Notes under the pieces: model-generated
Databases searched by the model: none
Seen by the model: the letters and a program-made list of their open reading frames with translations, nothing else
Told to the model about the DNA's origin: nothing
Source of the DNA: Candidatus Thorarchaeota archaeon
Lineage (GTDB): Archaea; Asgardarchaeota; Thorarchaeia; Thorarchaeales; Thorarchaeaceae
Assembly (NCBI GenBank): GCA_018335335.1
Contig: JAGXKG010000018.1
Location: 1 to 37,304, forward strand
DNA: 37,304 nt
Reading direction: 5' to 3'
Part shown: piece by piece, positions 1 to 37,304 of the stretch
Layout of the letters: every line of letters starts with the position of its first letter
Position numbering within the stretch: the stretch's first letter is position 1
Made by a program: the position numbers and the translations under genes

Positions 1-566
1 GGGAAGAAGGAAAAGTCTTCAAACTGTTCAGGGGTCTTTGAGACCTTAACCCCCTTGCGTTCGAGACGATCGAACATATGATTCTCCTCATCAACTTTTT
101 TGAAATGCCCATAGGCAGCTGCAATATGTTCCCCTCTTATTCTTGAATCGTCTGGCAGCACTTCTGGATTGTGGGGGACATCGATTCCGCCATCGAGTGC
201 TCCTTTCAGAACAGCAAACACTGAAGACCCTGCAACTGGAGGATTCAATCCTATATCCAATACGGCTTCCTCGATTCCCTCCTCTTTTGCTCTATTTGCT
301 GCGAGAAGGCCCGTAAGATATGCTGCGGGCATGTTTCCCATACCCATATCCCAGCCATATGCATACAGCTCGCTCGAAACCGCTGATGCTACTGTCCGGT
401 CCCCTGAGCGCTTTGCAATGATGAATTGTGCAATAGTTCGTGTATTGGTTCTTCTGACAACCAAACGTGGTTTTCCAGACAATAGAAGTTTCCGTCTGCG
501 ATAGTAGTCAGTGCGCCCTTCTCGACGACGTCTGAATTTGACTTTGTACGTAGATCCACGTGCCAT
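1..566 (-). CDS. rpl18: Large ribosomal subunit protein L18 (uL18), 3' end outside window
   Basis: This protein binds 5S rRNA in the central protuberance of the 50S subunit together with L5. The reading frame opens with MARGSTYKVKFRRRREGRTD and runs through VVRRTNTRTIAQFI and the AYLTGLLAANRA segment typical of archaeal and eukaryotic L18/L5e. It is still open at base 1 after 188 codons, so only the last few residues can be missing. The ATG overlaps the L19e stop by one base (TAATG), which implies coupled translation. It is the last gene of the visible operon; S5, L30, L15 and SecY would be expected beyond the edge. Confidence 0.95.
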   Translation of the reverse strand, partial: MARGSTYKVKFRRRREGRTDYYRRRKLLLSGKPRLVVRRTNTRTIAQFIIAKRSGDRTVASAVSSELYAYGWDMGMGNMPAAYLTGLLAANRAKEEGIEEAVLDIGLNPPVAGSSVFAVLKGALDGGIDVPHNPEVLPDDSRIRGEHIAAAYGHFKKVDEENHMFDRLERKGVKVSKTPEQFEDFSFF

Positions 567-1018
567 TATTCTTCAGTCTCCAAGTTTCTTTCTGAAATGT
601 ATGTTTTCAAGTGTGCAACGTTTCTGAATGTGTTACCCTTGGCTTTCCTGTAGAGGGTTCTGTAGACCGAAGATGTAATCTCACCTTCATCACGCATACG
701 TCGAAGTTCTTTCCTAATTGGCCGGATTTTTCTAATCCAGCGGTCCTTCTTTGACAGCTTCGCGGTAGCCTTACCTTTCTTGCGGCCAGGTCCTTTTCGT
801 TGCCCTTTTCGTCTCTGAGATGCATTGTGTCGTGCTCGGCCTCTGCTGACACCTTTCTTCGCTTTCTTCTGGATGATACCTTCATCAATGAGTCTTCGGA
901 TGTCATTCTTTGTGATGGCTAGGCTTACTTCATCTACCCATTCTGGGTCAATCCAAACACGGGATTTGCCTACACCCATCACTTCTGCAGCTAGTCTTTT
1001 CTGTGCAGTAAGCTTCAT
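566..1018 (-). CDS. rpl19e: Large ribosomal subunit protein L19e (eL19)
   Basis: This is a basic rRNA-binding protein of the 50S subunit found only in archaea and eukaryotes. The 150-aa length is normal for archaea. The N-terminal MKLTAQKRLAAEVM, the RVWIDPEW segment near residue 20, the RRLIDEGII helix and the very basic middle (GRKKGKATA around residue 78) are all characteristic of the family. It follows L32e by one base and overlaps the L18 start by one base. Nothing unusual is seen; no zinc motif is expected or present. Confidence 0.97.
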   Translation of the reverse strand: MKLTAQKRLAAEVMGVGKSRVWIDPEWVDEVSLAITKNDIRRLIDEGIIQKKAKKGVSRGRARHNASQRRKGQRKGPGRKKGKATAKLSKKDRWIRKIRPIRKELRRMRDEGEITSSVYRTLYRKAKGNTFRNVAHLKTYISERNLETEE

Positions 1019-1019
1019 T

Positions 1020-1961
1020 TCATTCCACCTCGATATCTTCTAAGCCTTCGAGCTCTTCGAAGAGTTCTTCTTCGATGATAGCTTCCTCTACACCAGGGTT
1101 GAGAACCCTAAGCATCATTGCATCAGCTTTCTGAATGATATTCTGACGCTTCCTCTCTCCAACAGTACCACCAATCCGGACTGCTTGTCTTGTGGGGTCC
1201 AGTTCTTCTAGGTCTGCGGGGCGATGAACAAGTACTTCTTCGTATCCTGAAGGATGAAGCCCTCGTACTTCCTTAGGTGTACGAAAGCCAGCAGATGGCA
1301 TCTTTATGTGTCCCTTCTTCTTTTCACGGATATCGCTATCAATTCCGCGTACTCGTCTCCAGGAATCATCTACTCTCTTCCATCGGTGAGCTTGATTATG
1401 TCTGAATTTGGGTTTTCGTTGCTTCTTTTTCTTCGCTATTCTCCAAATCCGTTCATCAACTTCTGGTTTGGTATCGATTTCAGGACCAGCTTCTTCTGGA
1501 ACCTCAGTCTCCTTGGGAGGACTTGGCTTCTTTGCCTTCTCGGGAATCATATCTTGGGCCGCCGAAATCATTTCCTCAGCCCTGTTTTCGCTTATTCCAT
1601 CGACCTTGGTAGCGATCTCTCCGGCTTCTGCTTGGGCCAAATCATTGAGATTTTTGTATCCCCCATCAATCAGCCTCTCCTCAAGAGTAGGCCCCACACC
1701 TGATATGTCACTCAACGACGGTTCTTTCTTCTTTGGTTTCTTTCTCTCCTTTTTTGGCTTAGGTACAAGCTTTTTCGCTTGTGCAATAAGGTCCTCAGCT
1801 TTACTCTTGCTGATACCTTTTACTTCTGCAACTTCCTCAGGTTGAGCTTTTGTAAGTTTCTTGAGTGATGAATATCCACTCTCTTTCAATCTCCCCTGTA
1901 ACGTAGGTCCTACGCCATCTAAATCCTTGAGAGTGGGTTTTTCTTTGGAACTTCCTGACAT
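1020..1961 (-). CDS. rpl32e: Large ribosomal subunit protein L32e with two N-terminal helix-hairpin-helix repeats
   Basis: The C-terminal part (about residue 170 onward, with KKQRKPKFRHNQAHRWKRV and the PKEVRGLHPSGYEEVLVH segment) is a standard L32e that binds 23S rRNA. Ordinary archaeal L32e is about 120-150 aa, whereas this one is 313 aa. The extra N-terminus holds two similar units of about 55 residues, each beginning with GVGPTL and containing a second GIS-K/N-A-E hairpin (about residues 8-66 and 80-140). These are Rad51-like helix-hairpin-helix folds. A Pro/Glu-rich linker follows. Haloarchaeal L32e is known to have an N-terminal extension of this general kind; the tandem duplication is the notable part. 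The C-terminus is acidic. The gene sits 13 bases after L6. Confidence 0.95.
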   Translation of the reverse strand: MSGSSKEKPTLKDLDGVGPTLQGRLKESGYSSLKKLTKAQPEEVAEVKGISKSKAEDLIAQAKKLVPKPKKERKKPKKKEPSLSDISGVGPTLEERLIDGGYKNLNDLAQAEAGEIATKVDGISENRAEEMISAAQDMIPEKAKKPSPPKETEVPEEAGPEIDTKPEVDERIWRIAKKKKQRKPKFRHNQAHRWKRVDDSWRRVRGIDSDIREKKKGHIKMPSAGFRTPKEVRGLHPSGYEEVLVHRPADLEELDPTRQAVRIGGTVGERKRQNIIQKADAMMLRVLNPGVEEAIIEEELFEELEGLEDIEVE

Positions 1962-1974
1962 TTCTCTGCCTCCT

Positions 1975-2538
1975 TTAGACTATTGATTCGATTTCGTCGC
2001 CTTTCCTCTTCCTGATGACATAGATTCCATCAAGGAAGATTCGCCTGTCTTTGTCTCTGATCTTCAGGGATTGCTGAATATTGGCTGCTGTTTGAGAAAC
2101 GGCTTCGATATCTATTCCACTAATGATAACGTCATCATCCGTGGTTTCGATTTCCACATCTCCTATTACTCTTGCTCGACGTGGTCCTTGTTCTCCAATG
2201 AAATTCTTGATGAGCACTACGTCTCCGTCACGTTCCACAGTTATTGGAAAGTGACTGTAGACGATTTTCATCTCATAGGTGTATCCTTTTGTCACACCTA
2301 TAATCATGTTGCGAGTGTGCGCAATGACAGTCCCCACCAATGCTCTTGTATTCTTACGAGAAATCGGGGTTGTAGATACTAGCTCGTTTCCTTCTATAGA
2401 GAAATCTACAAGAGGTTCCGGAAAGCTTCTTTCTAAATCACCAAGCTCTCCTGCTACTTTGATTGTCTTTTCCTCGATGGCAACGTCTACTTCATCAGGA
2501 ATCTCTAATCTCTGTTCGTATGCTGCTTCTGTGGACAT
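1975..2538 (-). CDS. rpl6: Large ribosomal subunit protein L6 (uL6)
   Basis: L6 binds 23S rRNA near the factor-binding site of the 50S subunit. The open frame extends upstream to 2589, but the ATG at 2538 (MSTEAAYEQRLEIPD) is preceded at good spacing by GAAGGAGGTT, so the start is set there, giving 187 aa. The duplicated L6 fold is visible: VAIEEKTIKVAGELGDLERSF in the first half, and the second half with RRARVIGDVEIE and GIDIEAVSQTAANI, ending in KDRRIFLDGIYV. These match archaeal L6. The gene lies between S8 (13 bases upstream) and L32e. Confidence 0.95.
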   Translation of the reverse strand: MSTEAAYEQRLEIPDEVDVAIEEKTIKVAGELGDLERSFPEPLVDFSIEGNELVSTTPISRKNTRALVGTVIAHTRNMIIGVTKGYTYEMKIVYSHFPITVERDGDVVLIKNFIGEQGPRRARVIGDVEIETTDDDVIISGIDIEAVSQTAANIQQSLKIRDKDRRIFLDGIYVIRKRKGDEIESIV

Positions 2539-2551
2539 TTTTGAACCTCCT

Positions 2552-2944
2552 TCAATATACATAAGCCAGTAATCTTCCACCAATTCCACGTTTCTTGGCT
2601 TGTCGATGTGTCATGACCCCTTGAGGGGTAGTGATTATGAGAACACCGTAATCATAGGCGGGCAAGTATTCTTTCTCAAACTTCTCATAACCATCATGTT
2701 TGACTGGAAATCTCGGTTTGACTACTCCGCACTTGTTCGTACGGCCCATCAGTTGAACTCTAAATCTACCTGCTTTTCCATCATCAATTCTTTCGAATTC
2801 TCCGATGTATCCAGTCATTTGCATGACTCGAAGTACTCGCTCAATCAGACTAGATGCTGGAGCGATGGATATTTCTGGTTTTCCGACTAATTCCGAGTTA
2901 TAGATGGTTGACATCGCATCAGCCAATGGATCTAATAATGTCAT
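2552..2944 (-). CDS. rps8: Small ribosomal subunit protein S8 (uS8)
   Basis: S8 is a primary 16S rRNA-binding protein that organises the central domain of the 30S subunit. The 130 aa are the normal archaeal length. The N-terminal [14 protein letters not shown], the central [12 protein letters not shown] and the C-terminal signature [20 protein letters not shown] with the [12 protein letters not shown] end are diagnostic. It lies 16 bases after S14 in the conserved order S14-S8-L6. Confidence 0.97.
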
Positions 2945-2960
2945 CTTCCTTCTTGCCTCC

Positions 2961-3125
2961 TTAGCTGTATTTACGGAATCCGAGTTTCTCCGCTACCTCT
3001 CTGAAGCAACGCCGGCAAAGATTTAGATTGTATCGACGAATAATGCCCTGATGTGTACCACAGCGCATACAAGTTCTATTCCCTTTGCCTCTCGGTTTCG
3101 TCTCATTTTTATCATTGTTCGTCAT
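2961..3125 (-). CDS. rps14: Small ribosomal subunit protein S14, zinc-binding type (uS14)
   Basis: A 54-codon frame between L5 and S8 reads [13 protein letters not shown] at its start and ends GFRKYS. It contains CMRC (Cys19, Cys22) and CRRC (Cys37, Cys40), the zinc ribbon of archaeal S14, plus the conserved [13 protein letters not shown] region. S14 sits in the head of the 30S subunit near the decoding region. The position in the L5-S14-S8 order confirms the call. The gene is too short for simple length-based gene finding. The ATG is 11 bases downstream of the L5 stop. Confidence 0.96.
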
Positions 3126-3136
3126 TATCTGTCACC

Positions 3137-3712
3137 TCAGAAGAGATATGTTCGCTCCCTTTCCTTCTCGAGAATCTCAATGCCAAACTTTTCCTTGATG
3201 AATACCATGCTTTCTTCTGGTGTAAGTCTGTGGCGATATGGTATCTTCTTTTGCCGTTTTCTCCTTCGCTTAATTCTGAAACCAGGCCTCTCTACACATA
3301 CCGTAATATTCATGCCCTGTATGCCGAGATCTGGGTCGTATTCGATACCCGGAATGTTGATATGTTCCTCTATTCCAAATGCGAAATTGCCACTCTGGTC
3401 CCAATTTTTGATTAGGAGTATATTTTCTTTGGCTTCAAGTGCTCTTTCCAAGAAGTTTTCTGCTTTTTCGTGTCGAAGCGTGACTCTTACTCCTATAGGC
3501 TCTCTACGGCGAATACCAAACTCTCGAACCGTCTGTTTCGCTCTCGAGTAAACGGGTTTTTGGTGTGTAAGTTTCTCAAGAATCGTCTCAGCTTTGTCTA
3601 GCTCGTCTCCACCACTAGTGCACATATCAACAACTACTTTCGCTATCTTCGGCTGTCTCATTGGATATGCTTGCCAATCTTGGATGTACAGTTCTTCATT
3701 TGGTATACTCAT
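3137..3712 (-). CDS. rpl5: Large ribosomal subunit protein L5 (uL5)
   Basis: L5 contacts 5S rRNA and the P-site tRNA in the 50S central protuberance. The 191-aa product has the L5 signatures MRQPKIAKVVVDMC, LEKLTHQKPVYSRAKQTVRE, GIRRREPIGVRVTLR and GNFAFGIEEHINIPGIEYDP. The C-terminus is basic (RIKRRRKRQKKI) as in archaeal members. The ATG overlaps the S4e stop in an ATGA, so the two are translationally coupled. S14 follows after 11 bases. Confidence 0.97.
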   Translation of the reverse strand: MSIPNEELYIQDWQAYPMRQPKIAKVVVDMCTSGGDELDKAETILEKLTHQKPVYSRAKQTVREFGIRRREPIGVRVTLRHEKAENFLERALEAKENILLIKNWDQSGNFAFGIEEHINIPGIEYDPDLGIQGMNITVCVERPGFRIKRRRKRQKKIPYRHRLTPEESMVFIKEKFGIEILEKERERTYLF

Positions 3713-4455
3713 TTAGAATCGCCCCCTAAGCTAATCTCGGGCTTATCTTCTCCCACAGCAAAGATGTAATCCAGGGCGGTCTCAAACCTATCGCCCTGTC
3801 TATCTTGAATTGTTACAGTACTCGCATGAGTACCGAGTTGTTTCCGAATTTTTGTAATGGATCCTTCCATACCGACGTTCTTCCCACGTGTGACCAGTGT
3901 ATCTACCCCATCCTTGAGCGGAATGACCTTCAGTATGTCATGTCCAGGTACCGTGATTTTGAGTGTATCATAAGGAGAGTAACTTGATGGGTCCTCATCC
4001 TCAGGAAGCAATATGTTCCTTCCATCGTGGAGCGTAATCTGAACTTTCCCTCCCGGAACCATCTGTTTCTTCTCAATTCTACAAAGCTTGACTTTCGCTT
4101 CCTCTTCATCAATGGGATGTAGTTGAAATCCACCTTTCACATGAGGCAAAAGACGGAATCTCTCATCTGAAGATTCTATATGGATGATATCCATAAGACC
4201 AACCGGGAATCTTGGATCTTTGCGTATGATTCCATCTACTTTCAACTGCCCACTCGAAAGTATCGCCTTTACTTCACGCATGTTTTCGGCGTACCCAAGA
4301 ACTTCTCTCAGTAAGAGAGTTAATGTAAGGCAATGTTCTTTTGGATGTGGTCCCGGCATAACCCTAGCAACGAATTTGTTCTCCTTTCTTGGAATGGGCC
4401 AATGTTTCGGTGCTGGCAAACGTTTCTGGTGCTTTTTCTGTCCGCGGCGTACCAT
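3709..4455 (-). CDS. rps4e: Small ribosomal subunit protein S4e (eS4)
   Basis: S4e is an archaeal/eukaryotic 30S protein. The 248 aa include the N-terminal segment HQKRLPAPKHWPIPRKENKF, an S4-type RNA-binding motif around residues 40-75 (REVLGYAENMREVKAIL, VDGIIRKDPRFPVGLMDII), the central domain with VPGGKVQITLHDGRNI and a KOW-like stretch TRGKNVGMEGSI near the C-terminus. All are in family order. The gene sits 2 bases after L24 and overlaps L5 by 4 bases, which is the normal archaeal place for it. Confidence 0.97.
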   Translation of the reverse strand: MVRRGQKKHQKRLPAPKHWPIPRKENKFVARVMPGPHPKEHCLTLTLLLREVLGYAENMREVKAILSSGQLKVDGIIRKDPRFPVGLMDIIHIESSDERFRLLPHVKGGFQLHPIDEEEAKVKLCRIEKKQMVPGGKVQITLHDGRNILLPEDEDPSSYSPYDTLKITVPGHDILKVIPLKDGVDTLVTRGKNVGMEGSITKIRKQLGTHASTVTIQDRQGDRFETALDYIFAVGEDKPEISLGGDSK

Positions 4456-4457
4456 TT

Positions 4458-4841
4458 CTATTCACTCTCCATGCTTCGCATCATTCTCTTCTCTATTCGT
4501 TCTTCTCTCTCGTCATCCATTTCAGGTTGGAGAAGCATGAGGTTTGAGGGGTGGATTGGCACATTTATCTCCGTGCCATCTGCTTTCTCAGTAGTTGCAC
4601 TATCGAGATAGACTCTTACTTCCTTGTAATCGAGTCGTTCAACAGTACCTTCTGTTTCTCTGAATCGCCCGCGCATAATTTTGACTAAATCGCCTTTCTT
4701 GAGTTTCATAGATCTGAGACCATATTCTTCTCTCAGAAATTCATCTAGTCTCACATTGAACATATTCTTGTGTGAATGTATACTACCCTGATGAATGCGT
4801 TTCCGTTGCTTACTCGGGGATTTTGGACTATCTTTCGTCAA
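4458..4841 (-). CDS. rpl24: Large ribosomal subunit protein L24 (uL24)
   Basis: L24 is an early assembly protein of the 50S subunit that also surrounds the exit tunnel. The 127-aa product has the archaeal/eukaryotic L26e N-terminus (SKQRKRIHQGSIHSHK), a KOW motif at about residues 48-70 (KKGDLVKIMRGRFRETEGTV) and the NVPIHPSNLMLLQP segment. The C-terminus is charged. It lies between L14 (11 bases upstream) and S4e (2 bases downstream). Confidence 0.96.
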   Translation of the reverse strand: MTKDSPKSPSKQRKRIHQGSIHSHKNMFNVRLDEFLREEYGLRSMKLKKGDLVKIMRGRFRETEGTVERLDYKEVRVYLDSATTEKADGTEINVPIHPSNLMLLQPEMDDEREERIEKRMMRSMESE

Positions 4842-4852
4842 CTGTATCTACC

Positions 4853-5275
4853 TCACACTATCTTGGATGCTATGGCCGCTACTCGAGGCCATTTCAGCGT
4901 AACTTCCTTTGCCATTGGTCCTCGTAATTCTGAGCCCTGTGGTTCCCCACCTGGTTTTACAAGGACAGCTGCATTGTCTTCAAATTGAATCCACGACCCG
5001 TCCGGTCGTCTGTAGGGCTGCCGTTGCCGAATGATTACCGCTTGAAGCACCTGTTTCCTGAGTTCTTGTTTTCCTTTGATAACACCGACATTGACCAAAT
5101 CACCAATGCCCGCTTTGCCAATCTTTCTAATAGTGCCTTTGTACCCGAAAACAGTAATGATTTCCAATTCTCTGGCTCCTGAATTATCAGCACACAAAAT
5201 TCGTGCACCGATGGGAAGACCCCTGGCTATTTTCGGCATGAATCTCCTGATTCCTCTCCCAACTTTTCTCGACAT
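4853..5275 (-). CDS. rpl14: Large ribosomal subunit protein L14 (uL14)
   Basis: L14 lies at the subunit interface of the 50S particle. The 140-aa sequence shows the hallmark segments GARILCADNSGARELEII, KAGIGDLVNVGVIKGKQELR, VIIRQRQPYRRPDG and FEDNAAVLVKPGGEPQGSE, and ends WPRVAAIASKIV. Length and motifs match archaeal L14/eukaryotic L23. It follows S17 by 3 bases. Confidence 0.97.
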   Translation of the reverse strand: MSRKVGRGIRRFMPKIARGLPIGARILCADNSGARELEIITVFGYKGTIRKIGKAGIGDLVNVGVIKGKQELRKQVLQAVIIRQRQPYRRPDGSWIQFEDNAAVLVKPGGEPQGSELRGPMAKEVTLKWPRVAAIASKIV

Positions 5276-5278
5276 TGT

Positions 5279-5653
5279 TTACTCCTCCTTTACTGAAATT
5301 GGCGATTGTGCTGACACAACAACACAGGAAACATTCTTGCTAAGTGGTCTACATTCGACTACTTTCACTTGGTCACCTTTCTTGACTTTGATACAAGGTG
5401 GTAAGTGTGCATGTTTCTTTGTTCGGCGACGTTCATATCGGGAATACTTCTTGACAAGAGATATGTAGTCCATCTGGAAGGTGATTGTACTGTGCATCTC
5501 TGTACTTGTTACCACTCCTTCCATGATTTTTCCCCTTACGGGCAAATGTCCATGAAACGGACAATGCGGATCATCACAAACTTCCTCTGGAGGGTCTACT
5601 CCGGGAATACCGATGTTTCTGACTACGTTTTCACCCTTTGCCATTTTTACCAT
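5279..5653 (-). CDS. rps17: Small ribosomal subunit protein S17 (uS17)
   Basis: S17 is a primary 16S rRNA-binding protein. The product (124 aa from the first ATG, 121 aa from the ATG at 5644) has the archaeal motif RNIGIPGVDPPEEVCDDPHC, with the CPFHGHLPVRGK stretch, and the OB-fold core GVVTSTEMHSTITFQMDY and YSRYERRRTKKHAHLPP. The first start overlaps the end of rnp1 by 7 bases and the second lies just beyond it; neither has a clear Shine-Dalgarno, so the exact start is open. Confidence 0.95.
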   Translation of the reverse strand: MVKMAKGENVVRNIGIPGVDPPEEVCDDPHCPFHGHLPVRGKIMEGVVTSTEMHSTITFQMDYISLVKKYSRYERRRTKKHAHLPPCIKVKKGDQVKVVECRPLSKNVSCVVVSAQSPISVKEE

Positions 5654-5931
5654 CTTCTCTTGAGCTTCTGTTTCATTCTTTCCTCAGGTCGTCCTTGCAG
5701 GATATTTCCGTCGACTCGAACAACTCTGCCATCTGGAAGTGAGAAATCAAATACTGCGTTACACTTTGAGATCTTGACAGTGCCAGAGGCAATTTTCAGT
5801 TCCAGCATATTCTTGCTTTCTCTAATGACCTGTCCTTTGTTTGAAATCTGGGTTGGATCCGTTGATTGTGCTACGTGGGCCTTTAGTCCCACCAGCTCGT
5901 GTCTAACGATATTTTCGGGCTGAATTCTCAT
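5647..5931 (-). CDS. rnp1: RNase P protein component 1 (Rpp29/Pop4 homologue)
   Basis: This is one of the archaeal RNase P protein subunits, which support the catalytic RNA in trimming tRNA 5' leaders. The 94-aa sequence begins RIQPENIVRHELVGLKAHV, continues with GQVIRESKNMLELKI and ends in a basic tail (KQKLKRRW), all typical of Rpp29, an Sm-like barrel. It overlaps the L29 stop in an ATGA and S17 at its other end. It is a long-known resident of archaeal ribosomal protein operons. The aIF1 gene often found beside it is absent here. Confidence 0.93.
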   Translation of the reverse strand: MRIQPENIVRHELVGLKAHVAQSTDPTQISNKGQVIRESKNMLELKIASGTVKISKCNAVFDFSLPDGRVVRVDGNILQGRPEERMKQKLKRRW

Positions 5932-6140
5932 CGGGGTACCCCCAGTTCTTCTTCTCGCTCGACTGTAAGAATACGCGCAATGGTTTTCTTCACTTGTCGA
6001 ATCTGATATGGATTCTCAGTTCCCCCACCTGTCGCGACTTCTGTACGAAGACTTGAAAGCTGGTCATACAAATCTTCTAGCCTTCTTTCACGTTCCTCAG
6101 GTGTGAGGTTTCTGATGTCTTGAGCGGTAAGTCTTGCCAT
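5928..6140 (-). CDS. rpl29: Large ribosomal subunit protein L29 (uL29)
   Basis: L29 is a small two-helix 50S protein near the tunnel exit, where it neighbours the SRP docking site. The 70-aa sequence has the pattern LTAQDIRNLTPEERERRLED followed by LRTEVATGG, NPYQIRQVKKTIARILT and a short tail. It lies 3 bases after S3 and overlaps rnp1 by 4 bases. Confidence 0.95.
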   Translation of the reverse strand: MARLTAQDIRNLTPEERERRLEDLYDQLSSLRTEVATGGGTENPYQIRQVKKTIARILTVEREEELGVPR

Positions 6141-6143
6141 TCG

Positions 6144-7055
6144 CTACTCCTCTTCCTTAGTTTCTTCAGTAGATGGATCGAGTTCATCTAGCTCCTCGAG
6201 CTCTTCCAGGGTGCTCTCGGTTTCTGCTACTGTTGGTTCTTCATCTTTTTCTTCTTCAGCAGATTCGGTTTGTTCTTCCTCATGAACTTCTTGAGCTGGC
6301 TCTTCTTCTACCAGCTCCAGCTCGTCAAGTTCTTCAAGTTCACGTAATTCTTCAAGGTCAGTGATACCTTCAGGCACCTCTTCAACTGCTTCTTCCTCTT
6401 CTTCTTCCTTTTCTTCTTCAGGTTCGGCAAGAAGACGCGGTTCTTCTTTCTCCCTGTCTTTTGGTTCTTTAACGTGAATTCTACCAGGGATTTTGGTGTC
6501 TGCTTTCATGATTCTAACTTTGATTCCAATTGATCCTGGTTTCAGAATCGCAATATCATCAGCTTCGTCAACGAACGCTCTGGCGGGTTCACCCGTTTTT
6601 GTGATGGTTCCTTTTCGGAACTTCTGGTAGCGACCACGCCTGCTTGATAGCTTGCCCTTAACAATAATCTCACAGCCCTCGGCTCCAGCCCGCATAATCC
6701 TGTTGATGATCCAGTAGACCATTCTTCTGAATCTAACCCCACGCTCCATTTGCCTTGCAATTCTGGAGGCCATCACCTGAGCGTTGAGCCATGGGTTTTC
6801 TATTTCGCTAACCTCAACTTGCGGGTTGTCTAGCATGAACTGTGTTTCGAGCGTATACGTTAATTCTCGAACATTTGATCCTCGCCGACCAATCACAACA
6901 CCCGGTCGTGAGGCGTAAATGATGATATCAGTTCTCATGGGTCCTTCCTTGATTTCAAGACCCCCATATCCAGCTGTGTTCAGCTCACGGCTTAGAAACT
7001 CGTCAATGGTGAGTTTCTTCACGTTCTGCTCGATGAAATGTTTGATCGCCGACAT
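6144..7055 (-). CDS. rps3: Small ribosomal subunit protein S3 (uS3) with long acidic C-terminal tail
   Basis: S3 forms part of the mRNA entry channel of the 30S subunit. The open frame runs upstream into L22, but the ATG at 7055, two bases downstream of the end of the L22 stop, gives the expected N-terminus MSAIKHFIEQNVKKLTIDEF. The KH domain is clear (RPGVVIGRRGSNVRELT, about residues 49-65), followed by the C-terminal S3 domain with RAGAEGCEIIVKGKLSSRRG and GSIGIKVRIM. From about residue 195 to 303 the protein is a Glu-rich, low-complexity tail with repeated LEELDEL-like units. Archaeal S3 usually ends at 200-250 aa. The tail is likely flexible; its function is unknown. Confidence 0.95.
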   Translation of the reverse strand: MSAIKHFIEQNVKKLTIDEFLSRELNTAGYGGLEIKEGPMRTDIIIYASRPGVVIGRRGSNVRELTYTLETQFMLDNPQVEVSEIENPWLNAQVMASRIARQMERGVRFRRMVYWIINRIMRAGAEGCEIIVKGKLSSRRGRYQKFRKGTITKTGEPARAFVDEADDIAILKPGSIGIKVRIMKADTKIPGRIHVKEPKDREKEEPRLLAEPEEEKEEEEEEAVEEVPEGITDLEELRELEELDELELVEEEPAQEVHEEEQTESAEEEKDEEPTVAETESTLEELEELDELDPSTEETKEEE

Positions 7056-7056
7056 T

Positions 7057-7521
7057 TTAGCCAACCTCTTCAAGCACGATTTCGACATGTGCCGTATGTT
7101 CGAAGTACTCTGTACTTCTTCCAAATGCCCGTTGGATATACTTCTTGTAGGTCCGTCCTTTTTGCGTAGCTGCATGCTTGATTCTGAGGCGGTCTATGTC
7201 GAGACCTTTATGATCAGCATTTGCCTCTGCATTAACTAGGACTTCCCGAATCTTCTTCGATGCCTTTACCGGATGTCCGCCAGTGTGCCATTTCTTCATT
7301 CCAGAGTGGTGGGCCCCTTTCTTCTTGTATTTCTTGTATGGAATCCAGGCCTCTTCATCTATGACCTTATCAAGAAGGTCTAGAGCATCATGTAACATCT
7401 CACCCCTGATTTCGTTACATATCTCCACACAATGCTTGGGGGAGCATCTCATGTTGCGACCACTAGCCACGGCTGTTTTATCCGGGTCTAGGCCTATTAT
7501 GCTATATCCGTAATTGGGCAT
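7057..7521 (-). CDS. rpl22: Large ribosomal subunit protein L22 (uL22)
   Basis: L22 lines the polypeptide exit tunnel. The 154-aa product has the archaeal features KTAVASGRNMRCSPKHCVEI, ALDLLDKVIDEEAWIPYKKY, AHHSGMKKWHTGGHPVKA and the tunnel loop region TQKGRTYKKYIQRAFGR. It is the first gene of this operon: S19, L2, L23, L4 and L3, which usually precede it, are not upstream in the window. A TATA box and a leader of about 190 nt lie ahead of it. Confidence 0.97.
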   Translation of the reverse strand: MPNYGYSIIGLDPDKTAVASGRNMRCSPKHCVEICNEIRGEMLHDALDLLDKVIDEEAWIPYKKYKKKGAHHSGMKKWHTGGHPVKASKKIREVLVNAEANADHKGLDIDRLRIKHAATQKGRTYKKYIQRAFGRSTEYFEHTAHVEIVLEEVG

Positions 7522-7715
7522 AACGGTTCACTTCCCGTGTTTTTGACTCCAAAAGGCACACGTCATGTCAACTCGGTGAGCCGACGAGTCATATGGCGCC
7601 CTCAACAAGTCACCAATAACCTATCCGGCAAACGTATACAGGCGGTTCGCGCACGCAGAACAAGCTGCCTGCACTGCTCCTTCGGTTATTCGATGCTTGT
7701 ATCCCGAGAGCGTCA
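7522..7715 (-). promoter_or_regulatory. GC-rich, potentially structured 5' leader of the L22 ribosomal operon
   Basis: Between the predicted transcription start (about 7713) and the L22 ATG lies a stretch that is visibly more GC-rich than the flanking promoter DNA. On the transcribed strand it can fold: a hairpin around 7635-7672 pairs CAGGC with GCCTG and, inside it, GTTC with GAAC; a second pairing brings ACTC and GAGT together around 7570-7595. No tRNA, 5S rRNA or protein was recognised in it. It may be an autoregulatory leader for the ribosomal proteins or an independent small RNA. The folding was judged by eye only. Confidence 0.4.
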
Positions 7716-7736
7716 CGGTGGTGCGGCAGGAATCTA

Positions 7737-7745
7737 CTTTTAAAG
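7737..7745 (-). promoter_or_regulatory. TATA box of the L22 ribosomal protein operon
   Basis: On the minus strand the sequence reads CTTTAAAAG inside an AT-rich stretch, a near-ideal archaeal TATA box. With the usual spacing of about 25 bases, transcription would start near 7713, about 190 bases before the L22 ATG. Confidence 0.6.
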
Positions 7746-7805
7746 CTTATCAATTAGCGAAAACTAGGTGATTCTCAAATCGTCTACTAATGGAAAAAAA
7801 TACCT

Positions 7806-8195
7806 CTAGGGATTATCTCCAAATTCTTCGGTGACTCGCCGTAAACGGCCGCTAGGAATCGAGTTGTCGACCAAGTTTATCCCTTTTTGCGTTAAGGTGG
7901 CCCTGATATAGTGTACTCCTGCTGATTGAATGTAGATTAGCTGCTTTTCCTTTAATCGCTTCAAACTACCTAATACCACCTGGGTCAATTCTTCATCCGT
8001 AAGATTCACTCGCCCAGTCGGACTCTGAATTGTCTCTGTCATCTTCAAGACGTTTTTCATACTACTCAGTTGGCGTCTGTTGTTATCATATGGATTTGTG
8101 AACAACCAGAGCAATACTATGAGGTCAACCACACCTAGACCTATATGGGGATTCCGTGAGAGCAATCGTTTTGCTATGAGCTCTACCATCGGCAT
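7806..8195 (-). CDS. Small protein with predicted winged-helix-like C-terminus, unknown function
   Basis: The 129-aa product was not matched to a named family. The first third is helical and partly hydrophobic (GLGVVDLIVLLWLFTNPY), and the second half has a helix-rich pattern with LTDEELTQVVLGSLKRLKEK followed by LIYIQSAGVHYIRATLTQKG, which resembles the recognition helix and wing of a winged-helix DNA-binding domain; this is a tentative reading. The two genes at 7806-8957 run in the same direction as the ribosomal operon and are separated from each other by 51 bases, so they may be co-transcribed. Whether they extend into the ribosomal transcript is unlikely, given the TATA box at 7737. Confidence 0.65.
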   Translation of the reverse strand: MPMVELIAKRLLSRNPHIGLGVVDLIVLLWLFTNPYDNNRRQLSSMKNVLKMTETIQSPTGRVNLTDEELTQVVLGSLKRLKEKQLIYIQSAGVHYIRATLTQKGINLVDNSIPSGRLRRVTEEFGDNP

Positions 8196-8246
8196 TGGTC
8201 TTCGTTCTCCTATTTCCTAAGTTGCCTATTGAATCAATCGAGTATT

Positions 8247-8957
8247 CTAGACCAAGCTGATTTTGCTTCTGCTTGGAGCGAAGATGTGTCCATTTCGCAT
8301 TAGCTTCTCAAGCGAGGATTCCACTGATGATTCAGAAATATCCTTCCCAAGGAAGTGCTTGATAATCTCGTCCAAGTCTGCTGATCCCCCCCTCTCTCTA
8401 AGCAGCTCTATTATCTCATTAGAGACATCTACCTTTCTTCTGTTTGACTTCTCTTCGTCATCAACTCGTCCCACTAGTTGAATAGACCATGGTCTCGGGA
8501 AAATAAGACTGCCTTCGTTGGACATTTTACTGATTTGTTCTTCAACCCATGGCCATTCCAATTTGTACTCTTCACAGAGACTTTCTATTCGCTCTAAAGG
8601 GCACGGTTTTCCTTTGGTTTCCTTTTCTAACATATTCAGTAATCGCCGCCGTTTTCCAGTTGTTGGTGGCGGTTCCTCATCGGTTTCAAGATCATCTACC
8701 GTCAGCTTCTCTGCAGGCATAAGTGCTTTCACACGTTCTTTTGATTTCTCAACCGCCTCATGAAACTCATCATCTCCCCCAGCATTGTACTCTTTTACAG
8801 CGGCAGAAGCCCTGTCATGACCATTAAAGACAGTTTTTACTGCCTTTCTGATGTTGATTATCTTTCCACAATAACTGCATCTTCTTCTTTTCTGCCCAAC
8901 TGGTGCTAGGGTGAAATTGGTGCATTTGGGGCATGCGAAAACGAAGTAGGATTTCAC
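8247..8957 (-). CDS. Zinc-ribbon plus winged-helix protein, DUF5817-like
   Basis: The 236-aa product opens with a zinc ribbon: CPKC near residue 9 and CSYC near residue 27. The middle is charged (DETDEEPPP-type linker around residue 95), then come two helical segments resembling winged helices, one around residues 105-160 (LNMLEKETKGKPCPLERIE) and one at the C-terminus (EIIELLRERGGSADLDEII). This architecture is seen in archaeal proteins of the DUF5817 kind, thought to bind nucleic acid; the family assignment is from memory and moderate. The ATG at 8957 has GAAGGAGA upstream, supporting the start. Confidence 0.75.
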   Translation of the reverse strand: MKSYFVFACPKCTNFTLAPVGQKRRRCSYCGKIINIRKAVKTVFNGHDRASAAVKEYNAGGDDEFHEAVEKSKERVKALMPAEKLTVDDLETDEEPPPTTGKRRRLLNMLEKETKGKPCPLERIESLCEEYKLEWPWVEEQISKMSNEGSLIFPRPWSIQLVGRVDDEEKSNRRKVDVSNEIIELLRERGGSADLDEIIKHFLGKDISESSVESSLEKLMRNGHIFAPSRSKISLV

Positions 8958-9105
8958 TAAAATGTCTCCTTCCTAGTAATCTCTTCTCTTCCTTTCAATC
9001 TATCCCTCTTAGGAAAGCGATGTTCTCTCATAATTCTCGCGAAATGATATTACATGAATAGCGTTATATCTCAGACCGATTTCCTCTCAAATGGAGAACT
9101 CTTCG

Positions 9106-9327
9106 ATGCCAAAGCATGCAAAGGAAATTGTCATTGATGAAGAGCTGTGCAAAGGCTGTCACATCTGCATCTCCGTTTGCCCTAAAGATGTCCTGGAAAA
9201 GGCGGACGAGGTGGACAGTAGAGGGTTCTTTCTTCCTGTAGTTAAGGACTTGGAATCTTGCGTTGTGTGCAGACTGTGTGAGATGGAATGTCCCGATTTT
9301 GCCATCTCCGTTGTTGAAGACAAATAA
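9106..9327 (+). CDS. Two-cluster [4Fe-4S] ferredoxin, KorD-like
   Basis: The short product has two classical cluster-binding motifs, CKGCHICISVCP and CVVCRLCEMECP, separated by the segment KADEVDSRGFFLPVVKD. This pattern is that of the delta (ferredoxin) subunit of 2-oxoacid:ferredoxin oxidoreductases. No alpha, beta or gamma subunit lies next to it, so it may serve an enzyme encoded elsewhere or act as a free electron carrier. Two ATGs are possible, 9091 and 9106. The second is chosen because GGAG stands 9 bases before it; the product is then 73 aa. A TTATAT element near 9064 may be its TATA box. Confidence 0.88.
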   Translation: MPKHAKEIVIDEELCKGCHICISVCPKDVLEKADEVDSRGFFLPVVKDLESCVVCRLCEMECPDFAISVVEDK

Positions 9328-9401
9328 CCCGAATTCTCTCAAAAGCCACCACTTATTGTTTCAAAATGACATAATAGATCTGCAACTTGCTTCGATGATA
9401 G

Positions 9402-9408
9402 TTATAAG
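9402..9408 (+). promoter_or_regulatory. TATA box of the alpha/beta hydrolase gene
   Basis: TTATAAG lies about 26 bases before the ATG at 9432, the distance expected if transcription starts at or next to the start codon. The mRNA may be leaderless, although a weak AAGG also precedes the ATG. Confidence 0.5.
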
Positions 9409-9431
9409 AAACTACGTTTTCTAAGGCATAT

Positions 9432-10247
9432 ATGACAGATGTAAAGGTACTTGCGACCGAATTCACCTCTGAGGGTGAAACTATACGGGGCAATTTCGTT
9501 CTCCCCACCACTGAGGGACCGTTTCCAGGTGTCTGCAAATTCCATGGTCTTCCAGGAGGACCTGACCAAGTCGGTGGAATAGCAACAAGGCTCGCTAAGG
9601 CAGGATTCGCAGTTCTGGTGTTTGATTTTAGGGGGTTCAGAAAGAGCGACGGATTGTTTACTTTGTCTGGAGAAATCGCTGATGCAAAAGAAGCAATCAC
9701 TCATCTTATGCAATCAGTCTTTGTCTGTGATTCATGGGTTGGCGTGTATGGTGCAAGCTATGGTGCTGCAGTTGCAGTTTGTACAGCCGCGTACGATGAA
9801 AGAATCGATACAGTTGTTCTCCGAGCACCAGTTTACGATACGCTTTGGTTCGCCAAATCACCAATAATCAAACCTGCGGTTGAAACCATCATCAAGACAG
9901 ATTCCAGCCAAATCAACGGAATTGAAGATCCTCGGATTCGAAAACAAATTCTTCAGAGAATGATTGATGACGCCGAAATTCATAATCCCATGAATGAGAT
10001 AGCGAAAGTCTCCCCCATCGCTCTTCTTATTATTCACGGGACTGACGATGTATCCATCGATTTGGCTGGTGTGAAGCGGCTCTATGAACGAGCCGGGGAC
10101 CCAAAAGAACTTGTCTTGATGGAAGGTGCAGATCATGAGCTCTCTGACAATGTTGCGTACGAGCAAACTATGCAGAGTACTGTGAAGTGGTTTGTAAAAC
10201 AATGGAAAAAATCTCAGCAGCATCGAAAGCTATCAAAAGGGGCATAG
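9432..10247 (+). CDS. Alpha/beta hydrolase, serine-aminopeptidase/esterase type
   Basis: The 271-aa product is a cytosolic alpha/beta hydrolase. The nucleophile elbow GASYG is at residues 107-111 (Ser109). The acid is Asp205 or Asp206 in IHGTDDVSI and the base is His235 in GADHELSD, giving a complete Ser-Asp-His triad. The oxyanion region is KFHGLPGG near residue 37, and FDFRGFRKSDG at about residues 64-74 is typical of S33-like enzymes. No signal peptide is seen. The substrate cannot be named. The gene stands alone, with a TATAAG box just upstream. Confidence 0.88.
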   Translation: MTDVKVLATEFTSEGETIRGNFVLPTTEGPFPGVCKFHGLPGGPDQVGGIATRLAKAGFAVLVFDFRGFRKSDGLFTLSGEIADAKEAITHLMQSVFVCDSWVGVYGASYGAAVAVCTAAYDERIDTVVLRAPVYDTLWFAKSPIIKPAVETIIKTDSSQINGIEDPRIRKQILQRMIDDAEIHNPMNEIAKVSPIALLIIHGTDDVSIDLAGVKRLYERAGDPKELVLMEGADHELSDNVAYEQTMQSTVKWFVKQWKKSQQHRKLSKGA

Positions 10248-10369
10248 CGCCCGATTTGGTATTCATAGGCTCCTCTTTTCGATTCCTTGGGCTCAATGCC
10301 CTAATATTACTCCATCTGATATATTCATTAGTAGTACTATTTCCTTTGTATATCAGGCAGGTGCTCATA

Positions 10370-10948
10370 TTGGCAGAACGTAAAGTTCAAGCTCTTCTGG
10401 ACCTCAAAAGCGAACTTGAAGAACAGCTTGCTGAGGCAAAGGAAAATGTTGAACGGCTCAAATCGTACCTTAAGGCAGTTGATTCTGTCATAGGAGAAGG
10501 AAGCTTTGCAACGGCCGCATCGGCATTCACTGACAAAGAAGCCGCCTCTGAAACTGTTGAAGAAGTGGAATCACCACCAGCAACTGAAGAGGAAGAGTTT
10601 AGGACAATTGAAGTGATGAATAAGGCCGGAGATAAAGACCTTGCCTTGATTGAAGTAAAAGGCAATGTATTGGATATTCTTCCAGCTGAACATGCCCTTT
10701 ATGATATAAAGAAGGGTGCGTTTGCCCGGTTTTTTGTCGAACGAATCTTAGGTCAGTTTCAGCAGAGTGACAGGAAGAAAGTTGAAGACGGTGAGCTAGA
10801 GTGGGAGGAGGCATTCGATTTTGAGGTACATGCTGACGATGGCATCCTTGAAGAGATCATCATACGAAATTATGGTGACAAGAGCCGACTTGAAGAGATA
10901 CAGAACACCTTGCGATGGGCACTTGAGAAAATCTACAGACCGCGGTAA
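10370..10948 (+). CDS. Coiled-coil protein of unknown function
   Basis: The open frame extends back to 10187, overlapping the hydrolase gene, but that part is unlikely to be translated. The TTG at 10370, preceded by AGGTG, gives MAERKVQALLDLKSELEEQL; a GTG at 10361 is the alternative. The first 40 residues form a coiled coil, a Glu/Ser/Ala/Pro-rich linker follows to about residue 80, and a compact C-terminal domain contains VKGNVLDILPAEHALYDIKK, FARFFVERILGQFQ and IIIRNYGDKSRLEEI. No family was recognised. A TATA-like GATATATTC near 10319 would serve it. It is probably cytosolic. Confidence 0.72.
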   Translation: MAERKVQALLDLKSELEEQLAEAKENVERLKSYLKAVDSVIGEGSFATAASAFTDKEAASETVEEVESPPATEEEEFRTIEVMNKAGDKDLALIEVKGNVLDILPAEHALYDIKKGAFARFFVERILGQFQQSDRKKVEDGELEWEEAFDFEVHADDGILEEIIIRNYGDKSRLEEIQNTLRWALEKIYRPR

Positions 10949-11026
10949 TTGCTCCTGTATGTGTCTATTCTTCTCCAATTTTACTGAATTCATACTCCGT
11001 TCGTGGGTGGATACACGAGCGAGAGA

Positions 11027-12076
11027 TCATAGCAGTACAAAGGGACCTATTACAAATAGGATATAATATTCGCATAGAATCAAGACAATTATGGAGACAA
11101 TAATCAGTACAGTTGAAACAATATTTCTTTTCGTGGATGATTCTACCGTGAATGAGGACACGACCTCTTGAAGCCGGCTTGGCAGATTGCGATTCACAAC
11201 TGTTCTGGCCACGGGCAGCTCTTTGGATAGTTTGCTTCGAAGAGCATTCACGCTTTCCTCATGGAATCTTGTTAGGTAGATAAGTGAAATGATGACTATC
11301 GTACCACTACTAAGCAGAATGAAGTGGAATACAAAGTAGATTCCAGTAACATACCAATTAGTCAGAAAACCGGCCTCCGCCTCGAATGCCAGCTGATAAC
11401 AAACATCCAGCCCGAGGATTAGACCTCCTATTCCTATGAGTTTTCGTAGAAGACCCTTGTTCATGTCTTCTCCAACATCGTGAATGAGACCGTTTTCGGC
11501 CGTGTATCTAATGAGAGCGTCATTCAGAACCCAATTGAACGGAACAAGCCCGGATATAATGAGTGGAATCAATTGCATGATCATCATTGAGAGGAAAAGG
11601 GCATCATTGCCGGACAAGTCAGGGGGAAGCACGTAGTTGAGACCAAATGCAGCAATGAAAGTGAGACCAATATTGGCCGAGATTCCGGAGAGAATCTTCG
11701 TCTTGAATATCTTCCAAACGTCATTTAGATTAGTGGGGTTCGTCTCCGCCTCCAAATAATGGTCAGAAAAGCGACGGAAGCTAAGGAAAAAACCAGAAAC
11801 CTTGTTCCATACTACAGGTGCTATGAGAATCACCAAGATATTGGGAACAATCAAACCGAAAATCTGTTCATCCACTTGGAATGAAAACGTAGCCCACTCA
11901 GGCAGTATCAGTGTATCCGCATAATCGACTAAAACTAGAATGTAACCTAAGCTCATCATTAGGGCGATAATGAGATAGAGAATCAATCTGGCACTATCGG
12001 GGCTATGGACTGTGTACGTTACTGAATCCCGGTCTATAGATGCATGCCTCTGATTGGCCTTTTCCTCCTGATTCAA
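11027..12076 (-). CDS. Multi-pass integral membrane protein, unknown function
   Basis: The 349-aa product has about seven or eight hydrophobic segments, for example LILYLIIALMMSLGYILVLV near residue 31, IVPNILVILIAPVVW near 76, ISANIGLTFIAAFGLNYV near 132, MMIMQLIPLIISGLVPFNW near 165, and a C-terminal NIVSTVLIIVSIIVLILCEY. The N-terminus is hydrophilic. Charged loops lie between, with no cofactor motif. No transporter or enzyme family was recognised. The start is a TTG with GAAGGA about 10 bases ahead. It is transcribed alone between two divergent neighbours. Confidence 0.75.
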   Translation of the reverse strand: MNQEEKANQRHASIDRDSVTYTVHSPDSARLILYLIIALMMSLGYILVLVDYADTLILPEWATFSFQVDEQIFGLIVPNILVILIAPVVWNKVSGFFLSFRRFSDHYLEAETNPTNLNDVWKIFKTKILSGISANIGLTFIAAFGLNYVLPPDLSGNDALFLSMMIMQLIPLIISGLVPFNWVLNDALIRYTAENGLIHDVGEDMNKGLLRKLIGIGGLILGLDVCYQLAFEAEAGFLTNWYVTGIYFVFHFILLSSGTIVIISLIYLTRFHEESVNALRSKLSKELPVARTVVNRNLPSRLQEVVSSFTVESSTKRNIVSTVLIIVSIIVLILCEYYILFVIGPFVLL

Positions 12077-12289
12077 CCTATGTCATTCCTTCTTCTATAT
12101 TTTAGACACCCTTTCTTTTCTTCTTTTCTCCTCTATCTTCCTATCAACTAATCACTTTTCCTAATAATCTCTGGAAAGATTCGTTGGGTCACAAACAAAC
12201 AGCTTCTGCGAAACGCGCCTTTTTACTCACCCTCTGTTTCCATTCGAAAGCAATATTAACTCACTCCAGGATTTTTCAAGTGAGGAGCC

Positions 12290-12940
12290 TTGCGAGACTC
12301 TCGGAGTCCCAGTATCATGTATCGCAGTGAAGACAGCCAACTCGTGGTGAACCCCCAAGAAGTAGTTCAAACAATCCGGGATGCCAATGAATTTTTCACG
12401 GAGTCACGAGTTGATGAACGCTATGGCAACATGGCTTTGGATTTGATTCGACGATACGTTGCTGAAGAGGGTATGCCCCGGGAGCTTGACCCCTTCTTCG
12501 CTGCTGCACTCTATTTAGTTAGCAGACACCCTTGGAGCCATCCGAACCCCCTCACTAAGAACGAATTCGCTGGCAAGTTTCGTATGAAGGAATCCAGTTT
12601 GGAGTGGTATACGGAAAGCATCGTTGAAAAGTTGGATTTCATCATCTTGCACGACAAGAATCACTTACCTTTTTTCATTGACTCACAAGGCACAATTTGT
12701 AGTGTCATGGATTCAATTGTTAAAATGAGTGTGGGAGAAGCAGTTGTCAAGAGTATAGTCCGAGGTAGTCCTGTTTCCTCACATGAACTGACCGAACGAA
12801 TTGTGGATCAACTGTGTGATGTAGTGAAAATCATCCCCCCGGCATTTCAGCATGAACTCCGAAGTGTTGTCAGAAACCGAATTGAAACTGAGAGTGAGCG
12901 ATTGATCGAGGATCTGGGTGGAAGAGACGCCGTCTTTTAG
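12290..12940 (+). CDS. Single cyclin-box, TFB-like protein
   Basis: The 216-aa product resembles one cyclin-like repeat of archaeal transcription factor B. Residues about 66-112 (FFAAALYLVSRHPW, then LTKNEFAGKFRMKESSLEWY) follow the TFB pattern of an Ala-rich helix followed by a helix-turn-helix with a required basic face. It lacks the N-terminal zinc ribbon and a second clear repeat; the rest is helical. It could bind DNA or compete with TFB, but this is inference. The TTG start at 12290 has GAGGAG very close; the ATG at 12317 is the alternative. It converges with DUF211, overlapping 4 bases. Confidence 0.65.
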   Translation: MRDSRSPSIMYRSEDSQLVVNPQEVVQTIRDANEFFTESRVDERYGNMALDLIRRYVAEEGMPRELDPFFAAALYLVSRHPWSHPNPLTKNEFAGKFRMKESSLEWYTESIVEKLDFIILHDKNHLPFFIDSQGTICSVMDSIVKMSVGEAVVKSIVRGSPVSSHELTERIVDQLCDVVKIIPPAFQHELRSVVRNRIETESERLIEDLGGRDAVF

Positions 12941-13233
12941 GAGTCTTCAGGTTCAACCTCAACATCCTCAACAAACTGTTCTCCAGCTATAACCTGATCT
13001 ATTGAGTGGATTACTGCACCAGCTTGTTCAAGGATTTCCTTGATTGTATCATAATCAAGGTCGTTTCCTTCAAGCGTTATTGATATGCTCTCCGTGTTTT
13101 GGTCAACTTCCTTGACTGTGATATTCGTTCCTTTCACACGCTCTTCACGGGCAAGCATCATAGCCAAATCGGTAACTCTCGGCGTGTGCGGTTTCAGCAC
13201 GTCCAGAACTATTCTACGTACACCTTGTGGCAA
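12937..13233 (-). CDS. DUF211 family protein
   Basis: The 98-aa protein matches the archaeal DUF211 family: RRIVLDVLKPHTPRVTDLA at the start, GTNITVKEVDQNTESISITL in the middle and DLDYDTIKEILEQAGAVIHS followed by IDQVIAG near the end. Members are small ferredoxin-fold proteins of unknown function, reported to form oligomers. A TTTAAA element on the minus strand near 13304 is a good TATA box. The C-terminus is acidic and its gene overlaps the convergent TFB-like gene by 4 bases. Confidence 0.9.
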   Translation of the reverse strand: MPQGVRRIVLDVLKPHTPRVTDLAMMLAREERVKGTNITVKEVDQNTESISITLEGNDLDYDTIKEILEQAGAVIHSIDQVIAGEQFVEDVEVEPEDS

Positions 13234-13484
13234 TCTTTTTTCAAACCCCGATAATGACCGTTTAAGGTCAATTGTATCGTTGCGACTATCCGTACTCGAC
13301 TCTGTTTAAAGGTTTACTACAGTTGCATATTTGTTGAAATATTGTCTCTATCTTTCATAACAAGTGTTGGGAATTATGGCGCGATAGTATTGGGCGAGTG
13401 CCAATTCTTATAATCATTTCAAAGTCTAGTAGTATCTGCACCTATTCTTAACTTTCGCCGGGAAGAATCGAAGAAGGGACCATC

Positions 13485-13805
13485 ATGAGTCAACAACATA
13501 AATTGACGGACAAATCTATTGACAGCCAAGAAAAAGGAGATTATTCAGATACAAAAACTGCTCTTGAGAGAGAGGTTCAATCAACCCGTCTTATTGATAT
13601 AGATCTCACCGATTTCAAGAGTCACCCCCTGTGGAGGATTTTGGTGGAAACTGCGCGTAGAAATCCCATGTACAGTGGATTATGCGGGTACATCCGCAAC
13701 AACATACTTGAAGAAGAGCCAAATATTGGCGTTCGGGAATTGGCGAGTCGTTTATCAATATCCATTGGTGAAGCCCTCGTAATCCTTGATGAGGTTCGCA
13801 AGTAG
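13485..13805 (+). CDS. Small helical protein with C-terminal helix-turn-helix-like segment
   Basis: The 106-aa product has a disordered, charged N-terminus of about 40 residues, then helical segments (HPLWRILVETARRNPMYSG, CGYIRNNILEE) and a C-terminal stretch NIGVRELASRLSISIGEALV that looks like a helix-turn-helix. No family was recognised; a DNA-binding regulator is possible. AAGGGA stands in front of the ATG, and a TTATAATC element near 13406 can serve as TATA box. It sits alone between DUF211 and hypD. Confidence 0.7.
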   Translation: MSQQHKLTDKSIDSQEKGDYSDTKTALEREVQSTRLIDIDLTDFKSHPLWRILVETARRNPMYSGLCGYIRNNILEEEPNIGVRELASRLSISIGEALVILDEVRK

Positions 13806-13841
13806 AATTCGGCTACCCTTTTCCATGTAACCATCTAACGA

Positions 13842-13850
13842 ACTATAAGT
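13842..13850 (+). promoter_or_regulatory. TATA box of hypD
   Basis: ACTATAAGT lies about 40 bases before the ATG at 13887. The predicted transcription start near 13872 leaves a short leader that contains the GAAGGAAG ribosome binding site. Confidence 0.55.
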
Positions 13851-13886
13851 ATCCACACAACAGTCTTTCCATTGAAGGAAGCTGCC

Positions 13887-14972
13887 ATGTTAGAACAATC
13901 TGAGTTCAGGGATCGCCGATATGCCTATGCTGTTCTGAAAGAAATTGAACGTTTGAGCTCTGGAGAGGCCATCAGAATTGTTCACGTCTGTGGCACTCAT
14001 GAACACACCATCAGTACCAACGGAATCCGTACGGTTCTGCCAGACCACATCGATTTGGTAGCAGGTCCTGGTTGTCCTGTCTGTGTCTGTGCAGCTGAGG
14101 ATATCGACAAGGCTATAGAACTTGCAAGGCGTAACCACATAATCACTACTTTCGGGGACATGATGCGTGTACCTGCTACCGATTCAACACTGGCCAAAGA
14201 ACGTACTGCTGGTGCTGACGTTAGAGTGGTCTATGGACCAAATGATGCAGTCGAAATTGCAAGAAAGAACCCTGATAGAGAAACGATATTTGTCGGGGTT
14301 GGCTTTGAAACTACCGCACCTACAATGGGTGTAGAGATTCTGAAGAACCCCCCGGATACCTTCTCCATACTCACTTCACTCAAGTTGATACCTCCGGCCA
14401 TGCATCTATTGGTTAACTTGGAGGGTTTTGATGTAGACGGTTTCATCACTCCCGGTCACGTGTCAACTATTATCGGAACTGAAGTATACCAGAAGATTGC
14501 TCATGAATACAGTGTACCATGTGTTGCTGCCGGGTTCGAACCATTAGATGTTCTGGAATCAATCAGAATGATTCTCCTTCAGATTGAAGAAGGGAGAGCG
14601 GAATCAGAGAACGAATACTCGCGCGTTGTTAGACCGGAAGGGAATCCTGCTGCTCTTAAGATCCTCGACGATGCCTTCAAAATCGATGACGCTCCTTGGC
14701 GGGGACTAGGGGTTATCGAGGATTCAGGCTACTTCATACGAGACGAGTTCTCAGAACATGATACACGGAAGAAGTTTGATTTTTCTGAGATGGAATCTGT
14801 TGATATTCTACCAGGTTGTCTCTGTCACAAGGTAATCTTGGGTATGGCGGATCCAACCGAATGCAGTCTTTTTGGCAATAGATGTACACCCGAGGATCCC
14901 TATGGCCCATGTATGGTGGGACATGAAGGAACTTGCAGGATCAGGGCTGAGAGTATGGCTCTTCAAGACTGA
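13887..14972 (+). CDS. hypD: NiFe-hydrogenase maturation protein HypD
   Basis: HypD is the iron-sulfur scaffold on which, with HypC, the Fe(CN)2CO group of NiFe hydrogenases is built. The 361-aa product has CGTHEH (Cys35), GPGCPVCVC (Cys63, Cys66, Cys68), TFGDMMRVP, and the C-terminal cysteine region with LPGCLC, CSLFG and DPYGPCMVGHEGTC that binds the [4Fe-4S] cluster. The start is the ATG at 13887 because GAAGGAAG lies just ahead; a TTG at 13872 would place that site inside the gene. No other hyp gene or hydrogenase subunit lies in the window. The gene ends 16 bases before mobA, which converges on it. Confidence 0.96.
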   Translation: MLEQSEFRDRRYAYAVLKEIERLSSGEAIRIVHVCGTHEHTISTNGIRTVLPDHIDLVAGPGCPVCVCAAEDIDKAIELARRNHIITTFGDMMRVPATDSTLAKERTAGADVRVVYGPNDAVEIARKNPDRETIFVGVGFETTAPTMGVEILKNPPDTFSILTSLKLIPPAMHLLVNLEGFDVDGFITPGHVSTIIGTEVYQKIAHEYSVPCVAAGFEPLDVLESIRMILLQIEEGRAESENEYSRVVRPEGNPAALKILDDAFKIDDAPWRGLGVIEDSGYFIRDEFSEHDTRKKFDFSEMESVDILPGCLCHKVILGMADPTECSLFGNRCTPEDPYGPCMVGHEGTCRIRAESMALQD

Positions 14973-14988
14973 ATATTCGAAATGGAAA

Positions 14989-15597
14989 TCACAACTCTTC
15001 CAATTGACATAACTCTTCTCTTGTGTTTGCATTCTTGAAGCTGTCCAAATCAGGGTCTGCTTGTCTCAAGATTTCTATAGAGATGAATAGCACATTTTCT
15101 AGTGCATTCACAAGGTTTCTCATTTTGAGAGACTGACTGGCAAGCAGATTCTTGGCTTTAGGCATCGCTGCTGCAGTCTTGTATAGTGAATGGAGCGGCT
15201 CAATGTAACCAGAAGGCCAACGCGGTACTACCGCATCATGGTTGTTCTGAAGTTGGAAAACCAGTTCAATGAGGGCCGGTTTGAGTAATGGGGTGTCAGT
15301 TGGGAACAATTGGCAGAACTGCTTCTGACACGCTTTGAAGGCAGCTAGAGCCGCAGTGAGTGGACAATCGGGATAACCTTTTGGATCTAGAACTACTCGA
15401 ATGTCGCCGATGAGAGGCTGGATTTGCTGCTTTTGTTCACTATTTGATACAACAACAAACACCGAATTGGAGATTTTTCGTGCAATCCCGATCATATGTG
15501 AGATGAGTGGTTCTTGGCGAAATCTCGCTAATGACTTATTGCTACGAAATCTCTTGGATTGACCTCCACATAAGATTGCAACACAAGTATCTTCCAT
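14989..15597 (-). CDS. mobA: Molybdenum cofactor guanylyltransferase (MobA-like)
   Basis: MobA adds GMP to molybdopterin to form the guanine dinucleotide cofactor used by enzymes such as formate dehydrogenase. The 202-aa protein has the nucleotidyltransferase signature ILCGGQSKRFRSNKSLARF (residues 8-26), the GYPDCPLTAALAA segment near residue 94 and a metal-binding FPTDTPLLKP in place of the usual CDMPFL. RWPSGYIEPLHSLY follows, matching the family. The length is normal. It is separate from other cofactor genes here; a ModE-like regulator lies 16 kb away. Confidence 0.88.
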   Translation of the reverse strand: MEDTCVAILCGGQSKRFRSNKSLARFRQEPLISHMIGIARKISNSVFVVVSNSEQKQQIQPLIGDIRVVLDPKGYPDCPLTAALAAFKACQKQFCQLFPTDTPLLKPALIELVFQLQNNHDAVVPRWPSGYIEPLHSLYKTAAAMPKAKNLLASQSLKMRNLVNALENVLFISIEILRQADPDLDSFKNANTREELCQLEEL

Positions 15598-15715
15598 CTT
15601 AGCCTCCCCACGTTGGAGTACAATCAGTCATTGGTTGAATGCACTGATCCAGCTTAAGGCACATTCTATGGACATCTAAGACGAGCAGTTATCTTCCTTA
15701 TATTTTCCTCTGGGG

Positions 15716-17680
15716 TCAGTCTTTGGCTGTAAGATACTCATCTATCATAGCCGAAATTTGTCCGTCGGTATAGTGCTGTGAGGTTATAGCTCCGTTTGGA
15801 CATGCTGCCGTACAGGTTCCACAGCCTTTGCAGAGTGCAGGATTCACTTCTGCGTGGTTTCTTTCATTTGCTGCTATCGCATTGTACGGACAAACTGAAA
15901 TGCACATGTGGCAGCCTGCACATTTGTCTTCATCAACAACGGAGTAGTATGGCTCTAGGGTTATCTTACCCCTTCCCATAAGCGCCATTGCCCCAGAAGC
16001 TGCTCCTTTTGCCTGTGCTACCGTATCTGGAATGTCTTTTGGTCCCTGTGCCATCCCTGCAATGAAAACCCCCTCACCAAACGTCTCCACGGGACGCAGT
16101 TTCGGATGTGCTTCAAGAAGGAATCCATCGGGCGATCTACTCAGGTTTAGCACCTTGGCGACATTGTCTACGGATTGTGGTGCGACGACACCCGTTGATA
16201 GGACTACCAGATCGACTTCCTCGAGTTCCATTGGTTTGCTGAGAAGAGTGTCTTCACCCCGAACTATCAGGTTGTAAGTCCTATCATCTTGCTGAATCTC
16301 TCCAACACGCCCACGGATGAAATTCACCCCTGCTTCAGCAGTTTCTTCATAGAATTCTTCATAACCTTTTCCAAAGGTTCGAAGGTCGATATAGAAGATG
16401 TATATGTCAGCTCCGGTTTTGTCTCTAAGCATCCGTGCCTGCTTGATAGCAGTCATACAGCAAACTCGAGAGCAGTATTGGTTTGTTTGTTGATCCCGAC
16501 TACCGACGCACTGGATATAGACAATCTTCTCTGGCTCAGCCAAGTCAGATGGCCGGACAACATGTCCCTGGGTGGGACCTGAGGAGCTTAGCATCCGCTC
16601 GACTTCCATGATATTGACAACATTCGGAAACTCCAGATAGCCATATTCCTGCTTCTCAGTAGCATCGAATACACTGTATCCCGTTGCTACGATTATGGTT
16701 CCTACCGTAAACTCAATCAGTCTCTCTTTGTCATCGTAGTTGATAGCTTCGGCTTCGCATTCATTCTGACACTTTCCACATCTCACGACATCTACTCCCA
16801 GACAGCTATCCATATCTAGAATGTATGCCGAAGGCACTGCTTGTGCGAAGGGAACATAAATCGCATTCCTATATGTTAGATTCGCATCAAAATCTGCTGG
16901 AACATCAACTGGACAAACATCCGCACAATCCCCGCATGAGGTACATTTCTCAACATCTACATATCTTGGCTTTTGCTTCACAGTTACGTCGAAGTTGCCT
17001 ACATAACCATCAACCTTCTCAACTTCAGCCATCGTAATCAGTTCGATGTTCGGGTGTGCCTCTACCTCTGCCATTCTGGGTGTGAGAATGCAGGAAGAAC
17101 AATCAAGCGTCGGAAAAGTCTTATCGATTCTTGCCATATTTCCGCCAATACTAGGTTCTTTTTCAATCAAGTAGACCGTGAATCCACCATTGGCTAGATC
17201 TAGGGCGGCTGATATCCCGGCGATGCCGGCTCCAACGACCATTGTCGATTTCTCGATTTCGACCTCGGGCTCTTCCAATGGTTCAAGAAGTCTATCTCTG
17301 GCTATGGCCATTCTCACGAGATCTATAGCTTTCTCTGTTGCAGCTTCGGGTTCATCAGCATGTATCCAACTATTATGTTCCCGAATATTCGCTATTTCCA
17401 GTTTGTAAGGATTGAGACCTGCGTTTCTCATGGTCTCCCTAAAAGTACGTTCGTGCATTCTTGGAGAACACGCTGCTATGACAACCCGGTCAAGCCGCTC
17501 TTCCTTTATCCGGTCTGTGATGATTTGTTGTCCTGGCTTAGAGCAAACATACTTGTAGTCTTCAGCGTGGACTACATTTGGTAGATCCTTGACTTCCTCT
17601 ACGACCTTCTCAACGTCCACAACACCGGCAATGTTGCTGCCACAATGGCAAATGAATACTCCAATTCTCTTCTCAGACAT
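15716..17680 (-). CDS. hdrA: Heterodisulfide reductase subunit A-like flavin/iron-sulfur protein (HdrA)
   Basis: HdrA is the FAD-containing, electron-bifurcating hub of cytosolic heterodisulfide reductase complexes. The 654-aa product has the N-terminal domain with FICHCGSN, an FAD-binding GAGIAGISAALDL (about residues 150-162), LDCSSCILTPRM (Cys194, Cys197), an inserted ferredoxin domain with CTSCGDCADVCP and CGKCQNEC, and a C-terminal pair CAGCHMCISVCP and CKGCGTCTAACP. The ATG at 17680 is chosen because GAGGAG stands 7 bases before it; the frame reaches back to 17728. No HdrB, HdrC or MvhD gene is adjacent, so partners are encoded elsewhere. It may work with a hydrogenase, consistent with hypD nearby. 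Confidence 0.94.
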   Translation of the reverse strand: MSEKRIGVFICHCGSNIAGVVDVEKVVEEVKDLPNVVHAEDYKYVCSKPGQQIITDRIKEERLDRVVIAACSPRMHERTFRETMRNAGLNPYKLEIANIREHNSWIHADEPEAATEKAIDLVRMAIARDRLLEPLEEPEVEIEKSTMVVGAGIAGISAALDLANGGFTVYLIEKEPSIGGNMARIDKTFPTLDCSSCILTPRMAEVEAHPNIELITMAEVEKVDGYVGNFDVTVKQKPRYVDVEKCTSCGDCADVCPVDVPADFDANLTYRNAIYVPFAQAVPSAYILDMDSCLGVDVVRCGKCQNECEAEAINYDDKERLIEFTVGTIIVATGYSVFDATEKQEYGYLEFPNVVNIMEVERMLSSSGPTQGHVVRPSDLAEPEKIVYIQCVGSRDQQTNQYCSRVCCMTAIKQARMLRDKTGADIYIFYIDLRTFGKGYEEFYEETAEAGVNFIRGRVGEIQQDDRTYNLIVRGEDTLLSKPMELEEVDLVVLSTGVVAPQSVDNVAKVLNLSRSPDGFLLEAHPKLRPVETFGEGVFIAGMAQGPKDIPDTVAQAKGAASGAMALMGRGKITLEPYYSVVDEDKCAGCHMCISVCPYNAIAANERNHAEVNPALCKGCGTCTAACPNGAITSQHYTDGQISAMIDEYLTAKD

Positions 17681-17790
17681 CGCATTCTCCTCGTGTGCGT
17701 ATGGCGAAGTTCTGGTACGAGCAGACATTATCTTCCAATCATGTCGCTATCTTGCCACTTCCAGATTATCAGCGTTGGATTGACTTTAGA

Positions 17791-17803
17791 TAATAAATTA
17801 TTA
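17791..17803. promoter_or_regulatory. 13-bp perfect palindrome in the hdrA/ICMT divergent promoter region
   Basis: TAATAAATTATTA is a perfect inverted repeat about a central base. It lies between the divergent genes, about 110 bases before the hdrA ATG and just ahead of the ICMT TATA box. The minus strand reads TTTATTATC here and may contain the hdrA TATA box itself. It could be an operator, or simply AT-rich promoter DNA that happens to be symmetric. Confidence 0.35.
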
Positions 17804-17823
17804 CGGATTGGGGGCCTACAAAA

Positions 17824-17833
17824 CCTATAAAGG
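17824..17833 (+). promoter_or_regulatory. TATA box of the ICMT-like gene
   Basis: CCTATAAAGG lies about 27 bases before the ATG at 17857, which places the transcription start on or beside the start codon. No clear ribosome binding site is present, so the mRNA is probably leaderless. Confidence 0.6.
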
Positions 17834-17856
17834 AATTTGAAAGAAAATACGGGACC

Positions 17857-18474
17857 ATGAACGGGTATCAATTGATTGGTCCACTCATCCTATTGTTTTC
17901 AGCTGGTGACTTGATTTTACATATTATGCTGGATGTCAGAAAGATGCAAACGTCGCAGAAGGGTGGTGATGCAACCAACGATGTTGAAGCTCCAAAGACA
18001 GTTCTTGGTGTTGCCACACTGGTAACGCTCCTGTTGTTTTTCCTCGTGTTCCTGCTTTCAGTCAGCTGGTTTGTTCCTCAGATTGATGATTTTCTTGTTT
18101 TGATTCACCTTATTCAACCCGGTCCTATTCTTGACTTCGTTGGGCTGTTTTTGTTCTGTGGTGGTGTTCTTCTCAATGGCTGGTCCCGTTTCGCAAGGAA
18201 AAACATGGCTTCTTCGTGGGAAATGAGTGATGATCACACGTTGGTTACAACAGGTCCATATGGCTGGATACGTCATCCATCCTATAGTTCGTACCTGATC
18301 TGTATCGTAAGTGTAAACTTCCTTATTCCTTCTGTGTTGTCACTCCTGCTTCTTATGGGTATCCCAGCTTACTACAGTATCTCACGCTACGAAGAGGAGC
18401 TTCTAATCTCGCAATTTGGAGATGAATACCATCGGTATATGCGACAAACTGGGCGTTTCATACCCCATATATAG
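17857..18474 (+). CDS. Isoprenylcysteine carboxyl methyltransferase (ICMT)-family membrane protein
   Basis: The 205-aa membrane protein has about five hydrophobic segments (GPLILLFSAGDLILHIM, LVTLLLFFLVFLLSVSWFV, LDFVGLFLFCGGVLLNGW and a pair near the C-terminus). Its second half carries the ICMT/PEMT signature: HTLVTTGPYGWIRHPSYSSY (about residues 127-146) followed by EEELLISQFGDEYHRYM, the S-adenosylmethionine-binding region. Such enzymes methylate prenylcysteine carboxyl groups, amines or lipids; the substrate is unknown. It precedes GGGPS by 91 bases in the same direction, so a role in membrane lipid or prenyl chemistry is plausible but not shown. Confidence 0.85.
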   Translation: MNGYQLIGPLILLFSAGDLILHIMLDVRKMQTSQKGGDATNDVEAPKTVLGVATLVTLLLFFLVFLLSVSWFVPQIDDFLVLIHLIQPGPILDFVGLFLFCGGVLLNGWSRFARKNMASSWEMSDDHTLVTTGPYGWIRHPSYSSYLICIVSVNFLIPSVLSLLLLMGIPAYYSISRYEEELLISQFGDEYHRYMRQTGRFIPHI

Positions 18475-18492
18475 AGTATTAACAATTGATAA

Positions 18493-18516
18493 GGACTTTT
18501 TGAATCCTTTTTATTC
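18493..18516 (+). terminator. Oligo-T stretches downstream of the ICMT-like gene
   Basis: Two runs of five T residues (CTTTTTG and CTTTTTATT) follow the stop codon within 40 bases. Archaeal RNA polymerase terminates at such T runs without needing a hairpin. Confidence 0.35.
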
Positions 18517-18565
18517 CCCACCAAAGAGATAAAAAGAGTGCATTATGCCGAAACTCTGAGCTACG

Positions 18566-19339
18566 ATGCCCGGCAAGGTGTGGACTTACATTTCCGAGAA
18601 GCTGGACACTGAAGGAGCCCTTCACTTCTCACTACTTGATCCAGATCCTGTGAAGATGACAACTGAGAAATGCGTTAAACTGGCGTCCATTGCTGAGGAT
18701 GCAGGTACCGACGCGATAATGATTGGTGGGAGTACCATATTCGGATTGGTTGATCCTGCTGTGAAAGCCATAACCGAAGCCATAGACATTCCTACAATTC
18801 TCTTTCCAGGTAACATCACTGGTGTATCCGAATATGCCGATGCGATGTTCTTCATGAGTCTTCTGAACAGTACAAACCCTTACTGGATCATAGGGGCGCA
18901 AGCATTGGGTGCAGGTAAAGTGAGGATATCTGGAATTGAGACAATCCCGATGGGCTATCTCCTCATTGAACCTGGCAAGACTGCAGCGTGGGTGGGTGAT
19001 GCCAAGTGCTTCCCCCGTGATAAGCCAAAACTCCTCCTAATGTATGCATTAGCTGCTCAATTCATGGGTTTCAAACTGGTGTATCTCGAGGCTGGAAGCG
19101 GCGCAGAAGGTGGAGGTGTACCATCTGAGATGATCCAAACTGTTGATCAGTACTGTGAACTGCCAATCATCACCGGTGGGGGCTGCAATGATGAAGAGTC
19201 GGCAGTAAGACTAGTAGAAGCTGGTGCATCCATTGTCGTCCAAGGAACCTACATTGAAGAAAACTGCCCTAAAGACGGCGGTGAAGGATTGAGTTCAATA
19301 ATTGATGCCCTCAAAGGTGCGGCTTCCGACCGTGTATGA
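18566..19339 (+). CDS. Geranylgeranylglyceryl phosphate synthase (GGGPS)
   Basis: GGGPS makes the first ether bond of archaeal lipids, joining geranylgeranyl diphosphate to sn-glycerol 1-phosphate. The 257-aa TIM-barrel protein has FSLLDPDPVKM (residues 21-31), IMIGGST, LFPGNITGVSEYADA, MSLLNSTNPYWIIGAQ, a YLEAGSGAEGGGVP phosphate site, and the late barrel motifs TGGGCNDEE and VVQGTYIEE. These are typical of the archaeal enzyme and separate it from bacterial PcrB. An AGATAAAAAG element near 18527 is the likely TATA box. The enzyme supports archaeal ether-lipid membranes in this organism. Confidence 0.95.
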   Translation: MPGKVWTYISEKLDTEGALHFSLLDPDPVKMTTEKCVKLASIAEDAGTDAIMIGGSTIFGLVDPAVKAITEAIDIPTILFPGNITGVSEYADAMFFMSLLNSTNPYWIIGAQALGAGKVRISGIETIPMGYLLIEPGKTAAWVGDAKCFPRDKPKLLLMYALAAQFMGFKLVYLEAGSGAEGGGVPSEMIQTVDQYCELPIITGGGCNDEESAVRLVEAGASIVVQGTYIEENCPKDGGEGLSSIIDALKGAASDRV

Positions 19340-19355
19340 GGTTCAAACTGGTCAT

Positions 19356-19365
19356 ACTTAAATAC
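19356..19365 (+). promoter_or_regulatory. TATA box of the roadblock gene
   Basis: ACTTAAATAC is placed about 50 bases before the TTG start at 19413. The predicted transcription start near 19388 keeps the GGAGG ribosome binding site at 19399 in the leader. Confidence 0.45.
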
Positions 19366-19412
19366 CGTGAATATGTCAAACAATCCCAGATGCATCGGGA
19401 GGATTTAGAAGC

Positions 19413-19805
19413 TTGTCTGCTAAGACCGAAATGCTCAGAGAACTGCTTGAGGACTTAAGCCGTGCCTCCCAAGGCAATATTGAAGCTAGCACCATTATAT
19501 CTCGGTCGCAAGGTCTTCCTATCTACAGCTGGTTTCCAGAGAATCCCCCTGATAACGTGCCCAAAGAGGATGTCATTGCTGGCAGATCTATGCAGATCCA
19601 AATGGAGACGCGGAAGGTGTTCAAAGAACTGGAACGCGGCTCCCTTGTACGAATGCTTATCGAAGGTGATAGTGGCTATACTATCATCTGTGGGGCGGGT
19701 GATGACGCGATTCTGGCTGTGTTGACCAATAAGAGGGTCAATCTCGGATATCTATTCTTCATGATGAGTCGAATAGCAAAAGGAATTGAAGCGGCTCTTG
19801 CATAG
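19413..19805 (+). CDS. Roadblock/LC7 domain protein
   Basis: The 130-aa product is a compact roadblock/LC7 domain: LRELLEDLSRASQGNIEAST, an SRSQGLPIYSWF strand region, AGRSMQIQMETRKVFKELER, a LVRMLIEGDSGYTIICGAGD strand pair, and a final helix with LGYLFFMMSRIAKGIEAAL. In eukaryotes such proteins regulate small GTPases, and Asgard archaea encode many of them; in bacteria MglB plays a comparable role. No GTPase gene is adjacent. The TTG start is supported by GGAGG about 10 bases upstream; an ATG at 19431 would remove the first six residues. Confidence 0.88.
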   Translation: MSAKTEMLRELLEDLSRASQGNIEASTIISRSQGLPIYSWFPENPPDNVPKEDVIAGRSMQIQMETRKVFKELERGSLVRMLIEGDSGYTIICGAGDDAILAVLTNKRVNLGYLFFMMSRIAKGIEAALA

Positions 19806-19882
19806 AAAACCCTATTCCACAATTCTTTAATTGCACGTGCTGGCATGTTCTTTGTAAGTCGACTTCTTGGACGGTGGCGATT

Positions 19883-20818
19883 ATGTCAAAGGAAGAAAAG
19901 AGTAATGCAAATCAAGAGGAGAAACAGGAAGAGGATGAGTGGGCTAAGTGGAAAGAAGCTGGCGTTGTGGCCAGAGAAGCGTTAGACATCGCTCGGGATA
20001 TGATTGAACCCGGTGTCAAAGTACTTGATATCGTGGAGGCTGTTGAAGGTCACATTTTGGAGCATGCCAGCGGCGTATCTTTCCCATGCAACGTGGCCAT
20101 CAACAATGTGGCTGCACATTACACTTCACCTCTGGACGATGAAACCGTCATAGAAGAAGGCGATCTTGTCACAGTGGACTGCGGAGCCCACATAGATGGT
20201 TGCATCTCGGACTCTGCTTTCACGGTAGCACTGAACCCCGACCATGAGGATTTGGTTCAGACTTCAGTAGATGCCACCAACACTGCTATCAAGATGTTTC
20301 GACCAGGTGCCAAGCTCAATAGCATTGGGGCCCTAATTGAACAGACGATTGAAGATGCAGGTTTCAAGCCCGTGAAGCAGCTTACAGGACATCAGCTGAG
20401 AGAATATGAGCTTCATGCGGAGAAGGAGGTTCCTTGTGTTTCAGGGAAATCTGAGGTTAAAGTTGAAGCAGGAGAAATTTATGCAATCGAGACATTCGCG
20501 AGTACGGGTGCTGGGAATGTCACTGATGGTCCTGATGCCTACATCTACCAGCTCTTGCCAATACGTGTCCCTGTGCGGTTCCGTGGTTCCAAGCAGTTCT
20601 TGGCAATCGCACGGCGTGATTATGGTGAATTCCCATTCGCAAAGCGGTGGCTGGCCAAAGAAATGAAGCATGCAGCTCTTGAGATGGCAATCAGAGAACT
20701 AGAAAAGAACAACGTACTCGTAGGGCACAATGTTCTATCTGAGAAAGAGGATGAATTCGTTTCTCAGCATGAACACACTATAATCGTGACTGAGGACGGC
20801 TACATACAGACCACCTAG
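19883..20818 (+). CDS. map: Methionine aminopeptidase, type 2
   Basis: This cytosolic dimetal enzyme removes the initiator methionine. The frame opens at a GTG (19874), but the ATG at 19883 with GGTGG ahead is preferred, giving 311 aa with a charged N-terminal extension of about 20 residues. Metal ligands are seen as the two Asp of DCGAHIDGCISDSAF, the His of GHQLREYELH, the Glu of YAIETFASTG and the Glu of HEHTIIVTE. The insertion after the His region identifies type 2, as in archaea and eukaryotes. The active site FPCNVAINNVAAHYTSP is intact. Confidence 0.95.
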   Translation: MSKEEKSNANQEEKQEEDEWAKWKEAGVVAREALDIARDMIEPGVKVLDIVEAVEGHILEHASGVSFPCNVAINNVAAHYTSPLDDETVIEEGDLVTVDCGAHIDGCISDSAFTVALNPDHEDLVQTSVDATNTAIKMFRPGAKLNSIGALIEQTIEDAGFKPVKQLTGHQLREYELHAEKEVPCVSGKSEVKVEAGEIYAIETFASTGAGNVTDGPDAYIYQLLPIRVPVRFRGSKQFLAIARRDYGEFPFAKRWLAKEMKHAALEMAIRELEKNNVLVGHNVLSEKEDEFVSQHEHTIIVTEDGYIQTT

Positions 20819-20891
20819 CCTCTTAGAATGAGACACATCAGAAGATATCCTCTCTTACTCTAGATATCACTTCTACAAGAATGACTATGAA

Positions 20892-20978
20892 TCACACAAA
20901 ATCTTCTGGTGTATACTGGTCTATCAGTTCTTTCAAACAAGGCCACAATCCAGCTTCATCTGCACCGCTTGCAGACAC
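20892..20978 (-). CDS. Possible tiny ORF or gene remnant downstream of aIF1
   Basis: On the minus strand, directly after the aIF1 stop, a frame reads through IVSASGADEAG and ends LIDQYTPEDFV. It looks like the C-terminal end of a real protein rather than random sequence. The only start inside it is a GTG at 20978 without a ribosome binding site (28 aa). The frame stays open upstream, overlapping the aIF1 3' end by about 45 bases, until a stop codon. It could be a remnant of a decayed gene. No family was recognised. Confidence 0.2.
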   Translation of the reverse strand: MSASGADEAGLWPCLKELIDQYTPEDFV

Positions 20979-20994
20979 TATCTGAAATACAGAG

Positions 20995-21348
20995 CTACCG
21001 TCTGCCTGGCCTGTGGCTCCAGTCTATCTTAATCATCTCGGGCGGGAACCCCATGTCTGAAAGCACATCTTCGATTCTGCCACGATGATCACCTTGCAAC
21101 TCTATATGACCACGTTTGGCAGCTCCTCCACATGCTAACTTGCTTTTTAGCTGTGAAGAAAGTTCGTCGAGATCCACGGCTTTATCAAAACCTTCCAGCA
21201 CCGTATACATGCGACCCCATTTTCGTCGCTCGACATCTACTTTGATTTGTGCCTCTTCTTGTGCAATAGTTTCGCAAACGCACAAGTCTCGAGGTAACCC
21301 GCAATTTGGACATATGCCGCCTTCGTCTTCGCTCAGTAAAAATTCCAC
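20995..21348 (-). CDS. Translation initiation factor aIF1 (SUI1)
   Basis: aIF1 binds the 30S P-site region and enforces start codon choice. The N-terminus holds a zinc-binding-like motif, CPNCGLPRDLCVC, and the SUI1 domain follows with RKWGRMYTVLEGFDKAVDLD, LKSKLACGGAAKRGHIELQG and DVLSDMGFPPEMI. The frame stretches back to 21492, but the part before about residue 49 covers a promoter, so the GTG at 21348 is chosen (117 aa); the true start may differ slightly. In many archaea this gene lies in the L29-Rnp1 stretch; here it is separate and divergent from a radical SAM gene. Confidence 0.92.
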   Translation of the reverse strand: MEFLLSEDEGGICPNCGLPRDLCVCETIAQEEAQIKVDVERRKWGRMYTVLEGFDKAVDLDELSSQLKSKLACGGAAKRGHIELQGDHRGRIEDVLSDMGFPPEMIKIDWSHRPGRR

Positions 21349-21396
21349 CTTCGTTATTAGGTTCTTATTCAGTTGTGTGTTTACGCACAACCCTCC

Positions 21397-21404
21397 CATA
21401 TAAG
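21397..21404. promoter_or_regulatory. Shared, two-way TATA element between aIF1 and the radical SAM gene
   Basis: The sequence CATATAAG on the plus strand reads CTTATATG on the minus strand, so each direction has a good TATA box at the same place. For the plus strand it lies about 30 bases before the ATG at 21432; for the minus strand it lies about 50 bases before the proposed GTG at 21348. The two divergent genes thus seem to share one element. Confidence 0.45.
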
Positions 21405-21431
21405 TGCTACCAACTACTAAAGGTACTACCC

Positions 21432-23015
21432 ATGACTGAAATTCTAATTGCTGATGCTTTAGCAGCCGGGTCTGGAAAGCGAACAAGTTCACGAGACTCC
21501 ATAGGCTGCGGTCCCAGAACTATTGCAGGTGTGTTTGAGAAGCACGATATTACATGTAGAATCATGCGAGCTGAGGATTTACTTGAGAAACCGTCTCGGA
21601 TGAAGAGATTCTCTCACCTTGTCATTTCAGCCATGACCATGGATTTGCCGGCTACCGAGTCTCTCATTGGAATATGGCGGTATCGACAACCAAAAGGCAA
21701 AGTCATCTTGGGAGGTCCTATCGCACAGGGAAAGGAACGTGTCCTTGAATCACTTAAGCCTGATGTGATGGTCCTTGGGGAAGGTGAAGCCACCCTTGAT
21801 GCATTGCTATCAGCTGGTTTCTTTGATAATTCGGTTTCATTATCATCGATAGACGGGATTGGCTACTTGGGCCAAAGTGGACCCGTTGTCACAGAGCAGC
21901 GACCTCCCCTTTCTGAGCAAGATTTGTCGGAAACATACACCCCTTCTACGGTACGTGTCGTCGATTACGAAACCTATCCTGCTGCCAAAGTATACGTCGA
22001 GACTGTTCGAGGATGCTCTAACTTCAATCGGACTCGGATTCAGCTTCCGGATGGTAGAGAATGCTCTGGGTGTGGGACCTGTGATTCGGAAGATTTTGAG
22101 GAGCGAATGTATTGCCCTGAAGGGATTCCGCCCGGTTGCGGTTTTTGTAGTGTACCTTCAGTATGGGGCCCTCCTAGAAGCCGGTCTGTTGATTCGATAG
22201 TGACAGAGGTCGAGGAGCTTCTTGATTTGGGTGTTCATAGAGTCGTTCTCGAGGCCCCTGGCTTCTTGGATTATATGCGTAACAGCTACCCCCTGACAGA
22301 TCCGTGCAGCCCGTCACCGAATCTAGAGGCCATATCCGAACTTTTGAACCGTCTAACAATCTTGCCACAGTTTGAGAATAGGACTGCCCATCTGAGTATT
22401 GAAAATATCAAGGCTTGTTTGTTTGATGAAGATGTGGCAGAGGTTCTTACGCATACGGTTCCGGGAACTTCTCCCAATATTGGACTTGAGACCGGCTCTG
22501 AAGAACACAGGCAGAGAATCGGTAAATGCGGTGAAGTATCTGATGTGCTACGGGCTGTTGAAACAGCTTCTGACTATGACCTTAATCCATATGTCTACTT
22601 CATCTATGGGTTGCCAGGCGAAACTGAAGAAACCGTTACACAATCGATCAAGATTATGCGCAAACTTCACGAGGCGGGTGCACGACGAATTATCCTTTAC
22701 GGTTTTCGTCCCCTGCCTGGTTCCGCATTCGAATCTTTCTCCTCCCCACGGGTGGATGATTCACTCACAAGAGAACTCAGGCAAGAGGCTGCTCGAATTA
22801 ACAGGGGTGAGAAGAAGTCCTATGTGGGGCAGACTGTCCGTGGGGTTGCAGCGGAACCCTCTTGGTCACGTCATGGTTTCACCATGGTCTATCCTCTTGG
22901 TGAGGGGCCAATTATGACCGTGCAGGGTGGATTCACTTCTGGTACGGTTCTCGATGTAAAAATCACAGAAGTACTGAGTGAGAATCTTTTGGCTGGCGAA
23001 GTAATGGGTTCTTAA
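21432..23015 (+). CDS. B12-binding/radical SAM protein with cysteine-rich insert and TRAM-like C-terminus
   Basis: The 527-aa product has an N-terminal cobalamin-binding-like domain (about residues 1-135, with VILGGPIAQG and MVLGEGEAT), then a radical SAM core. The [4Fe-4S] site seems split: RGC at residue 195 is followed by about 35 residues carrying CSGCGTC (Cys211, 214, 217) and Cys228, before CGFC (Cys236, Cys239) in PPGCGFCSVPSVWG. Later motifs NIGLETGSEE and FIYGLPGETEETV are typical of the superfamily. The last 60 residues (GQTVRGVAAE, GTVLDVKITE) resemble a TRAM RNA-binding domain, as in methylthiotransferases. An RNA or protein modification role is likely; the substrate is unknown. 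It recalls the archaeal MJ_0865/MJ_1487 groups. Confidence 0.88.
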   Translation: MTEILIADALAAGSGKRTSSRDSIGCGPRTIAGVFEKHDITCRIMRAEDLLEKPSRMKRFSHLVISAMTMDLPATESLIGIWRYRQPKGKVILGGPIAQGKERVLESLKPDVMVLGEGEATLDALLSAGFFDNSVSLSSIDGIGYLGQSGPVVTEQRPPLSEQDLSETYTPSTVRVVDYETYPAAKVYVETVRGCSNFNRTRIQLPDGRECSGCGTCDSEDFEERMYCPEGIPPGCGFCSVPSVWGPPRSRSVDSIVTEVEELLDLGVHRVVLEAPGFLDYMRNSYPLTDPCSPSPNLEAISELLNRLTILPQFENRTAHLSIENIKACLFDEDVAEVLTHTVPGTSPNIGLETGSEEHRQRIGKCGEVSDVLRAVETASDYDLNPYVYFIYGLPGETEETVTQSIKIMRKLHEAGARRIILYGFRPLPGSAFESFSSPRVDDSLTRELRQEAARINRGEKKSYVGQTVRGVAAEPSWSRHGFTMVYPLGEGPIMTVQGGFTSGTVLDVKITEVLSENLLAGEVMGS

Positions 23016-23157
23016 CCTCATTGCTCCTCTGCTCAGACCATCTTCAGTGCAACGCTAAGCAAAACTTCATATGTGCTCAATTAGCTATTCTCATTGTAGT
23101 TACTATCCCATAGATGGTACTGCATTTCATACAATCATACAGGAGATTCAAAATCGC

Positions 23158-23301
23158 ATGGTCTATGTCTGTCACAAATGCAAAAAAGAAGTCACAACCG
23201 AAGGTCTTGAAACCTTGCCGGGTGTCAAATGTCCATATTGCGGTAGCAGAATCCTGTACAAGGTACGCCCTCCGGTAGTTAAACGAGTCAAGGGTGTATA
23301 G
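23158..23301 (+). CDS. rpo12: RNA polymerase subunit Rpo12 (RpoP)
   Basis: Rpo12 is the small zinc-ribbon subunit of archaeal RNA polymerase, the counterpart of eukaryotic Rpb12. The 47-aa product has YVCHKCKKEV and VKCPYCGSRILYKVRPP, the two CxxC pairs and the strictly conserved Arg-rich end (VVKRVKGV). The frame is open from 23071, but the ATG at 23158 matches the family length, and AGGAG lies 12 bases upstream. It is usually next to L37Ae, which is not seen here. Confidence 0.95.
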   Translation: MVYVCHKCKKEVTTEGLETLPGVKCPYCGSRILYKVRPPVVKRVKGV

Positions 23302-23321
23302 ATCCCTTTCTTCATGCTTAT

Positions 23322-23420
23322 CTATGGCTTGAATATGAGATAAGCAGCTGCAACCACAGATGCCAAAAATAGCAATACGAAACACAATGAAAGTATTTTC
23401 CGTTTGAGACTATACCTCAT
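23322..23420 (-). CDS. 32-aa single-helix membrane miniprotein following get3
   Basis: A 32-codon frame begins MRYSLKRKI and continues as one hydrophobic helix (LSLCFVLLFLASVVAAAYLI) ending in FKP. The layout, with a short basic N-terminus and a helix at the very C-terminus, is that of a tail-anchored protein. Its ribosome binding site (AAAGGAGGAATAG) overlaps the last codons and stop of get3, 5 bases before the ATG region, so it is almost certainly translated from the same mRNA. Sec61-beta or SecE were considered but the sequence does not match. It was not in standard gene-length range. Confidence 0.65.
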   Translation of the reverse strand: MRYSLKRKILSLCFVLLFLASVVAAAYLIFKP

Positions 23421-23425
23421 GAAAT

Positions 23426-24382
23426 CTATTCCTCCTTTGCTAGGATATTTCCAATTTTCCTTAGATCTTCGATACCTCTGATTTCTTCTTGGAAGAGGGG
23501 TAGCTGTATTATGTCCATATCATGAAAAAGGTCCCTAATATCAGCTAGGTTCCTTTGCTGCATTTCGCGACGATGAGTGCAAAACGTACAATCTGGATTT
23601 GGAGGTACAATCTGATTCACTATTATGTTGTTTGCAGGAATGTCCCATGCGGCCAGGCTACCAAGTAAGCGTTGGGTTTCAAAAACAGCCATTGCTTCAG
23701 GAATCATCACAACCACGAACTGAGTTATATCGGGGTTAGATAGTTCATCCCGAGCAAGCTTGATTTTCTCTTTTGTTTGTTGAAGCATCTGCCATGATGT
23801 ATCTTCTTGTTCTTGGCTACCGAACATGGACTTGAGACCTGTCATCATAGAACTTAGCCGCTGTCTTAGGGTCAAAATTCTACCTAGCCAGCTATCCAAC
23901 ATATCCGGCAATTCAAGGAGCTTCAAGGTGTGTCCAGTTGGTGCTGTATCGAAAATCACCCTGTCATAGGAAGCGTCTTCGACGAATTCTAGGATTTTGC
24001 CGAATGCCATCGCTTCGTCAGATCCCGGAGGTGACATACCACCCATGTCGCCCATAAGCTGAGATGCCATCTGACCTTCAGAACCAGCAGCTCCAGCTCC
24101 TAACATGTCTTGGAACTGATTCATGCCCTTCTCGGTATCTATTTCCATACCCCAGAGTTTCTCCACCCCCTCAATCGGTATGACATCACCGCCGGAGAGA
24201 TTCTGATTAAAGCTGTCGCTTAGGCTGTGGGCTGGATCTGTGGATAGAACCAATGTACGGAAACCGTGCTCTGCCGAAAGAACGGCCATCGCTCCCGCGC
24301 AGGTTGTTTTGCCCACACCGCCCTTTCCTCCGGAAAGGATGAATCGAACTGTATCATTGTAAATTATGTCATGCAGGGTCAT
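23426..24382 (-). CDS. get3: Get3/ArsA-family ATPase (TRC40 homologue)
   Basis: This 318-aa P-loop ATPase is of the Get3/TRC40 type, which delivers tail-anchored membrane proteins in eukaryotes; archaeal members bind similar clients in vitro. It has the deviant Walker A GGKGGVGKTT (residues 18-27), LSTDPAHSLSDSF switch I, FDTAPTGHTLKLLELPD switch II, a Met-rich central helical region around residues 85-115 (QDMLGAG, SQLMGDMGG), which suits a hydrophobic client groove, and the zinc motif CTFC of Get3. ArsA from arsenite pumps is duplicated; this one is a single unit. It is divergent from the AlkP-like gene. Confidence 0.93.
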   Translation of the reverse strand: MTLHDIIYNDTVRFILSGGKGGVGKTTCAGAMAVLSAEHGFRTLVLSTDPAHSLSDSFNQNLSGGDVIPIEGVEKLWGMEIDTEKGMNQFQDMLGAGAAGSEGQMASQLMGDMGGMSPPGSDEAMAFGKILEFVEDASYDRVIFDTAPTGHTLKLLELPDMLDSWLGRILTLRQRLSSMMTGLKSMFGSQEQEDTSWQMLQQTKEKIKLARDELSNPDITQFVVVMIPEAMAVFETQRLLGSLAAWDIPANNIIVNQIVPPNPDCTFCTHRREMQQRNLADIRDLFHDMDIIQLPLFQEEIRGIEDLRKIGNILAKEE

Positions 24383-24483
24383 CGGAGGTCCTCTCGGAAG
24401 CTCGTGTACAGTGGTCTATTAATTCTTCCATAATTGCTATTCTTCTCTACATAAATCTCATTCTCTTCATCTCCGTTTCAGGT

Positions 24484-24493
24484 AACCTTTAAG
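24484..24493 (+). promoter_or_regulatory. TATA-like element of the AlkP-like gene
   Basis: AACCTTTAAG lies about 65 bases before the ATG at 24553. The predicted transcription start near 24514 gives a leader of about 40 bases that includes the GAGGAAACTCCT site. Confidence 0.35.
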
Positions 24494-24552
24494 CGAGGCA
24501 GTTTCACCTCATTATCCCGATAGCACCTCGAAAAGAAAAGAGGAAACTCCTG

Positions 24553-25275
24553 ATGTCGTTCCCGCAAGTCAGAACAAATCCGATGGAATTTACATCTACA
24601 CTTCTCAGATTGTTGAAAGTGGAAGTGCCAGATTTTCTGCCATTTCCTAATCCTAATCTGATGGAACGATTCAATCCCAGCTCAATTTTCTTTGTCATGA
24701 TCGATAACTTCGGCTTGTTTGAGGCGGTCGTTTACAAACCTGAGGCCCTTATCAAGAAGCTTGAGGCTGTAGCGGTTTTGGAGACTGAGGAACCCTATGC
24801 CATACCTCTGATCAACACAATTCTAAATGGGCCAGAAGAGGAGAAATTCAATCTCTTGCAACATATCAATGATAGTGGCAAAGTTGTACAGGCGATTTGC
24901 CGAGAGGAAGACCAGAGACAATTTGGTCTCGACCAATCATTCACGATGACGGTTCGCAACGATATGGCAGTCTACGTGGAGTCAACGAAACACATTGCTC
25001 GCAGCGAGTTCCTTTATCTGCACTTCCTCGACTTCGAAAGCCTGTACGCTCAATATGGGCATCGGACCCCTCCAAAGAAACTCCTAGAGAAGATTGTTCG
25101 TCGAACGGATAACTGGATCAAAGTCTTCTGCAGGCAGGCTAGAAAGGATACTCTTTTCGTTGTGGTAGGCAATCACGGAAGAACAAAGATTCCCCTTGAT
25201 TATGATGGCAAACTAGCGGAATGGCGTCAAGCTAATGCACCAATAGCTGTGATGTTCCAGAAGCGCACTAAATAG
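24553..25275 (+). CDS. Divergent alkaline phosphatase-superfamily-like protein
   Basis: The 240-aa product follows the reduced pattern of the AlkP/phosphodiesterase superfamily: a first strand FFVMIDNFG near residue 48, then LYLHFLDFESLYAQYGHRTP around residue 155 and TLFVVVGNHGRTKIPLDY near residue 200. In active enzymes the last motif is usually DHG; here it is NHG, and no clear nucleophile Ser/Thr is seen. It may be inactive or specialised. The assignment is by pattern, not by certain homology. GAGG stands 8 bases before the ATG within a small hairpin. The 3' end overlaps the convergent UppP gene by 8 bases. Confidence 0.55.
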   Translation: MSFPQVRTNPMEFTSTLLRLLKVEVPDFLPFPNPNLMERFNPSSIFFVMIDNFGLFEAVVYKPEALIKKLEAVAVLETEEPYAIPLINTILNGPEEEKFNLLQHINDSGKVVQAICREEDQRQFGLDQSFTMTVRNDMAVYVESTKHIARSEFLYLHFLDFESLYAQYGHRTPPKKLLEKIVRRTDNWIKVFCRQARKDTLFVVVGNHGRTKIPLDYDGKLAEWRQANAPIAVMFQKRTK

Positions 25276-26065
25276 CTGCCAGAATCCCAGGTAAGCCGAA
25301 GGCAATCGCAATAATACCAAGGAAAAGACAAAGCTTCCAAAAGCTGATTTTCTTCGTCAATCTGAGCAGAGATTCCATTGATGCCAGTCCCACAATGAAT
25401 ACAATGATTTCGGTGAATAGCAAATCTAGTGGTGTCATCTGTGGTGGTAAAGCGGCACCAGTAAGCATCTCGATAACAAAAATTCCGACAACCGCAGGAA
25501 CGCTCATCAGGAAACTGATTTTCATAGCTGTTTCTTTCTTGACCCTCTGCATGAGCAAAGAAGAAATCGTGAGACCTGATCGGCTGAGCCCTGGTAAAAC
25601 AGCGAATCCTTGTACTAATCCAGCTACAGCAGCGTCCCTGATAGAGGGCTGCTTAGTAGTCATATTCCCAATTCCCGTTCTCGTAGGAAGATAAAGTATG
25701 ATGGCTGTGAACACCAAAAGCATACCAACCATGGTATTCAAGGTTTCACCATGGAAAGTAGAAAGGCTGGATTTGAGCAGCATATACAACGGAATTGCAG
25801 TAACGGCTGTACATCCAGTGGCTACTAGCAGAAGCTTGAAGAGATTCTTGTCCTGAACAGTTAGAATCTCAAGTATTTCTCTTGGATATCTAACGACAAC
25901 TGCAAGGGCGGTACCAAGATGAAGCCATACGATGAGTGTAAGAAGACTTTCTGCCGGAAACGTAGCAAAATTGTAAACGAAAAGCATCGTTTGCCCTTCA
26001 CTGCTAATGGGCAACCACTCGATAAGCCCCTGTAGTAATGCTGCAATGGCCTGCCATGGTTCCAT
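25268..26065 (-). CDS. uppP: Undecaprenyl-diphosphatase (UppP/BacA) family membrane phosphatase
   Basis: The 265-aa integral membrane protein has the two UppP signatures: GLIEWLPISSEGQTML (residues 13-28, with Glu16, Ser21, Ser22) and LPGLSRSGLTISSLLM (about residues 164-179, with the catalytic Arg/Ser). About seven or eight hydrophobic helices surround them. In bacteria the enzyme recycles the C55 lipid carrier; in archaea a relation to dolichyl diphosphate carriers is assumed, which would fit the glycosyltransferase further downstream. The usual STGH is replaced by SEGQ. It is divergent from a PhoU-like gene. Confidence 0.88.
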   Translation of the reverse strand: MEPWQAIAALLQGLIEWLPISSEGQTMLFVYNFATFPAESLLTLIVWLHLGTALAVVVRYPREILEILTVQDKNLFKLLLVATGCTAVTAIPLYMLLKSSLSTFHGETLNTMVGMLLVFTAIILYLPTRTGIGNMTTKQPSIRDAAVAGLVQGFAVLPGLSRSGLTISSLLMQRVKKETAMKISFLMSVPAVVGIFVIEMLTGAALPPQMTPLDLLFTEIIVFIVGLASMESLLRLTKKISFWKLCLFLGIIAIAFGLPGILAAI

Positions 26066-26099
26066 CTGGTGAATCCTCTATGTCCAAGCATCTGGCGAA

Positions 26100-26110
26100 G
26101 ACTTAAAAGC
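26100..26110 (+). promoter_or_regulatory. TATA box of the PhoU-like/endA unit
   Basis: GACTTAAAAGC lies about 40-50 bases before the first start codons of the PhoU-like gene. The predicted transcription start near 26131 leaves a short or absent leader. Confidence 0.5.
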
Positions 26111-26150
26111 TCCGTTAAACCTGCCGAGCCCGAGAGTGTTGGTGCGTAGC

Positions 26151-26813
26151 ATGGTTCTCGATAATGGCCGATTTCTGACTCAAGAGCTGGCGAATATCAC
26201 CCAGATGCTTGAGGAACACTTCAGGTATGCTCTTTCCGCTAACAAGATTGTCACAAACAGTCTCAATATTTGGCTTGATGACGGAAACAAGGTTGCTCCT
26301 GAAAAGCTCGACGAAATCACTTCAATAGAAGAAAAAGCAGACAAGCTGAAACGATCCATTCTCAACGAACTTGCAAAAGCCAATTCACTCATACAGCGCG
26401 AAGACCTTGTACGACTTGTTCATTCCAACGATAAACTCATAGATGGGGCAGAAATTGCATGCTATCATTTGGCTGCCGTCGCCGGCAAATGGGGCCCCAG
26501 TGATAAGCTCAAGAAGATTGTTTCAAATATAGCCGAGAAGATAATCGCTACTGTAACCGAACAGAAAGAAGGAGTACGATTCCTCTCCATAAACATGGAA
26601 AAATCTATGGAGAAAGCAAACCAAATCTGTAGCATTGAGAAGGAGATTGATATTCTCCAGCGAGAAGCTATCAGCCTGCTTTATCCTGAGGAGTTGGATT
26701 TATCCATTCTGCTGAGATTCAGAGATTTCCTTAACACCCTTGAAGAGATTGCCAATCTTAGCGAAGATGCCGCTATTACAATACGGTCCCTTTCTCTTAC
26801 ACTACGAACCTAA
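26151..26813 (+). CDS. PhoU-like (DUF47) protein
   Basis: The 220-aa product is all-helical, with EEHFRYALSANKIVTNSL at about residue 20, an EEKADKLKRSILNELAKA helix, LIQREDLVRLVHSNDKLIDG and a late IEKEIDILQREAISLLY. This alternation of long helices and conserved acidic residues fits the DUF47/PhoU-like family, which accompany phosphate or other anion transporters. No Pit transporter gene is adjacent. Starts at GTG 26136 and ATG 26151 are both possible; GGTG ahead of the ATG favours the latter. The next gene, endA, follows after 9 bases, suggesting an operon. Confidence 0.8.
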   Translation: MVLDNGRFLTQELANITQMLEEHFRYALSANKIVTNSLNIWLDDGNKVAPEKLDEITSIEEKADKLKRSILNELAKANSLIQREDLVRLVHSNDKLIDGAEIACYHLAAVAGKWGPSDKLKKIVSNIAEKIIATVTEQKEGVRFLSINMEKSMEKANQICSIEKEIDILQREAISLLYPEELDLSILLRFRDFLNTLEEIANLSEDAAITIRSLSLTLRT

Positions 26814-26822
26814 TTACTACAA

Positions 26823-27404
26823 GTGGGTTGTGTGACTGTGTCAGATCCCTCAAATGAGACTGTAGAAGGTCAGCTAGTTACTGACCGAACTATCGTCTGG
26901 AATTCTGATCACAGCAGTATGCTCTACAGAATGGGCTACTTTGGCCAGCCTGTAGGAATCAGAAAGCCCAAATCACCTGATTTTGATAAACCACTGGAGC
27001 TATCATTACTGGAAAGCATCTACCTTAGCGAAGAGAGCATACTGGTTGTTAAGAGTGCAGAAGATGGCTGTGTTCTTGAAAAAGAGGACTTGATCCAAAT
27101 CGGTTTAGAAAAAACTCCTGAATTCAATGTTCGCTACAGAGTATACTCAGAACTCCGTAGTCGGGGATATGTAGTACGACCTGGACTCAAATTTGGTACG
27201 GATTTTGCTGTATATGAAAAGGGGCCGGGAATAGATCATGCACCATTCATGGTTCATGTTATTCCCCAGAAGAAAGGTGTTGACCCGCTTGATATTGTCC
27301 GAGCGAGCCGTTTAGCAACAAGTGTGCGAAAGAAATTCATCATAGCAACAGTTGAGGAGCGCGGGGAAATCGGGTATTACTCCTTTGAATGGTTTAGACC
27401 ATAG
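26823..27404 (+). CDS. endA: tRNA-splicing endonuclease (EndA)
   Basis: EndA cuts introns from archaeal tRNAs at bulge-helix-bulge structures. The 193-aa product has the catalytic set of the family: Tyr in KFGTDFAVYEKGPG, His in HAPFMVHVIP and Lys in RASRLATSVRKKFIIAT. The N-terminal domain (MLYRMGYFGQPVG, LELSLLESIYL) also fits. The size is that of a homotetrameric (alpha4) or similar form. The first start is a GTG at 26823; GTGs at 26832 and 26838 are alternatives. The gene is followed by TTTTTG, a possible terminator. Confidence 0.93.
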   Translation: MGCVTVSDPSNETVEGQLVTDRTIVWNSDHSSMLYRMGYFGQPVGIRKPKSPDFDKPLELSLLESIYLSEESILVVKSAEDGCVLEKEDLIQIGLEKTPEFNVRYRVYSELRSRGYVVRPGLKFGTDFAVYEKGPGIDHAPFMVHVIPQKKGVDPLDIVRASRLATSVRKKFIIATVEERGEIGYYSFEWFRP

Positions 27405-27410
27405 TTTTTG
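27402..27410 (+). terminator. Oligo-T run after endA
   Basis: ATAGTTTTTG begins within the stop codon region of endA. A run of five T is a plausible archaeal terminator for the PhoU-like/endA unit. Confidence 0.3.
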
Positions 27411-27537
27411 AAGCGGATGCCTAGCTACTGCATTGCCATTTGTTCATACTGGAATGAACTACATTGTAATGAGCAAGACAAATAAAGGGGCCTCTCAATT
27501 ATTTCCTTAAGTTCACAGTCTAATAGGGTGATATTCA

Positions 27538-27855
27538 ATGCCAGACAAAGCAGAAAATGCTAAGAACTTCGGCAAGCTGCTCGCAGAAGCCTGGGAAAAC
27601 ACGCCTAGTTTCATCTGCAGTAATGACGACTATGCATACTGTTTGTATCCCGCCGACAAAACCAAGGAGAAGTGGATTGAGGGGTCTCTTACGTTTCCAG
27701 ATAGTTTCTTTGATACGAAAGAAATCACACCTAAGAAAGCTATTGCCCTGCTGATTGAGGAACTCAAGGTTCTCCCCTCATATGGTGCAGAAACCATAGT
27801 CAACACGAAGGCCAAGTTTGACGCCCTCGTTGCTAGACTTGCAAAGCTAGCCTAG
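27538..27855 (+). CDS. Small soluble protein, unknown function
   Basis: The 105-aa product, MPDKAENAKNFGKLLAEAWE at the start, has a mid-section with ICSNDDYAYCLYPADKTKEK and a helical C-terminus (KKAIALLIEELKVLPSYGAE, ALVARLAKLA). No family was recognised. It is not membrane-bound and has two cysteines only. The start is well supported: AGGGTGAT stands just before the ATG, matching the 16S 3' end, and ACAAATAAAGG near 27478 may be a TATA box. It is followed 51 bases later by the coiled-coil gene. Confidence 0.7.
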   Translation: MPDKAENAKNFGKLLAEAWENTPSFICSNDDYAYCLYPADKTKEKWIEGSLTFPDSFFDTKEITPKKAIALLIEELKVLPSYGAETIVNTKAKFDALVARLAKLA

Positions 27856-27906
27856 TTCGTTTCTCACTATTTCCCTTGTGAAGGGTGACCCTCCAGATGG
27901 GGGCTC

Positions 27907-28536
27907 ATGTTGATTAATTATGAAGATGTTCTTTCAGATTTGAACGAGAAATCTCGTAAGGCATTGATTTCGAGGGCAGAACAAATAGTGTTGGATAGTG
28001 AACTTGATAGACTCACAGAAGAAATTATGGCAACGCGGCAGGCACTTAAGCTGGAGAATGCTGACAAGCAATTCCTTTACAACAGAGCCGGATGTCTTGC
28101 GACTAGACTCGAAAGCATCAAGAACAAACGAAAATCTTTGGGCGATATTGGTAACAAATTACGTATCGAGCGACTCGTTGGAGCTACTGAAAAATTATCC
28201 CCGCGACGATTGAAGATACCTGCCGAACTTGGAGAAGATAGGAATTCAACACCGCTGAACATACATGACCTCAGCAAAATGGATTGTTCTGACCTCAAAC
28301 AGCATTTAGAACAGGAAATAGAGGCTATGGAACGGTGTATCGGTAGCATAGATAACGCAATCCGAGAACTAAGGAATAAAGAAACCGAACTCCGTGCAAG
28401 ATACGACATAAACTCTCTTTCCAGATCACGCTATGTTGCACAGCGAGATGACATCCGAAGAGAGACTGAGATTCTAGAAACTTGTGTAGAACTAGCAAAA
28501 CATAGTCTCGCTCAAGCCAAGCATGTACTCTCCTGA
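27907..28536 (+). CDS. Coiled-coil protein, unknown function
   Basis: The 209-aa product is nearly all helix. Residues about 30-75 (LDRLTEEIMATRQALKLENA and following) and about 125-205 (LKQHLEQEIEAMERCIGSID and following) have heptad-like patterns, separated by a less regular stretch with LKIPAELGEDRNSTPLNIH. It resembles structural or SMC-hinge-free coiled-coil proteins but no family was recognised. The ATG has GGGGGCTC ahead. Four cysteines are scattered without a metal motif. Confidence 0.65.
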   Translation: MLINYEDVLSDLNEKSRKALISRAEQIVLDSELDRLTEEIMATRQALKLENADKQFLYNRAGCLATRLESIKNKRKSLGDIGNKLRIERLVGATEKLSPRRLKIPAELGEDRNSTPLNIHDLSKMDCSDLKQHLEQEIEAMERCIGSIDNAIRELRNKETELRARYDINSLSRSRYVAQRDDIRRETEILETCVELAKHSLAQAKHVLS

Positions 28537-28553
28537 GTGAGATATGTTCATTC

Positions 28554-28591
28554 TAACTCGAGAATCTGACCTCTGGTGCGATAACGAGTTA
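28554..28591. repeat. Inverted repeat downstream of the coiled-coil gene
   Basis: TAACTCG (28554-28560) and CGAGTTA (28585-28591) are perfect complements separated by 24 bases. They could form a hairpin at the end of the coiled-coil mRNA or be a binding site ahead of the glycosyltransferase gene. Evidence is limited to the symmetry itself. Confidence 0.25.
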
Positions 28592-28692
28592 ATATGCGAA
28601 GTTTTCGAATGGTTTATGTGCCAAGTGAATTTTGAAACACTGGAAAGATATTCTATGTGTTTTCAATGAACTACATGTGATTCCTACCGAAG

Positions 28693-29544
28693 GTGATATT
28701 GCTGAAACCTCGTTATACAGTTCTGACCAATGTGTATAATGAAGAGGATAGAATCCCTCGACTGTTTGATGAACTCGAAAAACAAACGATACTTCCGGCT
28801 CATTGGGTTTGGATTGATGACGGTTCAACGGATGATACCGCCGCGGTTATTGAGAACCTCTCTTCGAAAAGCCCGATTGATACAGTTTGCATACGAATGC
28901 CAGAAAAGTCCAAACCCGACATCAACACTGTGGGCAGATCTTATGACAAAGTTCTTCCAGTTCTTAAGGACTTGGACACGGATTATGGGGCTCTTATGGA
29001 CGTTGACGGAACGATTTCGCCCAACTACTTTGAACGGATGCTATCCTGGTTGGATAATCATCCCAAGATTGGGGTAGTGGCCCCAAGAAATCCCAAGAAC
29101 CCTGCTCTGCGAACTATGCCCTCGGGGGGTGGGAAGGTTTTCCGATGGGATATTTTGGAGCATATCAATTCCGTTTGGGACCTTCATCCTGACACCTTCT
29201 TGAATATCATAGCATTGGCTAGTGGATACAAACTCGCTATCCGCCATGATGTAGAAATCAGTGCCCCGCCCACGTTTCTATGGTCTAAGACGGGTCATTT
29301 TCGGCGAGGAAGGCGCAATTACTATGTTTCTCGTAACCCTTTGCTTGTCATTGGATCTGCTATTACAAGCGTGCTTCGTATGAGTCCGGCCCATGGGACA
29401 GCGCTATTACGGGGGTATTGGCAGGAATGGCTTCGTGGTTCTTGGAGATGTATTATCCCTGAGGTTCAATATTTTTACAGCTTAAGTCGCTTTCTAAGAC
29501 GGTTGCTTCAGAGAGGAAAAGATGTTATCATCATTGAAGAATAG
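28693..29544 (+). CDS. Family 2 glycosyltransferase
   Basis: The 283-aa product has a GT-A fold of the GT2 family: YTVLTNVYNEEDRIPRLFDE near residue 8, WIDDGSTDDT near residue 40 (nucleotide-sugar site) and the metal-binding MDVDGTISPNYFERML around residue 102. The C-terminal third is basic with RRGRRNYYVSRNPLL and lacks a clear membrane helix. It probably adds a sugar to a lipid carrier, glycan or protein; the acceptor is unknown. The start is GTG 28693 or, more likely by spacing to GAAGGTGAT, TTG 28699. It stands alone. Confidence 0.87.
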   Translation: MILLKPRYTVLTNVYNEEDRIPRLFDELEKQTILPAHWVWIDDGSTDDTAAVIENLSSKSPIDTVCIRMPEKSKPDINTVGRSYDKVLPVLKDLDTDYGALMDVDGTISPNYFERMLSWLDNHPKIGVVAPRNPKNPALRTMPSGGGKVFRWDILEHINSVWDLHPDTFLNIIALASGYKLAIRHDVEISAPPTFLWSKTGHFRRGRRNYYVSRNPLLVIGSAITSVLRMSPAHGTALLRGYWQEWLRGSWRCIIPEVQYFYSLSRFLRRLLQRGKDVIIIEE

Positions 29545-29623
29545 CATGTCACCTTTACTACCGGAAACTTTGATTAGTTGGCATAGATGGTTCCTTCTTC
29601 CACAAGTGCCATTCCCACAATGC

Positions 29624-29630
29624 CTATAAG
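29624..29630 (+). promoter_or_regulatory. TATA box ahead of the 41-aa ORF and the PurM-like gene
   Basis: CTATAAG lies about 44 bases before the GTG at 29668. A transcription start near 29652 leaves room for the GGTGAAG ribosome binding site. Confidence 0.45.
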
Positions 29631-29667
29631 CAGCTGGCTAGAAAGCTCACAAAGACGGTGAAGAGAA

Positions 29668-29793
29668 GTGCTAGATAAAGTCCGCCCGGAAATGAGGGCT
29701 TTGATTTATTTCATGGTAGCCCTGTCACTTGTTGGCATAGGATTATTGCTGGGGCAAAGAGAGTTCGCTCTCAGCTTTTTGGTACCACCATGA
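29668..29793 (+). CDS. 41-aa single-helix membrane miniprotein
   Basis: A GTG-started frame of 41 codons begins MLDKVRPEMRA and contains one hydrophobic helix, LIYFMVALSLVGIGLLLGQ, then ends FALSFLVPP. GGTGAAG stands just ahead of the GTG, an in-frame stop lies directly upstream of it, and a TATAAG box sits at the right distance. It precedes the PurM-like gene by 37 bases in the same direction, so the two may share an mRNA. No family was recognised, and coding status rests on these signals only. Confidence 0.45.
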   Translation: MLDKVRPEMRALIYFMVALSLVGIGLLLGQREFALSFLVPP

Positions 29794-29830
29794 GTGCCTT
29801 CTAGTTGCCAAACACTCCGAGAGGATTTGA

Positions 29831-30847
29831 TTGTCCCGTCTTGATGATATCGTGGACATGCTGCTATCATTCAACGGTATCTCTCGAAAATTCGTGCTTC
29901 CCAGCATAATCAGTCGTCTTCGAAAATCTTCTTACAACGGTGATTTCCCGCATACGCTAGGTGAGGATTCAGCTGCAATAGAGACTAGCTGTGATGAATA
30001 CGTTCTCTTGACTATTGATTCCATTGTTGAAGAATTGTGTCTTTACCATCCTCGAGCAGCTGGCTTCAACGCTATTTTGGCAAATATAATGGATATCTAC
30101 GCAGCAGGGGGTAAACCCACATCACTGGCTGTTGCCTTGTCTTATTCCGATGAAGAAGTGGGCGAGGAATTACTTGAGGGACTTATTGATGGGTCACACA
30201 AGTTCAGAATCCCTCTTGTCCGAGGCCATACTAATTCGCAGTCTCAATCAACTTACGTTGTTGGATCTGCTACTGGGACCGTAGAGAAATCGAACCTATT
30301 GACAGCAGGCGGTGCTGAGTCTGGCGACTATTTGTTTCTGCTTTTCGACAAAAATGGTAAGGTCGGAGAACACTATAAGCTAGGCTGGGATTCAGTGACT
30401 GAACAAGATTCGGATGCAGTTATCCAACGCCTATCTACAATGAATCAACTTGCTGAGCTTCACTTAGTGCATGCATCCAAGGATGTGTCAACGGCTGGAA
30501 TTGTAGGGACTGCAGGCATGCTCCTGGAATATTCTGGGAAAGGAGGATACATAGACCTTGATGCAGTAGAATCGGGGATTCCTAGTATGGTTTCTCTTGA
30601 AGATTGGCTGAGGATGTATATCTCACTTGGCTTTCTGATTGCAGTGAGTCCAGAGAATCATTCCAGAGTGTCGGAAATATGCACAAAGCACGGCATGGAG
30701 CAAGCAATCGTGGGACAAGTTGATGATACTGAAACGCTTACGCTTCGGTTGGCCAATTGTGAAAAAGCGATTTTCGATTTCTCTGAGGGACCAGTCCTTA
30801 CTCCAGAAAACAGACTCCAGAATGATCGATTTTCAGAGATAGAGTGA
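29831..30847 (+). CDS. PurM-like (AIR synthase-related) protein
   Basis: The 338-aa product belongs to the PurM/SelD/HypE/ThiL superfamily of ATP-dependent enzymes. GEDSAAIE near residue 44 is the glycine/Asp ATP motif; LLTIDSIVEEL, NAILANIMDIYAAGGKPTSL (about residues 80-99) and the later GHTNSQSQSTYVVGSATGTV are family segments. It most resembles the archaeal AIR-synthase-related group that includes methanogenesis marker 2. It lacks the catalytic Cys/Sec region of SelD and the C-terminal Cys of HypE. The substrate is unknown. The TTG start has GAGAGG about 6 bases upstream. Confidence 0.8.
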   Translation: MSRLDDIVDMLLSFNGISRKFVLPSIISRLRKSSYNGDFPHTLGEDSAAIETSCDEYVLLTIDSIVEELCLYHPRAAGFNAILANIMDIYAAGGKPTSLAVALSYSDEEVGEELLEGLIDGSHKFRIPLVRGHTNSQSQSTYVVGSATGTVEKSNLLTAGGAESGDYLFLLFDKNGKVGEHYKLGWDSVTEQDSDAVIQRLSTMNQLAELHLVHASKDVSTAGIVGTAGMLLEYSGKGGYIDLDAVESGIPSMVSLEDWLRMYISLGFLIAVSPENHSRVSEICTKHGMEQAIVGQVDDTETLTLRLANCEKAIFDFSEGPVLTPENRLQNDRFSEIE

Positions 30848-30868
30848 GTTCTCATCGCTCATTGGTCA

Positions 30869-31144
30869 ATGCCTGCGAGAGCGGAAATCATTATAATGAC
30901 ATCCGAGCTTGGCCATTCAGAAGTGACAAATTTGGCTGATAAGACATGCAGCATCGTGGGTTGTGACAAGTCCGTCAAGCGATCCTTTCCAACGAAGCGA
31001 ATAGCTAACAGTATAAGGAAGGCAGGATTAGAAATGGAAACTTCTCGCTATAGGCGTACGTATCTGTGCCGAAGGCACTGGAAAATTGTAAAAAAGGAAT
31101 TCAAAAAGAAGCGAGATGTTGAACGTCTTCGATGGGGCCCCTAA
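30869..31144 (+). CDS. Small basic protein with putative Cys/His zinc site
   Basis: The 91-aa product (82 aa from the ATG at 30896) has CSIVGC around residue 27-32 and CRRH near residue 67, a possible Cys3His zinc site, in a strongly basic background ending KKEFKKKRDVERLRWGP. Such small basic zinc proteins often bind RNA or ribosomes, but no family was recognised. It follows the PurM-like gene by 21 bases. Either ATG could be the start; the second has GCGGAA upstream. Confidence 0.7.
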   Translation: MPARAEIIIMTSELGHSEVTNLADKTCSIVGCDKSVKRSFPTKRIANSIRKAGLEMETSRYRRTYLCRRHWKIVKKEFKKKRDVERLRWGP

Positions 31145-31157
31145 TCTACAATAGCTC

Positions 31158-31167
31158 TCTTTAATAC
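31158..31167 (+). promoter_or_regulatory. TATA box of the ModE-like regulator
   Basis: CTTTAATACT lies about 45 bases before the TTG start at 31209, leaving a short leader that carries AGGAGG. Confidence 0.45.
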
Positions 31168-31208
31168 TGATGAAATTCAAAAAGTGCATGCCCTAGGAGG
31201 CATGTTTC

Positions 31209-31565
31209 TTGTCTGCAAGCGATGAAGTCATTGCCAAGGTTGCACCCGAATGGAAACTGTGGCTGGAATATGATGGAGAATATGTCTTTGGTCCTGGTGC
31301 ATATGCCATACTCGAGAGTATCGATGAAGAGGGTACAATCACAGCTGGCGCAGCCGCTCTGGATATGTCATATCGTTACGCCTGGGGGATAGTAAAAGAT
31401 ATTGAGAAAAAACTTGGTGTCAGAATCCTAGACACGTTTCGGGGCGGAAATGTCGGCGGTGGCGGAGCAAAAATAACTCAAGAAGGCCGAAAGCTCATGG
31501 ATTTATTCGCAGCTGTCAAGAAACGATTGGAATCTGCTACTGCTGATTTTCGAGATGAATCATAA
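31209..31565 (+). CDS. ModE N-terminal-like winged-helix regulator
   Basis: The 118-aa protein matches the DNA-binding domain of ModE/LysR-type regulators: LWLEYDGEYVFGPGAYAILE, ITAGAAALDMSYRYAWGIV (helix-turn-helix, about residues 41-59) and the wing GGNVGGGGAKITQEGRKL. There is no molbindin domain, so it may sense nothing itself or respond to molybdate through a partner. The start is decided by the sequence: AGGAGG at 31195-31200 is 8 bases from the TTG, while the nearer ATG at 31202 is out of frame and yields seven residues. MobA in this window makes molybdenum metabolism a plausible target. Confidence 0.85.
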   Translation: MSASDEVIAKVAPEWKLWLEYDGEYVFGPGAYAILESIDEEGTITAGAAALDMSYRYAWGIVKDIEKKLGVRILDTFRGGNVGGGGAKITQEGRKLMDLFAAVKKRLESATADFRDES

Positions 31566-31634
31566 CCTGTTTATTCTACAGCTCTCCTCTAATCTTGTCT
31601 TACGGTGTATGTTCTCTTACAAGCACACTAGCCC

Positions 31635-32678
31635 TTAGAGGAATTTAATCTCAATTGCGCCATTTGGACAGTGACTCTTACACTCAAGACACATGATGCA
31701 GTCAGGACTGTGCATATGTTTGTACGGAAAACTGCGAATCCGGATATTCATTGGACAGACATCTTCACATACTGTACACGTATCAGGAGTACAGCGTGCG
31801 GGATTTCTTCCTATTCCAATGAGAGCGTCCCTTGAAAACACACCATACAACCATCCTGCTGGACATAGCCATCTACAGAACCATCGTGGGAACCAGTATG
31901 AAATTGCGAGAATAATCCCAATGAATACAACTTGTAACCAGAACACAGGTTCCCAAGTTAAGAGAAGCCAGAGATTATCTAAACCGCTTGGCCACGTTTG
32001 TTCAGGAAAAAGAACGAACAAGATGTACGCTGGATTGAGGGGGTCGAATGCCGCTTTAGCAAATGGCCCGAGAACTCGGACTAGGTTTTCTTCAGCTCCC
32101 TGCAGTCTGCTTATTCCTACCCAGACAACCAAAAACATGACAATGACGAATATGTAGGCTTTGATTCGTCGGAACTCCTCTTCTGCGCCGTGGGAAGGGT
32201 GGACCTTCATTCTATTGGGCAAGCTTGCGAAGTCTTGAATGGTTCCGATTGGACATATCCACCCACAAGGTGCTCTTCCTACTACTATCAGAATAAGAAT
32301 CATGGCCCCAATTGTGAAGAACGGAAATACACCATTTGTAAACACCCTCTGCATGACGTCAAATGATCCTGCAATCATTGCAAATGGCGCCTCAAGTGGT
32401 GCTATTATTGGCAACGTTGGTAGGATGTTATGAAAGCTGCCCCAGAATTGAAGTATTTGTTCTTGACCAAACCAGGCAGTGAAAACATAGGCATTGATTC
32501 CCAGTAAGAACAAGATTTGTACCACACGACGGAGCATTCTTACATTTATGACACGACCAACTAATTCGCGGGCATCAAAACCCTCCGAAGAATCATCTGA
32601 GGCAGATTCTTGTTTTGAAACTGCTTCGTCTTCTTGAGATTCGTGTGATTTTTCGACCTCATCGGCATTGTCTGCCAT
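31635..32678 (-). CDS. Membrane-bound polyferredoxin, NapH/MauN/CcoG-like
   Basis: The 347-aa protein is an iron-sulfur membrane protein. After a charged, Ser/Glu-rich N-terminus come about five hydrophobic helices. Two CxxxCP motifs flank them, CGWICPIG in the middle and CRWLCPAG further on, and two [4Fe-4S] motifs close the sequence: CTPDTCTVCEDVCP and CIMCLECKSHCP. This layout is that of NapH-type quinol-linked electron transfer proteins. No nap or reductase genes are adjacent. The ATG at 32678 is preferred: GAGGA is 9 bases before it but abuts the ATG at 32687. The minus strand CCTTTTAACG near 32722 is a likely TATA box. Confidence 0.85.
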   Translation of the reverse strand: MADNADEVEKSHESQEDEAVSKQESASDDSSEGFDARELVGRVINVRMLRRVVQILFLLGINAYVFTAWFGQEQILQFWGSFHNILPTLPIIAPLEAPFAMIAGSFDVMQRVFTNGVFPFFTIGAMILILIVVGRAPCGWICPIGTIQDFASLPNRMKVHPSHGAEEEFRRIKAYIFVIVMFLVVWVGISRLQGAEENLVRVLGPFAKAAFDPLNPAYILFVLFPEQTWPSGLDNLWLLLTWEPVFWLQVVFIGIILAISYWFPRWFCRWLCPAGWLYGVFSRDALIGIGRNPARCTPDTCTVCEDVCPMNIRIRSFPYKHMHSPDCIMCLECKSHCPNGAIEIKFL

Positions 32679-32779
32679 GGCATTCATTCCTCAGCTGGAA
32701 CAATGTTGGCGTGCCTTGGCAACGTTAAAAGGATTATGTTGAAAACGTGTACCATAGACGAAAACAGGTGGCTACGCGG

Positions 32780-33190
32780 CTATTCTTGACGGTTGAAACT
32801 GAGATGAACCACATCATCAACTATTCTTATCGTTAGCACATAATTTCCTCTTCCTTGGAATCCCGTGGATACCAAAGAATGGCTGTACGTGTGTGGCCAC
32901 GAACCGACTATCTCGCCATCTTGCGAATATGTGATGGTCAGCCCGTTCTCTTGAATCTGTATATCAAAACCTTCAGGAACATTGAGTTCAACAACAGTCC
33001 TGTTTACTTCCCCTATGTCGATTTCTTCGGTCGCATTATGTATGTGAATGGCTGCCTGTTGTGCCATTTCGAAACGGGTAGCTCCCGCCATAAGATTAAC
33101 CGCATGCATCAACAAGGGCACGCCGACAATAACCGCACTTGATAGCCCAACCGCAATGAGCATCATTTTTTCCAGCGATCTGGAAACCAT
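32780..33190 (-). CDS. Secreted or membrane-anchored protein with N-terminal helix, pilin-like
   Basis: The 136-aa product begins MVSRSLEKMMLIAVGL and continues into a hydrophobic helix of about 20 residues, then an extracytoplasmic domain rich in beta strands (VVELNVPEGFDIQIQENGL, YVLTIRIVDDVVHLSF). That arrangement, with SLEKMMLIA at the helix start, recalls archaeal type IV pilin-like proteins such as class III signal peptides, but no exact cleavage site is evident. No pilus machinery gene is adjacent. It is divergent from selB. Confidence 0.65.
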   Translation of the reverse strand: MVSRSLEKMMLIAVGLSSAVIVGVPLLMHAVNLMAGATRFEMAQQAAIHIHNATEEIDIGEVNRTVVELNVPEGFDIQIQENGLTITYSQDGEIVGSWPHTYSHSLVSTGFQGRGNYVLTIRIVDDVVHLSFNRQE

Positions 33191-33267
33191 ATCTTGCTGT
33201 ATACATCATACCCAATAAACCACTCGAATGAAAGCAAGTAATGTTCTGTGTTCCGCCTTTTGTGATA

Positions 33268-33277
33268 ATATTTTAAC
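33268..33277 (+). promoter_or_regulatory. TATA box of the selB-sepSecS operon
   Basis: ATATTTTAAC lies about 40 bases before the TTG start at 33312, with the GGGAG ribosome binding site downstream of the predicted transcription start near 33297. Confidence 0.5.
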
Positions 33278-33311
33278 TGAAGACACTCACTGATTTCTTG
33301 GGAGTGTGACC

Positions 33312-34706
33312 TTGCAAAACCTGATTCCCGTACATGTGGGGCTTGTAGGCCACATAGACCATGGTAAAACAGAATTGGCGAAATGTCTTAGTGACAAAGT
33401 ATTCACAGCTGGCCTTGATAAGCATCCCCAGTCAAAAAAGCGTGGAATTACAATTGATTTGGGCTTCAGCATGTTTTCTTCCGACAAATACCTTGTAACC
33501 CTTGTTGATGCTCCTGGTCATGCTGACTTGATTCGAAGTGTCGTAGCTGGTGCCAGTATTATTGATGCCGCCATTCTGACAGTTGCAGCTGATGAAGGCG
33601 TGCAGATACAGACCATTGAACATGCCACCGTCCTCAAGGCGATGGGTATAGACAAATTGTTTGTTGCCATTACGAAAACCGATCTTGTTAAAAACGACCA
33701 AGTGAAGCAGGTTTTAAGGGAGGTTAGAGGAATCGCTAAGCGATTGAAACTAGAACCAGTTGATTATATCCCTGTCTCTGCGGAAACGGGTGCTGGCATC
33801 CAGAAGATGCGTGAGATACTGTTAGATTCACTTACTCCCCCCGATCGAGAGGATGAAGGCCCCCTTCGCATACCTATAGATCACGCATTTCCTGTTACGG
33901 GTCATGGAACTGTATTGACTGGCACTATTCTTAGGGGCTCTCTATCTACTGGTGATGCAGTACAGTTGATGCCAGGCGGAAGTCGAGCAACAGTACGCAC
34001 GATTCAGACCTTCGGACAGGAACGAGATTCTGCAACCGCAGGTGATCGCGTGGGTGTGAATGCTCCAGCATTTGATCATGACAGAATTGAGCGTGGAAAC
34101 TATCTCTGTACTCCTGATAGCATGAAGACTGCAGAATCCCTTCTAATAGGGGTTGAACTCAATCCAGGGTATCAGGGCCGTATTACTGCAAGGATGGTTG
34201 TGAAGGCAACGGTTGGAATGTCGAGCGTTACTGCAGAAATCGTGCCTTTCAGAAAAATCAATGGGCGGAAAATTCCGCTAAAAGAACCTGAGAAGCGAGT
34301 CTTCGAAGCTGCGCTGTTGTTGAAGGAGAAAGTGCCTGCAGAGATAGGAAATCGTGTTTTACTCATGCGAACTGATATGCCTGTAACAAGCATGCGCATC
34401 GTTGGCTGTGGAATCATTAATGACATTGTGAGGATAGTAACACTGGACCAAGTTAGAACGAAACATGGAGAAATCAGTAGAATACGAGATGAGAACGTAC
34501 TGATAGAGGGCTTAGCCCGGACCAAAAAACGAGCACAATCATTGAAGGGGCGAACAGTTCATACTAAAAATGGAGTTAAAGGAAAAATCTTGGACTCGTT
34601 TGGAACTCGTGGTGTAGTAGTAGGGAAGTTTGATGACGAAGTCAGAATCGAGGAGGAAATTGTGTTGGAGGACCATATAGAGGAGGAACACCGTTTTGGC
34701 AGATGA
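33312..34706 (+). CDS. selB: Selenocysteine-specific elongation factor SelB (EF-Sec)
   Basis: This GTPase carries selenocysteinyl-tRNA to the ribosome at recoded UGA codons. The 464-aa product has G1 GHIDHGKT (residues 13-20), a switch I with DKHPQSKKRGITIDLGFSMF, which is the pattern separating archaeal/eukaryotic EF-Sec from EF1A and aIF2-gamma, G3 VDAPGHADL, G4 TKTD and G5 SAETGAG. Domains II and III follow, and the C-terminal part (residues about 385-464, with TKKRAQSLKGRTVHTKNGVK) is the short EF-Sec domain IV rather than the bacterial winged helices. The start is TTG 33312 with GGGAG 7 bases ahead; GTG 33306 is possible. It overlaps sepSecS by 11 bases. Confidence 0.93.
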   Translation: MQNLIPVHVGLVGHIDHGKTELAKCLSDKVFTAGLDKHPQSKKRGITIDLGFSMFSSDKYLVTLVDAPGHADLIRSVVAGASIIDAAILTVAADEGVQIQTIEHATVLKAMGIDKLFVAITKTDLVKNDQVKQVLREVRGIAKRLKLEPVDYIPVSAETGAGIQKMREILLDSLTPPDREDEGPLRIPIDHAFPVTGHGTVLTGTILRGSLSTGDAVQLMPGGSRATVRTIQTFGQERDSATAGDRVGVNAPAFDHDRIERGNYLCTPDSMKTAESLLIGVELNPGYQGRITARMVVKATVGMSSVTAEIVPFRKINGRKIPLKEPEKRVFEAALLLKEKVPAEIGNRVLLMRTDMPVTSMRIVGCGIINDIVRIVTLDQVRTKHGEISRIRDENVLIEGLARTKKRAQSLKGRTVHTKNGVKGKILDSFGTRGVVVGKFDDEVRIEEEIVLEDHIEEEHRFGR

Positions 34707-36027
34707 GCCTATTGACCGATTTGAAGCACTCATACCTGAGAACATGAAAGAACGGGGTCGAATTACACTTGAGGCATTGGTTTCACCAATTCGTGATGTA
34801 GTAAATCGAAGACAATTCCCCAAAGAACCGCTCTCAGAAGAACAGGTCGATTTACTGCTACGACTACTTTCATCAATGGATACAGACAAGGATCCAGATG
34901 CAGCAAGAGTGGGTGAACGAGAAGGAAGGACCGCCAGTCCACTGATACAAAAGTTGGCGGCAGGCTTTAATCATGGCATTGGGCGCAGTGGCCACGTGAC
35001 AGCTCCTCAGCCAAAGGCTCCGGGCGCATCTACAATGCAGAGAATAGCCAATTCTGTTGCCCTTGACGCCATTCGTGAGCTAGGGTTACCCAATGCCCGT
35101 GCTGGTTTGGTTACTCCCCTTTCTACCGGCATGACATTAGCGCTGGTATTCGGGGCCTTACGAAGGGAGATGGGCACACGAAACGTCATTTATCCACGTA
35201 TTGATCATACATCCCCGAAGCGTGCAATTCAGTTTGCAGGACTAAACGAGAAGACCATACCCACTGTTCTGGATGGAGATGCAGTTGTCCCCGACATGAA
35301 CGAATTTGAGAAGTGTCTTCAGGATGTAGAAAACGCAGCCGTCTTGGCAACAACTACATTCTTCCCCCCACGTGAATCCGATCCTATCAAACCAATTGCC
35401 AAGCTATGTCAAGAAGAACAGACCCCTCTGGTGATAAACAATGCATACGGCGTTCAGTCGAAGCGTATTATGAGCGAGATTCGTTCTGCAATTGACGCTG
35501 GCCGGGTGGATGCAGTTGTTCAGAGCAGTGACAAGAACTTCTTGGTGCCTGTTGGTGGCTCAATTCTCGTATCCCCTCGCAATGACATCATTGAACAGGC
35601 AGCTGAAACGTATGCTGGAAGAGCAACGGCAGCTCCAGTCGTTCAGACCTTGGCTGCGTTGTTAGTTCTGGGATTGGAGGGATATACCAAGTTACAGGAG
35701 ACACAGGTGAGCAATCTCAATTTTCTGGAGGATGAGATGGCTTCCATAGCTGATTCTGTTGATGAGCGTTTATTGTCGATTTGGAACCCAGTAGCTTGTG
35801 CGATGACCATTGACCGTTTTGACGCGAAAGAGCTTGGAGGTCGGCTCTATAATAGAAGGGTCACCGGTCCGCGAGCGGTACCCAAGAACGGGAAGGGCGC
35901 TTCAATAGATGATTACCCCCACAGTTACTTGGTGATGAATGCCGCCATCGGAGCATGTCGTACGGACGTCAAACAAGCGACCACTAGACTATATAAGGAA
36001 TTAACCGAATGGTTAATGAAGGGTTGA
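34696..36027 (+). CDS. sepSecS: O-phosphoseryl-tRNA(Sec):selenocysteinyl-tRNA synthase (SepSecS)
   Basis: SepSecS converts phosphoseryl-tRNA(Sec), using selenophosphate, into selenocysteinyl-tRNA. The 443-aa PLP enzyme has the family motifs REGR (residues 75-78), GRSGH (96-100), PKAPGASTMQRI, LSTGMTLAL and the PLP lysine Lys280 in VVQSSDKNFLVPVGGSI, plus NNAYGVQS (249-255). The size is normal. Starting from a TTG, it is preceded by AGGAGG, 9 bases away, inside the end of selB, so translation is coupled. It confirms the archaeal/eukaryotic Sec route rather than bacterial SelA. Confidence 0.95.
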   Translation: MADEPIDRFEALIPENMKERGRITLEALVSPIRDVVNRRQFPKEPLSEEQVDLLLRLLSSMDTDKDPDAARVGEREGRTASPLIQKLAAGFNHGIGRSGHVTAPQPKAPGASTMQRIANSVALDAIRELGLPNARAGLVTPLSTGMTLALVFGALRREMGTRNVIYPRIDHTSPKRAIQFAGLNEKTIPTVLDGDAVVPDMNEFEKCLQDVENAAVLATTTFFPPRESDPIKPIAKLCQEEQTPLVINNAYGVQSKRIMSEIRSAIDAGRVDAVVQSSDKNFLVPVGGSILVSPRNDIIEQAAETYAGRATAAPVVQTLAALLVLGLEGYTKLQETQVSNLNFLEDEMASIADSVDERLLSIWNPVACAMTIDRFDAKELGGRLYNRRVTGPRAVPKNGKGASIDDYPHSYLVMNAAIGACRTDVKQATTRLYKELTEWLMKG

Positions 36028-36041
36028 AGGAGGCTTCTCCT
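36028..36041 (+). promoter_or_regulatory. Small hairpin enclosing the ribosome binding site of the third Sec-operon gene
   Basis: Directly after the sepSecS stop, AGGAG (36028-36032) and CTCCT (36037-36041) form a 5-bp stem with a GCTT loop just before the ATG at 36044. The stem covers the only AGGAGG ribosome binding site, so pairing would lower initiation until ribosomes leaving sepSecS open it. Coupling is inferred. Confidence 0.35.
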
Positions 36042-36043
36042 AT

Positions 36044-36694
36044 ATGGAAGACTTGGAAAATCAGCCTAAGGTCAAGCGGACCATAACCTATGATCGTCCA
36101 CAATCCTCAACAATATTCAGGATTTCCTGGTACGCAATCGGTTTGAAACCCGGGGCGATGCTGAACGAATACAGTGAGGGAGAGGGCAAGCTGTTCAAGG
36201 GCAAGGCCATGTTTACTGTTCCTCTAGATGATACTAAGACGCAGGTTCGTTTGTGGGTGGAAGAAGCTCAGCGCTCTATCGAATTGACAGCTTGGGGTCC
36301 CGATAAGGAGATGTTGAATGACTACCTAGATGAAGTTGTTTCACGTTTGGAGACCTACATCGACAAGTACTCGGAGCTATCTAATGAAAATCGACAGAAA
36401 GTCCGCCGGGCACTAGTTGCAAAAACATGTTGGGACCGTGTGGTCTACGAGATTCTGAATAAGGCGCCACTTAGTTCCATCTATGTTCAAGTAGCTCATG
36501 GCAGAGAAATGATGATCAAAGCAACCGAGGGCGAGGATATTCATCCACTTGCTTTGACTACAAGCGGATGGTTGACAAAAATCGAAGAACTTCCTCAAGA
36601 TGAGCCTCCGCCATCAGATATTGCAGAGAACCTTGCCAAGAAAACAGTAGAATGGAAGAAAGAAACTCACGGAGTCATAGGAAACTATCTCTAG
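36044..36694 (+). CDS. Unknown protein encoded in the Sec operon
   Basis: The 216-aa product begins MEDLENQPKVKRTITYDRPQ. Its N-terminal half is strand-rich (STIFRISWYAIGLKPGAML, KAMFTVPLDDTKTQVRLWVE), followed by a long helix around residues 85-130 (LNDYLDEVVSRLETYIDKYS) and a C-terminal mixed region with SSIYVQVAHGREMMIKATEG. No domain was recognised: no P-loop (so not PSTK), no L7Ae/SBP2 motif. It follows sepSecS by 16 bases and precedes tRNA-Sec, so a role in Sec synthesis, tRNA handling or SECIS reading is suggested by position alone. Confidence 0.75.
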   Translation: MEDLENQPKVKRTITYDRPQSSTIFRISWYAIGLKPGAMLNEYSEGEGKLFKGKAMFTVPLDDTKTQVRLWVEEAQRSIELTAWGPDKEMLNDYLDEVVSRLETYIDKYSELSNENRQKVRRALVAKTCWDRVVYEILNKAPLSSIYVQVAHGREMMIKATEGEDIHPLALTTSGWLTKIEELPQDEPPPSDIAENLAKKTVEWKKETHGVIGNYL

Positions 36695-36744
36695 ATGACT
36701 TGGTATCACTGAACACTCCTCAGAAATCATTTGTTACTACCCGG

Positions 36745-36756
36745 GGACTTAAGTCC
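36745..36756 (+). promoter_or_regulatory. Palindromic TATA-like element ahead of tRNA-Sec
   Basis: GGACTTAAGTCC is a 12-bp perfect palindrome with an AT core. Its centre is about 40 bases before the tRNA 5' end, so it could be the TATA box for tRNA-Sec with a transcription start near 36776. Transcription from the operon promoter is an alternative. Confidence 0.35.
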
Positions 36757-36789
36757 AAATCCAGCTGAATTCTAGCTTGATTCAAACGT

Positions 36790-36881
36790 GGCCCCCTCTA
36801 GGGACGGTGGACTGTCCCCGTGGGCTTCAAACCCATGAGTTCGATATGAACTAAGAGTTCGATTCTCTGGGGGGGCCGCCA
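36790..36881 (+). tRNA. tRNA-Sec (anticodon UCA)
   Basis: The sequence folds as an archaeal selenocysteine tRNA. The acceptor stem has 9 bp (36790-36798 with 36869-36877, one G-U pair). The D stem has 7 bp (36801-36807 with 36812-36818) with a 4-base TGGA loop. The anticodon stem has 5 bp plus a possible C-G pair, and the loop is CTTCAAA with anticodon TCA at 36827-36829. A long variable arm (AGTTC-GATAT-GAACT, 36838-36852) follows, then a 4-bp T stem (AGAG/CTCT) and a 7-base loop TTCGATT. The discriminator is G at 36878 and CCA (36879-36881) is encoded. The 9+4 form and 7-bp D stem are specific to archaeal tRNA-Sec. Confidence 0.95.
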
Positions 36882-36918
36882 CTCCTCCATTTCAAAGGAC
36901 GGGCAGAAGAATACCACT

Positions 36919-37304
36919 ATGAGAACCGAAGGAACCAGAAATCCTCGTGACAGCTATTCACCTTTTGACAGACTGGCTGAGAGATATGATTCCTGGTTTG
37001 AAGAAGCTGGCCACTAATTTTTTCTACTGAAGTCAGGGCTTTCAGAATGCTTCTTCCAATGTTACCTGAACCATGGCTTGAAGTAGGGGTCGGAAGCGGA
37101 CGTTTTGCTCGTGCATTGGGAATTGAAGTTGGTATTGATCCCTCTAGGGAATTACTCGAGATGGCGAAACAAAGGGACATTAATATCGCTCTTGCACGGG
37201 GCGAGGATGGGGTATTCATGAATGGAAGCTTTGGCACCGTGTTTTTGATTGTCACTATCTGCTTTTTGGAGAATCCCATGAAAGTGTTAACCGAAATCAA
37301 CCGA
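36919..37304 (+). pseudogene. SAM-dependent methyltransferase gene with apparent frameshift, partial
   Basis: From the ATG at 36919 the frame reads MRTEGTRNPRD, then FDRLAERYDSWFEEAGH and stops at TAA (37015). The continuation typical of class I methyltransferases is in a different frame immediately after: LIFSTEVRAFRMLLP, LEVGVGSGRFARALGIEVG (SAM-binding motif I) and DPSRELLEMAKQRDI, still open at base 37304. One missing base near 37011-37014 (a C in GGCCAC) would join them as one protein. This may be a sequencing error, a true pseudogene, or a recoded gene. The stop is TAA, so selenocysteine is not the explanation. The C-terminus lies outside the window. Confidence 0.7.

Follow-up and report, generated by a model that had tools for sequence, protein, structure and literature searches.

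A selenocysteine-decoding cluster in a Thorarchaeota archaeon and its linked NF045535 gene, likely a selenocysteine-independent adaptor

The window, which is the whole stretch of DNA analyzed here (37,304 nucleotides from a Candidatus Thorarchaeota archaeon), is contig C18 of a 2.94-Mb MAG that is 97% complete. Four features follow one another on its + strand: selB (33306-34706), encoding an archaeal Sec-specific elongation factor of 466 aa; sepSecS (34696-36027), encoding an O-phosphoseryl-tRNA(Sec) selenium transferase of 443 aa; a gene of the NCBIfam family NF045535, named 'Sel_Asgard', encoding 216 aa (36044-36694); and a tRNA-Sec gene with a UCA anticodon and an encoded 3' GCCA end (36790-36881). 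An earlier note made from this DNA had placed the four features in one direction, with selB and sepSecS overlapping by 11 bases and the next gene starting 16 bases further on, and all are present at those positions, with the 11-nt overlap and the 16-nt gap both exact. The identical gene order is seen again in dozens of Thorarchaeota contigs, and the arrangement is therefore not due to chance. The layout is less lineage-specific than was proposed: sepSecS followed by NF045535 is an order common to many Asgard families, and the adjacency of selB varies.

The identities of the Sec genes are firm at the level of profile comparison. SelB scores 263.6 bits against TIGR00475 (cut-off 242), matches Pfam aSelB_III at 2.5e-11 and eEFSec domain 4 weakly, and lies far under the cut-offs of the EF1A and aIF2-gamma models, a comparison of profile scores that sets it apart from both of those factors. 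The assignment of SepSecS likewise stands, with 441 bits against TIGR03531 (cut-off 225), a match to Pfam SepSecS at 1e-111 and a PLP-lysine motif, SSDKNFLVPVGG. For the tRNA-Sec claimed at the end of the cluster, two methods agree: ARAGORN calls it at 36790-36881 with the anticodon tca, and Rfam RF01852 gives 57.1 bits (gathering score 47; E 4e-9). It combines the UCA anticodon with long acceptor/T arms.

The rest of the Sec trait lies on other contigs of the same genome, so that SelB, SepSecS, tRNA-Sec, PSTK, SelD, a selenoprotein gene and its SECIS are all in hand, as expected of a locus said to serve Sec decoding; PSTK and SelD, whose absence had been named as evidence against that claim, were found on C53 and C51. 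The best match for PSTK (C53:639-1346 of genome G000) has 128.6 bits, which is under the curated cut-off of 290.5, and the gene is syntenic with the Sec cluster in the sister genome G219 and in other Thorarchaeota. In G219 the tRNA-Sec is followed by a methyltransferase gene, a TauE-like gene and then PSTK and TFB on the opposite strand, an order that identifies C53 as the continuation of the C18 Sec cluster. SelD on C51 scores 392 bits, above its cut-off, and is a Cys form (GMGCACK). That the genome encodes selenoproteins, which had been inferred from the cluster, is borne out by a VhuU ORF of 52 codons (C59:1086-1241) directly behind a hydrogenase large-subunit gene, with the sequence ...RCYDC(UGA)LSCGAH..., where UGA takes the place of the first Cys of the DPCxxC motif. 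The in-frame UGA is kept in about 40 Thorarchaeal loci. The UGA stop of VhuU overlaps the AUGA of a SECIS hairpin, GGAUGA...GUAAA...CUGAC (C59:1046-1088, 42.7 bits with a covariance model), an AUGA_GA type known from Asgard frhA genes (PMC11227280). Among 27 different SECIS sequences, 9/9 stem pairs show two-sided changes; none of 500 shuffles reached a covariation score as good, and slid controls were far worse. The covariance search, which covered the VhuU type of SECIS, found exactly one such element in the genome and no further copies, and in selenoprotein searches run family by family the HdrA and FlpD/FrhD copies read had no in-frame UGA and are Cys forms, suggesting that the selenoproteome of this genome may be very small. 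Sec use in Thorarchaeia has already been published, for 77% of genomes (PMC11227280), and the Sec trait described here is thus a confirmation. In outline, the tRNA-Sec would be charged with Ser, PSTK and SepSecS would turn the charged tRNA into Sec-tRNA with selenophosphate from SelD, and SelB would bring the Sec-tRNA to UGA codons marked by eukaryote-like SECIS elements, VhuU being at least one predicted target.

The third gene of the cluster had been described as unknown, which is right in that its product has no Pfam match, yet it is a full-length member of an existing NCBIfam family, NF045535 (232.5 bits; cut-off 132), carrying the description 'putative selenocysteine system protein'. A Pfam scan of 22 members found no known domain common to them, and no paper mentioning the accession was found in the literature covered. 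Of 228 Asgard genomes, 135 have a clear NF045535 gene and 133 have SepSecS; the two co-occur in 119 genomes (Fisher p 4e-30), of which 112 have the NF045535 gene as the first match after sepSecS, in the same orientation. Adjacency this tight is usually read as functional coupling and, taken alone, the adjacency and the co-occurrence make NF045535 look like a Sec component.

If NF045535 occurred only with Sec machinery, it should be missing from Sec-free genomes, and it is not. In family f12 (f12, f20 and f27 being family labels used in this analysis) it is above cut-off in 8/8 genomes, and it is also above cut-off in G175, a closed genome of 1.42 Mb; SepSecS, SelB and an over-threshold tRNA-Sec were found in none of these nine, and since they include a whole family and a closed genome, gaps in MAGs hardly explain the missing Sec genes. 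The gene is under strong purifying selection in Sec-free lineages, judging from dN/dS values of 0.03-0.09 in close f12 pairs, with dS saturated in many other pairs. Within Thorarchaeota, two contigs, L113 and L129, have lost selB and PSTK; their flanking genes are still in place and NF045535 is intact. Directly upstream of NF045535 each retains a fossil of sepSecS, about 55 codons in L113 and 32 codons in L129 (tblastn E 1e-8 and 1e-5); the tRNA-Sec of L113 is decayed (37.6 bits), and none was found in L129. No SelB, SepSecS or UGA-containing VhuU was found in the corresponding genomes, G210 for L113 and G200 for L129, matched by contig position. Sec users lie between the two in the tree, so the losses look independent, and both are recent enough for fossils to remain, a caveat on what they show. 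Of the 59 columns of NF045535 conserved among Sec users, L113 keeps 59 and L129 keeps 56, which is no worse than in the Sec users.

The converse case is family f27, where SepSecS is present in 4/4 genomes, two of them 100% complete, and SelB in three, and where NF045535 was not found in any of the four even with a diverse profile. Two of these genomes, G178 and G179, have a VhuU with UGA (YDCUIACSAH) followed by an AUGA-type SECIS-like hairpin; the f27 tRNA-Sec was not located at the search settings used. With Sec genes, a UGA-containing VhuU and a SECIS-like hairpin in f27, NF045535 is not needed wherever Asgard Sec decoding occurs. Asgard Sec decoding, that with eukaryote-like SECIS elements included, can therefore do without the gene, and the gene also occurs outside it; the earlier proposal that the four genes of the cluster form one functional unit is not supported on either count, with NF045535 persisting without Sec genes and missing from a Sec-using family.

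Two further genes of the window touch on the question of which neighbors belong to the Sec trait. The gene smZn (30869-31144, +) encodes a small, very basic CxxxxC..CxxH zinc protein and is a constant neighbor of the NF045535 gene in Sec-free lineages and a neighbor in Sec-using ones too; it is not a Sec component, and its setting may be closer to the original context of NF045535 than the Sec genes are. An AIR-synthase-like gene of the PurM superfamily (29831-30847, +; Pfam AIRS/AIRS_C), similar to methanogenesis marker 2, is a conserved neighbor of the Sec cluster in several families. It was considered as an extra SelD and rejected, being under the curated cut-offs of both TIGR03267 and SelD and being kept in L113.

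The predicted structure of the NF045535 protein hints at a link to protein-sorting machinery. The AlphaFold2 model, built with 36 sequences, has a mean pLDDT of 93.5 and a pTM of 0.90, and consists of a beta-alpha-beta4-alpha domain (residues 9-111) and a helical bundle (114-213). Foldseek gave no match below 1e-3 for this model; among TBP-like folds it returned the AP2 alpha and beta2 appendages 2vj0, 1w80 and 2iv9 (E 0.05-0.12, TM about 0.3), and it also returned the Vps28 C-terminal domain 2j9w (target TM 0.72, E 0.11). In several Asgard genomes a second copy of the NF045535 region forms the C-terminal end of proteins of ~790 residues, which match PCI, E3_UFM1_ligase and DDRGK, have a GAE-like domain upstream, and in their last 100 residues match Pfam VPS28 at about 1e-5. 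These fusion ends align with NF045535 over its whole length in a profile match (98.9% probability, E 3e-17), and a W-L-x-K-[IL] segment in the last helices of the region aligns with Vps28. Taken one at a time, NF045535 members do not match Pfam VPS28, which makes the Vps28-C assignment good but indirect. Asgard proteins that join appendage and Vps28-C domains have been described as likely ESCRT adaptors, in a paper that is silent on selenocysteine (PMC10936438). We infer that NF045535 is a putative adaptin-appendage (TBP-like) domain joined to a Vps28-C-like bundle, in an ESCRT-adaptor type of architecture. The protein of the window is acidic (charge -6, pI 5.3), as it is in Thorarchaeota, which argues against RNA binding, although NF045535 is basic in some of the other families. 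Pfam revealed neither an L7Ae domain nor any other that binds RNA, and the AlphaFold2 model has a different fold.

Taken together, the locus is probably a typical Sec cluster of the archaeal/eukaryotic type of which NF045535 is not a dedicated part, the protein being likely a Sec-independent adaptor. It would most likely be a small acidic protein-protein adaptor that does a housekeeping job, plausibly bringing a client to ESCRT-II-like partners. The gene would have kept its place downstream of sepSecS from early in Asgard evolution, with shared transcription as the probable reason, and would remain once Sec genes are lost. The obvious candidate role on linkage alone is a different one. The archaeal SECIS-binding factor is unknown but must exist, and a lokiarchaeal SECIS is reported not to function on its own in Methanococcus maripaludis (PMC11881835). 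Asgard archaea lack SBP2 (PMC11227280), and the family name, the operon position and the co-occurrence and adjacency with sepSecS would all suit an archaeal SECIS-binding or recoding factor of Asgard archaea, a functional analogue of SBP2. We regard this as very unlikely, given a gene that is present and constrained in Sec-free genomes, a family (f27) that has a UGA-containing VhuU and an AUGA-type hairpin without it, and a protein that is acidic in Thorarchaeota and has no recognizable RNA-binding domain; it was tested against co-occurrence and adjacency, against the Sec-free genomes, and against the charge and fold of the protein, and was rejected as the main reading. Harder still to credit is the idea that the whole cluster has lost its function here and survives as a relic. 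Such a view could draw on the single selenoprotein gene found and on the Cys forms of the SelD, HdrA and FrhD copies examined, but all machinery genes are intact, VhuU has an in-frame UGA that is conserved across Thorarchaeal loci and a covarying SECIS that overlaps its stop, and a true relic, L113, looks quite different.

The main rival is a dual role, in which a general adaptor also aids selenoprotein synthesis in Sec users, for instance as a scaffold for SepSecS, SelB or the Vhu/Hdr complexes. It would explain both the tight linkage over many Asgard families and the survival of the gene after Sec loss, and the predicted domains of NF045535 are of a protein-interaction type, whereas the use of Sec by f27 without NF045535 speaks against it; we consider it possible, though unlikely. 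A more specific and still less probable form would make NF045535 an ESCRT-adaptor-type bridge with two roles, tying selenoprotein synthesis or selenoenzyme complexes to the Asgard membrane and protein-sorting machinery, its second role being the reason why it is kept on Sec loss. If true, Sec translation would for the first time be connected to an ESCRT-like system. Under the preferred reading of a Sec-independent adaptor, the two-way dissociation means that NF045535 is probably the wrong candidate for the archaeal SECIS-binding factor and that its label, 'putative selenocysteine system protein', should be softened, while the family becomes tied to the Asgard appendage/Vps28-C proteins. The Thorarchaeota that lost Sec and family f27 are natural experiments that make both questions directly testable.

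The Sec system of this archaeon is the same as the one described for Asgard archaea (PMC11227280, PMC9723677) in its SelB, SepSecS, PSTK, SelD and tRNA-Sec, in a selenoprotein of the VhuU/FrhA type and in a eukaryote-like SECIS overlapping the UGA stop; nothing fundamental differs, SelD here being a Cys form and a single selenoprotein having been found in the searches by family. The name of NF045535 implies a Sec function, yet members above the cut-off are found in genomes where Sec genes are missing, and the gene is lacking from one family that uses Sec. In relation to SBP2, NF045535 would conceptually take the equivalent place in a Sec operon, but it differs in lacking an L7Ae domain, in having another fold, in its acidity in Thorarchaeota and in its absence from the Sec-using f27. 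A further likeness is to the Asgard multidomain proteins with appendage and Vps28-C domains (PMC10936438), seen here as the PCI/UFL1/DDRGK fusions whose C-terminal ~200 residues are homologous to NF045535; in comparison with those proteins, NF045535 would be a stand-alone domain pair, without the PCI, zinc finger and Ig-like parts.

The sepSecS fossils found on two Thorarchaeota contigs that lack selB and PSTK, together with the decayed tRNA-Sec on one of them, L113 (L113, 5764-5951 and 6686-6772; L129, 1195-1290), represent the loss of selenocysteine in Thorarchaeota, caught under way. L113 retains the AIR-synthase-like gene, which in the window occupies 29831-30847, encodes a protein that belongs, like SelD, to the PurM superfamily, and in several Asgard families lies close to the Sec cluster. 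On the other side of the cluster, 3' of tRNA-Sec, is a methyltransferase gene (36919-37304) with a one-base frameshift near 37016, for which the intact 233-amino acid counterpart in the sister genome served as the reference; this frameshift, near the contig end, reflects either a pseudogene or an assembly error. Elsewhere in the window, ribosomal protein genes occupy the contig start (1-9000), and HdrA is present in its Cys-form (15716-17728).

On another contig of the same MAG, G000:C51, the SelD open frame (L090, 4987-6582) also contains a stretch resembling the C-terminal portion of a cysteine desulfurase, and this SelD is probably a NifS-SelD fusion. On a further contig, the thorarchaeal VhuU SECIS and its flanks (L179, G000:C59:1020-1110) suggest that in several species two further putative elements surround the known VhuU SECIS core: an additional hairpin on the 3' side and a helix, ACCAGC/GCTGGT, that closes the structure.

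Asgard proteins of ~790 amino acids, encoded at three loci (L073, 3180-5558; L074, 4500-6863; L086, 3932-6295), join a zinc finger, UFL1/DDRGK-like PCI repeats, a GAE-like domain, and Vps28-C, and it is possible that they link UFM1-ligase-like and ESCRT modules. In Sec-free lineages, the NF045535 gene, the third gene of the Sec cluster, adjoins the gene of a small basic zinc protein (window 30869-31144; charge about +13). The zinc finger of SAP30/SAP30L, part of a eukaryotic histone-deacetylase complex, provided the top two PDB matches to the sequence of this protein (E 0.01) and ranks 1 and 3 for its predicted fold, a combination that weakly suggests a resemblance between the two.

Follow-up and report, generated by a model that had tools for sequence, protein, structure and literature searches.

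Which protein is encoded by the gene that lies between those of SepSecS and tRNA-Sec in this thorarchaeal contig, and does it belong to the machinery that decodes selenocysteine (Sec)? Archaea have been said to require a SECIS-binding factor that nobody has yet identified, and a lokiarchaeal SECIS alone is stated to fail in Methanococcus maripaludis (PMC11881835). A preliminary description of the window, by which we mean the whole stretch of 37,304 nucleotides that was analyzed, put the gene forward from its position as an unrecognized candidate for that missing factor, the archaeal counterpart of SBP2. Here we show that the gene belongs to a family already named for the Sec system, that it follows SepSecS in distant Asgard groups, and that it persists in genomes devoid of working Sec genes, and we argue from its predicted fold that the product may be a protein adaptor.

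The gene arrangement that had been described was confirmed. The 216-aa ORF starts with ATG and occupies 36044-36694 of the forward strand; the SepSecS stop codon lies at 36025-36027 and the ATG at 36044, leaving a gap of 16 bases, and tRNA-Sec (anticodon TCA, 36790-36881, forward strand) is found 95 bases 3' of the ORF. The features on which the argument depends are the following:

36044..36694, forward strand: gene of the Sel_Asgard family, 216 aa (NF045535.1, E 3.8e-69)
36068..36376, forward strand: N-terminal domain, residues 9-111, beta-alpha-beta4-alpha, with a predicted adaptin-appendage-platform/TBP-like fold (AlphaFold2 model; VIA-align)
36383..36682, forward strand: C-terminal four-helix bundle, residues 114-213, predicted to resemble the VPS28 C-terminal domain (VIA-align; Foldseek; intermediate homologue)
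36028..36041, forward strand: ribosome binding site within a 5-bp hairpin, the hairpin not conserved (window sequence; comparison of loci)
34696..36027, forward strand: SepSecS, O-phosphoseryl-tRNA(Sec) selenium transferase, the conserved upstream neighbor (TIGR03531, 441.2 bits, cut-off 224.85)
33306..34706, forward strand: SelB/EFSec, which opens the same gene run (PF21440 aSelB_III; TIGR00475)
36790..36881, forward strand: tRNA-Sec (TCA) (RF01852, 57.1 bits, gathering score 47)
30923..31144, forward strand: small basic C-x4-C...C-x2-H zinc-finger protein, 73 aa from a GTG start, ORF open from 30869, the proposed partner

The hairpin said to close the ribosome binding site does exist, with five base pairs (36028-36032 with 36037-36041) that enclose the site and begin right after the SepSecS stop. 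We looked for it in 32 loci, namely the window, L025 and 30 others that are named, and saw it only in the window and a same-genus relative; we therefore rejected the idea that it is a regulatory feature under conservation. Many of these loci do have a GGAGG-type site. Further along the operon, a convergent kinase that we read as PSTK lies 3' of the gene in 25 of 43 clustered neighborhood loci. The PSTK family search gave no match over the cut-off; we took matches with E values of 1e-40 to 1e-54 for PSTK and anything weaker for a different kinase. The contig appears to stop where the window does, which the length of locus L001 fits. The stretch that follows tRNA-Sec (37047-37304) holds the start of a methyltransferase-like ORF, as judged by eye, cut by the window end, and no PSTK gene was seen there, although one would be expected. 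On the other side of the operon, the window encodes an AIRS-family protein (29831-30847) whose nearest models, methanogenesis marker 2 and sll0787, both score below cut-off and whose match to SelD is weak; in 27 of the 43 clustered loci relatives of it are encoded close to Sec genes, and a similar-looking ORF comes after SepSecS in L083.

The gene is not unrecognized, as had been supposed. Its product matches the NCBIfam family NF045535 (Sel_Asgard, "putative selenocysteine system protein") with 232.5 bits against a curated cut-off of 132 (E 3.8e-69), that is, 100 bits above it; this score, together with the presence of the family in 144 of 227 Asgard genomes, establishes the ORF as a real gene. 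Moreover, the Discussion of PMC11227280 reports an Asgard-exclusive hypothetical protein of unknown function, MBD3157761.1, often near secS, efSec and pstk. We infer that it is a member of the same family, matching it by that description and not by accession, and since the description fits, co-location with Sec genes has to be regarded as prior knowledge. The NCBI name comes without a fold or mechanism, and neither the fold nor members from Sec-less genomes, which the present data reveal, are mentioned in that Discussion; to that extent, both the fold and the independence from Sec are new. Searches by other routes were unproductive: the Pfam scan of the window protein found nothing (best DivIVA, E 0.14), sequence searches of the PDB with the protein and with the family profile gave nothing useful, no paper was found under the family name or for Asgard with Vps28 and UFL1, and none of those listed for selenocysteine with Vps28 was relevant by its title and the opening of its abstract. 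The restriction to Asgard archaea agrees with a partial test in which NF045535 matched none of 14 control genomes, and a narrow search pattern yielded 32 confirmed contig loci, all in records labeled Thorarchaeota, Lokiarchaeota or "archaeon" (2). The named loci among these, together with the name of the family, are also the basis on which the phylum is taken to be Asgard.

The linkage of this family to the Sec system is strong and at the same time incomplete. Of the 227 Asgard genomes, 126 carry the gene over the cut-off, 130 carry SepSecS over the cut-off and 118 carry SelB domain III; SepSecS or SelB is present in 137 when strong SepSecS matches and contig-end fragments (G148, G158, G222, G225) are counted. 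With kinship ignored, SepSecS or SelB domain III accompanies the over-cut-off gene in 115 of the 126 genomes. In 109 of the 118 tabulated genomes with both genes, Sel_Asgard follows SepSecS on the same strand at a distance of under 400 nt, and this order spans eight family-level groups (f1, f2, f14, f15, f19, f20, f21 and f24). The whole region is syntenic within the Thorarchaeota, so we rejected the recurrence of neighbors there as a sign of functional linkage and relied on the distant families instead. A weak second family match in genomes of f16-f18 was left uncounted; in G082, the single case read, it is a 132-aa protein that consists of the helical bundle only and is encoded away from Sec genes.

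Homologues are not confined to Sec genomes, as those of a Sec-specific factor would be: 11 of the 126 have neither SepSecS nor SelB, and G225 retains only fused fragments. Conversely, no match reaches the cut-off in 22 of the 137 Sec genomes; a weak one is present in 11 of them, some lie at contig ends, and several in f1 and f20 are uninformative because SepSecS itself is at a contig end. The four genomes of f27 (G175-G178) have SepSecS, three of them have SelB, and none gives even a weak Sel_Asgard match; in G177, listed as 100% complete, the SepSecS region (locus L084) has no such gene. This family, Sec-using with a high-scoring SelB domain III, may use a different SECIS reader. A further locus, seen in the complete chromosome CP070761 (L069) and in L087 (G185, apparently the same genome), has intact SelB and SepSecS genes and a Sel gene that matches family positions 2-140 only; tRNA-Sec was not found in this locus, and the partial gene may reflect a sequencing error or early Sec decay.

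Retention of the gene after loss of Sec is documented within the window's own family. In G199, G209 and G225 the Sel_Asgard gene is intact and the Sec genes are deleted or decayed. L089 (G209) has lost SelB and retains only a short, frameshifted piece of SepSecS, yet its Sel_Asgard gene is intact together with the ribosome binding site; at L090 (G225) SelB residues 3-102 are fused into SepSecS residues 317-435; at L092 (G199) neither gene stands beside Sel_Asgard. None of the three genomes has SelB domain III or a tRNA-Sec above the Rfam gathering score, the only tRNA-Sec matches counted since all 14 control genomes give weak ones, and PSTK was not found or gave a weak kinase match, apart from a short PSTK-like piece in L090. 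The frameshifted remnant, the deletion fusion and the clean removal look like independent stages in the loss of the Sec operon within a single archaeal family, and in another of its genomes, G203, Sel_Asgard is missing along with the Sec genes. In G209 and G225 Sec may have been lost only lately, and the gene there has perhaps not had time to decay. In f12, the gene is over the cut-off in all eight genomes and strong SepSecS, SelB and over-cut-off tRNA-Sec in none, and three same-genus pairs give dN of 0.07-0.09 and dS of 1.4-2.1 (dN/dS about 0.05), which indicates strong purifying selection without Sec. G174, a single contig of 98% completeness, likewise keeps the gene without Sec. The expectation in the preliminary description that wide occurrence in archaea lacking Sec would speak against a Sec role is therefore borne out in part, within the Asgard genomes, and f27 adds Sec use without the gene. 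The homologues of f12, f26 and f4 share 17-24% identity with the window protein, a divergence that could go with a different function; the tree, which omits 4 of 27 rows (near-duplicates and one fragment), gives these Sec-less forms no firm branching place.

Structure prediction, proposed earlier as a check, gave a confident AlphaFold2 model (pLDDT 93.3, pTM 0.90) from 32 aligned sequences; L069, with its truncated gene, was the one of 32 named loci omitted from the alignment. The model has a beta-alpha-beta4-alpha domain at residues 9-111 followed by four helices at 114-213. In VIA-align comparisons of the predicted model, the best match of the bundle is the VPS28 C-terminal domain (2j9w_A, Z 13.2, rmsd 2.5, 100 of 101 residues), helical bundles at times reaching Z 13 by chance, and the N-domain ties between the AP2 beta2 appendage (2iv9_A, Z 10.6), a Bet v 1-like protein (1vjh_A, Z 10.8) and others. 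Foldseek pairs the bundle with VPS28-C at a probability of 1.00 and an E value of 0.099, and no Foldseek match falls under E 0.001. None of 19 family members matches VPS28 or adaptin directly in Pfam (E<=1), and the model has no Ig-like sandwich before the platform, as just 8 residues precede the first strand.

The connection to VPS28 is made by an intermediate. The family model also matches the C-terminus of 784-793-aa proteins in other Asgard genomes (L032:680-3061, L033 and L034:198-2552), which combine tandem PCI, E3_UFM1_ligase and DDRGK-type winged helices with a C-terminal VPS28-like domain. Their C-termini match Pfam VPS28 (E 4.7e-9 in L034 and 1.4e-5 in L032) as well as NF045535 across both domains (E 3.8e-13 and 6.7e-11), and a profile comparison of the 19 family members with the three large-protein C-termini gave a probability of 98.4 and an E value of 5.2e-15 over 195 columns, again covering both domains; the VPS28 part of L034 (residues 683-780) aligns to the helical bundle of the window protein. 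The large proteins may themselves be relatives of the UFMylation E3 scaffold. Sel_Asgard shares a predicted four-helix bundle with the C-terminal domain of the ESCRT-I protein VPS28, to which it is linked by way of the large protein, whereas it has neither a direct Pfam match to VPS28 nor the VPS28 N-terminal part, and no ESCRT gene was recognized beside it in the loci inspected by eye. Asgard proteins that combine Vps28-C with an adaptin appendage, longin, wH/PCI and other domains have been described (PMC10936438). Like these, the window protein carries a predicted Vps28-C-like bundle behind an appendage-like domain; unlike them, as they are presented there, it is a stand-alone protein of 216 aa without wH, Ig-like or zinc-ribbon parts, and it looks like a stand-alone cut of proteins of this type. 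Six residues (F25, D131, Y147, R154, E155 and K205) never vary across the 19 aligned members, of which 15 are Sec-linked and 4 come from Sec-less genomes, and the D, Y, RE and K set is absent from the large PCI/UFL1-like protein in the alignment.

A second gene travels with the family. A basic protein of 73-91 aa with the C-x4-C...C-x2-H pattern, encoded in the window at 30923-31144, is found in 25 of the 43 clustered loci and in 148 of the 227 Asgard genomes; the window copy has no Pfam or NCBIfam family over the cut-off. Among 132 of the 144 Sel genomes (the other 12 having weak or fragmentary matches), the zinc gene is on the same contig in 93, on a different contig in 25 and absent in 14. 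Typing covered 135 of the 148 zinc genomes, the other 13 (G041-G053) having no Sel match, and distances in f1 (31 genomes) and f20 (40) were taken for the best 14 of each, that is, the smallest. Where both genes share a contig, they are directly adjacent, 18-100 nt apart, in f4 (2/2), f12 (8/8), f21 (4/4) and f26 (1/1); the gap is 1.6-1.7 kb in f2, f14 and f24, and the exceptions are f13 (15 kb) and f19 (60 and 696 kb). Since f4, f12 and f26 are Sec-less, the linkage of the two genes is independent of Sec. A further 30 genomes encode the zinc protein with no Sel gene counted. It bears a faint resemblance to the SAP30 zinc finger, both in sequence (E 0.026 and 0.02) and in Foldseek, where weak matches of this kind rank first and third. 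Eukaryotic VPS28-C binds a zinc finger of the ESCRT-II protein Vps36 (PMC10936438), and by this analogy the Sel_Asgard bundle probably holds the zinc-finger protein.

Taking these lines together, we suggest that an Asgard adaptor was borrowed by the Sec operon and has both a scaffold role in the Sec system and a second role, an account that we consider about evenly poised between right and wrong. Profile comparison and predicted fold show Sel_Asgard to be a homologue of the C-terminal part of large PCI/UFL1-like Asgard proteins of the ESCRT-accessory kind. It would be an adaptor of two domains, with the appendage-platform-like one in front of the VPS28-C-like helical bundle. Judging from gene linkage, it would be part of an older module with the small basic zinc-finger protein, to which we infer that it binds physically. 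In Sec-making lineages, where gene order indicates that it is encoded with SepSecS, it would most likely serve as a protein scaffold around SepSecS, Sec-tRNA or SelB and not as an RNA-binding SECIS reader. A second job outside the Sec system would explain why the gene survives the loss of Sec. Unless there is some link to Sec, it is difficult to see why the operon with SepSecS is conserved across distant groups, and unless there is a second role, why the gene outlives Sec; the simplest account, at roughly even chances, is an adaptor that has the two together.

The same survival could mean that the gene has a housekeeping or trafficking-type function, plays no part in the Sec system, and follows SepSecS as the legacy of an old operon. 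Its adjacency to the zinc gene in place of Sec genes in f12, f4 and G174, and the identity of the invariant residues with and without Sec, fit this reading. However, the gene has stayed next to SepSecS in 109 of 118 genomes and eight family-level groups although the positions of SelB and of the zinc gene have shifted, and Sec genes accompany it in 115 of 126 over-cut-off genomes, kinship ignored; we regard a purely housekeeping function as a serious contender that is nevertheless somewhat unlikely. More doubtful is the original suggestion of a missing Asgard SECIS reader, functionally equivalent to SBP2, that alone or with the zinc protein would bridge SECIS RNA to SelB. The need for such a factor in archaea (PMC11881835), the tight linkage and co-occurrence with SepSecS, and the strongly basic, weakly SAP30-finger-like nature of the proposed partner all speak for it. 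Against it, the gene is intact in genomes without a working SelB, SepSecS or tRNA-Sec and absent from Sec-using f27, including G177; no L7Ae, in line with the motif reading of the preliminary description, and no other RNA-binding family appears in the Pfam and NCBIfam scans (E<=1), and the predicted domains resemble protein-protein interaction modules. The likeness to SBP2 and the L7Ae family is confined to the hypothesized role in Sec decoding, the predicted fold being another one, so that while the link to Sec genes stands, the idea of an SBP2 counterpart has no support beyond location and is improbable. An accessory enzyme or ligand-binding protein, in which a Bet v 1/helix-grip domain would bind a small molecule such as a selenium species, is very improbable. 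The N-domain does fit Bet v 1-like folds no worse than appendage folds, but the helical bundle is the more conserved part (mean information 2.33 bits vs 1.91) and no N-domain Cys or His is among the 30 most conserved positions.

Returning to the adaptor with two roles, the Sel_Asgard gene is, among the unexplained genes found here, the one best linked to the Asgard Sec system; the predicted fold, the probable partner and the genomes in which nature has removed Sec now put testable claims in place of a mere name. A bolder version, which we think has a small chance of being correct, is that the ESCRT/UFL1-type appendage and VPS28-C module formed, with the basic SAP30-like zinc protein, an ancestral Asgard translation-linked complex that was recruited to Sec decoding and bridges SECIS RNA, SelB and the ribosome. 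If true, such a complex would connect recoding with trafficking-type machinery close to the origin of the eukaryotes. The family itself may need a broader label than "selenocysteine system protein".
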